Notes under the pieces: generated by a model | The model's input: only the letters and a program-made list of their open reading frames with translations | The model's database searches: none | Told to the model about the DNA's origin: nothing | In this document: one piece after another, positions 1-64,000 of the stretch | How the letters are laid out: each line of letters starts with the position of its first letter | Position numbering within the stretch: position 1 is the stretch's first letter | Assembly: GCA_021228405.1 (NCBI GenBank) | Contig: JAJQRF010000009.1 | Location: 1-64,000, forward strand | Origin: Pyrinomonadaceae bacterium | Lineage (GTDB): Bacteria > Acidobacteriota > Blastocatellia > Pyrinomonadales > Pyrinomonadaceae | Length of the DNA: 64,000 nucleotides | Direction of reading: 5' to 3' | Position numbers and translations under genes: made by a program

Positions 1-33
1 GTTTAATGCTCCACTGTTGGGGAAAACTGGCAG

Positions 34-723
34 TTGCTTTCTTTCTACTCGTTTTCAACTACTGATTCGCATTTAAGTGAGGAGTTTTATCATTTCGGTA
101 AAGAAGGATATGAAGCCGAAGTCCGCGAATTCAAAAGGTTTCTTGTCACTCGTGCGCTTCGTGCGGCAAACGGCAAAAAAACCGACGCGGCGCGGCTTCT
201 CGGGTTTGCAAAGCATCAAAATTTATCCGACATTCTGAAAAAACAGTTTCCCGGACTTTATGAAGAATTGGGTTTTACGGCGCGCAAAAGCCGTTCCGAT
301 CGATCCGTTTTCATAAATCCGAATGACATAAAAAAGACCGTCGAGGCTAAAACAAATGCTGTGAAGCCTTCCGTATCACGGCTCGATCTCGGCAAACGGA
401 TGCTGCAATTTTCGTGGCACGTCGAAAATTATGCGACATTCTATTTCGATGTCAACACGATGCAATTTTTCGGTTTTCCAGAGGGGGCGGTCGTGATCGT
501 CGTGCTTGATTCGGAAATTATTCCCGGACGTGCCGTGGTCGCGCTCGACGGCGACAAGTTTGTTTTCGGCGTGATCCAGTTCGACACTTTTGCAAACGTT
601 TACTTTCTGGAGTGGGACGGCGAAACGATCTTTTTGACGGAAGATAATGTTTTCGGTTATCCGGTCGGTTATCAATCTCTTGCAGAGGCGAAAGCGGAAA
701 TCGTTGAGTTTATAAAAATATGA
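34..723 (+). CDS. Fis-type HTH protein with possible S24/LexA-like C-terminal domain
   Basis: Predicted DNA-binding regulator of 229 aa. Residues about 30-75 form a Fis-type helix-turn-helix like the C-terminal end of sigma-54 activators (FLVTRALRAANGKKTDAARL). The C-terminal half (about 120-215) is beta-rich with a stretch resembling the S24/LexA fold (PEGAVVIVVLDSEIIPGRAV). At the places where LexA has its Ser-Lys dyad I see NTM and no clear Lys, so autoproteolysis looks unlikely; this alignment is by eye. An in-frame stop at 4-6 bounds the gene on the left, and the best start is TTG at 34; no ATG lies in the N-terminal part. It overlaps the next gene by 4 bp (ATGA), so the two are probably translated together. 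The exact role is unknown. Confidence 0.6.
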   Translation: MLSFYSFSTTDSHLSEEFYHFGKEGYEAEVREFKRFLVTRALRAANGKKTDAARLLGFAKHQNLSDILKKQFPGLYEELGFTARKSRSDRSVFINPNDIKKTVEAKTNAVKPSVSRLDLGKRMLQFSWHVENYATFYFDVNTMQFFGFPEGAVVIVVLDSEIIPGRAVVALDGDKFVFGVIQFDTFANVYFLEWDGETIFLTEDNVFGYPVGYQSLAEAKAEIVEFIKI

Positions 724-1325
724 AAAAGAAATTTCTTACCATTTTATTTCTTTTTTCGGCTTCGTTACTCACTGCCTGCAATCGACAATCAGAAGTCACG
801 GGCGAAGTTTTCATCACGACGAAAAGCGCGGATACTATCAAACTCAGCGGCAAAACGGCTTTTTTCATTCCGATAAGTTCAATCAAAGGACATCTCGAAG
901 GCTTGGAAACGGTTTTTGAATCGCGTTTTAAGGATGCCCGTAATGCCAAACTGAAATGTGCGGAAATTGCCAAAAACACGAATTCGGGTGTTGACGAGCG
1001 TCAGCAGCTGGCGACTTATTGCGACGAGCAGAATCCCAATCCCGAAATGCTTGCTTCAACAGTTTATTTTGAAAATCCGCCGAAAGCCGCTGCCGAAACG
1101 ATGACGGACGCGGACGGAAAATTCAAAGTGACGATTCCGAACGGCGATTACGCGGTAATGCTTGCGGGCGATAGAAAATTTGATAATAAAGCTCCCGAAT
1201 ATTATTTATGGATCGTTAATGTCGAAGCGAAAGGCGAACCAGTCAAAATCACTCTTACCAATGCGAATATGGTCGGCACATCGTCCGCCGATTCGTTGAT
1301 TCAGGATGTCGATTTCAAAGAATAA
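720..1325 (+). CDS. lipoprotein, carboxypeptidase-regulatory-like
   Basis: Exported lipoprotein of 201 aa. It has a lipoprotein signal peptide with lipobox LTAC (Cys20). The C-terminal half (about 120-190) contains MTDADGKFKVTIPNGDYAVM, a pattern of the carboxypeptidase-regulatory/SdrD-B-like beta-sandwich. No catalytic motif is visible. The ATG overlaps the stop of the upstream HTH gene (ATGA), and its own stop overlaps the start of the downstream recombinase (TAATG), so all three genes should form one coupled operon. A lipoprotein between a regulator and an integrase is unusual. Function not recognised. Confidence 0.75.
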   Translation: MKKKFLTILFLFSASLLTACNRQSEVTGEVFITTKSADTIKLSGKTAFFIPISSIKGHLEGLETVFESRFKDARNAKLKCAEIAKNTNSGVDERQQLATYCDEQNPNPEMLASTVYFENPPKAAAETMTDADGKFKVTIPNGDYAVMLAGDRKFDNKAPEYYLWIVNVEAKGEPVKITLTNANMVGTSSADSLIQDVDFKE

Positions 1326-2638
1326 TGGCAGTCAAGAAATTCTATTCAAATAAGGCAAAACCCGGCTGGCTCGAAAACCCGAACTATAAACCGAAGTATA
1401 AGCCCAAGAAAGGCGAAAATGCCGATGAATTTCTGAAGAAATATTATTCCTGGGGATTCGACATCGATCTCGAGCCGGTTGAATGGGACGAGTTCGGAAA
1501 GCCGAAAAGGAATCGTCGAAGAGAATCAGGCTTTAAAGACTATAAAACCGCCAATGCCGCAGTTGGCAGAATTCGCCTCGCCGAAAAAAACAGTAGATAT
1601 GATTTGAATGAAAATAAACTCATTTATCCGCTCCTTAGCGATCTTTTTCAAAAAAGACTCAATGACATAACGGATCGAGCGGAAAAAGTTCGTGCCTTAC
1701 GTGTATTTCAATTTTTACTCGATGCGCTCTTCGATGAAGGCTATCAAAAAATCAGGCTGAATGAACTTAAGACGGCACATCTCAATTTCTACATAAAATA
1801 TCGCAGAAAATCCGAGGTAAAAGACTCGACCATTAAGCGGGAAATGAAACCGATCAGTTCGGCACTTAATCAAGCTGTTAATTATTATCCCGAAATCGAA
1901 AATTTCGTAGTTCCGAAGATGCCTGATTTGAAGGTTCCGAAAACTCGCCGTGAAACGGTTTTGCAGTCCATTGAGGTCGAAGCAATCGTGTCCGAATTGA
2001 TGAAGTCGCGCCTGGCGGAAGAATCGCAAGCCGGATATTTATCGCGGCAACGTGCCGGGCTTCTTTTCGCTTTGTCCTCCGTGACGGGCGCACGTCCGGG
2101 AGAACTGGTTGCTTTAAGGGAAACGGATATTCTGCTCGATCTAAACGTATTGCGGATCACCGGAACGAAAACAAGATTCCAAACCGCTAAGACTGTGAGG
2201 TATTTTCCACTAATCCAGATCGTCCGCTCGATTCTCATTAAAGCTTTAGAGTTGAAATTCGCTGAATATATTTTTGCCAGGAATGGAACTCTTACCGGAA
2301 CTTATTACGATGCCGTCAAAACGGCTTGTACGAACTGTGGTTTTAAATACGGACGCAAAACGCCGGGCGGGATCATTCCCTACGATCTGCGTCACACGGC
2401 AACGACGCTGTTAATGCAGTCCGGCGCAGACTTTGAAACCGTCAAATCGATCACGGGGCAATCGCAAGCAACTCTTTGGCATTACACTCACGCGAACAAA
2501 AATTCAATCGAACGCGCCGTTTCCGTGCTTGAAAACTTCGCTGAAAAATCGCTCGAAAAAGCGACAATTGGACGCAGTTCGGACACAAATAAAGAAGATG
2601 AAATATTAAAGTATCTACTTGCAACAAATAGGAACTAA
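1325..2638 (+). CDS. tyrosine site-specific recombinase (phage-type integrase)
   Basis: Tyrosine recombinase of 437 aa that should cut and rejoin DNA through a 3'-phosphotyrosine. An Arm/SAM-like core-binding domain lies at about 95-205 and the catalytic domain at about 215-400. Visible residues: Arg257 in TGARPGEL, candidate Lys282 in GTKTR, Arg356 in YDLRHTATT and nucleophile Tyr387 in HYTHA. Two usual histidines are replaced: the H of HxxR is Tyr353, and the H/W of the GHS motif is Gln379 (GQSQATL). Such changes occur in active members but could also mean altered activity. The ATG overlaps the lipoprotein stop (TAATG). A strong bidirectional terminator follows. No other phage genes or obvious att repeats are nearby. 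Confidence 0.9.
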   Translation: MAVKKFYSNKAKPGWLENPNYKPKYKPKKGENADEFLKKYYSWGFDIDLEPVEWDEFGKPKRNRRRESGFKDYKTANAAVGRIRLAEKNSRYDLNENKLIYPLLSDLFQKRLNDITDRAEKVRALRVFQFLLDALFDEGYQKIRLNELKTAHLNFYIKYRRKSEVKDSTIKREMKPISSALNQAVNYYPEIENFVVPKMPDLKVPKTRRETVLQSIEVEAIVSELMKSRLAEESQAGYLSRQRAGLLFALSSVTGARPGELVALRETDILLDLNVLRITGTKTRFQTAKTVRYFPLIQIVRSILIKALELKFAEYIFARNGTLTGTYYDAVKTACTNCGFKYGRKTPGGIIPYDLRHTATTLLMQSGADFETVKSITGQSQATLWHYTHANKNSIERAVSVLENFAEKSLEKATIGRSSDTNKEDEILKYLLATNRN

Positions 2639-2666
2639 TTTGAAATCCCTCCGGGGGCATCAAAAA

Positions 2667-2699
2667 TAAAAACGCAGTCATTTCTGACTGCGTTTTTAT
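2667..2699. terminator. bidirectional terminator between integrase and Cys-rich gene
   Basis: The hairpin AAAACGCAGTCA / TGACTGCGTTTT with a 4-nt loop is flanked by an A-run and a T-run. It can therefore end transcription of the integrase operon from the left and the Cys-rich gene from the right. Confidence 0.85.
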
Positions 2700-2719
2700 T
2701 TTGCATAAATTGCCAAAAA

Positions 2720-3145
2720 TTAGCCGTGTTTGCCTTGGCAACAAGCCGAACCGCCGCCTTTACAGCAAGCGGAACCGCCGTTTGCACAGCAATCTTTTCC
2801 ATCGGAAACGACCACAACATTTTTCATTTCGCTCGAAACGGCGGCGGTATCCTTGTCTTTTTTCATCATCGGACAGTTATCGTGTCCCGCGCCGTTTTCG
2901 CCTTTTTTCATCGGGCAGGAATCGCCTTTACAGCAATCGTCTTTATCACAGCACGATGCTTTTTCCGTTGCCGAAGCGTTTTGGTCTTTATTTTTCATCG
3001 GGCACGAATCGCCGCCTTTCGCACAGCAATTAGCACAGCAATCCGTCGTCGAAGTTTTAGTATTTGTTCCGCTGAAAGCGAAAGCCGCGATTGCAAGTCC
3101 GAGGACGAGCAATGTCGAAATTGCAAAAAGAATTCTCTTTTTCAT
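2720..3145 (-). CDS. small exported Cys-Cys-repeat protein, probable metal binder
   Basis: Protein of about 141 aa with an N-terminal signal/anchor helix (residues 1-25) followed by a low-complexity polar region. That region holds 17 cysteines: seven Cys-Cys pairs (TDCC, ANCC, ASCC, DDCC, KDCC and two SACC) and three (S/N)CPM motifs. The mix of thiols and Met suggests binding of a soft metal such as Cu, Hg or Zn, like an exported metallothionein, but no known family is recognised. ATG 3145 is chosen because GAGGA sits just upstream; a GTG 12 bp earlier overlaps that site. It is co-directional with another Cys-rich exported gene 89 bp upstream, so an operon is likely. Confidence 0.75.
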   Translation of the reverse strand: MKKRILFAISTLLVLGLAIAAFAFSGTNTKTSTTDCCANCCAKGGDSCPMKNKDQNASATEKASCCDKDDCCKGDSCPMKKGENGAGHDNCPMMKKDKDTAAVSSEMKNVVVVSDGKDCCANGGSACCKGGGSACCQGKHG

Positions 3146-3234
3146 ATTATTCCTCACATTTAGAAATTAAATTTAAACTGTTTGCCAAGCCGATCTTAGA
3201 ACCGGCACGAAAATAAACGGGTCTGAACGGCTTT

Positions 3235-3660
3235 CTAAATGCGGAACACGCAATTTTTGATATGGATTTTTTCCTGCGGAAAGACGGGTCGATGAAATGT
3301 TTGCGCGGGTTCAAAATGACTTTGAACCGCAACAAACTGCGGACGTTCGATCTTTAATTTGTCGGCAGGCTTAACGTCTTTTTGAGCATTTTCAAGAGTG
3401 CGGAATTTACTGAAAACTTTCGGAATAAACTCACAGCAATCGAACTGTGCGTCAGATTCGCCCGAAAAAGTCGAAGCATCGCCGGATTGTTTGCTTTTAT
3501 CGCAATGTCCGCCGGATTTTGCCAACGGGCAAAAATCGGTTTCCGCCGCCTTGAACGGCATCGTTCCGCAACAAAACAGAAAAACGAATCCGCTCAGCCA
3601 GACAGCCAGCAAACCCGAGGTAAATTTTCTGATTTTCGGTTGGGAAAGATAAACTTTCAT
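3235..3660 (-). CDS. small exported Cys-containing hypothetical protein
   Basis: Protein of about 141 aa with a basic N-terminus and one hydrophobic segment (about 13-33), then a polar region with FCCG, FCPLAKSGGHCDK and DCCEF. The spacing of Cys/His and the CPL motif echo the CPM motifs of the co-directional neighbour, suggesting related roles. ATG 3660 is preferred because residues from there (MKVYLSQPKIRK) give a sensible signal/anchor; a longer form starting at 3726 is possible but AT-rich and atypical. The family is not recognised. Confidence 0.65.
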   Translation of the reverse strand: MKVYLSQPKIRKFTSGLLAVWLSGFVFLFCCGTMPFKAAETDFCPLAKSGGHCDKSKQSGDASTFSGESDAQFDCCEFIPKVFSKFRTLENAQKDVKPADKLKIERPQFVAVQSHFEPAQTFHRPVFPQEKIHIKNCVFRI

Positions 3661-3785
3661 CAACTGTAAAATAGCACGGAAAATAAATTCTTGTCCATAG
3701 GTTTTAATATTAAAAAAACAGACCAAGATAACAAAAATCTTTACTTTTTACCGATTGAGGCGTAAATTTCCATTGAGGTAAAATT

Positions 3786-4682
3786 ATGTCGAAGATTTTC
3801 CTTATAATTGCATTGATCTGTGCAGGTATGCCGTTGCAAAGCCGTAATTCGGTCAGTTCTCAATCGGTAGCAACCCTGAACAGTAGTTACACGCCGCCCG
3901 TTCCCGCAACTACGCCGACACCGGAAACGAAGATCAAAGTTTCATCAAACGGAAAAGCCGCATTCAAAGGCGTAAGTTTTTCATATAATCAGAAGGTTTT
4001 CGGAGCGGTGAAAGCCGAAAAAATTGCTGAATATCTGTGGGAAAACGAAGATATGAAGCCTGATTCTGTGGAGCCTGAACATCGTAATTTTTCATTCGAG
4101 TTACCAAAATCGGAATTCGGAAAAATGTATCTTGCCGTTTATCCGCTGGCAGATTTTCCGCGAATGTATGCGGTCAGCAAAACGTATGAAGAAGATATGA
4201 AAGAAGAAATAGCCGATTTGAAGAAAGTGTTGGCTGACAAGGATTTTCGCGTCGAAGGCGAGATTCCGTTTTTGAGATATTATGATGCTTCGCAATCTTT
4301 TCAGGCAAAGGTAAAGCATTTTTCATTTCCAGACGGGGAAGGGATTTTGTTTTTAACTCATTGGTCAACCGAATCTGCGTTAATCAGCAACAGGCAAATG
4401 CGCTATGTATTTGAAGGAATAACGACGGACAAAAAATATTATGTTGTCGCCGAAATGCCTGTCAGGACGAGTTTCTTACCTGACGAATCGCCGGATGAGT
4501 TTGAAGGATATAAAACCGAATATTTGTCTACTGACTGTCCTGATCCTGACAATATAAAACCACGGTATAAAAACTATATTTCAAATATCGTTAAAAGAAT
4601 GGAAAATTTACCTGATGAAAAATACAGACCCGGTTTGAAATATTTTGAAGAGATAATTTCATCGCTAAAAATCGAACAATAA
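3786..4682 (+). CDS. secreted hypothetical protein
   Basis: Protein of 298 aa with a hydrophobic N-terminal signal sequence (residues 1-16) and a Pro/Thr-rich linker at about 35-48 (PVPATTPTPE). A soluble mixed alpha/beta domain follows, with no motif I can name. It has its own promoter region (divergent from the Cys-rich genes) and a strong terminator directly after the stop, so it is probably a single-gene unit. No enzymatic residues can be assigned. Confidence 0.75.
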   Translation: MSKIFLIIALICAGMPLQSRNSVSSQSVATLNSSYTPPVPATTPTPETKIKVSSNGKAAFKGVSFSYNQKVFGAVKAEKIAEYLWENEDMKPDSVEPEHRNFSFELPKSEFGKMYLAVYPLADFPRMYAVSKTYEEDMKEEIADLKKVLADKDFRVEGEIPFLRYYDASQSFQAKVKHFSFPDGEGILFLTHWSTESALISNRQMRYVFEGITTDKKYYVVAEMPVRTSFLPDESPDEFEGYKTEYLSTDCPDPDNIKPRYKNYISNIVKRMENLPDEKYRPGLKYFEEIISSLKIEQ

Positions 4683-4683
4683 G

Positions 4684-4713
4684 AAAAAGGCAGAATAACT
4701 TCTGCCTTTTCTA
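4684..4713 (+). terminator. terminator of the secreted hypothetical gene
   Basis: Hairpin AAAAGGCAGAA / TTCTGCCTTTT with a 4-nt loop and T-rich tail, 2 bp after the stop codon. It lies between convergent genes and may also serve ychF on the other strand. Confidence 0.85.
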
Positions 4714-4734
4714 CTTTTCCGGTCGGAAATTCGT

Positions 4735-5835
4735 TTACACATTAAAGCGAAAATCTACGACATCGCCTTCCTGCATCACATATTCTTTGCCTTCCAACCT
4801 GGCAAGACCTTTTTCGGCGGCGGCTTTGCGTGAACCGCAGACGACCAAATCTTCATACGAGATGATTTCGGCGCGGATGAAACCGCGTTCGATGTCAGTG
4901 TGAATTTCCCCGGCGGCTTGCGGTGCTTTTGTGCCGATGGGAATCGTCCACGCGCGGACTTCTTTTTCGCCCGCCGTCAGAAACGACATCAAGCCGAGCA
5001 TTTTGTAAGCCGATTTAATGAGTTTATCGACACCGCTCGACGTAACGCCCAAATCCGCCAAAAATTCGGTGCGTTCGGCTTCTTCGAGCGCGACGAGTTC
5101 GGCTTCGAGCTTGGCGCAGATCAAAACGACTTCGGCGTTTTCCTTGGCGGCGTGTTCGCGGACGGCTTTAACGTGCGGATTGTTAGATTCGTCGATCAAC
5201 GTATCTTCGTCAACGTTGGCGGCGTAGATCGTCGGCTTGGTCGAAAGCAGAAAGAAATTTTTGGCGATCGCCTGTTCTTCTTTAGTCAGCTCGACCGCAC
5301 GTGCCGGACGACCTTCTTCGAGCACGGGTTGTAATTTATCTAAAATTTCGATCTCGGCTTTGGCGGCTTTATCGCCCGCTTTGGCGGCACGTGATGCTTT
5401 GTCGCGGCGTTTTTCGACCGATGCGAGATCGGCTAAAGCTAATTCGATCTGTATCGTTTCAATGTCGCGCACCGGATTGACCGAGCCTTCGACGTGAATG
5501 ATATTTTCATCTTCAAAACAGCGCACGACCTGAATGACGGCATCGGTTTGGCGAATGTTTGCGAGAAATTGATTGCCCAAGCCTTCGCCCTTCGACGCAC
5601 CGCGCACGAGTCCTGCGATGTCGAGAAATTCGACCGTCGCGGGAACGACCTTTTGCGCTTTGTTCAGTTTTTCCAAAACGGCAAGGCGTTCGTCAGGCAC
5701 GGCAACGACACCGACGTTCGGTTCGATCGTGGCAAACGGATAATTAGCGGCGAGCGCGGCTTCCTGCGCGGTCAAGGCATTAAAAAGGGTCGATTTTCCA
5801 ACGTTGGGCAATCCAACGATTCCGGCTTGTAGCAT
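4735..5835 (-). CDS. ychF: ribosome-associated ATPase YchF (Obg-like)
   Basis: Full-length 366-aa member of the OLA1/YchF family, a ribosome-binding P-loop NTPase that prefers ATP. The N-terminal G domain has the Walker A GLPNVGKST (residues about 8-16), the switch region and DIAGLVRGASKGEGLG. A coiled-coil insertion follows (about 130-200), and the C-terminal TGS domain ends with the family signature EGDVVDFRFNV. The G4 motif in this family is NVDE rather than NKxD, and NVDE is present here. Transcribed alone on the minus strand, divergent from the 21-bp repeat array. Confidence 0.97.
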   Translation of the reverse strand: MLQAGIVGLPNVGKSTLFNALTAQEAALAANYPFATIEPNVGVVAVPDERLAVLEKLNKAQKVVPATVEFLDIAGLVRGASKGEGLGNQFLANIRQTDAVIQVVRCFEDENIIHVEGSVNPVRDIETIQIELALADLASVEKRRDKASRAAKAGDKAAKAEIEILDKLQPVLEEGRPARAVELTKEEQAIAKNFFLLSTKPTIYAANVDEDTLIDESNNPHVKAVREHAAKENAEVVLICAKLEAELVALEEAERTEFLADLGVTSSGVDKLIKSAYKMLGLMSFLTAGEKEVRAWTIPIGTKAPQAAGEIHTDIERGFIRAEIISYEDLVVCGSRKAAAEKGLARLEGKEYVMQEGDVVDFRFNV

Positions 5836-6306
5836 AAGATTTCAAATTCCAAATACAAATTTCAAATTGGATATTCTAACCTTTATCATTGATTTTGCGA
5901 AACCTGCCGAATAAATTAACCCTTAATCAATAATGTATAAAACCATAAGACGCTTTCCGATACGTGGAAACTTATCTGTAATAACCTTTCAGAGGATTTT
6001 TTCATCATCAGACTGAAATAATTGAAAGGTAGACTGAAATAATTGAAAGGTAGACTGAAATTTTTGTAATACAGACTGAAATAATTGAAAGGTAGACTGA
6101 AATAATTATAACTCAGACTGAAATAATTGTGACTCAGACTGAAATAATTAAAAGGTAGACTGAAATTTTTATAATGCAGACTGAAATAATTGTTATCTAA
6201 GCGCAAATACTTTGCTTAAAGCTGATTTGAAAGGAATTGTAAATATTTCGATTTTATTAACAATTTTACGAAACGGCGGAAATGTGAGTTAATTTTCAAA
6301 GGCATT
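5836..6306. other. 471-bp intergenic region carrying a 21-bp tandem array
   Basis: Lies between the divergent ychF and lipoprotein starts. Apart from the array at 6010-6198 it is AT-rich with no gene I can support. A minus-strand reading frame through the array is an artefact of the 21-nt period. Confidence 0.7.
6010..6198. repeat. array 1: nine tandem 21-bp units
   Basis: Nine head-to-tail units of exactly 21 bp start at 6010, 6031, 6052, 6073, 6094, 6115, 6136, 6157 and 6178. Each has a conserved first half AGACTGAAAT, then AATT (seven units) or TTTT (units 3 and 8), then a variable 7-nt tail (gaaaggt three times; gtaatac, ataactc, gtgactc, aaaaggt, ataatgc and gttatct once each). The pair 'aaaggt unit then TTTT unit' occurs twice, five units apart, suggesting a higher-order duplication. 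Confidence 0.95.
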
Positions 6307-6747
6307 ATGAACAAAAAAAGAGTTGTATGTTTCCTGCTTTTACTGACTATTTCGATTTCGTCGGCTTGTTTTTCAGGCTATCCGAGCTATGAAGAAATTG
6401 TGACGAAAAGAAGCAAAATCAAGCCTGTTCCGTTTGAAAAAGAAAAATGGTTCGACGACAAAAAGATCGGAGTCGAAGCACTTTGGGAAGTTCGTCCGGC
6501 GTTGGCGAGAGATTTGATAAACCGCAATCTTTTGATCGGGAAAACCGTTGCGGAAGTCGAAGAGATGATCGGAAAGTTGGAAGTTGATAAAGGAACAAAC
6601 ACCGTTTCTTATACTATTTTTGTTGAAAACGGAGTCGTTGACCCGGTATTTATAGAAAATCTCGTAATAAAATTTGACCAAAACAATAAAGTCGAAAAAA
6701 ATGAAATTCAAATTCGTATGATGGATGGTCATCCCGATTACCGTTAA
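6307..6747 (+). CDS. small lipoprotein, possible BamE/SmpA-like fold
   Basis: Protein of 146 aa with a lipoprotein signal peptide and lipobox ISSAC (Cys21). The C-terminal part has the helix-turn-strand order seen in BamE/SmpA-like domains: LIGKTVAEVEEMIGKLE, then strands SYTIFV and LVIKFDQNNKV. The similarity is by pattern only. It is preceded by the 21-bp array region and followed by a strong terminator, so it forms a single transcription unit. Confidence 0.75.
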   Translation: MNKKRVVCFLLLLTISISSACFSGYPSYEEIVTKRSKIKPVPFEKEKWFDDKKIGVEALWEVRPALARDLINRNLLIGKTVAEVEEMIGKLEVDKGTNTVSYTIFVENGVVDPVFIENLVIKFDQNNKVEKNEIQIRMMDGHPDYR

Positions 6748-6770
6748 ATTTTTAATATCGAAGATAAGAA

Positions 6771-6809
6771 GAAAAGCCGTTTCCAACTGAAAACGGCTTT
6801 TCTTTTTTT
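6771..6809. terminator. terminator after the lipoprotein gene
   Basis: Hairpin GAAAAGCCGTTT / AAACGGCTTTTC with a 7-nt loop and a following T-run, lying between convergent genes. Confidence 0.85.
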
Positions 6810-6837
6810 GAAATCTCAAATCTTAAATCTGAAATTA

Positions 6838-9204
6838 TTACTGCGGCAGATAAGCGTTCGGAATCGGTTTATCGGTCGGATTTCCAAAGCTGACCGTGTT
6901 AAATCCTGCGGTGCTTTGCAGTAGATACCACGCGCCGTTTGAAGGGCGGAAAACCGAAACGTCGGCTTTGTTGTCGCCGTCGAAATCTCCCGTCACGGGC
7001 AGATCGCCGTTCGTGCCGAAACTTGCGGCGGCAAATCCGGCGGTTGACTGCAAAATATACCAGGTTCCGCTTCGATAAACTGCAAGATCGGTTTTGCCGT
7101 CGCCGTCGAAATCGCCCTGCGCGGGTAGATCGGTCGAAATCCCGAAATTAGCCCCGAAAAACGAATTGTCCGAACTCTTCAAAATATACCAATCGCCGAC
7201 CGATGCGCGCCAAACGGCGATGTCCGATTTGCCGTCGCCGTCGTAATCGCCGATCGCGGGTTTATCGCCGTCCGCGCCGAATTGAACGATAGTTAAAGTG
7301 TTCAAACTGTCGCTGTTGGCGATATACCAGGTTCCGTTCGACGGGCGAAAGACTGCAAAATCAGCCTTGCCGTCGCCGTTGTAATCGGCGGGCGCGGGAA
7401 TATCGCCGTTGGTGCCGAACGTGCGCGAAATGAAGGTGTTTGCTTTGCCCAGAATATACCAGGTTCCGTCCGATGGGCGGAAAACGGCGGTGTCGGTCTT
7501 GCCGTCGCCGTCAAAATCGGCAGGCGCGGTAATGTCCGTCGAATTACCGAAGGCAACGCCGCGAAAACTCGAATTGGAACTGTTCAAAATAAACCAATCG
7601 CCCGTGGAAGGACGAAAAACCGAAACGTCCGATTTGCCGTCGCCGTCGAAATCCGCCTGTTTATTTTTCGCGATCGCGTTTCCTGCAACGGGACCGTCGG
7701 CGATGTTTCCATCGATATTGAACGTCACGCCGCCCCAGGTTTCGTTATGCGGGGCTTGCCACTGTTTGATGCGTTGGTGATTGTTCCAAACATTCGTCGG
7801 CACGACGGGCGAAGGCGAATTGTATACCCAGACCGACTGCACGTTGTCCCAACGCGCCAGCCAGACCGCATCCATCCGGCTTGCCGCCGGAATTCCGATC
7901 CAATCCGCGACCGCATTTGTCGGCGAACCGTAAACGCCCGAAATATAACCCGATTCCTTCACGCGGTCAGTCCACCCTTTCAAAAATGCGACGGTCGCCG
8001 CACGGCATCCGGCGGTTGCGGTCGTTTCGTCGTAGCGTTCCATATCGTAATAAAGAACCGTGCCCTGCGTCAGTCCGAGATTGTTCGCGTCGGTGATGGC
8101 AATGTCGGCTTCGCCGCGTCCCTGCTGTTCGGCAACGGCAACATCGTAGCTGAATTTTGCCGAAGTCGTCGAAGCGGTGCAGGGCGATTGATAACCGACG
8201 ATCGTCGGAATCAAACCCCAACCCATATTTGAAACCTGATTGACCCAGTTTGCCGTTAATTGCGGTTGCGCACAGCCGCGATTTCTGCCCGAAATGTAAA
8301 TATTTGAATCGTAAAGCGGCGAATTGTCCCACCACGTCTGCATTTGCGCAATCGTTCCCGCCGTGCATTTGTCGAATCCGCGATTCAAACTGATGCGCGT
8401 ATTTCCGCCCGGCGCGGCGGCAAACATCGAATTTCTCGCCTCCGTTTTCGCTTTTGCTTTTTCAGCGCGTGAAAGTTCCTTGATCGCCTCCGGCGTGATG
8501 TCTTTGCCGTTCGCAAATACGAGAGTTTCCTGCACACAGCCGATTTTCGCGTTTTCGCAAATGCCGTTTTGCTTCAAAGCCCAAGTTCCTGAAAGCTTTT
8601 CGACGGGCGCATCGTCGCGGCGGATTTCAACGGAACGCGAAACGAAATTCCAGTCGTTTCCTTCGTTCGCAGATTCGTAAACGGTTTGCCCGATAAAGTT
8701 TGAACTCGTCGGTAAATGGAAACTTAAACGAAATCTGCCGTTTTGCAGATTTTCAAGCGTCGCGTTTTCCAATTCGGCTTCGCGCAGATCGTTTTCGTTC
8801 AGCTCGATCGGCGTTTTCGCCCAAGACGTTCCGCCGTCCGAAGTTCTCACAAACGAAACGCTTCCGTTTTTCGGATTCGCCAAAACCGCAAAACCTTTCG
8901 TTTCATTTTCAAAATAAACGGACGAGATTTTTCCGAAAAGCCCGTTCGGAATATCTAATTTTCGCCAGTTTGTGCCGCCGTCGTCGGTGCGGAAAATCGC
9001 GTCATTTGTGTAAACGATTCCTGAATTTGCACCGAAAGATTGAATGTCTTTGATCTGCGAATCGAAATCGTTCTTGACGATTTGCGGCGGACGCGCCAAA
9101 GTCGTGATGATTTGCAGGTTCTTAAATGAATCGTCCTGTGCTTGAAGAACAGAAAAATTCGACAAAAATATTAACGTGGAAAGTAAAAAGAATAATTTTT
9201 TCAT
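6838..9204 (-). CDS. secreted DUF1906 (glycoside-hydrolase-like) protein with VCBS/FG-GAP repeats
   Basis: Large exported protein of 788 aa. A Sec signal peptide (1-22) is followed by a BNR/Ycf48-like segment (about 50-200) with SNSGIVYTNDAIFRTDDGGT and TSDGGTSW. A DUF1906 domain (about 265-500; Rv2525c-like TIM barrel) comes next, with GFDKC, YISGR, YYDMERYD and ARWDNV. The C-terminus (about 505-785) has roughly six to seven repeats of the DFDGDGKSD/VFRPSxGxWY type, Ca-binding VCBS/FG-GAP blades expected to form a beta-propeller. DUF1906 proteins are thought to act on cell-wall glycans, with Asp/Glu in the YYDMERY region as candidates. Monocistronic on the minus strand. Confidence 0.85.
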   Translation of the reverse strand: MKKLFFLLSTLIFLSNFSVLQAQDDSFKNLQIITTLARPPQIVKNDFDSQIKDIQSFGANSGIVYTNDAIFRTDDGGTNWRKLDIPNGLFGKISSVYFENETKGFAVLANPKNGSVSFVRTSDGGTSWAKTPIELNENDLREAELENATLENLQNGRFRLSFHLPTSSNFIGQTVYESANEGNDWNFVSRSVEIRRDDAPVEKLSGTWALKQNGICENAKIGCVQETLVFANGKDITPEAIKELSRAEKAKAKTEARNSMFAAAPGGNTRISLNRGFDKCTAGTIAQMQTWWDNSPLYDSNIYISGRNRGCAQPQLTANWVNQVSNMGWGLIPTIVGYQSPCTASTTSAKFSYDVAVAEQQGRGEADIAITDANNLGLTQGTVLYYDMERYDETTATAGCRAATVAFLKGWTDRVKESGYISGVYGSPTNAVADWIGIPAASRMDAVWLARWDNVQSVWVYNSPSPVVPTNVWNNHQRIKQWQAPHNETWGGVTFNIDGNIADGPVAGNAIAKNKQADFDGDGKSDVSVFRPSTGDWFILNSSNSSFRGVAFGNSTDITAPADFDGDGKTDTAVFRPSDGTWYILGKANTFISRTFGTNGDIPAPADYNGDGKADFAVFRPSNGTWYIANSDSLNTLTIVQFGADGDKPAIGDYDGDGKSDIAVWRASVGDWYILKSSDNSFFGANFGISTDLPAQGDFDGDGKTDLAVYRSGTWYILQSTAGFAAASFGTNGDLPVTGDFDGDNKADVSVFRPSNGAWYLLQSTAGFNTVSFGNPTDKPIPNAYLPQ

Positions 9205-9368
9205 TTGATTTGCTTCTCGAAACTTGGGGAAGTATCGGAATAGCTAATGGATTTAGAAAAAAGTATAGTCTATCCTGATGAGTTTGCAAAGGTTTTTTCG
9301 GATTGCGCCGATAAATTTTGTCTTCACCCGAATTTAAGTTAATTTAATTAGAAGTTTGCTGAAAAATT

Positions 9369-11456
9369 ATGGTTTTATCCTTCATTTTAATATTGCTGAT
9401 CTCGTTCAGCGGTTACTTACTGACTTATTTTTTCGCGGAAAAGGAAACTTTTTTATGGCGATTTTCGGTCGGGAACATTATCGGCTCGGCGATTTTCGGC
9501 ACGGTCGGCTTTCTGATCGCAAATCTGTTCGGGCTTTCGGTTTTGACGGCTTCGTTCGCTTTGCTGATCGCGCTTGCCCCGATTGCACTTTTGGCGAAGA
9601 AAGACATCAGGAAAAACTTTTTTGCAGATTGGCATAATGCGAAAAACCGCGCAACGGGTGCAAACTTCAGAAAATTTTTGCGCGTCGCGTATTATGTCGG
9701 ATTTTTTCTGCTTTTCGTATTTTTCTTTGACCGCGCGATGTATGAAACCAACAACGGAATTTTCACGGGCGCGTCGCAAAATTTCGGCGATCTGCCGTTT
9801 CATCTCGGCGCGATCTTTTCGTTTACCGACGGCAATAATTTTCCGCCGATGAATCCTTCGTTTGCGGGAGCGAAATTTTCCTATCCTTTTATTGCCGATC
9901 TCTTGACGGCTTTTTTAATGAAATTCGGTATAGAAGTTCAATCCGTAATGCTCGTGCAGAATATCGGCTGGGCGTTTGCGTTGCTGATTATTTTGGAAAG
10001 ATTCGTTTTCAAACTGACGAAGAGCAAGCTTGCCGCAAAGCTCGCACCGATTCTGCTTTTTTTCAGCGGCGGACTCGGTTTCCTGTGGTTTTTGAAGGAT
10101 TTCTGGGCAGGTTCGCAGGGTTTTTTTGAGCTTCTTTGGAATCTCCCGCAGGATTATACGATCGGGGAAAAGATTCGTTGGGGAAATTCGCTGATCGTAC
10201 TTTTTATCACACAGCGCAGTTTATTGCTCGGAATGCCTCTAACGATCCTGGTTCTGCAAAAACTCTGGGAGATTTTTACCGACAAAACTGCGGAAGAAAA
10301 AATCGGCGGCGAACAACGAACAACCGACAACGAACAAATAACAAAAATTGAAAATCCGTCAGATTCACCTTTGAGTTTTTTCACTTCGGCACCGTTTCTT
10401 ATTGGATTGCTGGCGGGAACTTTGCCGTTGATCCATCTGCATAGTTTGGCGGCTTTGTTTGCGGTTACGGCGTTCTTATTTTTTATTCATACTGACAAAT
10501 GGCGCGAATGGATCGTTTTCGGAGTCGGTGTTGCGCTCGTCGCGGTTCCCGAATTGCTCTGGTCGATCACGGGAAGCGCGAGCCGCACGAGCGAATTTAT
10601 CGGCTGGCGTTTCGGTTGGCACAAAGGCGAAGAGGAAAATATCGTTTGGTTTTGGCTGAAAAATACGGGAATTTTTATTCCGCTTATCTTCGCGGGCGTT
10701 GCGTTGCTTTTCTCGATGCGAAACAAACAAAATGAAGAAGCATTGGAAGCGGAAGAAAACGAAAAACTCAAAGCCCAAAAACCAAAGCCCAAAAACCAAA
10801 GCCCAAAAACCAAAGCCCGGAAAATAGAGATAAATGAGCTTTTAGTTTTTCTTTTGCCGTTTTTATTTCTGTTTCTTGTATCAAATATCGCAAAATTTGC
10901 ACCGTGGGAATGGGATAATATCAAGATTCTGATCTATTGGTTTGTCGGCTCAGTGCCGTTCGTTTCGCTGGCTTTGGCGTGGGGCTGGAATCAAAATATA
11001 ATTTTGAAGATCGCGGCGTTCGCTTGTTTCTTTATCCTTATTTTTTCGGGGGCATTGGACGTTTGGCGAACCGCTTCGGGGCAGATCAAAACGCAGGTTT
11101 TTAACGCGGACGCGGTCGAGGTTGCCGATAAAATAAAACTGCGAACCGCGCCGAATGCTTTGTTTTTAAATGCGCCGATTCATAATTCAGCGATCGTTTT
11201 GACGGGCAGACCGTCGTTGATGCGTTATCCCGGACATCTTTCGTCGCACGGCATCGACTACGCCGACCGCGAGGGCGATGTCAAAAGAATCTATGAAGGC
11301 AGTGCGACCGCCGATATTTTTCTGCGGAAATACAATATCGAATACGTCCTGATCTCGCCCGAAGAACGCGGTTCGCTGACCGTTAATGAAGAATATTTCA
11401 AGAAATTTCCGCTCATAACCGAAGTCGGCGAATATAAGGTTTATAAAGTTAAGTAA
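9369..11456 (+). CDS. polytopic membrane protein, GT-C-like
   Basis: Integral membrane protein of 695 aa with about 12-14 hydrophobic segments and a soluble C-terminal domain (about 560-695). Long membrane-embedded N-terminus plus periplasmic C-terminus suggests a GT-C-type glycosyltransferase or flippase acting on lipid-linked sugars. No DxD or other diagnostic motif is clear, so the function is inferred. Two hydrophilic loops are low complexity: GGEQRTTDNEQITK near residue 320 and a Lys/Pro-rich loop near 470 coded by a 14-bp tandem repeat. The next gene starts 26 bp downstream on the same strand and encodes a TIGR03663-like membrane protein, so the two probably work together. Confidence 0.7.
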   Translation: MVLSFILILLISFSGYLLTYFFAEKETFLWRFSVGNIIGSAIFGTVGFLIANLFGLSVLTASFALLIALAPIALLAKKDIRKNFFADWHNAKNRATGANFRKFLRVAYYVGFFLLFVFFFDRAMYETNNGIFTGASQNFGDLPFHLGAIFSFTDGNNFPPMNPSFAGAKFSYPFIADLLTAFLMKFGIEVQSVMLVQNIGWAFALLIILERFVFKLTKSKLAAKLAPILLFFSGGLGFLWFLKDFWAGSQGFFELLWNLPQDYTIGEKIRWGNSLIVLFITQRSLLLGMPLTILVLQKLWEIFTDKTAEEKIGGEQRTTDNEQITKIENPSDSPLSFFTSAPFLIGLLAGTLPLIHLHSLAALFAVTAFLFFIHTDKWREWIVFGVGVALVAVPELLWSITGSASRTSEFIGWRFGWHKGEEENIVWFWLKNTGIFIPLIFAGVALLFSMRNKQNEEALEAEENEKLKAQKPKPKNQSPKTKARKIEINELLVFLLPFLFLFLVSNIAKFAPWEWDNIKILIYWFVGSVPFVSLALAWGWNQNIILKIAAFACFFILIFSGALDVWRTASGQIKTQVFNADAVEVADKIKLRTAPNALFLNAPIHNSAIVLTGRPSLMRYPGHLSSHGIDYADREGDVKRIYEGSATADIFLRKYNIEYVLISPEERGSLTVNEEYFKKFPLITEVGEYKVYKVK
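10769..10820. repeat. 14-bp in-frame tandem repeat, about 3.7 copies
   Basis: Unit CAAAGCCCAAAAAC repeated at 10769, 10783 and 10797, with a partial copy from 10811. It codes the loop AQKPKPKNQSPKTKA. A 14-bp period is not a multiple of three, so each unit is read in a different frame; copy-number changes would usually break the gene. Confidence 0.9.
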
Positions 11457-11482
11457 GTAACGAAAAAGAAAAGTAACCACAG

Positions 11483-13603
11483 ATGAACACGGATAAAAAC
11501 AGATCGGATAAGATCGAAGAACAAAATTCGGATTTGGTTCAAGACACGAATTCTAAAGCCTTTGACCCGTTATGGCTTTTGAACTGCGGTTTGATAACGG
11601 CAGTCGCAACTTTTATAAGGTTTTTCTGGCTCGAACTGAAACCGCTCCATCACGACGAAGGCGTGAACGGTTTTTTTCTGACCTCGCTTTTTCGTGAAGG
11701 CGCATACAAATACGATCCGGCAAATTATCACGGTCCCGATCTTTATTACATCGCGCTGTTTTTCACGAAACTTTTCGGGCTGAACACTTTGAGCATTCGT
11801 TGGAGCGTCGCGGTCTTCGGCGTTTTGACGGTCGTTCTGGCTTTCTATTTAAAAGATCATATCGGTAAGGTCGGAAGCCTTGCAACCGCGCTTTTTCTCT
11901 CTCTTTCGCCCGGAATGACTTTTATTTCGCGCTATTTTATTCACGAAATTCTGTTCGTTTTCTTCAGCTTCGGCGTGGTCGTCGCGGTTTTGCTTTTCCT
12001 CGAAAAGCGCAAAGCGGGAATTTTTGCGATTGCGTGGGTTTCGATCCTTCTGATGATCTGTTTTGTGCCGTCGGCGATTCATCTGGCAAATGCGGTCGGT
12101 AAAGATAACGAAACTCTGGTTTGGTGGCTGCGCGGCGGATTTTTTCTGGTCGAAGGCGTGCTGGTCTTTTTCGTCGTGCAAATGCTGCTTTCGTGGGACG
12201 AAGGCAGACCAATCTATTTGATTCTGGCGATGGCAAACGTAATTATGCTTTTTGCAACGAAGGAAACGGCTTTCATCACGCTCGGCACGATGGCAATTGC
12301 GTGTGCGTGCGTTTGGCTGTGGCGAAAGATTTATTTTTCCGCGATCGGGCAAAACAGACAGGGGATTTTCCTTGCCGCCACATTGTTGCTGCCGCCGCTG
12401 GTGATGATCTATCTGAGAAAATCTTTAGAAGATTACCGCGCACTCACCGATTTCTTTCTGGCTTCGGACGATCCTTCGCAAAAAAATATTTTCTACCTGA
12501 TTATCTTGATCGCTGGCGGCGCGCTGGCGGCGTGGTTTATAACGCTGGCGAAGCCGAAGAACACAGACGCGGGAGGAGAGATCAGTCCGGCGGACAGTGC
12601 GCTCACGTGGTCGAATTTTCTCGACAAACTCGGCGACAACACGAATCGTCTTTTGATCGCGGCGGCAGTTTCGTTCGTTTTCATTTACGTCGGCGTTTTG
12701 TTTTTCTCGTCGTTCTTCACTTACAAAGAAGGCGTTTGGAAAGCCTTTGAAGCCTATGCGATCTGGACGAAAACGGGCAACAAAGACCATACGCAGAACG
12801 GAACCTGGGCTTATGTGAAATGGGGAATGCAGGTCGAAGCCCCGATTATGATTCTTTCCGCGCTCGGTTCGCTCATCGCACTTTTCAAAGCACGGCACCG
12901 GTTTGCGGTCTTTTCGGCGTTCTGGGCGTTCGGGCTTTTTGCGGCTTACACGCTGATTCCGTATAAAACGCCGTGGCTCGCGCTTTCGTTTCTGCTCCCG
13001 ATGTGCATCATCGCGGGTTACGGCATCAACGAACTCTTTCGCGGAGGCATTGCCGAAAAAGTCGTCGGCACGGCTTTGGCGGTCGCGGCGACCTGCGTTT
13101 TGGCGTATCAGAGCTACGACATAAATTTCGTGCGTTACGACAGCGACCAGATGCCGTATATCTACGCGCATACGAAACGCGGATTTACCGGACTGATAGA
13201 CAAGATCGAATATTACGCCGACAAGAGCGGAAAGGGCAAAGATGCGCGGATCGAGATCGTTTCACCCGATTACTGGTCGATGCCCTGGTATATGAACGAT
13301 TACAAGAATGCCGTTTTTCAAGGACATTTTGTCGATGCGAATTCGGCGGAAATGATCGTCGCGAAAAAAGGTGAAGATGAAGTTGAAACGGTTTCGCGCT
13401 ACGTCGCGCATTACAAGCTGGCGGGTGAATATCCGCTTCGTCCGGGCGTTGATCTGCTTTTGCTCGTGCGCAAGGATTTAGCCGATGCGGACGCAAAAGA
13501 GCTTTACACGCTGACGGGCGAAACCGTCACCGTCACGCCCGAGGACGGCGGTTCGATGACGACATTGCCGTTGACAACTTCGAGTCCGAAACAAGGAAAA
13601 TGA
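11483..13603 (+). CDS. TIGR03663-type polytopic glycosyltransferase-like membrane protein
   Basis: Membrane protein of 706 aa resembling the TIGR03663 family (PMT/GT39-like GT-C fold). After a polar N-terminal tail of about 35 residues, the first membrane helix leads into LHHDEGVNGFF, a GT-C-type acidic motif in the first periplasmic loop, followed by YDPANYHGPDLYY. About 11-12 further membrane helices follow, then a soluble C-terminal domain (about 560-700). Substrate unknown; probably transfers sugar from a polyprenyl-phosphate donor. The first residues (MNTDKNRSDK) are coded by a sequence resembling a common dispersed repeat (ACAGATGAACACGGAT), so the true start may lie further in. Same operon as the preceding membrane gene. 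Confidence 0.8.
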   Translation: MNTDKNRSDKIEEQNSDLVQDTNSKAFDPLWLLNCGLITAVATFIRFFWLELKPLHHDEGVNGFFLTSLFREGAYKYDPANYHGPDLYYIALFFTKLFGLNTLSIRWSVAVFGVLTVVLAFYLKDHIGKVGSLATALFLSLSPGMTFISRYFIHEILFVFFSFGVVVAVLLFLEKRKAGIFAIAWVSILLMICFVPSAIHLANAVGKDNETLVWWLRGGFFLVEGVLVFFVVQMLLSWDEGRPIYLILAMANVIMLFATKETAFITLGTMAIACACVWLWRKIYFSAIGQNRQGIFLAATLLLPPLVMIYLRKSLEDYRALTDFFLASDDPSQKNIFYLIILIAGGALAAWFITLAKPKNTDAGGEISPADSALTWSNFLDKLGDNTNRLLIAAAVSFVFIYVGVLFFSSFFTYKEGVWKAFEAYAIWTKTGNKDHTQNGTWAYVKWGMQVEAPIMILSALGSLIALFKARHRFAVFSAFWAFGLFAAYTLIPYKTPWLALSFLLPMCIIAGYGINELFRGGIAEKVVGTALAVAATCVLAYQSYDINFVRYDSDQMPYIYAHTKRGFTGLIDKIEYYADKSGKGKDARIEIVSPDYWSMPWYMNDYKNAVFQGHFVDANSAEMIVAKKGEDEVETVSRYVAHYKLAGEYPLRPGVDLLLLVRKDLADADAKELYTLTGETVTVTPEDGGSMTTLPLTTSSPKQGK

Positions 13604-13605
13604 TC

Positions 13606-13779
13606 TTTGCCTGCGAATAAACGCGAATAAACACGAAAAAGGGAAAAACTTTGAACGCGGATCGGGCGGATTAGGCAGATTAGTGCGGATTTAATTTGAA
13701 TTATCCGCTTCAATCTGCTCAATCCGCCCGATCCGCGTTCTTAATTCTTTCGTTTTATTTGCGTTTATTCGCGGGCAAA
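13606..13779. repeat. long imperfect hairpin H1 filling a convergent gap
   Basis: Outer arms TTTGCCTGCGAATAAACGCG and CGTTTATTCGCGGGCAAA enclose an inner inverted repeat at 13653-13740 whose arms of about 41 bp (starting GAACGCGGATCGGGCGGATT) pair with few mismatches. The element fills the whole space between two convergent stop codons. It may act as a bidirectional terminator or mRNA 3'-end structure. Its ends match element H5 at 47412 closely. Confidence 0.85.
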
Positions 13780-14370
13780 TCAATTTTTCTTAAGCACACG
13801 CCGCAGATACAGAACAATTATCGAGCCGAAAACGGCGTAGGAAATATAATCCATATAGCCGTCGATCTGGTGAAAATTGGCGTGCAGAAAGTAGCCCGCG
13901 TAAGAGAGAATCGCCGTCCAGATCGCCGAACCGAGCGTCGTATAAAACAAAAAAGGCGCAAAGCTCATTTTATTAATGCCCGCCGGGATCGAGATGAAAG
14001 AACGGATTCCGGGAATCAGACGGCACAGAAAAACCGCGATCGCGCCGTATTTATCGAACCAGACGTTGGCGCGTTCGATGTCTTCACGCGTCAGCGTCAG
14101 CCATTTGCCGTATTTATCGGCGAACCGCTTCAAGCCTTCTTCGCCGACCTTGTAGCCGAAATAATAAAGCGGCAGTGCGCCGAGCACCGAGCCGAGCGTT
14201 CCGGCGGCGATGATGCCGCTCAGGAGCAGTTTTTCTTCCGCGACGAGAAAACCCGCGAGCGGCATAATATATTCCGAGGGAATCGGCGGGAAGACGTTTT
14301 CGAGAAACATCAGAAAGACGATGCCTAAATATCCCGTCGAATATATCAAATTCAAAATCCATTGCGTCAT
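13780..14370 (-). CDS. DedA family membrane protein
   Basis: Protein of 196 aa of the DedA/SNARE-associated (VTT) family, thought to flip undecaprenyl-phosphate or phospholipids across the inner membrane. Family motifs: ENVFPPIPSE (residues about 24-33), G-rich ISGIIAAGTLGSVLGAL-type segment, and FLCRLIPGIRSFISIPAG (about 114-131) with the conserved Arg pair. Four to five membrane segments. Its ATG overlaps the stop of the upstream mgtC-like gene by 4 bp, so the two form an operon. Confidence 0.93.
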   Translation of the reverse strand: MTQWILNLIYSTGYLGIVFLMFLENVFPPIPSEYIMPLAGFLVAEEKLLLSGIIAAGTLGSVLGALPLYYFGYKVGEEGLKRFADKYGKWLTLTREDIERANVWFDKYGAIAVFLCRLIPGIRSFISIPAGINKMSFAPFLFYTTLGSAIWTAILSYAGYFLHANFHQIDGYMDYISYAVFGSIIVLYLRRVLKKN

Positions 14371-14864
14371 TGTTTTTGTTCTTCGTTTGCAGGGCTTTTT
14401 CCGTATTTTTTGGAATCGTTTTCGAGCGGATCGGAAAGTTTCAGGATCAATAAAAGCAAGCCTGTGGCGATGATCGCCAAGCCTAAGAAACCGAGTCCGA
14501 CCGCCGCGCCGACCGCCGTTGTCATCCAGATTCCGGCGGCGGTCGTCAGCCCTCTTATTTTCAATTCATCTCTTTGTTTCAGGATCGAACCCGCGCCGAT
14601 AAACCCGATTCCGGTAATGATTCCCTGCAAGACGCGTGAAATTCCTTCGGTCGTCATCCCGTAGATCGAGCCGGAAAGCGTGAAAACGGTCGTGCCGAGC
14701 ATCACGAGAATATGCGTTCTGAATCCGGCGGGCTTCCCGACGCGTTCGCGTTGAAGTCCGATGATCGCGCCGAGCGTCACGGCGGCGAAAAGCCGGATGA
14801 TGACCTGCACCAATTGCCGTGTTTCGGGTATTCCGGCGGTTAATTCCTCCCAAAAAATGTTCAT
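14367..14864 (-). CDS. MgtC/SapB family inner-membrane protein
   Basis: Protein of about 165 aa with the MgtC/SapB N-terminal domain: RLFAAVTLGAIIGLQRERVG, the GFRTHILVMLGT motif and GIGFIGAGSIL. These proteins are linked to Mg2+ limitation and virulence in other bacteria; here the role is unknown. Start at 14864 is supported by a very strong ribosome binding site (GGGGGAAGGA). A longer upstream extension would be atypical. Overlaps dedA by 4 bp (ATGA). The C-terminal cytoplasmic ACT-like domain of longer MgtC proteins is absent. Confidence 0.9.
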   Translation of the reverse strand: MNIFWEELTAGIPETRQLVQVIIRLFAAVTLGAIIGLQRERVGKPAGFRTHILVMLGTTVFTLSGSIYGMTTEGISRVLQGIITGIGFIGAGSILKQRDELKIRGLTTAAGIWMTTAVGAAVGLGFLGLAIIATGLLLLILKLSDPLENDSKKYGKSPANEEQKQ

Positions 14865-14930
14865 TCCTTCCCCCTTGAAAAACAACTTGAATTTACATTT
14901 TAGCAAAACGAAACAATTTGCCGAAAAAAT

Positions 14931-14960
14931 GCTCTGCACGAAAATCGATTCGTGCAGAGC
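14931..14960. terminator. hairpin terminator upstream of mgtC
   Basis: Perfect 12-bp stem GCTCTGCACGAA / TTCGTGCAGAGC with a 6-nt loop and A/T-runs on both sides. It is positioned to stop transcripts of the DUF4097 gene before they reach mgtC. Confidence 0.7.
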
Positions 14961-15015
14961 AAAAAGAGGTTTGACTTAATGGAACAGAGTGAGTGAGAAA
15001 ATTAAAATTCAATCG

Positions 15016-15084
15016 GCGTTTAGAGTCGCTTCTTCAGAAGACTTTTGCTGACGTGGTGCCGCCTGAAGGCGGGACTCTGAACGC
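15016..15084. repeat. nested-hairpin intergenic element (REP-like)
   Basis: Outer arms GCGTTTAGAGTC (15016-15027) and GACTCTGAACGC (15073-15084) enclose two small hairpins: CTTCTTCAGAAG (15029-15040) and CCGCCTGAAGGCGG (15059-15072). It lies downstream of the DUF4097 gene. It resembles dispersed palindromic elements of acidobacterial genomes (from memory, not verified). Confidence 0.6.
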
Positions 15085-15148
15085 TGAGAAAATGTTTATG
15101 GAATGAATTCCGGCTCAAAATCTATGATTTTGAATTATCCTTTTGAGG

Positions 15149-15985
15149 TTAATCCTCCTTGCTGATCTTGATGCCGCCGTTGACGGTTACGACGCGGACG
15201 GTCGCGCCGCCGCCGTTCAAGTCGGTCGAGATGCGTTTTTTGGTTCTGCCGTGTCCTTCTTTGCCGTCGTCGCTGACGTTCAGCGCGCTGATCTCGCTTT
15301 TGAAACCGCCGTTGACCGTGCCCGTTTCGACGCGCGCCGCATAATTTTCGGGAATCGAAAGATGCACGCCGCCGTTCGTCGTTTCAACGTCCAGACCGTT
15401 GCCGCGCCAGGACGTTCCCGAAAGCTCGACGCTCACACCGCCGTTCGTGGTTTTGCCCTTTACGTCGCCCGCCGCGTCCTTCACGCTGACACCGCCGTTC
15501 TGCGTCGTGAATTCGATGTTTCCTTCGACCGAACGCACCGAGATGCCGCCGTTTTTCGCCGTCAGATTAAGATTTGAATTGCGCGGAACGAGGATTTCAT
15601 ACGACACCGACCAATCGGTTTCATCGGTTCCGTTTTCCGCCCGAATCTGCGAACCCGTTTCGATGCGGATGCTTTTCGCGAGTGCCGCCGCGTCCGCTTC
15701 GGTCGCGCCCATCGTCTGAATGCAGGCGCGAATCAATACGTCCGAACGGTTTTCGCCCCGCACGGAAATCCCGCCGTTGCGCCGCGCATCGACATTGATC
15801 TCGTTTCCCGCCGAAGCCGTCAGCTCACGCGCTTCCTTGAACGAAGTCTTGCCGTTATAAGAATAATTTTCGTAATCGCAGAAACTGCGCGTCTTGTTTT
15901 CCGGTTTCTGCGCCAAAACCGACAGCGAAAGCCCTAAGATCAAAGGTAAAAGAATAAAACGTAAAAATTGCTTATTAGATGACAT
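15149..15985 (-). CDS. secreted DUF4097-like beta-helix protein
   Basis: Exported protein of 278 aa with a Sec signal peptide (about 1-25, cleavage near VLAQ). The mature part is built from NGGI/NGGV-containing strands (RNGGISVRGE, KNGGISVRSV, QNGGVSVKDA, TNGGVSVELS, TNGGVHLSIP, VNGGFKSEIS and VNGGIKISKE), the pattern of the DUF4097 right-handed beta-helix/adhesin-like fold. Function unknown; often a cell-envelope protein in Acidobacteriota. Single gene on the minus strand. Confidence 0.85.
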   Translation of the reverse strand: MSSNKQFLRFILLPLILGLSLSVLAQKPENKTRSFCDYENYSYNGKTSFKEARELTASAGNEINVDARRNGGISVRGENRSDVLIRACIQTMGATEADAAALAKSIRIETGSQIRAENGTDETDWSVSYEILVPRNSNLNLTAKNGGISVRSVEGNIEFTTQNGGVSVKDAAGDVKGKTTNGGVSVELSGTSWRGNGLDVETTNGGVHLSIPENYAARVETGTVNGGFKSEISALNVSDDGKEGHGRTKKRISTDLNGGGATVRVVTVNGGIKISKED

Positions 15986-16094
15986 TAGAAAATTTCTCCC
16001 GAATTGTATTTTTTCTGTTTATAAATTTTTCCCGCAAATTGCGCGTTCAAAAGTAAAAACACCACAGGTTGGAAATTTGTGACAAAAAAATTAA

Positions 16095-16162
16095 AAGGTA
16101 ACGGATAGCTGATAGTTGATAACTGAATAGTGATTTTCTTTCATTATCCGCTATCCGTTAAC
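16095..16162. repeat. intergenic inverted repeat
   Basis: GTAACGGATAGCTGATAG near 16098 pairs imperfectly with TTATCCGCTATCCGTTAAC near 16145. It lies between the divergent DUF4097 gene and the 16278 gene. No function is assigned. Confidence 0.5.
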
Positions 16163-16277
16163 ACACATTTTGAAATGCCAACACGTTAAATCTTGACTCA
16201 AAAAATAATCGTGATATTTTATTGCTGTTCAAATGAACGCAACTAAATTTCTAATAATTTTGGAGGTCAGACTTTTT

Positions 16278-16754
16278 ATGATTAACAGAATAGCGGTAGA
16301 GGTTTCCGAAACAAGGAGAAGAGAAGTTGGGGAAAAAGGGGTAGAACTCAACAATCTGGTTAAAGATTGGTATATTCCGGTTGAAAAAGAGGAAGTCAAA
16401 TCGATGTCCAAACTCGGCGATAATCGAATTGCTTTTGCCGATAAAGTCGCTCAATATGCAGTGACAAATCCTGAATTTCTTCCGCCTTATGCTGATGTCG
16501 AGGAATATGTCAGAGATTTGAAGGCATACAAGGATTTGCGCGAAATCGTGCGACCGATCAGGCAGATCACTGATAACCTCGAAACTTCAATGAAGGTGAG
16601 CGGCAGTGAAGCCTATGAATTTGCCCGCAGTTACTACAGAGCCGTGCAATATCACGCTAAAATGGGTGTGCCCGGAGCGCAGACGATTCTTGACGATTTA
16701 CGCACGCTTTTTGAAGCTAAAAGCAGTCCCGAAACAGACGAACAGGAAAGTTAG
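16278..16754 (+). CDS. small helical hypothetical protein
   Basis: Soluble, mostly helical protein of about 158 aa. The start at 16278 is favoured by GGAGGT 10 bp upstream. The C-terminal half has the pattern LPPYADVEEYVRDLKAYKDL, then FARSYYRAVQYHAKMGVPGAQ and TILDDLRTLF. That pattern resembles a widespread uncharacterised family of helical proteins with a 'P-GA-x-I-x-D-L' ending (from memory). Function unknown. Array 2 of tandem repeats begins about 120 bp after its stop. Confidence 0.7.
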   Translation: MINRIAVEVSETRRREVGEKGVELNNLVKDWYIPVEKEEVKSMSKLGDNRIAFADKVAQYAVTNPEFLPPYADVEEYVRDLKAYKDLREIVRPIRQITDNLETSMKVSGSEAYEFARSYYRAVQYHAKMGVPGAQTILDDLRTLFEAKSSPETDEQES

Positions 16755-16875
16755 TTTTAACGAGTAATTTCGTCAAAAAATCCTCGTCATCGTTTGTCTT
16801 GAGAACAAAAATCTTCTAAGCCCGACGGCGGCACGGTATTTTTCTGCGAAAATCAAAGTCAATTATAAAAAGCCA

Positions 16876-17038
16876 AACCTCGCTCAGATGACGAAAACGT
16901 CACTTAAATGACGAAAACCTTGCACAGGTGACGAAATCGTCACTCAGGTGAGGTTGAACCTCATATAAATGACGAAAACGTCGCTCAGATGACGAAAACC
17001 TCACACAGATGACGATTTCGTCATCTGTGTGAGGTTTT
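16876..17038. repeat. array 2: seven to eight 20-bp dyad units
   Basis: Units of about 20 bp, with ATG/GTG anchor bases at 16888, 16908, 16928, 16948, 16969, 16989 and 17009. Typical unit: CAGATGACGAAAACGTCACT, containing the dyad TGACG-AAAA-CGTCA. Unit 3 is GTGACGA-AA-TCGTCAC. Unit 4 is TGAGGTT-G-AACCTCA, in which both arms changed yet still pair. Units 2, 5 and 6 have imperfect right arms. The last unit merges into a 44-bp palindrome. Confidence 0.95.
16995..17038. repeat. 44-bp near-perfect palindrome at the end of array 2
   Basis: Left arm 16995-17015 (begins AAAACCTCACACAGATGACG) and right arm 17018-17038 (TCGTCATCTG...GAGGTTTT) are perfect 21-bp reverse complements around a TT. The stem is made of array-unit sequence followed by its inverted copy. 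As RNA it would fold into a very stable hairpin ending in TTTT, so it may also act as terminator for one or both convergent genes. Confidence 0.95.
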
Positions 17039-17062
17039 CAGCAAATTAAACTCTAAAAAGTC

Positions 17063-17157
17063 GCTGAAAGCGACAAAGATAATAGCCTAGAGTGAAATGA
17101 GCAAAGCGAATGAAACCTTAGGTAAGATTGATGAAAAATCCCGATGCTGAAAGTATC
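17063..17157. repeat. degraded dispersed repeat
   Basis: GCTGAAAGCGAC (17063-17074) and TGCTGAAAGTATC (17145-17157) flank CCTAGAGTGAAATGAGC ... GAAACCTTAGGT. This layout resembles a repeat seen in several acidobacterial and planctomycete genomes (GCTGAAAGCGCGAC ends around a CCCAGxG palindrome); the comparison is from memory. Confidence 0.45.
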
Positions 17158-17163
17158 TTTATA

Positions 17164-18207
17164 TTACCAATACCTATTGATTGTTTCTCTTAATCCATCT
17201 CGATCTATTAATGAAATATTATTTGCCGTAGCAAGTTCAATTGCGGCAGGTGTGAAATAATTATTTGTTACAACCATTCCTTTCTGGGCTTTATATAAAT
17301 TAATTGCTGATACAATTTCTTGCACTGCTTTATTACCGACGCTCCCGCTATAGCACTTAGCTTGAACAACTGTTTTCTCGCCAAGTTTCACGAACACTAA
17401 ATCTGCCCCTTGATCTCCAGAAAGTTTGGTTTGCTTAACCTGATAGCCCATTTTAATGAAAAGCTGTTCTAAAAATTTCTCAAATTCATAGCCGTTAAGA
17501 GTGTCTATGTCATCTAGTGTTACTTGATTATCATTGCCGCGAAGCCGCTTTTCAAATAGCTCAAGTTCGATTTGTTCATTAATTCTCAAAACTTCTTTCT
17601 CAAGTTGAAAATCATTTATCTTACTGTATATTCCATTACTTTCTAATAATTCTGCAAGAATATACAGGCGATCTTTATCATTTCCGCAGACCTCTATAAA
17701 ACTGCGTATGTAACCTTCTAAAGTTATAGGATTTGTTGATAGAATTTTACTTTTAATACTTTTAGATTGCTGGCGGCGTTTTTCCTCAATCAAAAGACTT
17801 TTTAATTCCTCAGTCGAAAACATCCATTGTTTTTTGTTTAATAGAAGACTAAGTTTGTAAAGCTCTTCTTCACTTGCTCGGTTTTGATATTTTTTGAAAA
17901 ATTGTTGAATAAAATTGTATTCAGGGCTTTGAAGAAATAATTGTTTTCTTGCTTTTAGGTTTTGCTGGTATCCTGCGAATTCTTTTTGACGCTGTAATGC
18001 TGCTTTTTTTTCTTTCCTCTTATCTAAGTAAGGAATTCCCCATTTAATACCGATATATACTGCAACGCCAGCTATTAATAAAATAATTATAGGAATGATA
18101 TTTGAGGCAATAAAATTACTTACGGCAGAAAAAATTGCAAACCCTATAATTATCAGAACAATTATTCCACACCCATCATTTGAGTTTTTTCTCCGTCGTC
18201 TTGCCAT
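17164..18207 (-). CDS. membrane-anchored Mrr-type restriction endonuclease-like protein
   Basis: Protein of 347 aa. Two N-terminal membrane helices (about 14-30 and 37-57), a charged helical middle region (60-225) and a C-terminal Mrr_cat nuclease domain (about 235-345). The PD-(D/E)xK core is visible: GDQGADL (Asp269) and VVQAKCY (Gln282-Ala-Lys284), followed by GNKAVQEI typical of Mrr_cat. Such proteins cut DNA, often modified DNA, but membrane-anchored forms are uncharacterised. The gene is more AT-rich than its neighbours, which hints at transfer. It lies 41 bp after the HerA gene on the same strand, so an operon is likely. Confidence 0.88.
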   Translation of the reverse strand: MARRRRKNSNDGCGIIVLIIIGFAIFSAVSNFIASNIIPIIILLIAGVAVYIGIKWGIPYLDKRKEKKAALQRQKEFAGYQQNLKARKQLFLQSPEYNFIQQFFKKYQNRASEEELYKLSLLLNKKQWMFSTEELKSLLIEEKRRQQSKSIKSKILSTNPITLEGYIRSFIEVCGNDKDRLYILAELLESNGIYSKINDFQLEKEVLRINEQIELELFEKRLRGNDNQVTLDDIDTLNGYEFEKFLEQLFIKMGYQVKQTKLSGDQGADLVFVKLGEKTVVQAKCYSGSVGNKAVQEIVSAINLYKAQKGMVVTNNYFTPAAIELATANNISLIDRDGLRETINRYW

Positions 18208-18248
18208 ATTTTAATAAATCCAAAGAATAAAATTTAGATAAATAGAAC

Positions 18249-19946
18249 TCAAATCCGAATATTGCCGATTTTTTCAGGTTTTTTGCCTGTGTCTTGTTTC
18301 AAATAGGGCGCGTCCTGCATTTCGCGTTTTTCTTGTGCGCCGGATGAATGCCATTTCAGCCATTCGTCGGGTGCGTCGAAGGTTTCGCCGCCGTGTTGGG
18401 TTAATCTGGCGCGGATGCGGCACATCACGGGCGTGTTGATGCCGACTCCTGAAATGATCGCTTGTCCTTTGGTCAGGGCGGGAAGCTCGGCGAGCATTGC
18501 CCGTCCTGCGCCTTCGACTGATTGGGCGACGGTTTGCTGGTCGATCGGGTTGACGATGCGCATAATTATCTGCGTCATACATTGGGAAAGAACGTCCTGA
18601 TCGAGTTTGCCCGGGCGTTGTGTGATAAGCCCGATGCCGACCCCGAATTTTCTGCCTTCGGCGAGGATTTGCTTCAAAATATTGGTCGAAACGACGTTTG
18701 CGCCGGCTGGTGCGAAACGGTGCGCTTCTTCCAAAAGCGTGAAAACGGGATAGGGCAGATAGTTTTCCGTGTTCGGCTGTGCTTCTTCGCGGACGGAGAG
18801 CATTCTGGCTTTGTTGACGCGTCTGAGAAGCGTGCCGACGATGACCTGCTGTTCGTGCTGTTCGATGTCGGACAATTGCAGAATCGTGCAGCGTCCGGGC
18901 GCAAACAAATCCTTTAACGGAATGTGATCCTGCGCGGAAAAAAGGCTGTCGGGTTTATCGAAACGCGAATCGAGCCGCCACAGCAAACCGTCGATCGAAG
19001 AAGCATTGCCGCCGTCGCCTTTCTTTTCGTCGCCGTATTTCTGTTTCGTCACCTCGTCGCGCAGATCGTGATAGGCGTAGGCGTAATCCTGCCGTTTTTC
19101 AAAACGCAGACGTTCTTGAAGCGAGCGAAAAGCTTGTGCGAGAAAATGAAGCATTTTGTCAGATGTGCCTTCGGGCAGAAGATATTTCACATCGGCTTCG
19201 GTGAGCGTCGAAAAGCGCACTTTGATCTTATCGGGCGTGAATATTTTTACTTCGGGTTTATAGCCCGTTTCGCCGAAAAATTGCGAATCGCCCTGAATCG
19301 ACTGCATCGTGTGATATTCGCCGTGCGGATCGACGATCAAAACCGCCGCGCCGTTAAACGGGCGCATCAGTTCCTCGATAAAAACGCCCGCCGTGTATGA
19401 TTTTCCCGAACCCGTCGAAGCTAAGATGGCAAGATGCGTCGAAACAACGTCCTTGACCGAAAGCACGACGGGAACTTCGCCTTTTTCGCGCGTCAGCAAA
19501 CTTCCGATATGCGCCGAGCCGAGTTCGGCGGATTTGCGCGGACTGAGCATTTCCGCCAGAGTTTCGCTCGATGCGAGATAGATCGGCTGTCCCGGATTCG
19601 GCGGAATGCGCGGGTTGTTGAAATCCTTGACGGTGCGGTCGAAAAATCCGATGGTTTCGACCGTGATCTCGTAAATCTCGCATCCGTCGCCGTCCAGACC
19701 GATCAGCGACGAAACGAGCGCGGGCGGCGTGTTCGGGTCGGACAGAAACACGTCGGGCAGGTTTCGCACCAGTTTGCGCGATTTGATCGTGCCGATGATC
19801 TGCTGACTGCTTCCGCCGACCTGCGCGGTGTAGTAGACGAATTCGCCGATGCGCGTTTTTTCGTTGTCTTTGGTAATAAAAAGGTATTCGTGCGGCATTT
19901 CACCCGGTCCTTTGACCGTGCCTGTAAGAAAATCCGTTGCTGTCAT
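18249..19946 (-). CDS. HerA-like (DUF87) hexameric DNA-pumping ATPase
   Basis: Protein of 565 aa of the HerA/FtsK superfamily. An N-terminal HAS-barrel (about 1-120) is followed by the RecA-like core with Walker A ASTGSGKS (176-183), DPHGEYH (206-212), Walker B VFTLLEEAHRF (401-411) and the Arg-rich end QRPGKLDQDVLSQC. In archaea HerA works with NurA in DNA end resection; in bacteria HerA-like ATPases are partnered with nucleases or SIR2 in anti-phage systems. Here the gene directly downstream is a membrane-anchored Mrr-type nuclease, suggesting a translocase-nuclease pair. No nurA gene is in the window. Confidence 0.9.
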   Translation of the reverse strand: MTATDFLTGTVKGPGEMPHEYLFITKDNEKTRIGEFVYYTAQVGGSSQQIIGTIKSRKLVRNLPDVFLSDPNTPPALVSSLIGLDGDGCEIYEITVETIGFFDRTVKDFNNPRIPPNPGQPIYLASSETLAEMLSPRKSAELGSAHIGSLLTREKGEVPVVLSVKDVVSTHLAILASTGSGKSYTAGVFIEELMRPFNGAAVLIVDPHGEYHTMQSIQGDSQFFGETGYKPEVKIFTPDKIKVRFSTLTEADVKYLLPEGTSDKMLHFLAQAFRSLQERLRFEKRQDYAYAYHDLRDEVTKQKYGDEKKGDGGNASSIDGLLWRLDSRFDKPDSLFSAQDHIPLKDLFAPGRCTILQLSDIEQHEQQVIVGTLLRRVNKARMLSVREEAQPNTENYLPYPVFTLLEEAHRFAPAGANVVSTNILKQILAEGRKFGVGIGLITQRPGKLDQDVLSQCMTQIIMRIVNPIDQQTVAQSVEGAGRAMLAELPALTKGQAIISGVGINTPVMCRIRARLTQHGGETFDAPDEWLKWHSSGAQEKREMQDAPYLKQDTGKKPEKIGNIRI

Positions 19947-20256
19947 AATTTTTGTCGAAAAGAGTAAATTTACGAGGTCGATTATAACACGATTGCCAAA
20001 CTGAAACCTTTATAAAATATAATATTTAAGCGGAAATTCGAGCATTTGAAATTTCCGCTTATCTTTAAAGTCGAGCTTGTATATTTTTTCTTGCAATCGA
20101 AGTTGTAAATCAGATATTCTTTCTAGGTTTCCGAATCTTTCTCAAATAACAGTTTCCCGATAATCCTAAAAATCTTATCGCTTTCACGGCGTTCTTAAAC
20201 TGCCGATCAGCTCGAACTGTGTAAAAAGATCAAACTTTTCGGAGTTCAAAAAATCA
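19947..20256. other. 310-bp divergent promoter region with a 12-bp inverted repeat
   Basis: Between the divergent herA-like and secreted-protein genes. It contains the perfect 12-bp inverted repeat TAAGCGGAAATT / AATTTCCGCTTA (20027-20061, 11-nt loop), which could be an operator or hairpin. The rest shows nothing I can name. Confidence 0.5.
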
Positions 20257-22437
20257 ATGAAAATAAAATACGGTTTCTTTTTGAGCCTGACAGCTCTGCT
20301 TTTGTTAATTTCGTTTTCACCTGCTGTTGCAAACGCGCAAAAAAACGCCGGCGTTAAATCAAAAACGTTCGGCATCGTCAATACCGATCTGACAATTGCG
20401 ACCAGCGACACGCCCGATCCGGTCAGGCGCGGCGAGAATGTGACATATACGATCACGGTCACAAATCTGACCAGTGCCGCCGCGCAGAATTTTACGCTGC
20501 GCGCGTTCGTTTCGACCAATTCGACGTTTGTTTCCTTTAACGCGCCGAACGGATTCGATTGCACGACACCGCAGGTCGGCGAAGGCGGACAGGTAAATTG
20601 TTCTGCGCCGACGGTTGCGGGAAGCGCGACGAATGTTTTCACGATGGTTGCCAAAGTTGACAGCAACGCGGGAATCGGCGCATCGCTTTATATGCCTGTC
20701 AATCTTAGCGCGACGAACGACATCGACGGCGGCAATAATTCGGCGGCGGAAACAACCGATCTGACAGGCGGAGTTTTTGTAAATGAAGCGGGCGGAAATT
20801 TTCAAACGACAAATATCAACACGCCGTTTTCAAATAATCTCAGAGTGCGTGTGACGGACGGCAACGAAATTCCGCTTTCGGGCATAGATGTCACATTTAC
20901 TGCGCCGACCAAAGGCGCAAGCGGCACATTTACAGGCGGACTTCCGACCGTAGTTGTGACGACCGATGCCGACGGATACGCGACCGCACCCGTTTTTACG
21001 GCAAACGGAAATGTCGGCAATTATATCGTCACGGCGACCGTTCCCGATGCGAACAGTTCGGTCGAATTTAATTTAAATAACGTTGCGCCGATGACTTTCA
21101 CGGTCACAAATATCAATGACGACGGCGCAGGCAGTTTATATCAGGCGATTCAGGATGCTAACGATAATTCCGGCAACGACACGATCGTTTTCGATCCGGC
21201 TGTTTTCTCGACTCCGCAAACGATCGTTTTAATCGGCGGCGAGATTTTCGTTGCCGACAATGGTTCGCTGACGATCAATGGTCCGGGCGCGGATAAACTG
21301 ACGATCTCAGGAAACAATGCGAGCCGTATTTTCTCGATTACGGGCAATGTTATTTTGAACGATCTAAAATTGGCGAACGGCTCGAATGCCGAAGACGGCG
21401 GCGCGATTTCTACTTTCGGAAACACACTGCAAATCAACCGCTGCGCTTTTTACAACAACACGGCGAGCGAAGGCGGCGCAATTTCGTCGGTCGGCGCGGA
21501 ATTGATCGTCAATCAAAGCACGTTTTTCGGTAATCAAACGACGAACGGCGGCGGCGCGATTATTTTATTTGCAGTCGAAGGAAGTTCGACGACGAGCATT
21601 ACAAATTCGACCTTTAATCAAAACACCGCTTCGCGCGGCGGTGCGATCTACAAAGGCATTCCGATCTTCGGCGGCGATCCGCTCGAACTTTATCTGACGA
21701 GCGTGACGATCAGCGGAAACACAGCAACCGCTAACGGCGGCGGTATCTTCAGCGAAAACGGAAATGTCAAAGTTATCAATTCGATCATCGCCGGAAATTC
21801 GTCGAATGACTTCAACGGAACGATTAATTCACAAGGCTATAATCTGATTCAATCGACGACCAGCACGATTTTCGCAGGCGGTGCGCCGCAGCAAAACGAC
21901 ATCATCGGCGTGAGTCCGATGCTTGCGCCGTTAGCCGACAACGGCGGAACGACCGACACGATGGAATTGATGGAAGGAAGTCCGGCAATCGATAAAGGAA
22001 CTTCGTCAAATGTTCAGCTTCCGCCGCTTGCAAAAAATCAGAGATCGCAAAATGTGCGGCAGAATATTGCGCCGCTTGTCACGACCGATCAGCGCGGCGA
22101 GATGCGTCCGAGTGATTTTTTCAATATTCCGAACACGGGCGACGGCGCAGACATCGGCGCATTTGAGTTGACCGCGCCGACTGCCGCAAATGCGTCGATC
22201 AGCGGCAGAATCATTACATCAGAAGGCAATGGGGCAGGTGCGATCGTTACCTTGACCGATCAAAACGGGCAGTCGCGCACGATCCGGACGGGTTCGTTCG
22301 GCAACTTTACGTTTGAAGAAATCCCTTCGGGCGCAGTTTATGTGATTAGCGTGCAACACAAGCGTTACCGATTTTCTTCGCAAGTAATTTCGTTAAATGA
22401 AGATGTGCGGGATTTGATATTTACGCCGCTTGATTAA
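20257..22437 (+). CDS. secreted beta-helix protein with DUF11, Ig-like and regulatory domains
   Basis: Exported protein of 726 aa. Signal peptide 1-28. A DUF11-type domain follows (about 40-160; SDTPDPVRRGENVTYTITVT), then a Big-1-like Ig domain (about 172-272). The choice-of-anchor-Q/parallel beta-helix region (about 278-575) contains VTNINDDGAGSLYQAIQDAN, GGAIS repeats and MELMEGSPAIDKG. A C-terminal carboxypeptidase-regulatory domain (about 645-726) begins ASISGRIITSEG. Proteins of this build are surface or secreted in Acidobacteriota, with adhesive or polysaccharide-binding roles proposed. A GGAG lies 12 bp before the ATG; the terminator is at 22471. Confidence 0.85.
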   Translation: MKIKYGFFLSLTALLLLISFSPAVANAQKNAGVKSKTFGIVNTDLTIATSDTPDPVRRGENVTYTITVTNLTSAAAQNFTLRAFVSTNSTFVSFNAPNGFDCTTPQVGEGGQVNCSAPTVAGSATNVFTMVAKVDSNAGIGASLYMPVNLSATNDIDGGNNSAAETTDLTGGVFVNEAGGNFQTTNINTPFSNNLRVRVTDGNEIPLSGIDVTFTAPTKGASGTFTGGLPTVVVTTDADGYATAPVFTANGNVGNYIVTATVPDANSSVEFNLNNVAPMTFTVTNINDDGAGSLYQAIQDANDNSGNDTIVFDPAVFSTPQTIVLIGGEIFVADNGSLTINGPGADKLTISGNNASRIFSITGNVILNDLKLANGSNAEDGGAISTFGNTLQINRCAFYNNTASEGGAISSVGAELIVNQSTFFGNQTTNGGGAIILFAVEGSSTTSITNSTFNQNTASRGGAIYKGIPIFGGDPLELYLTSVTISGNTATANGGGIFSENGNVKVINSIIAGNSSNDFNGTINSQGYNLIQSTTSTIFAGGAPQQNDIIGVSPMLAPLADNGGTTDTMELMEGSPAIDKGTSSNVQLPPLAKNQRSQNVRQNIAPLVTTDQRGEMRPSDFFNIPNTGDGADIGAFELTAPTAANASISGRIITSEGNGAGAIVTLTDQNGQSRTIRTGSFGNFTFEEIPSGAVYVISVQHKRYRFSSQVISLNEDVRDLIFTPLD

Positions 22438-22470
22438 TGAAAAAAGTTGAAACTGCACCAAAAAATAACG

Positions 22471-22501
22471 AAAAAGACGTGTCACCGGCATGTCTTTTTT
22501 T
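22471..22501 (+). terminator. terminator after the beta-helix protein gene
   Basis: Hairpin AAAAAGACGTG / CATGTCTTTTT (one G-T wobble) with a 7-nt loop and T-run, about 33 bp after the stop. Confidence 0.75.
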
Positions 22502-22576
22502 GTGAAAACGGCAAATGAATGTAAATTATTTGAGACGATTTATCAGAAAAAAACGCATTAAGAAACAGGGAAATTT

Positions 22577-23719
22577 ATGGCAGTTTACGAAGGAAAATGG
22601 CGTTGTGAGAGATGTTTGTCGGTCAATCGCGGGCGTGATCTGAATTGTTTGTCGTGCGGCGTAAAGCGCAGTGAGAACGTCGAGTTTTTTCTCGACGACG
22701 ACGCGGCGGAGGTCGCCGACGAACAGCTCATAAGTCAGGCAAATGCGGGCGCGGATTGGATTTGCCTCTATTGCGGCACAAATTGTTCGGCATCGCAAAC
22801 GCAATGTTCAGGTTGCGGAAGCCCTCGCACAATACAAAATAAACAGCTTATTGAGGAAACGCGCGGCGTGAACGATTGGTCGGAAGCCGCTCTGAAAGCG
22901 CGAAACGCACAGACCACGCAGAATTTCTCCCCGGTTCAGCCGCAAAAATCCTTCTTGAGCAATCGTTTAGTGAAATTCATCTTAGCCGGAACCGGCGCGG
23001 CGGGCATTTTGTTGGTCGGGGTTTTCGCCGTTTTGATGTATCTTTCGACACTTTCCTACCCGGCGGAAATCGAAATTTCCGGGCTTGAATGGAAGCGTTC
23101 GATCTCGCTCGAAGAATATAAAACCGTGACGGAAACGGCTTGGGAAGGCGAAATCCCGCAAGCGGCGCGGGTGCAGTCGAAAGAAAACGCCCTGCATCAC
23201 GTCGACAAAATTCCGAATGGAACCCGCACCGTTCCCGAAACTTACACGGAACGTGTTTCCGATGGCACCGAGCGTTACGTGTGCGGTCGGACGAGCAAGA
23301 AAAACGGCTTTTTTGAAGATAAATACTGCACGCGGACAAAATATAAATCCGTCACGAAAACGCGCAACCGCACCGAAACGATCTACAAAGACGTTCCGGT
23401 TTACAAAACGCGCTACACGTATCTGATCGACAAATGGGTTTCCGCCGGCGATCAGACCACTTCGGGAAACAATTTCGATCCGCAATGGGCAAATGTCAAA
23501 GCTGACAATATCCACACACGCGAAAGCGGTCGCACCGAAAATTACAATCTTTTATGCAAGGAGTTCGGCGGAAAAAACAAAGCCTACAAAGTGAAACTTT
23601 CGCCGCAAAACTGGGCGAACTTTCGACAAAATCAGCATCTTCACGGCAAGATCGATTTTTGGGGAGAACTGATCTCGATCGATGAAATTCCGAATGCGGA
23701 AATATCTGCGCAAAAATAA
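22577..23719 (+). CDS. membrane protein with two N-terminal RanBP2-type zinc ribbons
   Basis: Protein of 380 aa. Two RanBP2/zinc-ribbon modules: WRCERCLSVNRGRDLNCLSC (about 8-27) and WICLYCGTNCSASQTQCSGC (about 56-75), each with four cysteines. One membrane helix (about 134-156) separates this cytoplasmic part from a large C-terminal domain outside the membrane (about 165-380) rich in Thr, Arg and Tyr. The extracellular part has YKSVTKTRNRTETIYKDVPV-type repeats. Family not recognised; the cytoplasmic zinc modules suggest protein or RNA binding. Followed by a small membrane protein gene on the same strand. Confidence 0.75.
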   Translation: MAVYEGKWRCERCLSVNRGRDLNCLSCGVKRSENVEFFLDDDAAEVADEQLISQANAGADWICLYCGTNCSASQTQCSGCGSPRTIQNKQLIEETRGVNDWSEAALKARNAQTTQNFSPVQPQKSFLSNRLVKFILAGTGAAGILLVGVFAVLMYLSTLSYPAEIEISGLEWKRSISLEEYKTVTETAWEGEIPQAARVQSKENALHHVDKIPNGTRTVPETYTERVSDGTERYVCGRTSKKNGFFEDKYCTRTKYKSVTKTRNRTETIYKDVPVYKTRYTYLIDKWVSAGDQTTSGNNFDPQWANVKADNIHTRESGRTENYNLLCKEFGGKNKAYKVKLSPQNWANFRQNQHLHGKIDFWGELISIDEIPNAEISAQK

Positions 23720-23793
23720 ATTCATCCGGCGCGGGAACAAAAACGGCGAACGCGGGGTCTAAAGAATCACAAATTCTTTGGAGGGAAAATAAG

Positions 23794-24138
23794 ATGAATT
23801 ACAAATCGAATTTAACGCGCATCTGGTCAGCCGTTGCTTGTCTGTCGTTGGTTTTATCGGCTTTTATGTGGTTCGGCTATGAATCGCAGAATCTCAAATA
23901 CGCGATTCTCGCGCTCAATCTGCTGATGTTTCTGCTTTCATTGCCGTGCAGTATTTTCGCAATTCCGGTCGTGGCGGCTTCGGCTTATTATCTCGAAATG
24001 CACCCGACTTCGAGCGAGGGAATTTATCTCGGCACGATATTTTTAGCGGTTTTGGGCGCGGTGCAGTGGTTCTGGATCGTGCGTTTCTGGTCGCCGTCCG
24101 AACCGCTTATGCAAAAGCTCGATCTGATTCGGGAATAA
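23794..24138 (+). CDS. small membrane protein (about 3-4 TM)
   Basis: Hydrophobic protein of 114 aa with about four membrane segments (roughly 10-29, 33-50, 52-67 and 76-97). A strong ribosome binding site GGAGGG precedes the ATG. Family not recognised. It sits 74 bp after the zinc-ribbon membrane protein gene on the same strand and may be part of the same unit. Confidence 0.7.
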   Translation: MNYKSNLTRIWSAVACLSLVLSAFMWFGYESQNLKYAILALNLLMFLLSLPCSIFAIPVVAASAYYLEMHPTSSEGIYLGTIFLAVLGAVQWFWIVRFWSPSEPLMQKLDLIRE

Positions 24139-24245
24139 TTAAATTGCGCTTCCTTATAAATTAAAAAATCAGAGGTTTGCGCAGTTAAAGTAATTTTGAA
24201 AAACGGGTAAAATAGAATCTGTATTTCGGAGAAAAATACAAAGAA

Positions 24246-25454
24246 ATGCAGATTCTTTCGATACCCGAAAAACTTGAGGCAAAGCACGTCGAAATCGTCG
24301 AAGGCGAACATCTGATCGGCGAATTCGTCGGCGACGAAACGGGCGCGACGCTGGTAGTTTTCGGAAGCGTTCACGGCAACGAAGCGGCGGGCGCACTGGC
24401 TTTGCAAAAAATAGCGAAACGTTTGCCGGCGTTTCAAAAAAAACTGCACGGACGCGTTTATTTTCTTGCCGGAAATACTCGCGCGGTAAAGCAAAGCGTG
24501 CGGTTTATCGATTCCGATCTGAACCGTCATTGGACGCTCGAAAACATCAAACATAACAGCCCGAATTCGCACATCACCACGAAACGCGCCGAAGACCTCG
24601 AACAAACCGAAATTTTAATTCTGCTCGAAAAAATCCTGAAATCTGCGAAAGATGAAGTTTACGCGCTCGATCTTCATTCGACTTCCGCCGCCGGAGTTCC
24701 GTTTGCAACGGTCGGCGATACGCTTCGCAATCGTGATTTCGCGCAAAAGTTTCCGATCACGATTCTGCTCGGAATCGAAGAGCAACTCGACGGCACGATT
24801 CTCGAATATCTCAACAACACGGGTGCGGTCACGCTCGGCTACGAAGGCGGACAGCATTTTGCCGACAGCACGATCGCAGCGCACGAAGCACTCGTTTGGC
24901 TTGCACTCGTCAATTCGGGAATTCTGGCGAAGGAAGATTTGCCCGGTTTTGAGAAACACACGGAAGTTTTGCGCAGAGCGACGGGAAAACCGCGCATCGT
25001 CGAAATCCGCTACCGTCACGCGATCACCGAATCCGACAACTTTAAAATGGAACTCGGTTTCGAGAATTTTCAGCCCGTTAAACGCGGTGAGCTTTTGGCT
25101 TACGACCGCAAAGGCGCGATCAAATCGGCTGAAAAAGGCTTGATCCTGATGCCTCTTTATCAAACTTTGGGCGAAGACGGATTTTTTACGGGCAGGGAAG
25201 TTGCGCCGTTTTGGTTAAAGCTTTCGGGATTTTTACGGCGTTGGAAGATCGGAAATCTGATGCGGTTTTTACCGGGCGTGAAAAGGTCGGAATTCGACGC
25301 GGAAACTTTTGAGATCAATACAAAAATCGCACGGATTTTCCCGTTGCAGATTTTTCACCTTCTGGGCTTTCGCAAAAGACGTTGGCGCGGAAACAAGCTC
25401 GTCGTCAGCCGCCGCCGATTCGACACCGAAAGCCCGTTTGTAAAAAAGATTTAG
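24246..25454 (+). CDS. succinylglutamate desuccinylase/aspartoacylase family zinc hydrolase
   Basis: M14-like zinc hydrolase of 402 aa. Zinc ligands: His43 and Glu46 in GSVHGNEAAG and a later His in YALDLHSTSAAG. The catalytic Glu is probably in VTLGYEGGQHF, and FIDSDLNRHW carries the conserved Asn-Arg. The family removes acyl groups from N-acyl amino acids or cuts related amides; the substrate here is unknown. The C-terminal about 120 residues are an extra domain rich in basic residues. Single gene. Confidence 0.88.
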   Translation: MQILSIPEKLEAKHVEIVEGEHLIGEFVGDETGATLVVFGSVHGNEAAGALALQKIAKRLPAFQKKLHGRVYFLAGNTRAVKQSVRFIDSDLNRHWTLENIKHNSPNSHITTKRAEDLEQTEILILLEKILKSAKDEVYALDLHSTSAAGVPFATVGDTLRNRDFAQKFPITILLGIEEQLDGTILEYLNNTGAVTLGYEGGQHFADSTIAAHEALVWLALVNSGILAKEDLPGFEKHTEVLRRATGKPRIVEIRYRHAITESDNFKMELGFENFQPVKRGELLAYDRKGAIKSAEKGLILMPLYQTLGEDGFFTGREVAPFWLKLSGFLRRWKIGNLMRFLPGVKRSEFDAETFEINTKIARIFPLQIFHLLGFRKRRWRGNKLVVSRRRFDTESPFVKKI

Positions 25455-25486
25455 TGTGCGAAAGGAACGAAAACAGATCGATTTTA

Positions 25487-25705
25487 CTATTCAAGATCGA
25501 TCAATTGGTCTTCGATCATTGCCAGTTCCTTACGTAAATTGGCTTCCATCGTGACCGCAACTTCGTTTTGTTCGACCTGAATCGCCTGTTCATCCGCGTC
25601 GGGGTCGAGTTCCAATTGTAGATCGTTGTTGACGCGGTTCAAAAGGGCGTTGATTTCATCGCGCCGACGCTCCAATTGCTCTTTAGTTTGTTTAATTTCT
25701 GGCAT
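25487..25705 (-). CDS. small acidic coiled-coil hypothetical protein
   Basis: Protein of 72 aa, highly charged and predicted almost fully helical (heptad-like pattern in KEQLERRRDEINALLNRVNN). No known domain. A good ribosome binding site (GAGGAAAT) precedes the ATG. Divergent from the GCS2-CBS gene, sharing a short promoter region of under 90 bp. Confidence 0.65.
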   Translation of the reverse strand: MPEIKQTKEQLERRRDEINALLNRVNNDLQLELDPDADEQAIQVEQNEVAVTMEANLRKELAMIEDQLIDLE

Positions 25706-25792
25706 ATAATTTCCTCAGTTCACTTTATATTTTATACCAGATATATCCCAAAAGTTTTGTGAAAAACGAATAAATTCGTTGAGGTGATTAAG

Positions 25793-27715
25793 ATGGGCGA
25801 GAAAAATGTTTCAACGCAAAAGGATGAAAGCCTGATGCGGCAATTTACGAAAGCCGTTTTGAACGATTTGCAGGCACTCGAACAAATGATTGCCGACGGT
25901 TTGATGGAAGAAGGCGTTTTGCGTATCGGTGCCGAACAGGAAATGTTTTTGATCGATTCGGCGATGCACCCCGCGCCGCTCGCCATGGAAATTATGGATG
26001 CGGCGAACGATAAACGTCTGACGACCGAGATCGGGCGTTTTAACCTCGAAGCAAATCTGACACCGCTCGATTTTACGGGAGATTGTTTGAGAAAACTCGA
26101 ATCCGAACTCAACGAAATAATCGGAATCGTGAAAAAAAACGCCGATGATTTTAATGCCGATGCCGTTTTGTGCGGAATCTTGCCGACCATTCAGCAATCC
26201 GATCTGGTCGAGAAAAATCTTACGCCGAGTCCGCGTTATTCGGAAATGAACCGCATCATCACCGAGCTTCACGGCGAGGATCGCGTCGTTCACATCAAAG
26301 GTCTGGACGAATTGCGGCTTCATCTTCACGATACTTTCGTCGAATTTTGCAACACGAGTTTTCAAATCCATTTGCAGGTCGGAATGCGCGATTTCGTTAA
26401 GTATTACAATTGGGCGCAAGCCGTCACCGCGCCATTGCTGGCGGTTGCAGTCAATTCTCCGATTCTTTTGGGTCGCCGTTTGTGGCACGAATCGCGGCTC
26501 GCGCTTTTTCAAGGCGCGGTTGACGAGCGTTCGCCGACGCAACAGGAACGAAGCCGCCAGCCGCGCGTCACTTTCGGCAGAGATTGGCTGAAAGATTCGG
26601 TGCTCGAAATTTTTCACGAAGACGTTGCGCGTTTTCGCATAATTTTGACGCGGGAATTGGAGGAAAATTCGCTCGAAAGTTTGTCGCAGGGAAAAATTCC
26701 CGCGCTCGACGCGTGGCGGATGCACAACGGGACGATCTGGCGTTGGAATCGCGCCTGTTACGGCGTAATGAACAATAAACCGAGCTTGCGCATCGAAGCC
26801 CGATTTCTGCCGTCGGGTCCGACCGTTGCGGACGAAATAGCAAATTCGGCATTTTTTCTCGGTTTAATGATCGCTCTGCCGCAGGAATTCGGCGACGTGA
26901 CGAAAAGAATGAATTTCGACGACGCGAAAACGAACTTTTTCAGCGCGGGGCGGAACGGTTTGCGTTCGCAGTTGATCTGGCTCGACGGCAAAACCTACCC
27001 AACTCAGGAATTAGTCCTGCAAGAACTTCTGCCACTTGCACGGAAAGGTTTGAGCGCGGTAAATATCGACGCGGAAGACATCGACAAATATCTGGAAATT
27101 CTGGAAAAACGCGTTTCCCACGATAAAACCGGGGCGCAATGGATGCTCGATTCGCTTGCCGCGATGGATAAAACCGCCAAGCCGAACGTGCGTTTGCGGA
27201 CGCTCGTTTCCGCGATGAAGAAAAATCAGAACGACGGAAAATGCCTGAATGATTGGGATTTGGCGCAGATCGAAGAGAAATCGGATTGGGTCGATAATTA
27301 CCGCACAGTCGAGCAATTTATGACGCGCGATCTTTTTACGGTTCGTCCCGAAGACGCGATCGAACTGGCGACGAATTTGATGGATTGGAAACACGTCCGT
27401 CACGTTCCGGTCGAAGACGACGCGGGAAATCTGATCGGAATAATTTCACACCGCGATCTTTTGCAGGTTTTTTCGCTTAATTTGCCGAAAAACAATGAAG
27501 AAATCGTCGTGAAAAACGTGATGCGGAAAAACCTCGTCACGATCAGTCCCGAAACCCCGACGCTCGAAGCACTCAACCTGATGCGTGAAAAAAATATCGG
27601 TTGTTTACCTGTTGTAAAAGATAATAAATTGATTGGTTTAATCACCGCGCACGATTTTTTGACGGTTTCGACGAAACTACTCGAAGAACGTTTGAAAGAA
27701 CAAACAAAAATCTAG
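25793..27715 (+). CDS. glutamate-cysteine ligase family 2 protein fused to tandem CBS domains
   Basis: Protein of about 640 aa. The N-terminal two thirds (about 30-440) is a GCS2-type ligase domain with GAEQEMFLID, TEIGRFNLEANLTP, an ATP-grasp-like NTSFQIHLQV and LRIEARFLPSGPT. Family members make gamma-glutamylcysteine or related gamma-glutamyl products from ATP. The C-terminus (about 505-630) has two CBS motifs, FMTRDLFTVRPEDAIELATN and VMRKNLVTISPETPTLEALN, a Bateman module that would sense adenine nucleotides. Start 25793 has GAGGTG just before it; an upstream GTG at 25784 overlaps that site. Product not proven; could be a carboxylate-amine ligase. Confidence 0.87.
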   Translation: MGEKNVSTQKDESLMRQFTKAVLNDLQALEQMIADGLMEEGVLRIGAEQEMFLIDSAMHPAPLAMEIMDAANDKRLTTEIGRFNLEANLTPLDFTGDCLRKLESELNEIIGIVKKNADDFNADAVLCGILPTIQQSDLVEKNLTPSPRYSEMNRIITELHGEDRVVHIKGLDELRLHLHDTFVEFCNTSFQIHLQVGMRDFVKYYNWAQAVTAPLLAVAVNSPILLGRRLWHESRLALFQGAVDERSPTQQERSRQPRVTFGRDWLKDSVLEIFHEDVARFRIILTRELEENSLESLSQGKIPALDAWRMHNGTIWRWNRACYGVMNNKPSLRIEARFLPSGPTVADEIANSAFFLGLMIALPQEFGDVTKRMNFDDAKTNFFSAGRNGLRSQLIWLDGKTYPTQELVLQELLPLARKGLSAVNIDAEDIDKYLEILEKRVSHDKTGAQWMLDSLAAMDKTAKPNVRLRTLVSAMKKNQNDGKCLNDWDLAQIEEKSDWVDNYRTVEQFMTRDLFTVRPEDAIELATNLMDWKHVRHVPVEDDAGNLIGIISHRDLLQVFSLNLPKNNEEIVVKNVMRKNLVTISPETPTLEALNLMREKNIGCLPVVKDNKLIGLITAHDFLTVSTKLLEERLKEQTKI

Positions 27716-27762
27716 CGTTTCATCAGAAAAAAACTGCATTTCATCACGCAACTATTGTCGAA

Positions 27763-28893
27763 ATGCCGAAAAAGGGTTTGAATAAACAAATGATAAATGA
27801 GCCGAAGTTAAGCGGAAAATGGGTGAAATGGCTTGGCATCTGGACGGTTTGGACATTGTTCGGAGTCTTTTTCGCGAGCCAGTTCGCGCTTCAAAATCAG
27901 CTTTCAAAAAATCCCGTTCCGTTCTGGAAAATTCTCTCGTGGCAGATGGTTTCGGGCTATGTCTGGTTCGGCTTAAGCCCGTTGATCTTGTATCTGGCGC
28001 GAAAATTCCCGTTTGAAGCCGGCAAATGGCAGAAATCGCTGACGATCCATTTTTCCGCGAGCTTGCTCATCGCGTTTTTTCAGCAAGCGATCGACACTTT
28101 TCTGCTGACCAAACTCGGTTATCCGCCGAACCGCGAATTTGCCAATTTTCTCGAAGCATATAAATTTTTCGTTTATATCAATCTGCATCTGAGTATTTTG
28201 ATCTATTGGGGCGTGGTCGGCATCAAATCGGCTTACAGCTATTACCAGAAATACCGCGAACGCGAATTGCAAACTTCACAACTCGAAGCGCGGCTTGCCA
28301 CTTCGCGTCTGCAAGTTTTAAAGATGCAGCTTCATCCGCACTTTCTTTTCAATACTTTAAATGCAATTTCCGAACTCATTTACAAAGACGCGGAAGCCGC
28401 CGAAAGAATGCTCGGCGATCTTTCGGATTTACTGCGGATGTCGTTTGAGAAACTGGAAATTCAGGAAATTTCACTGAAACAGGAACTCGAATTTTTGAAA
28501 AAATATCTTGAGATCGAACAGATGCGTTTTCAAGACCGTTTAAAGGTTGAAATGAACATCGCGCCCGAAACTTTGGATGCGAAAGTGCCGAATATGATTC
28601 TCCAACCACTCGTCGAAAATGCGATCAAACACGGACTCGCGCCGCGCATCGAAGGCGGAAAGATCGAGATCGGCGCGATTAGAAATAACGGAAGTTTGAA
28701 TTTGAGCGTGAGCGACGACGGAATCGGCATTTCGTCTGCCGGGCTTGAAAATCTGGCGGAAGGTGTCGGGCTTTCAAACACGAAAAAGCGTCTGAAACAT
28801 CTTTACGGCGAAGCTCATAAATTCGTTCTAGCCGCCGAAAATAAAGGATTTCAGGTAAATCTGACGATTCCGTTCAAGGAAATTGAAACATAA
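27763..28893 (+). CDS. LytS/YehU-type sensor histidine kinase
   Basis: Membrane histidine kinase of 376 aa. Four membrane helices in the N-terminal 155 residues, a short coiled coil, then the His_kinase domain with MQLHPHFLFNTLNAISELI (phospho-His about 193) and the ATPase domain with NAIKHGL (N-box) and GIGI/VGLSNTKKRL (G-box). Its partner response regulator is the next gene on the strand. Start codon at 27763 or 27790 (MINEPKL) cannot be decided from ribosome binding sites. Signals are unknown. Confidence 0.9.
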   Translation: MPKKGLNKQMINEPKLSGKWVKWLGIWTVWTLFGVFFASQFALQNQLSKNPVPFWKILSWQMVSGYVWFGLSPLILYLARKFPFEAGKWQKSLTIHFSASLLIAFFQQAIDTFLLTKLGYPPNREFANFLEAYKFFVYINLHLSILIYWGVVGIKSAYSYYQKYRERELQTSQLEARLATSRLQVLKMQLHPHFLFNTLNAISELIYKDAEAAERMLGDLSDLLRMSFEKLEIQEISLKQELEFLKKYLEIEQMRFQDRLKVEMNIAPETLDAKVPNMILQPLVENAIKHGLAPRIEGGKIEIGAIRNNGSLNLSVSDDGIGISSAGLENLAEGVGLSNTKKRLKHLYGEAHKFVLAAENKGFQVNLTIPFKEIET

Positions 28894-28897
28894 GATA

Positions 28898-29005
28898 TTT
28901 GCCTGCTAAAGAAACGAAAGAAACGAAAAAAGAGAAAATAGTTAGTCGTCAGTAGAAAAATGAACAATCAATCGGCTTTCGTTTTTTTCGTTTCTTTAGC
29001 AGGCA
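28898..29005. repeat. long imperfect hairpin H2 between kinase and regulator genes
   Basis: Left arm TTTGCCTGCTAAAGAAACG near 28898 pairs with CGTTTCTTTAGCAGGCA (ends 29005). It lies between the kinase stop and the regulator ATG at 29015, and its right arm includes the only purine-rich stretch (AGGCAG) before that ATG, so it could hide the ribosome binding site. Related to H1 and H5. Confidence 0.8.
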
Positions 29006-29014
29006 GAAAAATAA

Positions 29015-29782
29015 ATGAAAATAAAAACTCTCATTGTTGACGACGAACCTCTGGCGCGTGACCGCGTGAGGCGATTTTTGCGTGATGAAACGGAGATCGA
29101 GGTCGTCGGCGAATGCGGAAACGGCGCGGAAGCGATCAAATTTATCAAAGAAGTAAAGCCCGAACTCGTCTTTCTCGACATTCAAATGCCCGAAAAAAAC
29201 GGTTTCGATGTCATCAAATCGCTCGATGCGAAAACGATCCCGACGATAATTTTCGTGACGGCTTACGATCAATACGCGCTTCAGGCGTTCGATGCTTCCG
29301 CGCTCGATTATCTGCTCAAACCTTTTAACCGCGAGCGTTTTCATCGCGCCGTCGTGCGTGCGCGTGAACATATCGAAAACAAAAAACGCGGAAATCTGGA
29401 CGAAAGAATCGCGTCGCTCATCGCCGATCTGAAAACCGGGAAAAAATATCTGGAAAGATTGGTCGTCAAATCGGTCGGTCGCGTTTTCTTTCTCAAAATC
29501 GATGAAATAGACTGGATCGAAGCCGCCGGAAATTATCTGAAACTCCACGTCGGTCGCGAATCGCATCTGATCCGCGAAACGATGAATGCGATCGAAGCAA
29601 AGCTGAATCCCGACAGATTTTTGCGGATTCACCGCTCGACCATCGTTAATATCGACCGCATCAAAGAGCTTCACCCGATGTTCAGCGGCGATTACGACGT
29701 GGTTTTGCAAAACGGCACGAAGATCACCCTGAGCCGCAATTACCGCGAACGGTTTCTCGAACTTTTTGAAAATCAAAACTAA
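29015..29782 (+). CDS. LytTR response regulator
   Basis: Response regulator of 255 aa. CheY-like receiver (1-120) with DDE at 9-11, phosphorylation site Asp55 in VFLDIQMP, and Lys near 108 in KPFNRERF. The C-terminal LytTR DNA-binding domain (about 150-252) has VGRVFFLKIDEIDWIEAAGN, FLRIHRSTIVN and the end ITLSRNYRERF. It should act with the LytS-type kinase encoded directly upstream. The two genes are separated by hairpin H2. Confidence 0.92.
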   Translation: MKIKTLIVDDEPLARDRVRRFLRDETEIEVVGECGNGAEAIKFIKEVKPELVFLDIQMPEKNGFDVIKSLDAKTIPTIIFVTAYDQYALQAFDASALDYLLKPFNRERFHRAVVRAREHIENKKRGNLDERIASLIADLKTGKKYLERLVVKSVGRVFFLKIDEIDWIEAAGNYLKLHVGRESHLIRETMNAIEAKLNPDRFLRIHRSTIVNIDRIKELHPMFSGDYDVVLQNGTKITLSRNYRERFLELFENQN

Positions 29783-29786
29783 GAAA

Positions 29787-29878
29787 TTTGCTCACGAAAC
29801 ACACGAAAGAAACGAAAATAAAGCAAAGAACAAAATATTTTTTTCTTTTTCTTAATTTTCTTATGTTTCGTGGGCAAA
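29787..29878. repeat. long imperfect hairpin H3
   Basis: TTTGCTCACGAAACACACG near 29787 pairs with TTCTTATGTTTCGTGGGCAAA ending at 29878. It begins 5 bp after the regulator stop codon and is a relative of H1, H2 and H5, probably structuring the 3' end of the kinase-regulator mRNA. Confidence 0.8.
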
Positions 29879-29995
29879 CTATATTTTCAAACCATTCATC
29901 ACGTTTGTTTTCATCTCATCACAAAACCCTTTTCTCTTTTCTTTAAATAAATAAAAATTCCAATTGTTATCCAATTCATACAATTCGGAGTTTTT

Positions 29996-31003
29996 ATGTC
30001 AAAAAGAGCAAAATTCAACGTCGCATTTATAATCGTATTTTCTATCGTTATTGCCTGGAAAAATTACATCATCGTCATCGGTCAGACGCAGAAAACGGTG
30101 CTCGTCGCGCTCAATAAAGACGACGCGACACTGGCGATCATCGACCCGAAGGAAATGAAAATAATCGGAAAAGTTCCGACAGGCGATTCGCCGCACGAAG
30201 TCGTGCTTTCGGCGGACGGGAAAACGGCGTTTGTTGCCAATTACGGCGCGCAAACGCCCGGAAGCTCGCTTTCCGTCATCGATATTGAAACGAAGAAAGA
30301 ACTTCGCCGCGTCGATCTTTCGCCGCTGATGCGTCCGCACGGACTTCAGGAAATCGGCGGAAAAATCTATTTCACGGCGGAAACGAACCGTGCGATCGCG
30401 CGTTACGATCCGGCGGCGAATAAAGTCGATTGGCTGATGGGAACAGGACAAAACGCTTCGCATATGATCGTCGGAACATCCGATCAGAAAAGGTTTTATA
30501 CGGCGAACATCGGTTCGGATTCGGTGACGGCTTTCGAGTTTGGAAAGATTCCGCCCGCGCAATCGAAAGTCACGCATATCGCCGTCGGCAAACAGCCCGA
30601 AGCGATTGATCTTGCGCCCGACGGCAAAGAAGTTTGGGTCGGACTGAATGCCGAAAACGCGATCGACATTATCGACACGGCGGCAAATAAAACCATCGAA
30701 AAAATAAAACTCGGTGAGCGTCCGTATCGTATAAAGTTTACGCCCGACGGAAAAACCGTCGTCGCGACGATGCCGAACGCGAAAGAGTTGATTCTATTTG
30801 ACGCGGCGACGCGCAAGGAAACAAAGCGCATCAAACTCGAAAGTTTTCCGCTCGGAATCGTTTTTTCAAAAGACGGAAAAACCGCTTTCGTATCGGTCGT
30901 TCAGAATGATTTTGTGCTGAAGATCGATCTGGAAAAATCGGAAATTACGGGCAAACTCGAAACGGGAAAAGTTCCTGACGGAATCGCCGTGGCGGGAGTT
31001 TAG
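29996..31003 (+). CDS. YVTN beta-propeller repeat protein (YncE-like)
   Basis: Exported protein of 335 aa. N-terminal signal/anchor (about 7-27), then seven-blade YVTN/YncE-type repeats: LVALNKDDATLAIIDPKEMK, GDSPHEVVLSADGKTAFVAN, GKQPEAIDLAPDGKEVWVGL, GERPYRIKFTPDGKTVVATM and FPLGIVFSKDGKTAFVSV. Such beta-propellers bind ligands or proteins in the periplasm; the role here is not known. A CGGAG ribosome binding site lies 5 bp before ATG 29996. Starts after hairpin H3 and ends before H4. Confidence 0.85.
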   Translation: MSKRAKFNVAFIIVFSIVIAWKNYIIVIGQTQKTVLVALNKDDATLAIIDPKEMKIIGKVPTGDSPHEVVLSADGKTAFVANYGAQTPGSSLSVIDIETKKELRRVDLSPLMRPHGLQEIGGKIYFTAETNRAIARYDPAANKVDWLMGTGQNASHMIVGTSDQKRFYTANIGSDSVTAFEFGKIPPAQSKVTHIAVGKQPEAIDLAPDGKEVWVGLNAENAIDIIDTAANKTIEKIKLGERPYRIKFTPDGKTVVATMPNAKELILFDAATRKETKRIKLESFPLGIVFSKDGKTAFVSVVQNDFVLKIDLEKSEITGKLETGKVPDGIAVAGV

Positions 31004-31013
31004 AAAAATAATT

Positions 31014-31089
31014 TACCTGCGAAAAGAGCAAAAGAAACGAGAAATAATTTGTTTTTTCGCTTCGTCGATTTAGTTTTCTTTGCAGACGC
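31014..31089. repeat. degenerate long hairpin H4
   Basis: CCTGCGAAAAGAGCAAAAG near 31014 and TAGTTTTCTTTGCAGACGC near 31070 are imperfect reverse complements. Placed right after a stop codon, like the other members of the family, but more degraded. Confidence 0.55.
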
Positions 31090-31113
31090 GGTTACTCCAA
31101 AAAATATCAAAAT

Positions 31114-31608
31114 ATGAAAAAAATTATTACTGCGACCATTTTAACTTTATCGTTTACTTTGCTGGCTTTCGGACAAAAAGACGCTGACAAAACAGCGGCT
31201 GAAAACGTGATAAACACGATGTTTACCGAAATGGCAAATCACAATCCCGACGCGATCAAAGCCGTTTATATGCCCGAGGCTCTGCTTGTCGCGCTCATCA
31301 AAAACAAGGAAGGAAAAACCGTCACGCGCTTTTTGACGGGTGAAACCTTTTCCAAAGGTTTTGCGGTCAGGAAAAACGAGTTGAAGGAAGATATGTATGA
31401 GATGAAAACCGAAGTTTTCGGCGACCTTGCGCTCGTTCACGGCAGATACGTTTTCTTTATTGACGGTAAAATTTCGCATTGCGGCGTAAATGCGTTTCAT
31501 CTTGTCCGCACCGACGCGGGCTGGAAGATCGGCGGCGCGTCTTCGACCATCGAGCCGAACGGATGCACTGCCAAAGAAAAGAAACGCAAGGTCGAAAACG
31601 CAAAATAG
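31114..31608 (+). CDS. exported NTF2-like (SnoaL/DUF4440-type) protein
   Basis: Protein of 164 aa with a signal peptide (1-20) and one NTF2-like domain (about 25-150). The motif KISHCGVNAFHLVRTDAGWK is shared with the protein encoded at 34924, as is a Cys near the end (EPNGC). These two conserved Cys could form a disulfide in the periplasm. NTF2-like folds bind small ligands; no enzymatic function can be named. First gene of an exported hydrolase island. Confidence 0.8.
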   Translation: MKKIITATILTLSFTLLAFGQKDADKTAAENVINTMFTEMANHNPDAIKAVYMPEALLVALIKNKEGKTVTRFLTGETFSKGFAVRKNELKEDMYEMKTEVFGDLALVHGRYVFFIDGKISHCGVNAFHLVRTDAGWKIGGASSTIEPNGCTAKEKKRKVENAK

Positions 31609-31667
31609 CAAAGAATTTTGATGAAGATTTTTAATGTCATTTTCTTGTAAATAATCAGGAGTCATAA

Positions 31668-33308
31668 ATGTTACTAAAAAGAATTTTAAGTGCGGGTTTA
31701 CTTTATACGATCTTACTTTCGGGCGTTGCCTTCGGACAGACAGCCGCGCCGAAAGTTTACGAAGCCCCGAAGGAAACGATCGATAAGATCAGGCAAGAAG
31801 GATTGCAAAGATCGCAGGTGATGCAGACGCTTTCATATCTGACGGACGTGATCGGCGGCAGGTTGACGAATTCGCCGAATATGAAACGCGCCAACGAATG
31901 GACGCGCGACGAAATGAAAAAATGGGGAATGCAGAACGCAAAACTTGAAGCCTGGGGACCGTTCGGACGCGGCTGGTCGCTGAAAAGTTTTTCGGCAGAA
32001 GTAAATTCGCCGCAATTAATTCCCGTGATCGCTTACCCGAAAGCCTGGTCGCCTTCGACGAAAGGCGCGGTTACGAGCGAAGTCGTTTTGTTTGAAGCGA
32101 AAACCGATGCCGATTTTGAAAAATACAGGGGCAGGTTAAAAGGAAAGATCGTGCTTGTTTCAGGCATCAGACCGCTCAAGGCGCAGGAAAATCCTTTGTC
32201 GAAACGTCATTCGGAAAGTGATCTGGAAAAGATGGCGAGTGCGCCCGCACCGGATAATTCCAACTCGAACCAGTTTTCGCCCGATGCTATCAAAAACATT
32301 CTGAATTATTTCAATAAACAGGCTCGTCAGATGAAATTTTTGATGGATGAAGGCGCGGCGGTAATGATCGACAGCAGTTCGCAGGGAAGCGGCGGAACGA
32401 TCTTTGTTCAGGGCGCGAGTCTTGCCATCGAGCTTTCGCCTAACCTCAAAACTATCGAAGACCTTTTCAACGATGCCGGTTTTCAGCCTCAGCGCAAAGG
32501 CGCGGAAGCGAATATGATGCCGCAGGTAACGCTGGCAACCGAAGATTACAATCGTATTGCGAGAATGATAAAACTCGGCGAAAAGCCGACGATGACCGTT
32601 AACGTTCAGGTTCAGTATCACGATGATGATTTGATGGGATATAACACGGTTGCCGAAATTCCGGGAACCGATCCGAACTTAAAGGATGAAGTCGTGATGC
32701 TCGGCGGGCATCTCGATTCATGGCATTCTTCCACGGGTGCAACCGACAACGCCGCGGGTTGTGCGGTCGCGATGGAAGCCGCGCGAATTTTGATCGCGTC
32801 AGGTCTGAAACCGCGCCGCACGATCCGCGTTGCGCTCTGGTCGGGCGAAGAGCAAGGACTTTACGGCTCGACCTATTATGTCAAACAGCATCTCGGCGAA
32901 ATGAAAGACGGAAAGCTCGTCAAGGGCGCGGATTATGACAAGATTTCCGCTTATTACAATCTCGACAACGGAACGGGCAGAATTCGCGGCGTTTATTTGC
33001 AGGGAAATGCAGCGGTCAAACCTTTCTTCGAGACGTGGCTGAAACCTTTTTCCGATTTCGAAGCAAAAACCCTGACGCTTTCAAATACGGGCGGAACCGA
33101 TCATTTATCATTCGATGCCATCGGAATTCCGGGGTTTCAGTTCATTCAGGACGAGATCGAATACGACACGCGCACGCATCATTCAAATCAGGACAATTAC
33201 GACCGTATCCAAGCCGAAGATATGAAACAAGCGGCAACCATTATGGCGGCGTTTGTCTATCAAACCGCAATGATGGATGAAAAACTTCCACGCAAAGCGG
33301 TGAAATAA
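31668..33308 (+). CDS. exported M28 family zinc aminopeptidase
   Basis: Protein of 546 aa with a signal peptide (1-23), a PA-like insert (about 135-250) and an M28 catalytic domain. Two-zinc site residues: His348 and Asp350 in GGHLDSW, Asp360 in GATDNAAG, Glu394/395 in WSGEEQG, and a His in THHSNQDNYD near 505. Family members release amino acids from peptides outside the cytoplasm. Likely works with the neighbouring amidohydrolase and M20 enzymes in peptide or amide scavenging. A terminator follows at 33325. Confidence 0.92.
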   Translation: MLLKRILSAGLLYTILLSGVAFGQTAAPKVYEAPKETIDKIRQEGLQRSQVMQTLSYLTDVIGGRLTNSPNMKRANEWTRDEMKKWGMQNAKLEAWGPFGRGWSLKSFSAEVNSPQLIPVIAYPKAWSPSTKGAVTSEVVLFEAKTDADFEKYRGRLKGKIVLVSGIRPLKAQENPLSKRHSESDLEKMASAPAPDNSNSNQFSPDAIKNILNYFNKQARQMKFLMDEGAAVMIDSSSQGSGGTIFVQGASLAIELSPNLKTIEDLFNDAGFQPQRKGAEANMMPQVTLATEDYNRIARMIKLGEKPTMTVNVQVQYHDDDLMGYNTVAEIPGTDPNLKDEVVMLGGHLDSWHSSTGATDNAAGCAVAMEAARILIASGLKPRRTIRVALWSGEEQGLYGSTYYVKQHLGEMKDGKLVKGADYDKISAYYNLDNGTGRIRGVYLQGNAAVKPFFETWLKPFSDFEAKTLTLSNTGGTDHLSFDAIGIPGFQFIQDEIEYDTRTHHSNQDNYDRIQAEDMKQAATIMAAFVYQTAMMDEKLPRKAVK

Positions 33309-33324
33309 TTTAATTTCGAGATAG

Positions 33325-33372
33325 AAGAAAGCAGACGGACATTTTTCAAAATATCCGTCTGCTTTCTTTTTG
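33325..33372 (+). terminator. terminator after the M28 peptidase gene
   Basis: Stem GAAAGCAGACGGA / TCCGTCTGCTTTC followed by a T-run, 18 bp after the stop. Confidence 0.85.
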
Positions 33373-33511
33373 AACTGTGTCACTAAACAGATTTTCACTC
33401 GTTTTCAGCGTCTCGAACCTCACTTTTTACGCCTTATCACAAAGACATTGCCGTTTATATAGAAAATGACCGAAAATTGCTTTCAGTCATTTTCGAGGAA
33501 GGAATAAAGCT

Positions 33512-34927
33512 ATGAAAAAAATCGTCCTGTTAGTTTTGTTATTTGTGACGAGCGCGTTGGCGCAAAACGATAAAAACGTCACGGCGTTTACGAACGTCAA
33601 TGTGATACCGATGGACAAAGAGCGCGTTTTGCAGAATCAAACCGTTTTGATAAAAAACGGAATGATCGCCGAGATCGGAAACAAGGTAAAAATTCCGAAA
33701 AATGCGCAAATCATCGACGGAAAAGGAAAATATCTGATTCCCGGACTCGTCGATATGCACGTTCATCTTTTTTCCGACGGCGACGAATATCCCGATTCGA
33801 TTGCCGAAGACGAATTAAAAGTGATGATCGCCAACGGCGTGACGACGATTCGTTTGATGATCGGAACGCCCGAACAGCTTGTTTTGCGGGCGCGAGCGGC
33901 GAAAGGCGAGATAATTGCGCCGACCGTTTACGCCGCCAGTCCGCACCTGACGGGAAAGGAGCAGGGCAACGATTTTGTCGTGAAAACCGAAGAAGAAGCG
34001 CGTGAAGCCGTCCGCAAATCGAAAGCGGCGGGTTACGATTTTATCAAGATCACGACTTTTATCGACGCAAAAGTTTACGAGGCGGCGGTGGACGAAGCGG
34101 CAAAGCAGAAGATTCGCGTCGTCGGTCACGCCGATTCGCGTTTTGTCGGGGTCGAGCGGGCGTTGAAGGCAAAACAGCAGATCGAACATCTCGACGGCTA
34201 TATGGAAATGCTTTTAGCCGATAACGCGCCGATGAAAGGTTCGATTTCAGACCTCTACGTTTACAATCCGAAAAACTGGGAAAGCCTCGATTTTATTGAC
34301 GAAAACAAGATCGCGGATGTGGCGGTGCGGACGGTTGCGGCGAATCCTTTTGTCGATCCGACCCAGCATTTTATGAAAAATACCTTCGGTTTGCCGCGCA
34401 CGGAAGAATCGATCCGCGCCCAGCCGGATTTCAAATTTTACCCGAAACAGGTTCAGGATTTTTACATCGGCTATCTGAAAAGAACGAAGATCAACGAAGT
34501 TCCGCTCGAAAAGCGGGCGCGTTGGGTCGGCATCCGAAATAAGCTCATCAAAGCGATCTACGATGCGGGCGGAAAAATTATGACCGGCTCGGACACGCCC
34601 GAATTTCTGTGGCTTTACGGTTTCACGATGCACCGCGAAATGAAGGCTTTGCAGGAAGCCGGACTTTCAAATTTCGCAGTTCTGGAAGCGGCGACGAAAA
34701 ATCCGTCGGCTTTTCTCGGAAATCCGAAGCAGACGGGAACGATCGAAAAAGGAAAACGCGCCGATTTGGTTTTATTGGACGCAAATCCGCTCGAAAATAT
34801 TTCCAACACGGAAAAACGCGCGGGCGTGATGCTGAACGGGAAATATTTTACACAGACGGAAATGAACCGCTGGCTTGACGAGATCGCGCCGAAGCTTGCA
34901 AATTCATATATCGGGAAAAAACAATGA
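33512..34927 (+). CDS. exported amidohydrolase (imidazolonepropionase-like)
   Basis: Protein of 471 aa with a signal peptide (1-17). Amidohydrolase TIM-barrel with the metal motif VDMHVHLF (His about 84 and 86), then RVVGHADSRF, EHLDGY and the late Asp motif MTGSDTPEF. The C-terminal strand region has KGKRADLVLLDANPL. Family members hydrolyse amide or C-N bonds, often in cyclic dipeptides or hydantoins; the natural substrate is unknown. Overlaps the start of the next gene by 4 bp (ATGA), so the operon 33512-37070 is translationally coupled. Confidence 0.9.
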   Translation: MKKIVLLVLLFVTSALAQNDKNVTAFTNVNVIPMDKERVLQNQTVLIKNGMIAEIGNKVKIPKNAQIIDGKGKYLIPGLVDMHVHLFSDGDEYPDSIAEDELKVMIANGVTTIRLMIGTPEQLVLRARAAKGEIIAPTVYAASPHLTGKEQGNDFVVKTEEEAREAVRKSKAAGYDFIKITTFIDAKVYEAAVDEAAKQKIRVVGHADSRFVGVERALKAKQQIEHLDGYMEMLLADNAPMKGSISDLYVYNPKNWESLDFIDENKIADVAVRTVAANPFVDPTQHFMKNTFGLPRTEESIRAQPDFKFYPKQVQDFYIGYLKRTKINEVPLEKRARWVGIRNKLIKAIYDAGGKIMTGSDTPEFLWLYGFTMHREMKALQEAGLSNFAVLEAATKNPSAFLGNPKQTGTIEKGKRADLVLLDANPLENISNTEKRAGVMLNGKYFTQTEMNRWLDEIAPKLANSYIGKKQ

Positions 34928-35856
34928 AAATAATAATCTACGCAATAATAATGACGATCTTTTCCGCAAATTTATTCGCTCAAAACGCCGATGTAAAAAC
35001 GGCTTCCGAAGTTCCCGACAAACTTTTTGCCGCGATGAAGGCGAAAAGTTTTGCGGACATTCGCGACGTTTTTACGCCCGAAGGTCAGCTTGTCGCCATC
35101 GACAAACCGCGCGACGGAAAAGGGATTTCCAAAACGAGAGTTTTCACGGCGGAGAGTTTTGCGAAACAGATTTCCGAAGCGAAAAGCGCGGACTTTATCG
35201 AGAAAATGCCTAACAAGGACGTGAAGATAGCGGGTGATCTGGCGATGGTTTCGGGGCGTTACACGTTTTATGCCGGCGATAAATTTTCGCATTGCGGGCT
35301 GAATACTTTTAACCTCGTGCGGACGGAAACGGGTTGGAAAATCGCTAACGCGGCTTCGACGCTCGAATTTCAATGCGAACGCGATCTGAAAGCGGTCGAG
35401 ATTCCCGTCATCGAAGCCGACCCGCAAGATGTTTCGACCATCGACGGCATTATGAAAGCGTTTTACGAAACCATTTCGGGCGGCAAAGGCGTTGCGCGGC
35501 AATGGTCGCGCGACAAAACGCTTTACATTCCCGACGTACGTTTCGTGGCGATGCGCGAAGACAACGGGAAGATCGGCGCGAACGTAATGAATCACGCGCA
35601 ATATGTGAACGGCTCGAATGAATTTCTCGTGACGGAAGGCTTTACCGAGCGCGAAATCAATCGAACCGTGAGAAAATTCGGCAATCTGGCGCACGTTTTT
35701 TCCGTTTACGAATATGAAACGACGGACAAAAAATCGAAAGGTCGCGGAATCAACAGCGTCGAACTGTTTTTTGACGGCAAACGCTGGTGGATTTCCGCCG
35801 TGACCTGGGACGAAGAGCGCGAAAACAACAAGATCACGAAGGAATTTTTGAAATGA
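34924..35856 (+). CDS. exported double NTF2-like domain protein
   Basis: Protein of 310 aa with a signal peptide (about 1-19) and two NTF2-like domains (about 25-150 and 170-305). The first is a paralogue of the protein encoded at 31114: KFSHCGLNTFNLVRTETGWK and a second Cys in LEFQCERD match its conserved cysteines. No catalytic residues are evident. Coupled to both neighbours by ATGA overlaps, so it is made together with the amidohydrolase and the beta-lactamase-like enzyme and may be a partner or chaperone of one of them. Confidence 0.82.
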   Translation: MKIIIYAIIMTIFSANLFAQNADVKTASEVPDKLFAAMKAKSFADIRDVFTPEGQLVAIDKPRDGKGISKTRVFTAESFAKQISEAKSADFIEKMPNKDVKIAGDLAMVSGRYTFYAGDKFSHCGLNTFNLVRTETGWKIANAASTLEFQCERDLKAVEIPVIEADPQDVSTIDGIMKAFYETISGGKGVARQWSRDKTLYIPDVRFVAMREDNGKIGANVMNHAQYVNGSNEFLVTEGFTEREINRTVRKFGNLAHVFSVYEYETTDKKSKGRGINSVELFFDGKRWWISAVTWDEERENNKITKEFLK

Positions 35857-37070
35857 AAACTATGAAACTTCGATCATTTACGCTTTCAGCGATCATTATT
35901 TTTACGTTTGCCGTAAACTCAGCGGCGCAGACGGCGGTTAAAACGAACGTTTCCGCGCTCAAAGAGAAACTGCAAACACAGCTTGAGGATTGGCACAAAA
36001 GCGGAAAATTTGCGGGCGCGACGCTCGGCGTTTGTCAGGCGGACGGAAAATGCTTCGGCTTGGCGGTCGGCGCGTCGGATTTGCAGACGAAAAAGCCGAT
36101 GAATCCGCACGATCTGATGCTCGCGGGTAGTGTCGGCAAGACTTTTGCGGCGGCGGTGGCGATGCAGTTGGTCAGCGAAAAAAAGATAAATCTCGACGAC
36201 AAGATCGAGAAATATCTCGGCAGGGAAAGGTGGTTTGCACGTCTGCCGAACGCGAAGGAGATCACGGTTCGCCAATTGATGAATCACACGAGCGGCTTGG
36301 TTCGTTACGAATTCAAGGAACAATTTACAAAGGATTTGACCGCAAATCCCGACAAAGTCTGGAAACCCGCCGAACTTCTCGCGTATCTTTTCGACGAAAA
36401 AGCACCGTTTGAAGCGGGCAAAAGTTGGGATTATTCGGACACGAACTACATCGTGCTCGGAATGATAATCGAAAAAGTTACGGGCAGAAAATTTTACGAC
36501 GAAGCGGAAAAACGCATCTTGAAACCGCTCAAATTCAAAAAGACCTTTCCGCAGGACCGGCGCGAACTGAAAGGCTTGATTCAGGGCTACGCGGGCGCGA
36601 ACAATCCGTTCGGCGGAACGGATGAAATGATTAAGGACGGCAAGTTCAACATCAATCCGCAATTTGAATGGACGGGCGGCGGAATGGTTTCAAACGCCGA
36701 AGATTTGGCGCGTTGGGCAAAACTGATGTATGAAGGCAAGGCTTTCGACGCGTCGCTTTTGCCGCAGATGCTCGACGGCGTTCCGGCAAAGCTCGGACGC
36801 GATGCGAAATACGGTCTGGGCGTGATAATCCGTCCGACGAACGCGGGTTTGACCTACGGGCACAGCGGATTTTTCCCGGGCTATATGACCGATATGATGT
36901 ATTTTCCCGCCGAAAAAATCTCGGTCGCGGTGCAGGTCAATTCGAGCGTTCCGCAGAATTTGGGTAAGCCTTTGAGCCGTGTGTTGGTTGAATCGGCGGC
37001 AACGATAATGGGCAAAGAACTTTCGCCGATGCCGAATTCGCCGACGGCAACACCGAAGCAAAGCAAGTAA
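35853..37070 (+). CDS. exported serine beta-lactamase family hydrolase
   Basis: Protein of about 405 aa; start at 35853 overlaps the preceding stop by 4 bp. Signal peptide 1-25. Class C beta-lactamase/esterase fold with SxxK in AGSVGKTF (Ser93, Lys96), the YxN-type motif in YSDTNYIVLG and the third motif HSG in YGHSGFFPG. Members include D-aminopeptidases, esterases and beta-lactamases; location in a peptide/amide hydrolase operon suggests peptide or D-amino-acid amide hydrolysis, but resistance cannot be excluded. Confidence 0.9.
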   Translation: MKTMKLRSFTLSAIIIFTFAVNSAAQTAVKTNVSALKEKLQTQLEDWHKSGKFAGATLGVCQADGKCFGLAVGASDLQTKKPMNPHDLMLAGSVGKTFAAAVAMQLVSEKKINLDDKIEKYLGRERWFARLPNAKEITVRQLMNHTSGLVRYEFKEQFTKDLTANPDKVWKPAELLAYLFDEKAPFEAGKSWDYSDTNYIVLGMIIEKVTGRKFYDEAEKRILKPLKFKKTFPQDRRELKGLIQGYAGANNPFGGTDEMIKDGKFNINPQFEWTGGGMVSNAEDLARWAKLMYEGKAFDASLLPQMLDGVPAKLGRDAKYGLGVIIRPTNAGLTYGHSGFFPGYMTDMMYFPAEKISVAVQVNSSVPQNLGKPLSRVLVESAATIMGKELSPMPNSPTATPKQSK

Positions 37071-37159
37071 TGAAAGCCGACGACGCGGTAAAAGCGGGAA
37101 TTATGTCGGCGGAGGTTTTCCCGTTTCAAACGGTTTTGCTTAAGGAACTGCAAAAGTGA
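37070..37159 (+). CDS. possible 29-residue coupled ORF or gene remnant
   Basis: An ATG overlaps the stop of the beta-lactamase-like gene (TAATG) and opens a short frame of 29 codons with codon use like a real gene, starting MKADDAVKAGIMSAEVFPFQ. It ends 20 bp before array 3. It may be a genuine small protein or the tail of a deleted gene. Confidence 0.35.
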   Translation: MKADDAVKAGIMSAEVFPFQTVLLKELQK

Positions 37160-37629
37160 AAGAGCGGGAAAAATAATTTGGTCAGATGCTTCCGTCGGCG
37201 GTCAGATGCTCTCGTTCGATGGTCAGATTCATATTATTTTGGTCAGATGCTTTCGTCCGTTGGTCAGACGGTTTCGATGTTTGGTCAGATGCTTCCGTGG
37301 TTGGTCAGACAGACTCTTTTATTGGTCAGATACATTCGTTTGCCGGTCAGACGTTCACGAAAACGGTAAGATGCTTCCGAAATTGGTAAGATGCTCACGA
37401 AGTTGGTAAGATGCTTCCGACGCTGGTAAGATGCTTCCGACGCTGGTAAGATGCTTCCGACGCTGGTAAGATGCTCCCGTCCGTTGGTAAGACGGTCACT
37501 TCACTCGGTAAGATGCTTTCGTCGGACGGTAAGACATTAAATCGTCAGGCAAATGCCGAATATTTGATTGGTTAATTCAAAAATCTGCGCTAGAATCTAA
37601 AAAATTTCAATTCCCGGAAAAAATATAAT
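37160..37629. other. 470-bp intergenic region occupied mostly by array 3
   Basis: Between co-directional genes. The array runs 37180-37549; the remaining about 80 bp before the M20 gene is AT-rich and probably holds its promoter. Confidence 0.7.
37180..37549. repeat. array 3: eighteen tandem 20-21 bp units
   Basis: Units start at 37180, 37200, 37221, 37241, 37262, 37283, 37303, 37324, 37345, 37365, 37385, 37405, 37425, 37445, 37465, 37486, 37507 and 37528. Typical unit: GGTCAGATGCTTCCGTCGGC. The first nine units begin GGTCAGA and the last nine GGTAAGA. Units 12-14 are identical (GGTAAGATGCTTCCGACGCT). The last 5-7 bases of each unit vary most, and lengths alternate between 20 and 21 bp. Confidence 0.95.
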
Positions 37630-38919
37630 ATGAAAAAACTGATTGCTTTAATATTCGTGTCTTTGCTGTCGGCAAATGCCGTTTTTGCGGTCGATATGAG
37701 TAAAGAGATCAATGCGGCGACCGAAAAGATAATGCCGCAGGTGGTCGAATGGCGCAGACATCTGCACCAAAATCCCGAACTTTCCAACCGTGAATTCAAA
37801 ACCGCCAAATACGTCGAAGACTATCTGCGCAAACTCGGAATCGAAGTAAAGACGGGCGTTGCCAAAACGGGCGTGATCGGCATCTTGAAGGGAAATCAGC
37901 CCGGACCGACGATCGGGCTTCGCGCCGATATGGACGCTCTGCCCGTGACGGAAAGAAACAGTTTGGCGTTCGCTTCAAAGGAAAAAGCCGAATATAACGG
38001 GCAAACGGTCGGCGTGATGCACGCTTGCGGACACGATACGCACGTCGCGATGCTGTTGGGCGCGGCAACCGTCCTTTCGGGAATGAAGGACAAGATCAAG
38101 GGAACGGTCGTTTTCATTTTTCAGCCTGCCGAGGAAGGCGCGCCGGCGGGCGAAGAAGGCGGCGCGAAACTGATGGTCAAGGAAGGCGTGATGGACAACC
38201 CGAAAATCGATGCGATCTTCGGCATTCACATCAACGCGCAAACCGAGATCGGCAAGATAAAATACAAATCCGGCTCGATGATGGCGGCGGCGGATTGGTT
38301 TACGATCAAGGTCAAAGGCAAGCAGACGCACGGTTCGCAACCCTGGCTCGGCATCGATCCCGTCGCGGTTTCAACGCAGATCATCAACGGTTTGCAGTTG
38401 ATCGTTTCGCGCCAATCCGAACTTACCAAAGCTCCCGTCGTTATCAGCGTCGGCAAGATCAATGCGGGCGTGCGCGAAAATATCATCCCCGAAGAATTGA
38501 CGATGGCGGGCACGATCCGCACGCTCGATTCGCAGATGCAAAAGGACGTTCACGCAAAAATAAAACTGACGGCGGAAAAGATCGCCGAAAGTATGGGCGC
38601 GACCGTCGAAGTTACCTTCGACACGAAAACTCTCGTCACCTACAACACGCCCGAACTCGTCAGACAAATGCTTCCGAGCCTCGAAAAAGCGGCGGGAACC
38701 GAAAACGTTTCCGAAATGGAGTGGACGACCGGCGCAGAAGATTTTTCATACTTCGGCGAAAAAGCCCCTTCGTTTTTCTTCTACGTCGGCGGAATGCCGA
38801 AGGGCAAAGACCCGAAGGAAACCGCCGCGCATCACACGCCCGATTTCTTCATTGACGACTCGCGCCTCGATGTCGGCGTGAAGAGTTTTTGTAATCTGGT
38901 TTTCGATTACGCGAAATAA
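37630..38919 (+). CDS. exported M20 family amidohydrolase/peptidase
   Basis: Protein of 429 aa with a signal peptide (1-20). M20D amidohydrolase with metal ligands in HACGHDTH, PAEEGAPAGEEGG and the dimerisation domain (about 220-330). RADMDALPV is also present. Family members remove acyl groups from N-acyl amino acids or split aminoacylated compounds; most are cytoplasmic, so the signal peptide is of note. Last gene of the hydrolase island, separated from the others by array 3. Followed by a strong bidirectional terminator. Confidence 0.9.
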   Translation: MKKLIALIFVSLLSANAVFAVDMSKEINAATEKIMPQVVEWRRHLHQNPELSNREFKTAKYVEDYLRKLGIEVKTGVAKTGVIGILKGNQPGPTIGLRADMDALPVTERNSLAFASKEKAEYNGQTVGVMHACGHDTHVAMLLGAATVLSGMKDKIKGTVVFIFQPAEEGAPAGEEGGAKLMVKEGVMDNPKIDAIFGIHINAQTEIGKIKYKSGSMMAAADWFTIKVKGKQTHGSQPWLGIDPVAVSTQIINGLQLIVSRQSELTKAPVVISVGKINAGVRENIIPEELTMAGTIRTLDSQMQKDVHAKIKLTAEKIAESMGATVEVTFDTKTLVTYNTPELVRQMLPSLEKAAGTENVSEMEWTTGAEDFSYFGEKAPSFFFYVGGMPKGKDPKETAAHHTPDFFIDDSRLDVGVKSFCNLVFDYAK

Positions 38920-38927
38920 GCGAATAA

Positions 38928-38963
38928 AAAAGGCGAAGTTCAAATTTGAACTTCGCCTTTTCT
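38928..38963. terminator. bidirectional terminator between the M20 gene and dps
   Basis: Nearly perfect palindrome AAAAGGCGAAGTTCAAA / TTTGAACTTCGCCTTTT with almost no loop and T-runs on both strands. Confidence 0.9.
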
Positions 38964-38980
38964 CCATTAAATTTTTATGT

Positions 38981-39463
38981 TTATGCTTGCAGATGCGCTT
39001 CGACAAACCATAAGAGTTTATCGATCGAACGCGAAACTCCCGTAAACAGATCAGCCGTATCCGCATCGCCGAGTTCGTCGGTTTCGTCGATATTTTTACG
39101 GACTTTCTTACCGAAATCAGCCAACGCCGTCGAAAGCGCGTCAACGTGCGCCGCGCCGTCCGTGATTTCGAGCGGATATTCGCTCAAAGTCGAATTCTGC
39201 GCCGCAACACGAACCGTGCCGAGCGCAGTTCCGCCCAGAATCGTCACGCGCTCCGCAATGTCGTCGACGTGCGTTTCGAGTTCGGTCGAAACTTGATCGA
39301 AAAGCTCGTGCAAGGCAATGAAATTCATCCCTTTAACATTCCAGTGCGCCTGTTTTGCCTGTGATTTCAGATCAACCGCATCTGCTAACCGGGCATTCAA
39401 AATCCCGATAATCTTCTCACGTTTATTTTTCGCCAGATCAATTTTTGTATTATGTAGTTCCAT
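38981..39463 (-). CDS. dps: Dps-type DNA-protecting mini-ferritin
   Basis: Dps-like protein of about 160 aa, forming a dodecamer that oxidises and stores iron and protects DNA under starvation or peroxide stress. Ferroxidase residues: His in KQAHWNVKG (about 40), His in LHELFDQ (about 51) and Asp/Glu in THVDDIAERV. ATG 39463 is preferred over a GTG 9 bp earlier because AAGGTG then serves as ribosome binding site. Confidence 0.92.
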   Translation of the reverse strand: MELHNTKIDLAKNKREKIIGILNARLADAVDLKSQAKQAHWNVKGMNFIALHELFDQVSTELETHVDDIAERVTILGGTALGTVRVAAQNSTLSEYPLEITDGAAHVDALSTALADFGKKVRKNIDETDELGDADTADLFTGVSRSIDKLLWFVEAHLQA

Positions 39464-39583
39464 ATCTTTCACCTTAATTTAGAATTATTCTAATTCTAAA
39501 ACTCTCTAAAGTCAAGCCGCAGAAAATAAAAATTCCAACCTTTTACAAATCTGAGGCATATACTTAAGATATAGGTTTTTATT

Positions 39584-40513
39584 ATGTTTTTACAAAATGC
39601 GAATATTTCAAAAAGAATTTTGGAAGATTCCAACAAAATTAAGGATTTGACCTGGGGGTCGCTGAACGACATTCTTGCCACGATTGTCGAGCGTCTGCCG
39701 TATATTCTGGCAGGTTTCGTGGTTCTCATTTTATTCTGGCTATTGTCGAAAGTAATCAAGAAAATATTCTGGACGGCTTCGGGAAAAACGAGATTAGACA
39801 GCCGGTTACGGATTTTATTCAGTCGTTTGATCGTGGTTTTTATGGTCGTGATGGGAATTTTCACGGCTTTGACGATCATCATTCCGGGCTTTACTTTCGG
39901 TAGTTTAATAACGGGTTTGGGTTTTACGACCTTTGTGATCGGTTTTGCGACGAAGGATATTTTAAATAATTTGCTTTCGGGCGTTCTGATCTTATGGCAG
40001 CAACCGTTTCGCATCGGCGATTACATTTTTGTCGGCAATAATCAGGGAAAAGTCGAATATATCGGGGTTCGCGCGACAAAATTGAGAAAGGACGACGGCG
40101 AGGCGGTTTTGATTCCGAACGGCGATATGTATTCGAGCGCGTTGACGATTCGCAGTGCGGGTGCGGAACGCCGGATGCTCTTAAAGATCAGCATCGATTA
40201 CAATGCTGAAATCCCTAAGGCAAAGGAAATTATCAGTTCGGTAATGCGGAAATCCGAAGGCGTTGTCGCCGAACCCAAACCGAAAGTCGTCGTGACCGAT
40301 CTGACGGGCGACGGCGTAAATCTCTCGATATATTTCTGGATAAATACCGATAAAAACAGTCCGCAGGCTGTTTTTGATGAAGTTGCGACGGAAGTTAAAA
40401 CGGCATTATGCGATGCCGGGATCGAAATGTTTCCGCCGAGTTCGGTAATAGTTCAAAACGCCGACAATCAAACAGAAAAAGCAGAAGAAAAATCGGCTAA
40501 TTGGAGTAATTGA
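39584..40513 (+). CDS. MscS-type mechanosensitive ion channel
   Basis: Protein of 309 aa of the small-conductance mechanosensitive channel family. Three membrane helices (about 28-52, 81-105 and 108-135), with the pore-lining helix rich in Gly/Ala (GSLITGLGFTTFVIGFATKDI). The MscS beta domain follows (about 140-210; PFRIGDYIFVGNNQGKVEYI) and the C-terminal alpha/beta domain. Opens under membrane tension to release solutes. Terminator at 40525. Confidence 0.93.
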   Translation: MFLQNANISKRILEDSNKIKDLTWGSLNDILATIVERLPYILAGFVVLILFWLLSKVIKKIFWTASGKTRLDSRLRILFSRLIVVFMVVMGIFTALTIIIPGFTFGSLITGLGFTTFVIGFATKDILNNLLSGVLILWQQPFRIGDYIFVGNNQGKVEYIGVRATKLRKDDGEAVLIPNGDMYSSALTIRSAGAERRMLLKISIDYNAEIPKAKEIISSVMRKSEGVVAEPKPKVVVTDLTGDGVNLSIYFWINTDKNSPQAVFDEVATEVKTALCDAGIEMFPPSSVIVQNADNQTEKAEEKSANWSN

Positions 40514-40524
40514 CCAAAAAGCAA

Positions 40525-40571
40525 AAAAAGGAAAAGAGTTGCGGATATTGATCGCAACTCTTTTCCTTTTT
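40525..40571. terminator. terminator between mscS and the pilin-like gene
   Basis: 19-bp stem AAAAAGGAAAAGAGTTGCG / CGCAACTCTTTTCCTTTTT; serves both convergent genes. Confidence 0.9.
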
Positions 40572-40582
40572 GTCTGATTTGT

Positions 40583-41293
40583 TTATTGTTCGATTCTTTG
40601 CTGTTTTATCGTGCTGTCCGTTTGTCCGATTCTTGCCGTTCCCGCACCGCGGAAAAGCGGTGTGAAAACCCATTTGGAATGATTTTCGATTCCGTAATAA
40701 GCAACGAAAGATTTAGCTTTGCTTTGACTGACCACGCCGATGAACGGCGTATTGTCGGTCGTAAAAGATTCTTCGTCGGTTTCATCCGCCGAAGCCGTTT
40801 TATCTTCTTCGCTTCCCGTGTCGATGTTGGTAATTAAAACGCCGACCTGATTGCCGATGTTTTGCGGCAGGTTGTCGGATGAAGGAAGCATTCCGTTGTT
40901 GTATGTCTGAACACGCTTGGCGAAATTTCTCACTTTATTGATCGGCACAAGCTGCCATTTTCCGTCTTCACTAAGCGGATCGACCGCCGCCGACTCACGT
41001 AAAATCTGACGTTTTTTCGTGCCTTGCGGCAATCCTTCGAGCAGATCGTCGATTGAATTGGGAAGTTTTGCACCTTGATAAAATGTCACATATTGGCGAA
41101 TCGCTTCAGCCACTTCTTCACCGCGGCGAATCGCTTCAAGTTCTTTTTCGCGCTGAACTTCCTGATAAACGCTCGGCGCGGCGGCAAGAAGTGCGACGGC
41201 GAAAAGCGACATTACTGCCATCAGCGCGATCAAAGACATCCCGCATTCTGATTGCCGGGTAGAATTTTTTCTGGGCTTCACGGAAAAAAACAT
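40583..41293 (-). CDS. type II secretion/type IV pilus pseudopilin-like protein
   Basis: Protein of 236 aa with a prepilin-like N-terminus: charged leader ending in Gly, then MSLIALMAVMSLFAVALLAA, in which Glu+5 of a normal pilin is missing (SLIAL). The helix continues into REKELEAIRRGEEVAEAIRQ, then the globular domain resembles GspG (PNSIDDLLEGLP, WQLVP). It is the last gene of a minus-strand pilN-pilO-pilP-like operon. Lack of Glu+5 fits a minor pseudopilin that does not build a long pilus. Confidence 0.75.
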   Translation of the reverse strand: MFFSVKPRKNSTRQSECGMSLIALMAVMSLFAVALLAAAPSVYQEVQREKELEAIRRGEEVAEAIRQYVTFYQGAKLPNSIDDLLEGLPQGTKKRQILRESAAVDPLSEDGKWQLVPINKVRNFAKRVQTYNNGMLPSSDNLPQNIGNQVGVLITNIDTGSEEDKTASADETDEESFTTDNTPFIGVVSQSKAKSFVAYYGIENHSKWVFTPLFRGAGTARIGQTDSTIKQQRIEQ

Positions 41294-41295
41294 CT

Positions 41296-42393
41296 TTAAT
41301 TATCTCCATCTTCATCGTCCACGTCGTCCTTGCTCGTATCCTGGCGCGGCTGATTCGGCGGAATGTAACGCGGAATATTATCGGGAATTCCCGGAATACT
41401 CTGCCCGGGCGGAATCGTCGGGTTATACGTGCTTCCGTCCTGCGGAAAGCCCTGATTATTCGGAACGCCCGGTCTGCTCGTTCCGGTTCCGGCAGTTTGC
41501 CCCGGCGAAGGACGGTAAAGCGGGAGTTTATGTTTGAAACCAAGACTGACATCTTCAAAAACGGTTTCGTTTGCTGAAATGCTGATTAGGCGGAAACGTG
41601 CGCCGACAACATCGTTCAGACGTGCGCTGATCGGCGGTGAATTAGGTTTACTCGCCTCGGCAAAATAAGCCGTGTCATTGTTATAACGTTTGCGCGCGAT
41701 CATTCCGATATATTGGAACGGCGGTTTCGGCGGAGCCTGAACATTGAGCATAATCGGAAGCGAATAAAGTTTTCCGTCGGGCGATTGCACGATGATTTGA
41801 CGCGGACCTTCGCCGGAAATAAGGTTCGACGGGATGTCTGCAAAAACTTTTTGCGGACTTACGAAAGTCGTCGGCAACTCGCTACCGTTGAAGATGATGC
41901 GTGCGTCGGGCGTAAATTTGTCGCCGTTTACTTCCAGTCGAAATGTTTTTCCGCCCGCATAAACGCTTTGCGGCGTTACAAATCCAACCAGATAAGGCGG
42001 TGTTGGTGTCGGCGGCGGTGTTATGGGCGGCGGCGGCACGAAAATCGGTGTCGGTGTCGGCGAATAAGGTGTCGGCGGCGGCGGTTCGTAAAACGCGAAA
42101 ATATTTCTTCCCGCATCGGGCGCGGTCGAAAATCCGCCGTTGTATGAAATCGGCGTGTTGACGTATTCGAGAAACATCTCTTCCTGCGTCGGAAGTTTCA
42201 GATTATCGCCGTTTGCGCCAGGTGACACGGATGGTTTCGGGGTCGGCGTGGATTTCACGGCAACCGTCGGTTTTTTGCTGAAAATGCTTCCTCCGAATGC
42301 CATCCAGAGCGCAAAAAGTGCCATCACTCCGAGCACCATTGCGGCGATGAGTTTGTTTCTTTCGGTTGGAGTTTTGCCTTCAAAAAGTTTCAT
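41296..42393 (-). CDS. PilP-position membrane protein with IPT/TIG-like domain
   Basis: Protein of 365 aa in the place where pilP is expected. One membrane helix (about 16-36), then a long Pro/Thr-rich linker (100-140) and an IPT/TIG-like domain (about 142-218; VTPQSVYAGGKTFRLEVNG). A PilP-like beta domain follows (about 225-300; YIGMIARKRYNNDTAYF, LNDVVGARFRLISISANETV). The C-terminus is again Pro/Gly-rich and acidic. Compared with PilP (about 170 aa) it is twice as long and has an extra domain. It should sit in the periplasm and link the inner-membrane pilus complex to the secretin. Confidence 0.65.
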   Translation of the reverse strand: MKLFEGKTPTERNKLIAAMVLGVMALFALWMAFGGSIFSKKPTVAVKSTPTPKPSVSPGANGDNLKLPTQEEMFLEYVNTPISYNGGFSTAPDAGRNIFAFYEPPPPTPYSPTPTPIFVPPPPITPPPTPTPPYLVGFVTPQSVYAGGKTFRLEVNGDKFTPDARIIFNGSELPTTFVSPQKVFADIPSNLISGEGPRQIIVQSPDGKLYSLPIMLNVQAPPKPPFQYIGMIARKRYNNDTAYFAEASKPNSPPISARLNDVVGARFRLISISANETVFEDVSLGFKHKLPLYRPSPGQTAGTGTSRPGVPNNQGFPQDGSTYNPTIPPGQSIPGIPDNIPRYIPPNQPRQDTSKDDVDDEDGDN

Positions 42394-42406
42394 TTACTTC
42401 TAAAAA

Positions 42407-43426
42407 TTACTGAGTGACAGTTTCCGTTTCCGGTGCGAGCGGAACAAAGTTAGGACGGCGGAAATATGCCGCCATTTCCAGACGCAGACTGACCGTTTCG
42501 CCGTGTGTTTTTCCGCGCACGGTTTTTCTGGGTTGGGTCGGCTGAACCGGCACGCCGCCCGCAAAGGAAGGATTTGGCGGATTATTAACGGCATTCGGAA
42601 TATTTTGTCCGTCGTTCGTGGCTTGTTGCGGCTGATTCTGCCGATTTTGTTTTTCCTTTTCGTTCGTATCCGAAGGTTCGAGTTCGACCGCACTGATAAC
42701 GACAAATTGATCCGTTCGTTCGATTTCGCTGATAAAGCGGCGCAGACTTTGATAAGAACCTTCGAGCGTCATCGTGACATAAACGCCCGGAAAGATACTC
42801 TGATATTTCGATCTTCCGCTCGTTTCTTCGGAAGTCTGATTGCTTCTGCCGTCGGCAATTTCGAGCGGAACATAATCGGGTCCGGTCGTATTGACCAAAC
42901 CGTATGCGCCGATCAAGCCGTTGATGCGTTGATAAAGCGAAGTTCTGCCGTTCGTGGCGATTGGCAGAAAACGCGTTTCAAAATCCGTCACGCTTGAAAC
43001 GAGTTCCGCAACGCGTGTTTCGGTCGATTTTTCCGTGCCGAACCGGGCGCGGGCGGAAACGAGTTCGCGTTCCAAACGGTCGCGTTCGACGCGATTTTCT
43101 TCGACTTGCTTTTTCGCAGGAATCACGAAAAAGACGAAAAACAGGATGACGGCAAGAATCGCCAGCATCGAAACGCCGACCGTCGCGATCTCCATTTGTC
43201 CCCACATTCCGCCGTAAACCTTGCGCGGACGATTTTTCGGAACGATGTCGATTTGCGGTTGTTTTTCGATGACGATCGTTTCTTTATCGGTCAAAAGTAC
43301 GGTGCGGTCGGTTTCTTCGACCACGACGGTCGGATCGTTCGTTGCTCCGTAATCATTGACGACGATCTGCGGTTCTTCATGATCTTGATTTTCCAACGGA
43401 TTCTGGTTGAGATTATCGTCTTTCAT
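42407..43426 (-). CDS. pilO: type IV pilus assembly protein PilO-like
   Basis: Protein of about 339 aa. Acidic N-terminal tail of about 75 residues (cytoplasmic), one membrane helix (about 80-104), a coiled coil (105-140) and a PilO-like periplasmic domain (140-255) ending in ERTDQFVVISAVELEP. PilN and PilO form the inner-membrane alignment complex. Its ATG overlaps the PilN stop (TAATG). The long N-terminal tail and the Gln/Asn/Pro-rich segment near 260-300 are not typical. Confidence 0.82.
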   Translation of the reverse strand: MKDDNLNQNPLENQDHEEPQIVVNDYGATNDPTVVVEETDRTVLLTDKETIVIEKQPQIDIVPKNRPRKVYGGMWGQMEIATVGVSMLAILAVILFFVFFVIPAKKQVEENRVERDRLERELVSARARFGTEKSTETRVAELVSSVTDFETRFLPIATNGRTSLYQRINGLIGAYGLVNTTGPDYVPLEIADGRSNQTSEETSGRSKYQSIFPGVYVTMTLEGSYQSLRRFISEIERTDQFVVISAVELEPSDTNEKEKQNRQNQPQQATNDGQNIPNAVNNPPNPSFAGGVPVQPTQPRKTVRGKTHGETVSLRLEMAAYFRRPNFVPLAPETETVTQ

Positions 43427-44052
43427 TATTGATTTCCTCCTTGTCCGTTCTGGGCGACATCGACCTGCGGCGTGTTTGGCGCGTAGCCGTAAGTCGGCGT
43501 GTAGATGAGTCGTAAAGTGTATTCCGTGTAGGAAAAATGATCGTTTTTCTGTAAATCCTGACCGCGCAGTTCGGCTTGAAAGATTCCCGAACCGTTCATA
43601 TTGTCGATCATCGTCATCACGCCTTGATAATCGCGGCTGAGAACGCCGAATTCGAGTTCGGCACGGATTCTTTCGCCGTCCTTGTAGACATTCTCGACGC
43701 TGATGCGCGATGCGCTGACGCTTCCCGGCAGGACGTTTTCCAAATCGGCGAAAAGCCGCGACCAACCGAATGTTTTATTGGCGACGAGCTTGTGTGCGCC
43801 GATCAGTAAAGCGCGTTGTTCGGGCGATAATTGCTGTTGAACTTTTTCGCCTTCGCCTTTCAAACGGGCGATTTCGCCTTTCATCTGCTCGATCTGGGCT
43901 TTGTCGCTCTCGGTTTTGATTCTTGCATCACGCATTTGCGCAAAACTCAGCACGACACCCGCAACCGCCAACGCCAACAAGATCAGCGAAAGCAGATAAG
44001 GCAGAGTCCGGTTTCGGAAAGGTTTACTGGAAAGATTTAATTTTGTAATCAC
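43426..44052 (-). CDS. pilN: type IV pilus assembly protein PilN-like
   Basis: Protein of 208 aa with a short cytoplasmic tail MITKLNLSSKPFRNR, as in PilN (INL motif, binds PilM), a membrane helix (about 17-38), a coiled coil (40-80) and a PilN periplasmic domain (80-190). First gene of a four-gene minus-strand operon. No pilM lies upstream; the next upstream gene codes an FHA-GGDEF protein, so pilM and pilQ must be elsewhere or absent. Confidence 0.85.
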   Translation of the reverse strand: MITKLNLSSKPFRNRTLPYLLSLILLALAVAGVVLSFAQMRDARIKTESDKAQIEQMKGEIARLKGEGEKVQQQLSPEQRALLIGAHKLVANKTFGWSRLFADLENVLPGSVSASRISVENVYKDGERIRAELEFGVLSRDYQGVMTMIDNMNGSGIFQAELRGQDLQKNDHFSYTEYTLRLIYTPTYGYAPNTPQVDVAQNGQGGNQ

Positions 44053-44244
44053 GTTATTTATAGATTGCTCGCGGTTCGTGTCAGTTGTCTGCCGTTAGAT
44101 GAAATCAGCGAAATTGACGGAAACTTTCAAAACCATTTTGAAAACAAGCCAAGTTTAGCAATGAAAACGGCAACGGGCAACTGCAACGAACAGCGGATAA
44201 AACATTGCTTTCACGTTGAAATAAAAGGAAAAGTTGCAAAAAAA

Positions 44245-45177
44245 TTAATCCTGGCGGGCGGGCAAAGGTTTGTTGGTTTCTTCGGAGTTCAATTCGCGGT
44301 AAGCGCAAACGCGGTTGCGCCCTTCGCGTTTAGCGCGGTAAAGCGCGGAATCAGCCATTTCGACCAGTTCGATCGGGTCGTTTGAGTCAGCGGGAAACGA
44401 TGAAATGCCGATGCTGATCGTGACGTGATGCGATTCGGCGGGTTTTCCGCGCCGGATGACGCTGAACTTGAACTTTTCGATCTCGGCACGAATCCTTTCC
44501 GCCGCGACGAGTGCCTGTCCGAGCTCGGCTTCGAGCAGAAATGCGGCAAATTCTTCGCCGCCGAAACGCGAAGCCGCATCGCCGCTTCGCAAAATCTGCA
44601 TAATACATTGACCGATCTCTTCGAGCGTCTTACTGCCCGTCAGATGCCCGTAAGTGTCGTTGACGTTTTTGAAGAAATCAACGTCCATCATCAACACGCA
44701 GAACGAACGATTTTCCGCGCCGGAGCGTGCGGCTTCGCGGCGAAGCTCGGAAAAGAAGGAACGGCTCGAAAGGAGTCCGGTCAGATCGTCGTGCGAGATA
44801 AGTCGGTGAATCTGCCGGTGATATTCGCGGTCGATCTCGTCGAGCAGGTCGAAACGCAGGATATGTTCGCCGATGGTGATCTTATCGCCGTTCTGCAAAA
44901 TTTCGCGGTCGATTTTCTCGCCGTTCAAAAACGTTCCGTTCCTCGATTTCAGATCGGTCAGAATGTATTGTGTCGTTTGAGTTTCGGTGTCGAAAACGGT
45001 TTTTATCTTGGCGTGTTTGCGGGTAACTTTTGTATCGTTAATACGAACGTCGGCTTCAAAGGCGCGTCCCAGAATCACTTCTTCGCGTTCAAGCGGGATC
45101 GGCACCGCCAATAGATCACCGCTCAGAAACACTAATGAGGGGCGCAGGTCGCGTTGTTGCCGCTTGGATTGGTTCAT
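44245..45177 (-). CDS. FHA-GGDEF diguanylate cyclase
   Basis: Protein of 310 aa. An FHA domain (about 15-110; VILGRAFEADVRI, VTRKHAKI, SRNGTFLNG), which binds phospho-Thr peptides, is joined to a GGDEF domain (about 125-290). Active-site motif GGEEF (206-210) with upstream RSGD (197-200), five residues before it, as the inhibitory I-site. It should make cyclic di-GMP from GTP under control of a Ser/Thr kinase, and lies beside the pilNO operon, fitting c-di-GMP control of pili. Confidence 0.92.
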   Translation of the reverse strand: MNQSKRQQRDLRPSLVFLSGDLLAVPIPLEREEVILGRAFEADVRINDTKVTRKHAKIKTVFDTETQTTQYILTDLKSRNGTFLNGEKIDREILQNGDKITIGEHILRFDLLDEIDREYHRQIHRLISHDDLTGLLSSRSFFSELRREAARSGAENRSFCVLMMDVDFFKNVNDTYGHLTGSKTLEEIGQCIMQILRSGDAASRFGGEEFAAFLLEAELGQALVAAERIRAEIEKFKFSVIRRGKPAESHHVTISIGISSFPADSNDPIELVEMADSALYRAKREGRNRVCAYRELNSEETNKPLPARQD

Positions 45178-45362
45178 AAACGAGTCGAGCCGTAGGGCAA
45201 CATTTGTTGACCGAGGGCTAAAGTAAAGAATAGCTTATTTTAACTTGAAATTTCTAGACTAAGATCAAGGAAAGCAAAATAAAACTGCAAAATCCCGGCT
45301 TTTCAACTTGACCTAAATCTCTAAAAACTTAAGATTTACAATTTGGCGTTATTGTTATCGAA

Positions 45363-46397
45363 ATGAAAATCCTGATCGTCAAACTCAGCAGTATCGGCGA
45401 TATTATCCATACTTTACCCGCGTTCGCGGCGATCCGAAAGGCGTTTCCGTCTGCCGAAATTTCGTGGGCGGTCGAGAAACGTTCGGCGGAAATCCTGCGC
45501 GGAAATCCATTAATTAATAATCTGATCGAACTTGACACGCGTTCGCTTCGCGGCGGAAAGATCATCGAAGAAATTTTGCTCGACGCGGCGAAACAACTGC
45601 GCGAACTCAGAAAATATAGCTTCGATATTGCGCTCGATTTTCAGGGACTTTTGAAATCTGCGGCAATCGCCAAACTTTCGCGGGCACGGAAACGAGCCGG
45701 ATTTGCGAAACAAAATCTGCGCGAACCCGCGAGCCGTTTTCTCCTGACCGAAACGGTCGAAACCGAAAAGCAGATTCACGTTATCAGAAAGAATCTGAAG
45801 CTCGCGGAAAAAGCTTTGCAGATTTCCGTTCCCGACGAAGATTTCGATTTTCCGATTTTCACAGAAACTGAACATCTTAACGAAGCGGAACAGATAATTG
45901 CGGAAACGGGCGAAAATTTTGCGGTTTTGAATCCGGCAGGCGGTTGGGTGACAAAGCTCTGGCACGCAGAAAAGTTCGGTGCGCTTGCCGACAGACTCTG
46001 GGAAGAAAACAAGTTCGTTTCGATTGTGACGACCGCGCCGAACGAAACCGAACTGGCGCAAAAAGTATTGCAAAACAGCAAATCGGGCAAAGTTTTTCTG
46101 ACTCAGCCGAGTTTGAAAGGTTTCTATGAATTGACAAAACGCGCCGAAATCTACGTCGGCGGCGACACGGGACCGACGCATTTGGCGGTGGCGGCGAAAG
46201 CACCCATCGTCGGGATTTTCGGTCCGACCGAATGGTGGCGCAACGGAAGCCCGAACGCGAACGACATTTGCGTTGAGCGAAACGACATAAATTGCCGCGT
46301 CGATTGTCATCGGCGAACGTGCGGCAATTGGATTTGTATGGACATCGAGGTCGAAACCGTCTTTCGTGCCGTTCAGCAAAGACTCGGCAAAATCTAG
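45363..46397 (+). CDS. LPS heptosyltransferase (WaaC-like, GT9)
   Basis: Protein of 344 aa of glycosyltransferase family 9. N-terminal ILIVKLSSIGDIIHTLPAFA, the ADP-heptose transferase start, and C-terminal YVGGDTGPTHLAVA with IFGPTEWWRNG. Transfers heptose from ADP-heptose to the LPS inner core in the cytoplasm. Closest in pattern to heptosyltransferase I. Shows that the organism makes a heptose-containing LPS. Confidence 0.9.
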   Translation: MKILIVKLSSIGDIIHTLPAFAAIRKAFPSAEISWAVEKRSAEILRGNPLINNLIELDTRSLRGGKIIEEILLDAAKQLRELRKYSFDIALDFQGLLKSAAIAKLSRARKRAGFAKQNLREPASRFLLTETVETEKQIHVIRKNLKLAEKALQISVPDEDFDFPIFTETEHLNEAEQIIAETGENFAVLNPAGGWVTKLWHAEKFGALADRLWEENKFVSIVTTAPNETELAQKVLQNSKSGKVFLTQPSLKGFYELTKRAEIYVGGDTGPTHLAVAAKAPIVGIFGPTEWWRNGSPNANDICVERNDINCRVDCHRRTCGNWICMDIEVETVFRAVQQRLGKI

Positions 46398-46601
46398 CAG
46401 TAAATTTGTGTTTTAGCATCTATTTCCTTCACGGATGCGTCAAAGAGTTTGCGATTATCCGCGGTTTTTGAATGAGAAAACTCTATCTTAAAAGTTCAAA
46501 TCTAAGTTATACTAAGTTTCTCAATTCAAAGTTTTTGCAAAAGTTGATCGGCGGCTTGCCGCTTTCGGACTTTAAAACATTTGGCTTTATACTATTTTTA
46601 T

Positions 46602-47393
46602 ATGAGAAAATTTTTTCCCCATTGGTTTCTGCTTTTGATTCTGTTATTTTCCTCAAGCGTTTTCGCACAAACGAACGGCAATGTTGCCGGGAAAATGCCC
46701 TTCGCGGTTGGCGAAACGCTGACGTATGAAGGGAAATTCAGCAAGATCATTCGCGGAATCGCGGTTGCCGATATGACTTTTAAGGTGATGAACGCACCGA
46801 ATAACAAAGATTATCTCGTCAAAGCCGAAGCCAGATCGAAGGGAACTTTGCTCAAACTTTTCCGGTTCAGCTTTCTTCAACAGATCGATTCGACCATCGA
46901 CAAGGATGAATTTCGTGTGCTGAGAACCGTCAAACGCGACGTTCAAAAAGAACGCGTGCGCGATTCGGAAGCTCTGTTTGATTACAAGGAAAAACGCGTG
47001 ACCTACGTTGAAACCGATCCGAAAGATACGATGCGACCGCCACGCAATATCGCTTCGACGCTTGAAGGTGAAACGCACGATATGATCTCGGGAATTTATA
47101 ATTTGCGTCTTTTACCGTTGGCGGTCGGGAAAAAATTTGAACTTGCGGTCAGTGATTCGGGTTTAGTTTACAGAGTTCCGTTGCGCGTTACGGCGCGTGA
47201 ACAGCAAAAGACGATTCTCGGAAAGGTTTGGTGTTTCCGCGTCGAACCCGAAATCTTCGGCGAAAATCGTCTGATCGAGCAAAAGGGAAGTATGATTATC
47301 TGGATCACCGACGACGAAAAACGTATTCCCGTTCGTTCGCAGTTAAATACCGAGATCGGCAAGGTCGAGGTGAAATTGAAAAAAGTCGATTAA
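46602..47393 (+). CDS. DUF3108 secreted protein
   Basis: Protein of 263 aa with a signal peptide (1-22) and the DUF3108 beta-rich domain (FAVGETLTYEGKFSKIIRGI, WCFRVEPEIFG, WITDDEKRIPV). Function unknown; often periplasmic. ATG 46602 is chosen because it gives the clean signal peptide; no ribosome binding site is visible there, and an in-frame ATG at 46581 is possible. Confidence 0.85.
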   Translation: MRKFFPHWFLLLILLFSSSVFAQTNGNVAGKMPFAVGETLTYEGKFSKIIRGIAVADMTFKVMNAPNNKDYLVKAEARSKGTLLKLFRFSFLQQIDSTIDKDEFRVLRTVKRDVQKERVRDSEALFDYKEKRVTYVETDPKDTMRPPRNIASTLEGETHDMISGIYNLRLLPLAVGKKFELAVSDSGLVYRVPLRVTAREQQKTILGKVWCFRVEPEIFGENRLIEQKGSMIIWITDDEKRIPVRSQLNTEIGKVEVKLKKVD

Positions 47394-47411
47394 TCTCAGA
47401 AGCAGGAAAGA

Positions 47412-47497
47412 TTGCCCGCGAATAAACGCGAAAAAATACGAAAAGAAACTTTAAATCTGTCTTTCTTTCGTGCAAATTCGCATTTATTCGCGGGCAA
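47412..47497. repeat. long imperfect hairpin H5
   Basis: Left end TTGCCCGCGAATAAACGCG and right end CGCATTTATTCGCGGGCAA (ends 47497) are imperfect reverse complements with further pairing inside. Its ends are almost the same as those of H1, 33 kb away. Located 19 bp after the DUF3108 stop. Confidence 0.85.
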
Positions 47498-47630
47498 TTT
47501 CTTTCTAAGTTTCTCATCGTTCGGGTTTCTTAAATTTGACCGACGGGTTTATGAAATAGTTTTGAGGCTTGTCAGTTTCCCCAAAAAAAAGCATAATTCC
47601 TTTTTATATAAAACATTTTAAGATAATTTT

Positions 47631-48800
47631 ATGAGTGAAAACGAAAATAATAACTTACCTGAAAACGAAGATTTGAATAGCGAAGAAATCATTTTGGAAG
47701 ATTTTCAAATAAACCCGATCTCGTCGTCGGAAATGCTGAAAACGCCCGAAGGCGACGAGGACGATCTGCTTTCGTTGGAAGTTGCGCCGCCGCAGGTTTT
47801 GGTCGATGCGGGCGTTTTGGAAGAAGAAACGCTTAAAGCGGAAGCGGAAGAAACCGAAGAAGTTAAGGAGGAAGCCGAAGAGGTCGACCCGATCTTTGCC
47901 GAGCTTGCCGCGCCGAAGCTTCCCGAACTTGCCAGGGAAAACCGGGCGCGTTTGCAGATGCAGTCGCCGAATCGCCTGTTTTTCTATTGGTCGGTGAAAA
48001 ATAATCCGTTTCAGATTTTGAGCAAAATGCTCAACGGAAATCAGAGCAATTATCAGCTTGTCGTTAAATTCGTCAATCAGAAAAACGGCTACGAACAGCT
48101 TTTTCCCGTCGAAGCCGAAGGAAATTACTGGTTCAATGCCGAATCTGATTCGCGCTATCAAGCCGAGATCGGTTTTTATGCGTCGAATCGTCCGTATTTC
48201 CGCATAATGTATTCAAACGTGATCGAAACGCCGCGCAAAACGCCTTCGCCGCGTCAGGCGACGGATGCGGATTGGGCAGTTTCGGCAAAGGATTTCGCGA
48301 AGGTTTTGGACGAATCGGGCTTTAAGTTCGATGCTTTTGAAGTCGCGCTCGCGGGCGACAACGAGAACGTTGCCGATTATGCGACGGAAAATGCTTTGAG
48401 CCAATTGCTCGGCGGTCGCAAGCTGGATTTCGGCGCGATCAACACGGACGAGGTTCGTTTTGCATTGCTCGCGCTTGCTTCGGGCGTTTCGCTTAAAGAA
48501 CTGCGCGGACAGATCAGCGAAGCACTTTATCTGGTTTTGGAAGAACATTATGCCGATCTGAGTGCGGAACGGTCGCTTGCCGCCTTGCAGGAAAATTTCG
48601 ACATTTTCACCGAGGAAATCTTTGAAGAAGAAACGGTCGGCGCGGCGGTTTACGGTTTGAGTCTGGTCAATTTCCCGAAAGCGATTCGCAAGCGCGTCGT
48701 TCCGAAAACACGCGTTCCGGGCGAATTTTCAGACGAAAATCTGCCGTCCGAATGGCTTTCTAAAATCTCTCCGCTTAGTTCGGTCAATTTCAAAAGTTAA
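47631..48800 (+). CDS. DUF4912 domain protein
   Basis: Protein of 389 aa. Acidic, disordered N-terminus (1-95), then a DUF4912 domain (about 105-205) with LQMQSPNRLFFYWSVKNNPF and AEIGFYASNRPYFRIMYSNV, and an unassigned C-terminal region. DUF4912 genes are often next to GH57/DUF1957 genes in bacteria (from memory), and here such a gene follows 390 bp downstream. A role in glycogen or alpha-glucan metabolism is therefore inferred. Confidence 0.82.
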   Translation: MSENENNNLPENEDLNSEEIILEDFQINPISSSEMLKTPEGDEDDLLSLEVAPPQVLVDAGVLEEETLKAEAEETEEVKEEAEEVDPIFAELAAPKLPELARENRARLQMQSPNRLFFYWSVKNNPFQILSKMLNGNQSNYQLVVKFVNQKNGYEQLFPVEAEGNYWFNAESDSRYQAEIGFYASNRPYFRIMYSNVIETPRKTPSPRQATDADWAVSAKDFAKVLDESGFKFDAFEVALAGDNENVADYATENALSQLLGGRKLDFGAINTDEVRFALLALASGVSLKELRGQISEALYLVLEEHYADLSAERSLAALQENFDIFTEEIFEEETVGAAVYGLSLVNFPKAIRKRVVPKTRVPGEFSDENLPSEWLSKISPLSSVNFKS

Positions 48801-48820
48801 GGAAATCTGAAAAGGTTAGA

Positions 48821-48863
48821 AGGAGTATCGAATATTTTGCAAGAAATATTCGATACTCTTTTC
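48821..48863 (+). terminator. terminator after the DUF4912 gene
   Basis: Stem GAGTATCGAATATTT / AAATATTCGATACTC with TTTTC following. Confidence 0.8.
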
Positions 48864-49002
48864 AATTCGATTTTCAAGATAAGAAGAAAACTCTTCAGAA
48901 CTTAAACTCAACTCTTCCGGCTTTTAATAAATTCCTTCGGCTTTGCATTAAAACTGCTTAAAAAAATCATTCTTCACCCAAAGAAGATTCTAAGTTCACT
49001 CG

Positions 49003-49046
49003 AACGCGTTCGGAATTCAAACTAAAGTTTGAATTCCGAACGCGTT
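49003..49046. promoter_or_regulatory. perfect 20-bp inverted repeat upstream of the GH57 gene
   Basis: Arms AACGCGTTCGGAATTCAAAC / GTTTGAATTCCGAACGCGTT with a TAAA loop. Each end contains the small palindrome AACGCGTT. No T-run follows, so an operator or DNA/RNA structural element is more likely than a terminator. About 145 bp before the GH57 start. Confidence 0.6.
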
Positions 49047-49189
49047 GCACTTAAACCGCATAAAATTTCGGATTTTTACTGCAAAGCCGTCCGCCGCATT
49101 TCTTTTTCTTTATAGCAGACGGCGTAAATTTATGTAAATATAAAATATCTGTGGTAATCTGAAACTTCTTAAAATCGATTCAAAATTAT

Positions 49190-50785
49190 ATGCCGACAGG
49201 ATATTTCAGCTTAATTTTACACGCGCATCTGCCGTTCGTCCGTCATCCCGAATACCCTGAATTCTTGGAAGAAGATTGGCTTTACGAAGCGATCACGGAA
49301 GTTTATCTGCCGTTGATCTTCATCTTTCAAAATCTGCACGAAGCGGGCGCAACGCCGCGTCTGGCAATGAACGTTTCGCCGCCGCTTTGCGAAATGCTGG
49401 CTGACAAACTGCTTCAGGAAAGATACACGCGGCATCTCGAAAATCTTTTGGAACTTGCGAAAAAGGAACTCGACCGCACACAGCGTGAAGAACCGAATTT
49501 TGTCGCGGCGGCGCAGATGTATGTCGATAATCTGAGCGCGGCTCTGCATCTTTGGAACGATAAATACAAGCGAAATCTGATAAATGCTTTTCGCGAACTG
49601 CAGGATGAAGGCGTTCTGGAAATCATCACTTGCTGTGCGACACACGGATTTCTTCCGCTTATTTCGACGCAGGAAGCGCGCCGTGCCCAGATTCAGATCG
49701 CGGTCACGAATTACAAAAAGCATTTCGGTCGCCAGCCGCGCGGCATCTGGCTTGCCGAATGCGCTTACGAACCCGGCATCGAACATATTTTGAAGGATTT
49801 CGGCATCGAATATTTTATCGGCGATTCACACGCGATTCTTTACGGCGATCCGCGCCCGCGTTTCGGCGTTCACGCGCCCGTTTTTTGTCCGAACGGCGTG
49901 GCGGTTTTTGCGCGCGACGTAGAAACTTCGCAACAAGTCTGGAGCGCGGAAGTCGGCTATCCGGGCAATGCGCTTTACCGCGAATTTTACCGCGACATCG
50001 GCTGGGATTTGCCGATGGAATATCTCAAACCGCATCTTCATTCAAACGGCGAACGCCGTCATCTCGGTTTGAAATATCACCGGATTTCGGGCAAAAACGT
50101 TTCACAGCAATTCAAAGAGCCTTACGTTCCGGCTTGGGCAAACGAACAGGCGGCGAAGGACGCTTCGGATTTTATCCGAAAACGCATCGAACAGGCGCGA
50201 AAGCTACGCGACAATTTCGGCGGACATCCGCCGCTCGTCACGTCGCCTTATGATGCCGAGCTTTACGGGCACTGGTGGTTTGAAGGTCCGCAATTTATCG
50301 ATTTTCTCTTCAAAAAATTTCATTTCGACCAGGACGAAATTCAGCCGATCGCGCCGGGCGATTTTCTCGACGCGAAAATCCCGATCCAAATCCAACAGCC
50401 GACCGCATCATCTTGGGGTGAAAACGGTTATTACAAAGTTTGGATAAACGAGGGAAACTCGTGGATGTATCCATATCAGCACGACGCGGAAAGAAAAATG
50501 ACGCAACTGGCGAACAGATATGAATATCCGAACGAGATCGAATACAGAGTATTGAATCAATTGGCGCGTGAATTATTGCTTGCGCAATCGAGTGACTGGG
50601 CGTTTCAAATCTATCAGGGAACGACCGTGCAGTATTCGTCGCGCCGTTTTCAATCGCACATTCACCGTTTCAATTTATTGGCTCAAATGCTCGAAAAAAA
50701 TGATTTCAACGAACCGCTTCTGGCTGAGATCGAAAGTCGCGACAACATTTTTGCCGAAGTGGACTACCGAATTTATCGAAGTTGA
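49190..50785 (+). CDS. GH57 1,4-alpha-glucan branching enzyme (DUF1957)
   Basis: Protein of 531 aa of glycoside hydrolase family 57, branching-enzyme type. Conserved regions: HAHLPFVRHPEYP (start), ATHGFLP, the nucleophile region GIWLAECAYEPG (Glu190) and TSPYDAELYGHWWFEGP with the acid Asp355; the C-terminal DUF1957 helical domain ends the protein. It should make alpha-1,6 branches in glycogen-like polymers in the cytoplasm. Length fits the family. Works probably with the DUF4912 protein upstream. Confidence 0.93.
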   Translation: MPTGYFSLILHAHLPFVRHPEYPEFLEEDWLYEAITEVYLPLIFIFQNLHEAGATPRLAMNVSPPLCEMLADKLLQERYTRHLENLLELAKKELDRTQREEPNFVAAAQMYVDNLSAALHLWNDKYKRNLINAFRELQDEGVLEIITCCATHGFLPLISTQEARRAQIQIAVTNYKKHFGRQPRGIWLAECAYEPGIEHILKDFGIEYFIGDSHAILYGDPRPRFGVHAPVFCPNGVAVFARDVETSQQVWSAEVGYPGNALYREFYRDIGWDLPMEYLKPHLHSNGERRHLGLKYHRISGKNVSQQFKEPYVPAWANEQAAKDASDFIRKRIEQARKLRDNFGGHPPLVTSPYDAELYGHWWFEGPQFIDFLFKKFHFDQDEIQPIAPGDFLDAKIPIQIQQPTASSWGENGYYKVWINEGNSWMYPYQHDAERKMTQLANRYEYPNEIEYRVLNQLARELLLAQSSDWAFQIYQGTTVQYSSRRFQSHIHRFNLLAQMLEKNDFNEPLLAEIESRDNIFAEVDYRIYRS

Positions 50786-50791
50786 ATTTAG

Positions 50792-51736
50792 TTACTGCAT
50801 CGGTAAAACCGCTCCGATCATTTCCTTTTGTCTGTCTTTGAATTTTTTGCACTCTGCGCCATTCGATTTGCACTGGGTTTCGAGGACGATATAACGGAGA
50901 TCGTTCAACGATGCGTAAACGGACATCGAACCGTCATTGGCATCGCCGGTAAGCTTTTCTTTGCCGACTTGCAAAACCAAATGAAAGCCTTTATTTTTCA
51001 GCGCATCGAAAAGCGTCGGGGTAGTGACAATAATAAAATTATCGATATTATCTTTCGGTGTTGATTCAAGAACTTTTTCGGTTTGTTTTACAGACTTTTT
51101 ATCGCAAAGAAAGCTTTTGCTGAATACTTCAAAAGTAAGACAGCCGCCCGGATCGTTATTATGAACCGCCACGATAAATTTGTAATTTGAATTGCCTTTG
51201 TCCTGAATGATATTTTGAAGATTTTGAGCGAAGGTTCGGACAGGTGCTATGTTCGTTTCTTTTTTGGCTTCTTCTTCGGTCAGATATTTACAGCCTCGCA
51301 TTTTGTCTTGCAAATCGGCTTTTATTCCTTCGTCCGTATAAATCCTGTTAGGATCGATGCAGATCGTTTTTCCGGCAAGTTTAAGACTCAAGTAGCGGCT
51401 TTTGTTTTTAGACACGACCTCGACCAAGCGACCGCCCTTTTGCGAAATAACTTCCTTGACCGCGTTAAGTCCGGTCTGTTCGTCGTTATGCACGACCGCA
51501 AAAGTTTTGTTGAAAGTTTGATTGGGAAGTTTTTTTGTATAAACCCTGATTTCGACGGTTGAATCTCCCAGACTTAATTGATTTGGTTTACAGGGCAGAG
51601 TATTCCCCGCTACTTTGTAATTCTCATTACATTCGGCAAGCTGTTGTGCTTGATTGTTGAGGACTAACATCAAAGAAATGGAAAGAAACAACGGGAAAAA
51701 TCTAAGACTTTGTATTTTTGTAAGCTTAATAGACAT
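50792..51736 (-). CDS. secreted hypothetical protein
   Basis: Protein of 314 aa with a hydrophobic signal sequence (about 10-30). The mature part has six or more Cys (e.g. ECNEN, CKPNQ, CIDPN, CKYLT, CLTFE) that may form disulfides. No known domain recognised. A ribosome binding site AAGGAG precedes the ATG at the right distance. It is convergent with the GH57 gene, with only 6 bp between the stops. Confidence 0.7.
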   Translation of the reverse strand: MSIKLTKIQSLRFFPLFLSISLMLVLNNQAQQLAECNENYKVAGNTLPCKPNQLSLGDSTVEIRVYTKKLPNQTFNKTFAVVHNDEQTGLNAVKEVISQKGGRLVEVVSKNKSRYLSLKLAGKTICIDPNRIYTDEGIKADLQDKMRGCKYLTEEEAKKETNIAPVRTFAQNLQNIIQDKGNSNYKFIVAVHNNDPGGCLTFEVFSKSFLCDKKSVKQTEKVLESTPKDNIDNFIIVTTPTLFDALKNKGFHLVLQVGKEKLTGDANDGSMSVYASLNDLRYIVLETQCKSNGAECKKFKDRQKEMIGAVLPMQ

Positions 51737-52228
51737 TTGATCTTCAACTCCTTTTTGAATTGTCGGCTGGATTGACTAAATTCAATAAATTTCGGGTTTC
51801 GTTAAAAAATATTGAGTCCAGCCGTAAAAGATTTCTTCAGGTAAATTCGTAGAATTCGGAAAGACGGGCTACTTAACTCGGAAAGTTAATGTAAGCAATC
51901 TTTTCCCTAACCGGTTGGTTTGAATAAGAACATCGTAGCATAAAAAAATATTTTGTAAAGTTTTTTTATTTGGTAAGAAAGACTTCCGATATTTTGCAGA
52001 ACAGTGTTGAAATTTCGTGCAGGTTGATTCCGAACTCCGATGACATTTCATTTTTCCGACAACACGCGGGAGGAAAAATTAACGGGTTTTAAGCCGGTAA
52101 TATTTTTTAGAAATATTATAACCGAAACGGATGCGGGGAATTCCATCGAATAAATCTTTCCTGCGTTTGCCTTAACATTTGTGTAAAGTTATCATTTCTC
52201 TTTCACTTCTTGGAGGAAATTTCAAAAG
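51737..52228. other. 492-bp divergent region without genes
   Basis: Between the secreted-protein start and the inositol synthase gene. Contains a weak hairpin (CGGCTGGA at 51764 / TCCAGCCG at 51817) and the ribosome binding site TGGAGG for the inositol synthase gene. Nothing else is seen. Confidence 0.6.
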
Positions 52229-53548
52229 ATGGCAGTAAAAGGCGTGGAGATTGCTCCCGCAAATGGTAAGTTGGGCATTTTGCTCGTTGGACTCGGGGCG
52301 GTCAGCACGACGTTTGTGGCAGGCGTTGAAGCGGTTCGTAAGGGAACTGCGAAACCTTTCGGCAGTTTGACGCAGATGGGAACGATTCGGCTCGGAAAAA
52401 GAACCGATAATCGTTCGCCGTTAATCAAGGATTTTGTTCCGCTCGCAAATCTGGACGACGTTGTTTTCGGTGCGTGGGATATTTTTTCGGATTCGGCTTA
52501 TGAAGCCGCGCTTCACGCGGGAGTTTTGGAAAAAGCTCTGGTCGAAGATTTGCGCGAACAACTCGATTCGCTGAAACCGATGTCCGCCGTTTTTTCGCAC
52601 AATTACGTTAAGCGTTTAAACGGCACGAATATCAAGGAAGGCAAGAATAAAATGGAACTTGCCGAGCAATTGATGGCGGATATGGCGAATTTTAAGGAAG
52701 AGAAGGGCTGTGACCGCCTGGTTATCGTCTGGGCGGCATCGACCGAAATCTTTCTCGAACCGTCGGAAATTCATCAAACCGTCGAAGCGTTTGAAAAAGC
52801 GATGTATGACAACGATGAGCGCATCGCGCCTTCGATGATCTACGCTTACGCCGCGATCAAAGCGGGCGTTCCGTTTGCGAACGGCGCGCCGAATCTGACG
52901 GTCGATATTCCGGCATTATTGCAACTTGCCGAACAAAACGGCGTGCCGATTTGCGGAAAAGATTTCAAAACCGGACAAACTTTGATGAAAACGATCATCG
53001 CGCCCGGACTGAAAGCGAGAATGTTAGGTTTGGACGGTTGGTATTCGACAAATATTTTAGGAAACCGCGACGGCGAAGTTTTGGACGACCCCGAAAATTT
53101 CAAAACGAAGGAAGAATCGAAACTTTCCGTGCTCGAAACGATTCTTCAACCGGACGTTCATCCCGATCTTTACGGAAATTTTTCGCACGTTGTCCGCATC
53201 AATTACTATCCGCCGCGCGGCGATAATAAGGAAGGTTGGGACGCGATCGACATTTTCGGTTGGCTCGGTTACAAAATGCAGATCAAAGTCGATTTCCTTT
53301 GCCGCGATTCGATTCTAGCCGCGCCGTTGGTTTTGGATTTGGCGTTGTTTATGGATTTGGCGCAACGTGCCGGAATGAAAGGAATTCAGGAATGGCTTTC
53401 GTTTTATTTCAAAGCACCGCAAACCGCTGACGGGCTTTATCCCGAACACGATATTTTCATCCAGCTCAAAAAATTGAAAAATACTTTGCGGTATTTAATG
53501 GATGAAGAATTGATTACGCATCTCGGTTTGGAATATTACGAAGAGTAG
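52229..53548 (+). CDS. ino1: inositol-3-phosphate synthase
   Basis: Protein of 439 aa, myo-inositol-1-phosphate synthase family: converts glucose 6-phosphate to inositol 3-phosphate with NAD. Rossmann motif GILLVGLGAVSTTFVAG at the N-terminus; active-site regions with LGLDGWYSTNILGNRDGEVL and the late KMQIKVDFLCRDSILAAPL with catalytic Lys. Length fits bacterial members. Provides inositol for inositol lipids or other inositol compounds. Terminator at 53586. Confidence 0.93.
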   Translation: MAVKGVEIAPANGKLGILLVGLGAVSTTFVAGVEAVRKGTAKPFGSLTQMGTIRLGKRTDNRSPLIKDFVPLANLDDVVFGAWDIFSDSAYEAALHAGVLEKALVEDLREQLDSLKPMSAVFSHNYVKRLNGTNIKEGKNKMELAEQLMADMANFKEEKGCDRLVIVWAASTEIFLEPSEIHQTVEAFEKAMYDNDERIAPSMIYAYAAIKAGVPFANGAPNLTVDIPALLQLAEQNGVPICGKDFKTGQTLMKTIIAPGLKARMLGLDGWYSTNILGNRDGEVLDDPENFKTKEESKLSVLETILQPDVHPDLYGNFSHVVRINYYPPRGDNKEGWDAIDIFGWLGYKMQIKVDFLCRDSILAAPLVLDLALFMDLAQRAGMKGIQEWLSFYFKAPQTADGLYPEHDIFIQLKKLKNTLRYLMDEELITHLGLEYYEE

Positions 53549-53585
53549 TTTTTCCGCAAAACGGGTTGTCATTGACTATTTCAAA

Positions 53586-53638
53586 CAAAAAAACTGAGTA
53601 GATTTTCCCTTGTAAGGATTTTCTACTCAGTTTTTTTG
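53586..53638. terminator. terminator after inositol synthase gene
   Basis: Stem AAAAAAACTGAGTAGA / TCTACTCAGTTTTTTT with a middle part that pairs partly. Confidence 0.85.
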
Positions 53639-53740
53639 TTTCGGAACTTGTCCTTAACGATAGAAAAAGATTGATGTGAATTGAATGTAACAGCATAAAA
53701 TTGCCAATCTACAGAATGTTCCAGAAAAAATTTTAAAAAA

Positions 53741-53756
53741 TGGCACGATTCTTGCT
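53741..53756 (+). promoter_or_regulatory. sigma-54 (RpoN) promoter
   Basis: TGGCACGATTCTTGCT matches the -24/-12 consensus TGGCACG-N4-TTGCW at every conserved base, with the required spacing. Start of transcription is expected near 53767. The first gene downstream is the ClpB-like ATPase, about 400 bp away. Confidence 0.75.
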
Positions 53757-54169
53757 AAAATATTTTATGTTGAAAGATTCGGTCTTTCAGAAGTTTTATT
53801 GAACAGTTCAAATTCTTCAGAATCTTTCGATCCTTGAAATTTGATTTTTAATATAAAAGAGAGCCGAACAAAGAATGTAAAAATTCCTTAATTTTACACT
53901 AATGCTTTCTTGCACAAATCACGAAATTTGTGTAAAACAATAGGCAGAATCGAAGAGGGTTCAATTATTGATTCTGCTTCCAAAAACTGGACGAAAAGTC
54001 CTCCGACATCCGAAGTCCAGCCAACGAAAAATCTTTTGAAATCATCAATGTAGGCACTGACTTAACCGATAATTTTTCGGCAAAGTCGAATTGAAAATGC
54101 GTCCATAATTTTGGTGAAACGTCCGAATATTTGAAACGTTTCACCGATAATGACGAGGAGAAAAACGAA

Positions 54170-55384
<1,215 letters not shown>

Positions 55385-55407
55385 TTTATAAACAATAACT
55401 TAGACGG

Positions 55408-55440
55408 GAAAAAGACGGGAAAGTTTCCCGTCTTTTTTAT
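55408..55440. terminator. bidirectional terminator between the AAA ATPase gene and glpK
   Basis: Stem AAAAGACGGGAAA / TTTCCCGTCTTTT with a T-run, overlapping the glpK stop region. Confidence 0.85.
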
Positions 55441-56918
55441 TCCCAATTCATCGCTCTCTTTACCGCTTCTTTCCATTTTATTTTTAATTCGCCGGCTTTT
55501 TCTCTCGACATTTGCGGAGCAAATTTTTTATCGATTTTCCAGTGTAGACTTAATTCTTCCCGCGATTTCCAGACTCCGACCGCCAAACCTGCCAAATACG
55601 CCGCGCCGAGAGCCGTCGTTTCAGTGATTGTCGAACGAACGACGGGAATTTGCAAAATGTCAGCTTGAAATTGTAAAAGCGAATCGTTTTTAGTTGCCCC
55701 GCCGTCAACGCGAAGTTCCTTTAGTTCGACTTTTGCATCTGCTTGAACGGCTTCGAGCAAATCTGCGGTTTGATAACAAATTGATTCGATCGCCGCCCGA
55801 GCGATATGAGCTTTTCCTGTTCCGCGAGTTAAACCGATTATCATTCCACGCGCATTCTGGTCCCAGTGCGGTGCACCGAGTCCTGCAAATGCCGGAACAA
55901 AATAAACTCCCTCATTATCCTCAACCGAATTTACCAAAGTTTCGACATCTGCCGAGTTATTAATTATTTCGAGTGAATCCCGAAGCCACTGAACGACCGC
56001 ACCGCCAATGAAGACGCTTCCTTCCATCGCATATTCGGTTTTCCCGTCGATTTGCCAGGCAATTGTTGTCAGTAATTTATTCTCTGACTTAACGGGCTTT
56101 TCACCGATGTTCTGAAGCAGAAAACAGCCAGTTCCGTAAGTATTTTTCGACAATCCTTTTTCAAAACAGAGTTGTCCGAAAAGAGCGGCTTGCTGGTCGC
56201 CTGCGTTTCCGGCAATTTTTACACCTTTTAGTTCTTCGATAGCGCCAATTTTCCCGTAAACTTCGCTGGAAGATAAAACTTTCGGAAGAATTGCACGCGG
56301 AATATTAAAAATTTCGAGCAATTCATCATCCCAATCGAGTGTATGAATATTAAAAAGCATCGTTCGCGAGGCATTGGAAACATCTGTTATATGTGCCTTG
56401 CCGTATGTGAGTTTCCACATAAGCCAGGTATCGATCGTGCCGAAAAGTAGTTTTCCTTCTTCCGCCTTTTCTCTTGCACCTTCGACATTTTCCAAAAGCC
56501 ATTTTATTTTACTCGCGGAGAAATAAGCATCAACTTCCAGACCTGTTTTCACGCGAATCAGGTCTGAATGTTTTCTCCGTATTTCATCACAAAAAGCAGA
56601 AGTCCGCCGATCTTGCCAAACTATTGCGTTATAAATAGGTTCACCTGATGTTTTATCCCAGATGACCGTAGTTTCGCGCTGATTCGTAATGCCGGTTGCC
56701 GCGATATTTTCAGCCGTTAAACCGGCTTTTCGTAATGCTTCGATGGCGGTCTGTCTTTGTGTTTCCCAGATTTCGTCGGGATTATGTTCTACCCAACCCG
56801 AACGCGGAAATATTTGTGTAAATTCCTTTTGTTCTGTAGATATTACCTGACTGTTTTGATCGAAAACAATAGCGCGACTGCTTGTCGTGCCCTGGTCGAG
56901 TGCAAGAATATATTTCAT
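55437..56918 (-). CDS. glpK: glycerol kinase
   Basis: Glycerol kinase of 493 aa (FGGY family), making glycerol 3-phosphate from glycerol and ATP. Motifs: [16 protein letters not shown] at the start, [20 protein letters not shown] (substrate region) and [20 protein letters not shown]. It is the last gene of the minus strand after arsI-acr3-arsC, only 41 bp from arsC, so it could be cotranscribed with the arsenic genes. No glpF or glpD in the window. Confidence 0.97.
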
Positions 56919-56959
56919 TTATTTTGTTAAGATTCTCTGAAAAATAGCTTTTGGCTATT

Positions 56960-57391
56960 TTAAGATTGTTCGAGAATTTTCACAAAATCCGTTTCAAAAT
57001 ACTCCCTTATTTCATCACGTACTTTTCTAAAAGATGCCAGACGGGTTTCTTTGTTGCCTTCTGTTTCAGCGGGGTCAGCAAAAGAATAATGTATGATTTT
57101 GGTTTTGGCAGGGAAATAGGGACAATTTTCCTTCGCATTGTCGCAAACCGTTAAAACGTAGTCGATTTCCTCATTCACAAATTCCTCAACCGATTTTGAG
57201 CGATTATTTGAAATATCGATCCCGATTTCCGACAATGCTTTGATCGCTTCGGGACGAACAAAAGAAGGCTTTGTTCCCGCACTATTTATTTCATATGCGT
57301 TTTGAGTAATATGTTTTAGTAATCCTTCCGCCATCTGCGAACGTGCAGAATTTCCTGTGCATAAAATTAATATTTTTTTCTTTTCCAACAT
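56960..57391 (-). CDS. arsC: arsenate reductase (LMW-PTP/thioredoxin-coupled type)
   Basis: Protein of about 143 aa with the P-loop CTGNSAR (Cys11, Arg17; CX5R). Redox cysteines about 82 and 89 lie in TVCDNAKENCPYF, and Asp-Pro in FADPAETEG is the acid loop. It reduces arsenate to arsenite using thioredoxin. ATG 57391 is used; a TTG 18 bp earlier overlaps the acr3 stop region. Product is exported by the Acr3 pump of the gene just upstream. Confidence 0.95.
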   Translation of the reverse strand: MLEKKKILILCTGNSARSQMAEGLLKHITQNAYEINSAGTKPSFVRPEAIKALSEIGIDISNNRSKSVEEFVNEEIDYVLTVCDNAKENCPYFPAKTKIIHYSFADPAETEGNKETRLASFRKVRDEIREYFETDFVKILEQS

Positions 57392-57405
57392 AATTCTTAG
57401 GTTTA

Positions 57406-58470
57406 TCAAATTAGTTTTTCACTGAATTTATCACGCTGACGCAGTGCAACACGAACCAAAAGTATGAGAACCGGAACTTCTATCAAAGGACCGATAACGG
57501 CGGCAAAGGCAACGCCGGAATCGATGCCGAAAACGGCGATTGCGACCGCGATTCCGAGTTCAAAATTATTTCCTGCGGCAGTAAAAGCGAGGGATGTGCT
57601 TTTCGGATAATCTGCTCCTGCTTTTTTCGCCAGATAAAATGCGCTGAAAAACATTACGACGAAATAAATTATAAGCGGGATTGCAATCCTGACGACATCG
57701 AGCGGTATTTGCACGATCAATTTCCCTTTATAACTGAACATTACGACGATTGTAAAAAGTAAAGCGACAAGTGTGATCGGACTTATTTTCGGTATGAAAA
57801 TATTCTGATACCAATCTTTCCCATTGATTTTTACAAGCAGAAAACGCGTCAGCATTCCTGCAAAAAACGGAATTCCGAGATAAATTAGAACGCTTCCGGC
57901 AATCTGCAAAATACTTATGTTTACTTGTGCGCCTGTTATCCCGAAGATCGGCGGCAGAACGGTTACGAAAATATACGCGTAGATGCTGTAAAACAAAACT
58001 TGAAAAATGCTGTTAAAGGCAATCAGCCCCGCCGCATATTCATTGTCGCCTTTTGCCAAGTCGTTCCAAACAATGACCATTGCAATACAACGGGCAATGC
58101 CGATCATTATCAGCCCGATCATATAGTCAGGTTTATCGGGCAATAGAAAAACTGCGAGGAAAAACATCAAAAGCGGTCCGGCAACCCAATTTTGCAATAA
58201 TGACAAGATCAAAATCCTGAAATTACGAAAAACTCCCGGAAGCTCTTCATATTTCACTTTTGCAAGCGGCGGATACATCATCACAATCAAGCCGACCGCA
58301 ATCGGGATGTTTGTCGTTCCGATCTGGAATTTGTTAATAAAATCAGCCGTATCAGGAAAAAGATAACCGACCGTAACGCCGATCGCCATTGCCGCAAATA
58401 TCCACAATGTTAGAAATCGGTCGAGAAACGAAAGTTTACTGATCGGCAAGCTGACCGGAGCATTTTTCAT
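57406..58470 (-). CDS. acr3: Acr3 arsenite efflux permease
   Basis: Membrane protein of about 354 aa with ten predicted membrane helices, BASS/Acr3 family: arsenite exporter driven by the proton motive force. Conserved Cys in [20 protein letters not shown], as in Acr3. ATG 58470 is chosen because [18 protein letters not shown] is the normal N-terminus; the frame remains open upstream across a candidate ArsR operator at 58476-58494. No clear ribosome binding site is present. Confidence 0.95.
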
Positions 58471-58475
58471 AATAA

Positions 58476-58494
58476 ATATGCTAAAACAGATATG
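58476..58494. promoter_or_regulatory. candidate ArsR operator B, before acr3
   Basis: ATATGCTAAAACAGATATG, 17 of 19 bases the same as operator A upstream of arsI/arsR (two differences). Lies directly in front of the acr3 start codon. Confidence 0.6.
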
Positions 58495-58589
58495 TAAAAA
58501 TAAAAACAATCCGGAGTAAAATCGAAACCGTATGAACTAATATGAAATTTATGAAAGTTCGTTCCGATTTTGCTCCGAACAGAAAAAGA

Positions 58590-59042
58590 TTAGTTTGAGC
58601 AAACGGTCTTTTCCCGCATCAGATTGATTTGCGTCGGGGTTGGCGCACAGCATGCCGAAGCGACAATATCTTTATCTTCGGTATTGCCTAAAACGAAGAA
58701 AACTTCCCATCGGTTTCCATCGGGATCAGCAACCCAGATTTTATTTTGCAATGCGTAACAGCAATCGGTCTGCATTTCTTCCAAAGTCATTAAGCCCTGT
58801 TCCTGCCAACGTTTGCCCATTTCCAAAACTTCTGCGGTCGTTTCGACTTGCAGACCGAGGTGAGATAATGAACCGCCTCTTTCAAAATTGATCTGGTTCA
58901 TAGTCAGATTCAATGGCGGATTGGGAACATCAAATTTAGCATAATCACTTTTCAGCTTAAGCGGTTCGATGCCGAACATCTTTTTGTAAAATTCGACGCT
59001 TTCCGAAACATTTTTAACATTTAACGAAATATGTGTTTTCAT
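58590..59042 (-). CDS. arsI: ArsI/CadI family vicinal-oxygen-chelate enzyme
   Basis: Protein of 150 aa. VOC fold with metal ligands His4, His61 (SHLGLQV) and Glu113 (DGNRWEVF) and the vicinal Cys94-Cys95 in TDCCYALQ, as in ArsI C-As lyase, which removes methyl groups from trivalent organoarsenicals using Fe(II) and oxygen. C-terminus has VASACCAPTP, shared with the ArsR regulator. First gene of the arsenic unit; divergent from arsR. Confidence 0.9.
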   Translation of the reverse strand: MKTHISLNVKNVSESVEFYKKMFGIEPLKLKSDYAKFDVPNPPLNLTMNQINFERGGSLSHLGLQVETTAEVLEMGKRWQEQGLMTLEEMQTDCCYALQNKIWVADPDGNRWEVFFVLGNTEDKDIVASACCAPTPTQINLMREKTVCSN

Positions 59043-59067
59043 ATTATTCCTCCAAAATAAATATCAT

Positions 59068-59086
59068 ATACGCTAAAACATATATG
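59068..59086. promoter_or_regulatory. candidate ArsR operator A between arsI and arsR
   Basis: ATACGCTAAAACATATATG within the wider inverted repeat ATCATATA ... TATATGAT (59063-59088), located in the shared promoter region. Confidence 0.65.
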
Positions 59087-59156
59087 ATAATGCGAATATA
59101 TTCCCGTTTTGTAGATATGTCAAGACAAAAATAAAATAATTTGCTAAGATTTTTAT

Positions 59157-59600
59157 ATGAACGAAGACTTTTTGTTGAAAATGGAAAACTTTTTTATGGC
59201 TCTGGCAGATAAAACGCGGCTTAGATTGCTCAATCTAATGCGTGACGGCGAAATTTGCGTTTGTTTTTTCACAGAAGTTCTAAATGAAAGTCAGCCGAAG
59301 ATTTCACGGCACCTTGCTTATCTCAGAAATGCCGGCATCGTCGAAGCCAGACGTGACGGAAAATGGATGCACTATAGAATTATTGAACCCGAAAGTGATC
59401 GGGCGGCGGCGGTTTTGCAGGACACTTTAGATTGGCTTGCTTCTGAAGAGGAAATGCGGAAAGACTATGAAAAACTTGCAAGTGCTTGCTGTGCACCGCT
59501 TTCTCAGGTAACAATTACGCGCGCACCAAAACCGGATGTATTTGCTGACAGAGTTAATAATCAGGAAGAAAAACGAGAATTAGAAACTTTCATGCTGTGA
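59157..59600 (+). CDS. arsR: ArsR family metalloregulator
   Basis: Winged-helix repressor of 147 aa. The wHTH region has TEVLNESQPKISRHLAYLRN and wing VEARRDGKWMHYRI. Metal-binding candidates: Cys-Val-Cys in EICVCFF (about 34-36) as in classic ArsR, plus a C-terminal Cys-Cys in LASACCAPL. Divergently transcribed from arsI; expected to block both arsI and its own gene, and possibly acr3 via operator B, until As(III) binds. Its 3' end overlaps the convergent DUF5522 gene by 21 bp. Confidence 0.93.
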   Translation: MNEDFLLKMENFFMALADKTRLRLLNLMRDGEICVCFFTEVLNESQPKISRHLAYLRNAGIVEARRDGKWMHYRIIEPESDRAAAVLQDTLDWLASEEEMRKDYEKLASACCAPLSQVTITRAPKPDVFADRVNNQEEKRELETFML

Positions 59601-59777
59601 TTCATCTTTTTTATTTTCTTGATACGGACAATTTCGGCATCCGTTTCCGCAACAATAACCGCGTTTTAATAAATAATGTGCGGTCAAAACCATCAAGCCG
59701 TTTTCAAAATAATAATCGATTCCTTCGATAAAATTGTTTTGAGCATTTTCTTTGTTTGCGATACTTCCCTTTCTCAT
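59580..59777 (-). CDS. DUF5522 small Cys-rich protein
   Basis: Protein of 65 aa with the DUF5522 signature: IDYYFENGLMVLTAHYLLKR followed by GYCCGNGCRNCPY, with five Cys likely binding zinc. Function unknown. Overlaps the tlyA stop by 4 bp and is the last gene of the CPXCG-tlyA-DUF5522 operon. Confidence 0.85.
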   Translation of the reverse strand: MRKGSIANKENAQNNFIEGIDYYFENGLMVLTAHYLLKRGYCCGNGCRNCPYQENKKDESQHESF

Positions 59778-60517
59778 AAAACTCTTTCGTAAATTCCCAA
59801 AAACTCTTTATTTCCGTCTGCTCCTAAAATCGGCGAAGCGATCAAGCCTGCATTGTTAAAGCCGACCGATTCTGCAAAACTATTAATATTTTCAATAACT
59901 TCCAAGTGTTTTGCGGAATCTCTGACAATGCCGCCTTTTCCGACTTCGCTTTTTCCGACTTCAAACTGCGGTTTGATCAAAATTATCATTTTTCCGCTTT
60001 TTTTAAGTAAATCTTTTAATGCCGGAATTATTTTTGTTACGGAAATAAAAGAAACGTCCATCACGATGAGATCAAATTTTTCTTTAAAATCATCGGGTTT
60101 TAAGTAACGGGCATTCACGTTTTCACGAACTTCGACGCGTGGATCGTTTCTCAATTTCCAAACAAGCTGATTTGTGCCGACATCGATCGTAACAACTTTT
60201 TCTACTCCGCGTTGTAACAGACAATCGGTAAAACCGCCCGTTGATGCGCCGACATCAAGACATACATATGCGCTTGGACAGATTTGAAATTCTTCGAGAG
60301 CTTTTTCTAATTTTAATCCGCCGCGACCGACGTATTTTATCTCGTCCGCTTTTCCTTTGATCCTAATCTGAACATCCTGAGAAAAACTTTCCGATGATTT
60401 TTCGACACGTTTTTCATTTACTAAAACAATGCCGGACATAACGAGTGCTTGCGCTTTTGTACGGGAATCGGCAAGCCCTTGTTCGACAAGCAGTTTGTCT
60501 ATACGTTCTTTCTTCAT
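59774..60517 (-). CDS. tlyA: TlyA family rRNA 2'-O-methyltransferase
   Basis: Protein of 247 aa: S4 RNA-binding domain (1-60; RIDKLLVEQGLADSRTKAQA), then an FtsJ-like SAM methyltransferase with GRGGLKLEKALEEF, the SAM motif LDVGASTGGFTDCLL, and KPQFEVGK. Adds 2'-O-methyl groups to cytidines of 16S and 23S rRNA; needed for capreomycin sensitivity in other bacteria. Typical length. Confidence 0.95.
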   Translation of the reverse strand: MKKERIDKLLVEQGLADSRTKAQALVMSGIVLVNEKRVEKSSESFSQDVQIRIKGKADEIKYVGRGGLKLEKALEEFQICPSAYVCLDVGASTGGFTDCLLQRGVEKVVTIDVGTNQLVWKLRNDPRVEVRENVNARYLKPDDFKEKFDLIVMDVSFISVTKIIPALKDLLKKSGKMIILIKPQFEVGKSEVGKGGIVRDSAKHLEVIENINSFAESVGFNNAGLIASPILGADGNKEFLGIYERVL

Positions 60518-60525
60518 TTCAGGAT

Positions 60526-60711
60526 TTACTGTTCGATGCTTTCGGCAAAAAAATCGTTCAGTTCAAAATCTTCAGCAGTGTAAAAAATCCGAATCGGACG
60601 GCAACAAACTTCGCAGTCTTCGATGTAATCCTGCTCTTCGACGGAAACATCCAAAACCATTGAAATTTCCTGCCAGCAATACGGACATGTAAAAAAATGT
60701 TCGATTTCCAT
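60526..60711 (-). CDS. CPXCG-motif small zinc-ribbon protein
   Basis: Protein of 61 aa with two Cys pairs CPYC (about 9-12) and CEVCC (about 33-37) forming a zinc ribbon; end acidic. Family known as CPXCG-motif Cys-rich proteins; function unknown. Eight bp upstream of tlyA, so cotranscribed. Confidence 0.85.
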   Translation of the reverse strand: MEIEHFFTCPYCWQEISMVLDVSVEEQDYIEDCEVCCRPIRIFYTAEDFELNDFFAESIEQ

Positions 60712-60793
60712 TAAGAATTTCTTATTTTATAAACGTTCACGAAAGTTAGGCAAAATGCTATTCTTAGAACATCATTTATTTGAATTTAGCAAA

Positions 60794-61747
60794 ATGGAAA
60801 AAGAAACGAAACTGTCAGGGTTTGCAAAATTTGCCTGGTTTGTTCTGGGCTACAACCTGCTTGTGATTTTGTGGGGCGTTTTTTTGCGCGCTTCAAAATC
60901 GGGCGACGGGTGCGGACAGCATTGGCTGACCTGTCACGGCGAAGTTATTCCTTCTGCGCCGGAATTGAAAACGGTCATCGAATTTTCGCATCGCATCACG
61001 AGTGCTTTGGACGGATTTATCGTGATCGGTCTGCTGATTTGGGCTGTTTTGCGTTGGCGGTCGGGAAAAACGGAAACTGACAATCGTGTGATGAAAACGG
61101 CGATTGCTTCGTTCGTGCTGGTGATAGTTGAAGGATTGCTCGGCGCAGGATTGGTTTTAACCGGAAATACGGCGGAAAATCTGACGGCGGCGCGTCCTTT
61201 CTGGATGGCGGGACATTTAATCACGACTTTGGTTTTGCTGACTTTTCTGACTTTGACGGCGTGGTTTGCAAGCGGCGGAAAAGCTTTCAATTTCAGGGTT
61301 GAGCCGAAAGTTAAATTATTTCTCTTACTTGGAATAGTTGCTTTTTTACTGGTCGGAATGAGCGGTTCGATTGCGGCTTTGAGCAATATGATCTTTCCGT
61401 CGGAGAGTTTATCGGAAGGAATTACAAAAGACTTTTCAGCAACGTCTAACGTCTTACTCCGCTTGCGCATAAGTCACCCGATTCTTTCGATATTTTCAGC
61501 GGTTTATTTGATTTTTCTGGCGGGTTGGTTACGGAAGAAATCTGAAAACGACGCGTTAGTGGTGCGTTGGTCAAATATTTTCAGTCTTTTGGTTTTAGTG
61601 CAAATAGCTTTCGGAGCGATGACGCTTTTGACACTTGCGCCGATCATTATGCAGCTCGGACACTTACTGCTTGCAGATGCGATCTGGATTTCTTTCGTGC
61701 TTTTGACGATTAATTTTTTGTCACAGAAAAGTGAGTTGGAAATATAA
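60794..61747 (+). CDS. ctaA: heme A synthase, CtaA/COX15 family
   Basis: Membrane protein of about 317 aa with eight helices. Heme-ligand histidines: EFSHRITSALDG, MAGHLITTLV, RISHPILSIF and MQLGHLLLADAI; conserved RASKSGDGCGQHW with a Cys pair in the first loop (Cys-Gly-Gln-His...Thr-Cys-His). Converts heme O to heme A for aa3-type cytochrome oxidase, so aerobic respiration is expected. ATG 60794 gives the usual N-terminus; a further ATG at 60755 is possible. Confidence 0.92.
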   Translation: MEKETKLSGFAKFAWFVLGYNLLVILWGVFLRASKSGDGCGQHWLTCHGEVIPSAPELKTVIEFSHRITSALDGFIVIGLLIWAVLRWRSGKTETDNRVMKTAIASFVLVIVEGLLGAGLVLTGNTAENLTAARPFWMAGHLITTLVLLTFLTLTAWFASGGKAFNFRVEPKVKLFLLLGIVAFLLVGMSGSIAALSNMIFPSESLSEGITKDFSATSNVLLRLRISHPILSIFSAVYLIFLAGWLRKKSENDALVVRWSNIFSLLVLVQIAFGAMTLLTLAPIIMQLGHLLLADAIWISFVLLTINFLSQKSELEI

Positions 61748-61765
61748 ATTCGGCTGAAATGCAGG

Positions 61766-61806
61766 CAAAAAAGAGCGGACGATCTATAAGATCGTCCGCT
61801 CTTTTT
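61766..61806. terminator. terminator between ctaA and the OmpA-like gene
   Basis: Stem AAAAGAGCGGACGAT / ATCGTCCGCTCTTTT with T-run, serving both convergent genes. Confidence 0.9.
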
Positions 61807-61820
61807 GAACGCTAAACGCT

Positions 61821-63497
61821 TTATCTATTTGTGTTAGCCGAGTTTGTAGTAGTTGTTGCCGTTGGTGCGCCGCCTGTTCCGGTTTTGTATTCGATACGGC
61901 GGTTTTTGAAGCGTCCGTCTTCTGTATTGTTATCGCCGACGGGATTTGCGTCGCCGTAGCCGACCGATTTCAGCATTGCTTCACTTACGCCGAGAGCGAC
62001 CAGCTCTTTTTTGACCGCATCTGCACGCGATTGCGAGAGCTTTTTGTTGGCTTCGGCATTTCCTTTATTGTCGGTATAACCGCCGATCTCGACCGTTGTT
62101 CCGGCAGGTTGTTTTTTCAAAACTTCCGACGCTTTTGCCAGAATCGGTTTGGCATCAGCCGGAATGTCTGATTTGCCCGACGCAAAATTGATGATCGAAA
62201 CGTTCAATGCTTTGACAACCTCATCAACCGAATCGGCTTCGCCGAGTTCCTTTAACGCTTCTTCGTTCGCTTGCTTTGTCGCGGTTTCCGCGCCCGCAAT
62301 CGAAACGGGAAGCATCCAACCCGTAAACAGCGATTTGATCTGGTCTATTGCCGCTTGCGGAAGCCCTGTGGCGGTTTCGATTGCATTACCGAGGAAAGAG
62401 ATCGAACCCGTTTTCCAATCTTTCAGGCTCGGCAATAATTTTGCGAAATTATCCCACCAACCTGCCGCAAAAGGCTTCGCGTTTGCATCCGCTTTCAAAC
62501 CTGAAAAATCGACATTTCCTTCGCCGAACTGCGCCGTCAGAGCCGCTTTGATTTTGTCCAGGGTTGCCTGATCGGGAACTATGCCGGAAGCAATGTATTT
62601 GCCGTCTTTGGCTTCGAGTTTAAAACTGGAATCGACGGTTTTTGCCGTTGAAGCGGTATTTGCGTTCGCCGCGGCTTTGTTGGCATTTGTCGGCGGAGGC
62701 GTTGGCGGAGCGGGCGATTTGCCGCAGAACCAATAGCCCAAAACGATCAGGATACCAAGCAAAATAAGCGGCAAAAGCCATTTTAGAGCCGAATTACCGC
62801 CGTCACCGTCCCCGTCGAAAACATCACCGACCGAACCAATCGCACCTGAAACTTTATCCCCGACTGCGCCAGCCGCGCCGCTGACCGCACCGATTCCGCC
62901 GCCGATGATTTCCTTGCCTTTATCGTAAGTTGCGCCCGCCGCATCGCCGACTGCGCCGACTCCGTCGCCGATAAGCTCTTTACCTTTATCGTATGCGGCT
63001 CCGGCGGTATCGCCGACTTTATCGACCGTTCCGCCCGCAACCGAGCCGACTGCGCCCAATCCGCCCAAAACCGCGCCGGTTGCCGCGCCGCCTAATCCTG
63101 TCAAATATCCGCCGAGTTTTGAAAGCAAACTGCTTTCATCGGGAATTTCGCCGTCGGGCGTTAATTTATCGACGACCTGCGGCATCATAAAACCAAGTGC
63201 GGATGTAGCCGTTTCCTTATCGACCCCGGCGTTTTCGGCGACCGAATTGAGAGTGTCCGTGCCGAGAGCCGATTCGACTTCTTCGTTAGAAATTTCCGTA
63301 TTTTCTCCCGAACTGATCCAGGACGAAATCTTATCGCCTAAACCTGCCGTTCTGAAACGGTCAACAAAACCCGTAAATCCGCCGTTTTGCGGATCGCTGA
63401 TCAAACCGAGTAAAGCCGTAAGTAAACTTCCTGTTTTATCGCTGCTCAAACCGAATTTTTCTCCGGCTGATCCGATAATTGAATCAAACAAAGACAT
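61821..63497 (-). CDS. YidB (DUF937) - BON-like - OmpA fusion protein
   Basis: Protein of 558 aa. Residues 1-125: YidB/DUF937 helical domain with TSALGFMMPQVVDKLTPDGE. Then a Gly/Ala-rich repeat segment (about 135-230) with GAxYDKGKELIGDGVGAVGD-like units. One membrane helix follows (about 240-262; WLLPLILLGILIVLGYWFCG), then a BON-like domain (about 300-345; GKYIASGIVPDQATLDKIKA). The OmpA peptidoglycan-binding domain (about 430-540) has VEIGGYTDNKGNAEANKKLS. No signal peptide, so the YidB part faces the cytoplasm. May link the inner membrane to peptidoglycan. Confidence 0.88.
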   Translation of the reverse strand: MSLFDSIIGSAGEKFGLSSDKTGSLLTALLGLISDPQNGGFTGFVDRFRTAGLGDKISSWISSGENTEISNEEVESALGTDTLNSVAENAGVDKETATSALGFMMPQVVDKLTPDGEIPDESSLLSKLGGYLTGLGGAATGAVLGGLGAVGSVAGGTVDKVGDTAGAAYDKGKELIGDGVGAVGDAAGATYDKGKEIIGGGIGAVSGAAGAVGDKVSGAIGSVGDVFDGDGDGGNSALKWLLPLILLGILIVLGYWFCGKSPAPPTPPPTNANKAAANANTASTAKTVDSSFKLEAKDGKYIASGIVPDQATLDKIKAALTAQFGEGNVDFSGLKADANAKPFAAGWWDNFAKLLPSLKDWKTGSISFLGNAIETATGLPQAAIDQIKSLFTGWMLPVSIAGAETATKQANEEALKELGEADSVDEVVKALNVSIINFASGKSDIPADAKPILAKASEVLKKQPAGTTVEIGGYTDNKGNAEANKKLSQSRADAVKKELVALGVSEAMLKSVGYGDANPVGDNNTEDGRFKNRRIEYKTGTGGAPTATTTTNSANTNR

Positions 63498-63605
63498 AGT
63501 TTTTCCTCCTGTCTATCTGCTAAAAATTTGTAATAGAAAAATAAATAAACTTGCAAATGCTTGAGTTTATTTAGCTTATTCTGAAATCGTCTGGGGACAG
63601 TCGAA

Positions 63606-64000
63606 CTATTTTGTAATGCTTTCTCGCCATTGTTTACCAAATTCGACCGCTTCGTCAAGTTTAGATTGCAGTTCACCGCGTTTATTTTCGATCTCGGCTT
63701 CGTCGGCATCTTTTGAAACGTAGATCGCTTCCCTGAAAACAACGAGCGCACGGCTGAACGGTTTCGGAATCTGCATATTATCCCAACTTTTTACCGTCCA
63801 AAATTTTGAAACTTCGACCGAAAAGGGAATCATCGGATTTCCTGTTTTCTTAGCGAGTAAAACTGCGCCCGATTTAGCGATATATTTCGGACCTTTCGGA
63901 CCGTCAACCGTAAAAGCCATCGGCAAGCCTTGACGCATTAGACGAATCATTTCGACCAGTGCGCCGATTCCGCCGCGTGTCGAAGAACCGCGAATCGCGC
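63606..64000 (-). CDS. DUF374 lysophospholipid acyltransferase-like protein, 5' end cut by the window
   Basis: Partial protein with its C-terminal 131 residues present; the start lies beyond 64000. Visible: RGSSTRGGIGALVEMIRLM and VDGPKGPKYIAKSGAVLLAK, typical of the DUF374/LpxL-related acyltransferase family. Probably acts on lipid A or KDO in the inner membrane. Confidence 0.85.
   Translation of the reverse strand, partial: AIRGSSTRGGIGALVEMIRLMRQGLPMAFTVDGPKGPKYIAKSGAVLLAKKTGNPMIPFSVEVSKFWTVKSWDNMQIPKPFSRALVVFREAIYVSKDADEAEIENKRGELQSKLDEAVEFGKQWRESITK

Follow-up and report, generated by a model that had tools for sequence, protein, structure and literature searches.

Array 2 of the window, the whole 64,000-nucleotide stretch of Pyrinomonadaceae DNA analysed here, makes up the 3' portion of a compact gene-plus-array unit, ~0.8–1 kb in length, in which a short leader is followed by the gene of a helical protein of ~158 amino acids, often by an intrinsic terminator, and then by 5–15 repeats of 20–22 bp. 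The sequence of the repeats is particular to each copy of the unit, and what is kept is their period (approximately two turns of B-DNA), their dyad symmetry, and their position. The gene upstream, which ends 120 bp before the repeats, is the key to array 2. The unit is found in at least four phyla, often in multiple copies, and the array is best explained as a helically phased tract of DNA, probably bound by the protein encoded beside it, a reading to which a probability of roughly 0.4 may be given. The features concerned are listed in Table 1.

Table 1. Features of the gene-plus-array unit, and of the other arrays of its class in the window.
Feature	Coordinates	Strand	Basis or remarks
Gene-free array, same class	6009–6193	.	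21-bp period; unit CAGACTGAAATAATTGAAAGG; outside the gene-plus-array unit
Ribosome-binding site GGAGG	16262–16266	+	read from the sequence; 11 bases upstream of the start codon (ATG, 16278)
Gene, uncharacterised 158-aa protein	16278–16754	+	open reading frame and homologues; predicted all-helical, C-terminal tail disordered
Gene–array spacer	16755–16874	.	no recognised canonical terminator in the window's copy
Array 2	16875–17039	.	seven direct 20–21-bp units and an inverted eighth
Starts of the direct units of array 2	16875, 16895, 16915, 16935, 16956, 16976, 16996
First ~81-bp higher-order copy	16876–16955	.	period 81
Second ~81-bp higher-order copy	16957–17036	.	78% identical to the first
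Perfect 22-bp inverted repeat	16994–17039 (16994–17015 / 17018–17039)	.	2-nt loop; closes array 2
Gene-free array, same class	37178–37539	.	20–21-bp period; unit GGTMAGATGCTTCCG

Dyads of the type TGACG-AAAA-CGTCA were confirmed in array 2, which closes with its last direct unit and its inverted unit jointly forming a perfect inverted repeat. Both of the higher-order copies start with AACCTC and end with GAGGTT, and unit 4 (TGAGGTT-G-AACCTCA) is the junction at which the end of one copy meets the start of the next; its left half, TGAGGTT, matches the inverted half-unit with which the array ends. In most of the other units, the left arm TGACG is constant, while the right arm is variable (CGTCA, CCTTG, CGTCG, or CCTCA). 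The original prediction described an array of 20-bp dyads in which both arms of unit 4 had changed together, as compensatory substitutions. The array and the dyads are real, and the dyads are far more numerous than expected by chance, but the compensatory change is unsupported, given that the double change in unit 4 is explained, without any compensatory mutation, by its location at the junction of two copies.

The only related array in the source genome is found on contig C4 (514636–514756; 121 bp, 88% identical to array 2), between two genes that are unrelated to those flanking array 2. In this paralogous array, the junction reads TGCGGTTGAACTTCA, in which one arm position has changed to a mismatch and another to a G·T pair, so that the arms have varied independently, contrary to the prediction. 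Among the 13 dyads of the two arrays, changes on both sides were recorded in just one of the five stem pairs, and in two cells, which represent the same junction unit in each of the arrays; this count was matched by 356 of 500 shuffles, and the doubly changed stem pair is unpaired in four of the 13 rows. A broader covariation score for the same dyads, matched by 29 of 500 shuffles, is a weak sign at most. The between-arm covariation of array 2 is −0.057 in the unit-level test; across the units of 88 arrays of this class, no covariation was detected on average (+0.004 in mean excess; p = 0.34, Wilcoxon), and only a few arrays gave positive values. Covariation was thus rejected as support for hairpins, both on the 88 arrays and on the 13-dyad test. 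The unit also shows that the turnover of repeats, rather than selection on pairing, can produce paired-arm changes within a single array.

The association of the array with the gene was apparent in the relatives of the source genome, where homologues were found in seven of 60 genomes (13 hits), with an array of 20/21-bp period within ~260 bp downstream of the gene in 11 of the 13 hits; of the remaining two, one is cut off by the edge of its contig 96 bp past the gene. A profile search of the source genome itself recovered five members, all with a downstream array of 20–22-bp period. Members were also recovered from the Bacteroidota (24 of 296 genomes, and 20 of 60 in a search of one genus), the Planctomycetota (3 of 294 genomes), and the Verrucomicrobiota (5 of 288 genomes), as well as from one gammaproteobacterial plasmid (Ca. 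Thiodictyon syntrophicum), which has no obvious array. The phage records and viral contigs searched contained no relatives of the family, and a query with the neighbouring HerA protein likewise returned nothing.

The linkage was evaluated by the same statistic at all loci (a signal at lags of 20, 21, or 22, z > 4), in 80 homologues with enough sequence, from the source phylum, Bacteroidota, Planctomycetota, Verrucomicrobiota, and the gammaproteobacterial plasmid. A 20–22-bp signal was found downstream of the gene in 57 of 80 loci (30/46 + 21/26 + 6/8), upstream in 1 of 79 (1/45 + 0/26 + 0/8), and at a distance of 0.8–1.2 kb in 1 of 78 (0/45 + 1/25 + 0/8). The value of 57/80 is conservative, since arrays of 42–44-bp units (L217, L222, L227, and L243, for example) escape the statistic, and the true downstream share is therefore higher.

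The small protein is under purifying selection, with dN/dS of 0.05–0.16 in most close pairs (L226/L227, L254/L265, L244/L246, L214/L238, L219/L239, and others), and is therefore in use; one paralogous pair, L022/L023, has a value of 0.46, and some copies in the family contain stop codons or are truncated. The structure model (pLDDT 88) has five helices, one of 55 residues, and a disordered tail, which is acidic in the window's copy. No family was matched in Pfam, NCBIfam, or PADLOC (COG2_N, at E = 0.047, falls below the Pfam cut-off, and the one PHROG matched has E = 0.09), and a sequence search of solved structures returned no match. The fold search of the model was also without a confident match (best Foldseek E 2.1), and the best VIA-align score, Z 5.1 over 83 residues, is within the range of common helical arrangements. 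Two neighbouring genes considered as partners are probably chance neighbours, as HerA is widespread in the bacterial family without the unit, and Mrr was found in only two of the 99 genomes of this family.

A canonical intrinsic terminator lies between the stop codon and the array in 32 of 60 loci, compared with one in the shuffled controls, and nearly all of these loci belong to the Bacteroidota. In these cases, the array therefore lies outside the terminated transcript of the gene. The terminator-like hairpin of locus L208, CTCCCCTCCTTTTTTAAGGAGGGG, which is located between gene and array, recurs at several other places in its genome. The homology of close copies extends from about −660/−500 to +330/+363 around the stop codon, and then largely ends, with the copies sharing short dispersed repeats beyond these limits. 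Whole repeat units are gained or lost between closely related copies, as in the pair L254/L265, in which the gene and the terminator are each 95% identical, compared with 80% in the array, with 42 gap columns.

The unit is accessory, and its contexts are varied, often beside restriction or defence nucleases. In two genomes (L226 and L227), a unit of ~0.87 kb sits on the opposite strand between cas4 and cas1 (about 1427–2292), which are adjacent, ~21 bp apart, in a relative with no member by profile (L292); no target-site duplication was recognised at this cas4/cas1 site. The 50 downstream neighbours examined with Pfam and PADLOC include DUF559, Cas4, Vsr, AccI, Mrr, and Uma2, as well as HNH, PtuB, type I R, and methyltransferase proteins, and restriction, HNH, Vsr-like, or other nucleases lie directly downstream of the array in L209, L211, L220, L223, L245, L250, L252, L257, and L265. 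Matches of this kind were rarer among the 59 upstream neighbours, which include Cas1, a type I restriction subunit, WYL, and LmuA. As raw frequencies, these neighbours are suggestive of defence loci. The commonest neighbour families listed include no ParA, ParM, TubZ, or replication partner, with the longest open reading frame within ~1.5 kb considered on each side.

The symmetry and the spacing of the repeats are consistent features of the arrays. Perfect hairpins with 7-bp arms number 112 in 35 gene-linked loci, compared with 4–11 in shuffles, and the consensus dyads are at least 70% complementary in 53 of the 88 arrays. The array period is 20, 21, or 22 in every lineage, and, in the dispersed arrays, 202 of 216 steps from unit to unit have precisely the modal length. 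Changes of spacing are scarce even though the units of these arrays diverge at between a fifth and a third of their positions. Phased A-tracts, and hence curved DNA, were discarded as a common principle, being abundant in 37 of 80 arrays and absent from many others.

The array would appear to work as DNA. The combination of the dyad and the 21-bp translation would place inverted half-sites alternately every ~10.5 bp on one face of the helix, along which a symmetric DNA-binding protein might assemble cooperatively, the likeliest binder being the protein encoded next door, presumably with its own half-site in each copy of the unit. Duplication, deletion, and conversion, including conversion between inverted copies, would keep the array homogeneous, and would make both arms seem to change together. 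The 20–22-bp period and the modal spacing are what the geometry of DNA would impose, and hairpins of RNA would not, while a dimeric DNA-binding protein would suit half-sites that each vary on their own about a symmetric consensus; strong consensus dyads without arm covariation are to be expected if the half-sites are read independently. The location of the array downstream of the gene, including all five members of the source genome, the purifying selection on the gene, the terminator between stop codon and array, and the common homology limits of close copies, together with the occupied and empty states of the cas4/cas1 site, all favour this binding of the array as DNA. It is opposed by the protein itself, which has no recognisable DNA-binding domain and, in the window's copy, an acidic tail, and by the upstream regions of 33 genes, which, when scanned with the profile of their own array, contained no autoregulatory site (mean z 0.21, equal to the control). 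The presence of ~3 gene-free, unrelated arrays per 100 kb is also unexplained by one protein per sequence, and a few covarying arrays, together with weak hints of RNA (folding, the sense strand, and the excess of G·T), point in another direction.

The selection on the dyad that was originally proposed is upheld to the extent that the symmetry recurs in most such arrays, and some process favours it, although the compensatory evidence offered for it fails. The two functions suggested for the dyad fare unequally, with a dimer binding site fitting better than a unit-by-unit RNA hairpin, because the half-sites change independently, the spacing is constant, and the array is often located beyond the terminator.

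The array may, alternatively, be transcribed, by read-through or from a promoter of its own, to form hairpins or a long fold-back bound by the small protein, in the manner of the repeat RNAs of type III toxin–antitoxin modules, although this is unlikely. The folding potential is considerable in array 2, whose RNA would form a fold-back of ~43 bp (−78.6 kcal/mol; z = −10.3 relative to dinucleotide shuffles), and in 81 arrays, where the mean z of single-strand folding is −6.4 relative to shuffles. The order of the units folds clearly better than permuted versions in 11 arrays, and clearly worse in none; the sense strand is slightly more stable than the antisense strand (p = 0.03), and stem mismatches include 61 G·T and 38 A·C (composition ratio ~1.17), which is a weak test of strand. 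The terminator between gene and repeats also recalls type III toxin–antitoxin modules. Against these indications, the arms do not covary, several arrays hardly fold, the 21-bp period is unnecessary for RNA hairpins, and the array is often found downstream, past the terminator. The Bacteroidota promoter consensus is not enriched between the stop codon and the array, nor in the antisense direction from the far end of the array, and Rfam returned no match in the window at the gathering score.

Many arrays of this class are dispersed in the source genome. The sequences of the numerous intergenic arrays of 20–21-bp period in a 400-kb genome sample are all different, and many have a dyad, although the array at 37178 of the window folds no better than its shuffles, so that not every array of the class has dyads. 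In 800 kb of sampled contigs (C4 and C7; L025–L044 and L109–L128), 23 arrays of 20–22 bp were found, or ~3 per 100 kb, which gives ~160 arrays per genome by extrapolation from this sample. Most of the dispersed arrays adjoin ordinary host genes, with no shared family of adjacent genes, and the arrays have super-periods of 42, 63, and 84 bp, which are typical of turnover by block duplication. The sampled arrays are nearly all unrelated in sequence, with one short match of 42 bp beyond the pair formed by array 2 and its paralogue on C4. No gene remnants were found within 1.2 kb of 24 dispersed arrays, so their interpretation as scars of lost genes was rejected. Most of the relatives that lack the gene have almost no 20–22-bp arrays, and three gene-carrying Bacteroidota genomes (400 kb sampled) contained only one multi-copy gene-free array (L275, 2084–2263, 21-bp). 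A 21-bp array of 11.6 copies, CCCGATATCTTATACCGGGTT, is found in the relative G079 (L195, 6219–6462), with no family member on the stretch examined. On C4, at about 573693–573859, a 26-bp repeat of 6.5 copies, 95% identical, adjoins a 21-bp array.

It is unlikely, but consistent with part of this distribution, that gene and array form a small mobile element, with the array and its inverted end serving as substrate for the movement either of the unit or of array-only copies. Such an element would be formally similar to the RAYT/REP system, although its protein is unrelated. The common limits of units found in different contexts, the insertion between cas4 and cas1, the patchy occurrence and the broken copies, the array-only copy on C4, and the abundance of arrays in the source genome, compared with the few in its gene-free relatives, are all compatible with mobility. 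The protein, however, has no similarity to transposases, nucleases, or HUH proteins, and no confident fold match, and the occupied cas4/cas1 site has no recognised target-site duplication. With the exception of one pair, and apart from the 42-bp match, the dispersed arrays were copied neither from gene-linked arrays nor from each other; they also lack adjoining gene remnants, and are rare in the three gene-carrying Bacteroidota genomes.

The arrays may otherwise be functionless minisatellites, with dyads and paired changes generated by hairpin-templated mutation and unequal exchange, as might be suggested by the rapid gain and loss of units between close relatives, with the array diverging further than the gene, the super-periods, and the lack of covariation. 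This is improbable, and is already strained by the linkage of gene and array, given that it explains neither why the arrays follow the gene of a single protein family, at a fixed position, in four phyla, nor the narrow period, nor why the spacing so seldom changes among such divergent units. The least credible account, and a very improbable one, is the individual selection of the dyad of each unit through compensatory substitutions, in favour of which there are the excess of dyads and the few positive arrays, and against which stand the independently varying arms of the C4 array, the non-significant result of the strict stem-pair test, a covariation that averages zero over 88 arrays, and the junction that unit 4 represents.

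Two known systems are nearest to the unit in their logic, RAYT/REP and the type III toxin–antitoxin modules, although the unit lacks some defining features of each, among those examined here. The RAYT/REP (BIME) elements, including the CGTC-tagged REPs, are short palindromic repeats tied to a small gene (PMC3733652), and the present unit resembles them in its palindromic repeats, its small gene, and the dispersal of its repeats in intergenic DNA. It differs in the strict tandem register of 20–22 bp, the array-specific sequence, and the location of the array only downstream. The protein, which is all-helical in the model and has no Y1/HUH signature, is unlike the IS200/IS605-type tyrosine transposase of RAYT; in place of a constant GTAG/CGTC tag, CGTC is present in array 2, but absent from most arrays of the class; and, rather than many near-identical dispersed copies, just one other locus in the genome is similar to array 2 for longer than 30 bp.

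In the type III toxin–antitoxin system ToxIN, the repeats are found upstream of an endoribonuclease toxin, and their RNAs form pseudoknots (PMC8860590). The combination of a small-protein gene with tandem repeats is shared with the present unit, as is the terminator between gene and repeats, which is found in many loci, with the parts in the reverse order, but is unrecognised in the window's copy. The arrays described here lie downstream, in contrast, and each of their units is a dyad spanning two turns of the helix, while the protein, with its all-helical model, was not assigned by any of the libraries to the ToxN/CptN/TenpN endoribonucleases.

Plasmid iterons and centromere tracts (Rep/iterons and ParR/parC) are direct repeats in helical register beside a small-protein gene, as in the present case, although this unit is chromosomal, with many copies per genome and differing repeats, and its array follows the gene instead of lying in the promoter. 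Bacterial minisatellites (VNTRs) have a similarly rapid gain and loss of units, and super-periods, but the present unit has a fixed partner gene, side, and period across phyla. In CRISPR arrays, near-identical repeats alternate with unique spacers, whereas the units of the present arrays are head-to-tail, without spacers, and ~65–80% identical. No examined system has these parts in this order, and the unit is apparently undescribed; the open papers searched included none on such a gene-plus-array unit, although an earlier description elsewhere is possible.

A conserved gene with an obligatory-looking array, occurring in four or more phyla, with as many as five copies in a genome, and absent from the family libraries searched, represents a new object of study. 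If the nucleic-acid partner of the protein is fixed in its geometry, rather than in its sequence, the unit offers a direct test of this type of recognition, and it may also account for the genomes in which intergenic 21-bp arrays are abundant. It is possible, as a tentative view, that the unit belongs to a new class of elements, in which a small helical protein would recognise the architecture of the array and not a fixed sequence, with units settling in defence loci and, in some genomes, seeding many gene-free arrays. The cue would be either the inverted half-sites, placed at one to each turn of the helix, or the fold-back that they form, in which case the sequence of the repeats could drift freely, while the protein and the geometry would be conserved across phyla.

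A search for the exact two-unit pattern of array 2 in 84,980 genomes returned 64 matches in unrelated taxa, approximately the number expected by chance, and was set aside. The window also contains a tandem 66-bp repeat, at 62865–63018, within an open reading frame.
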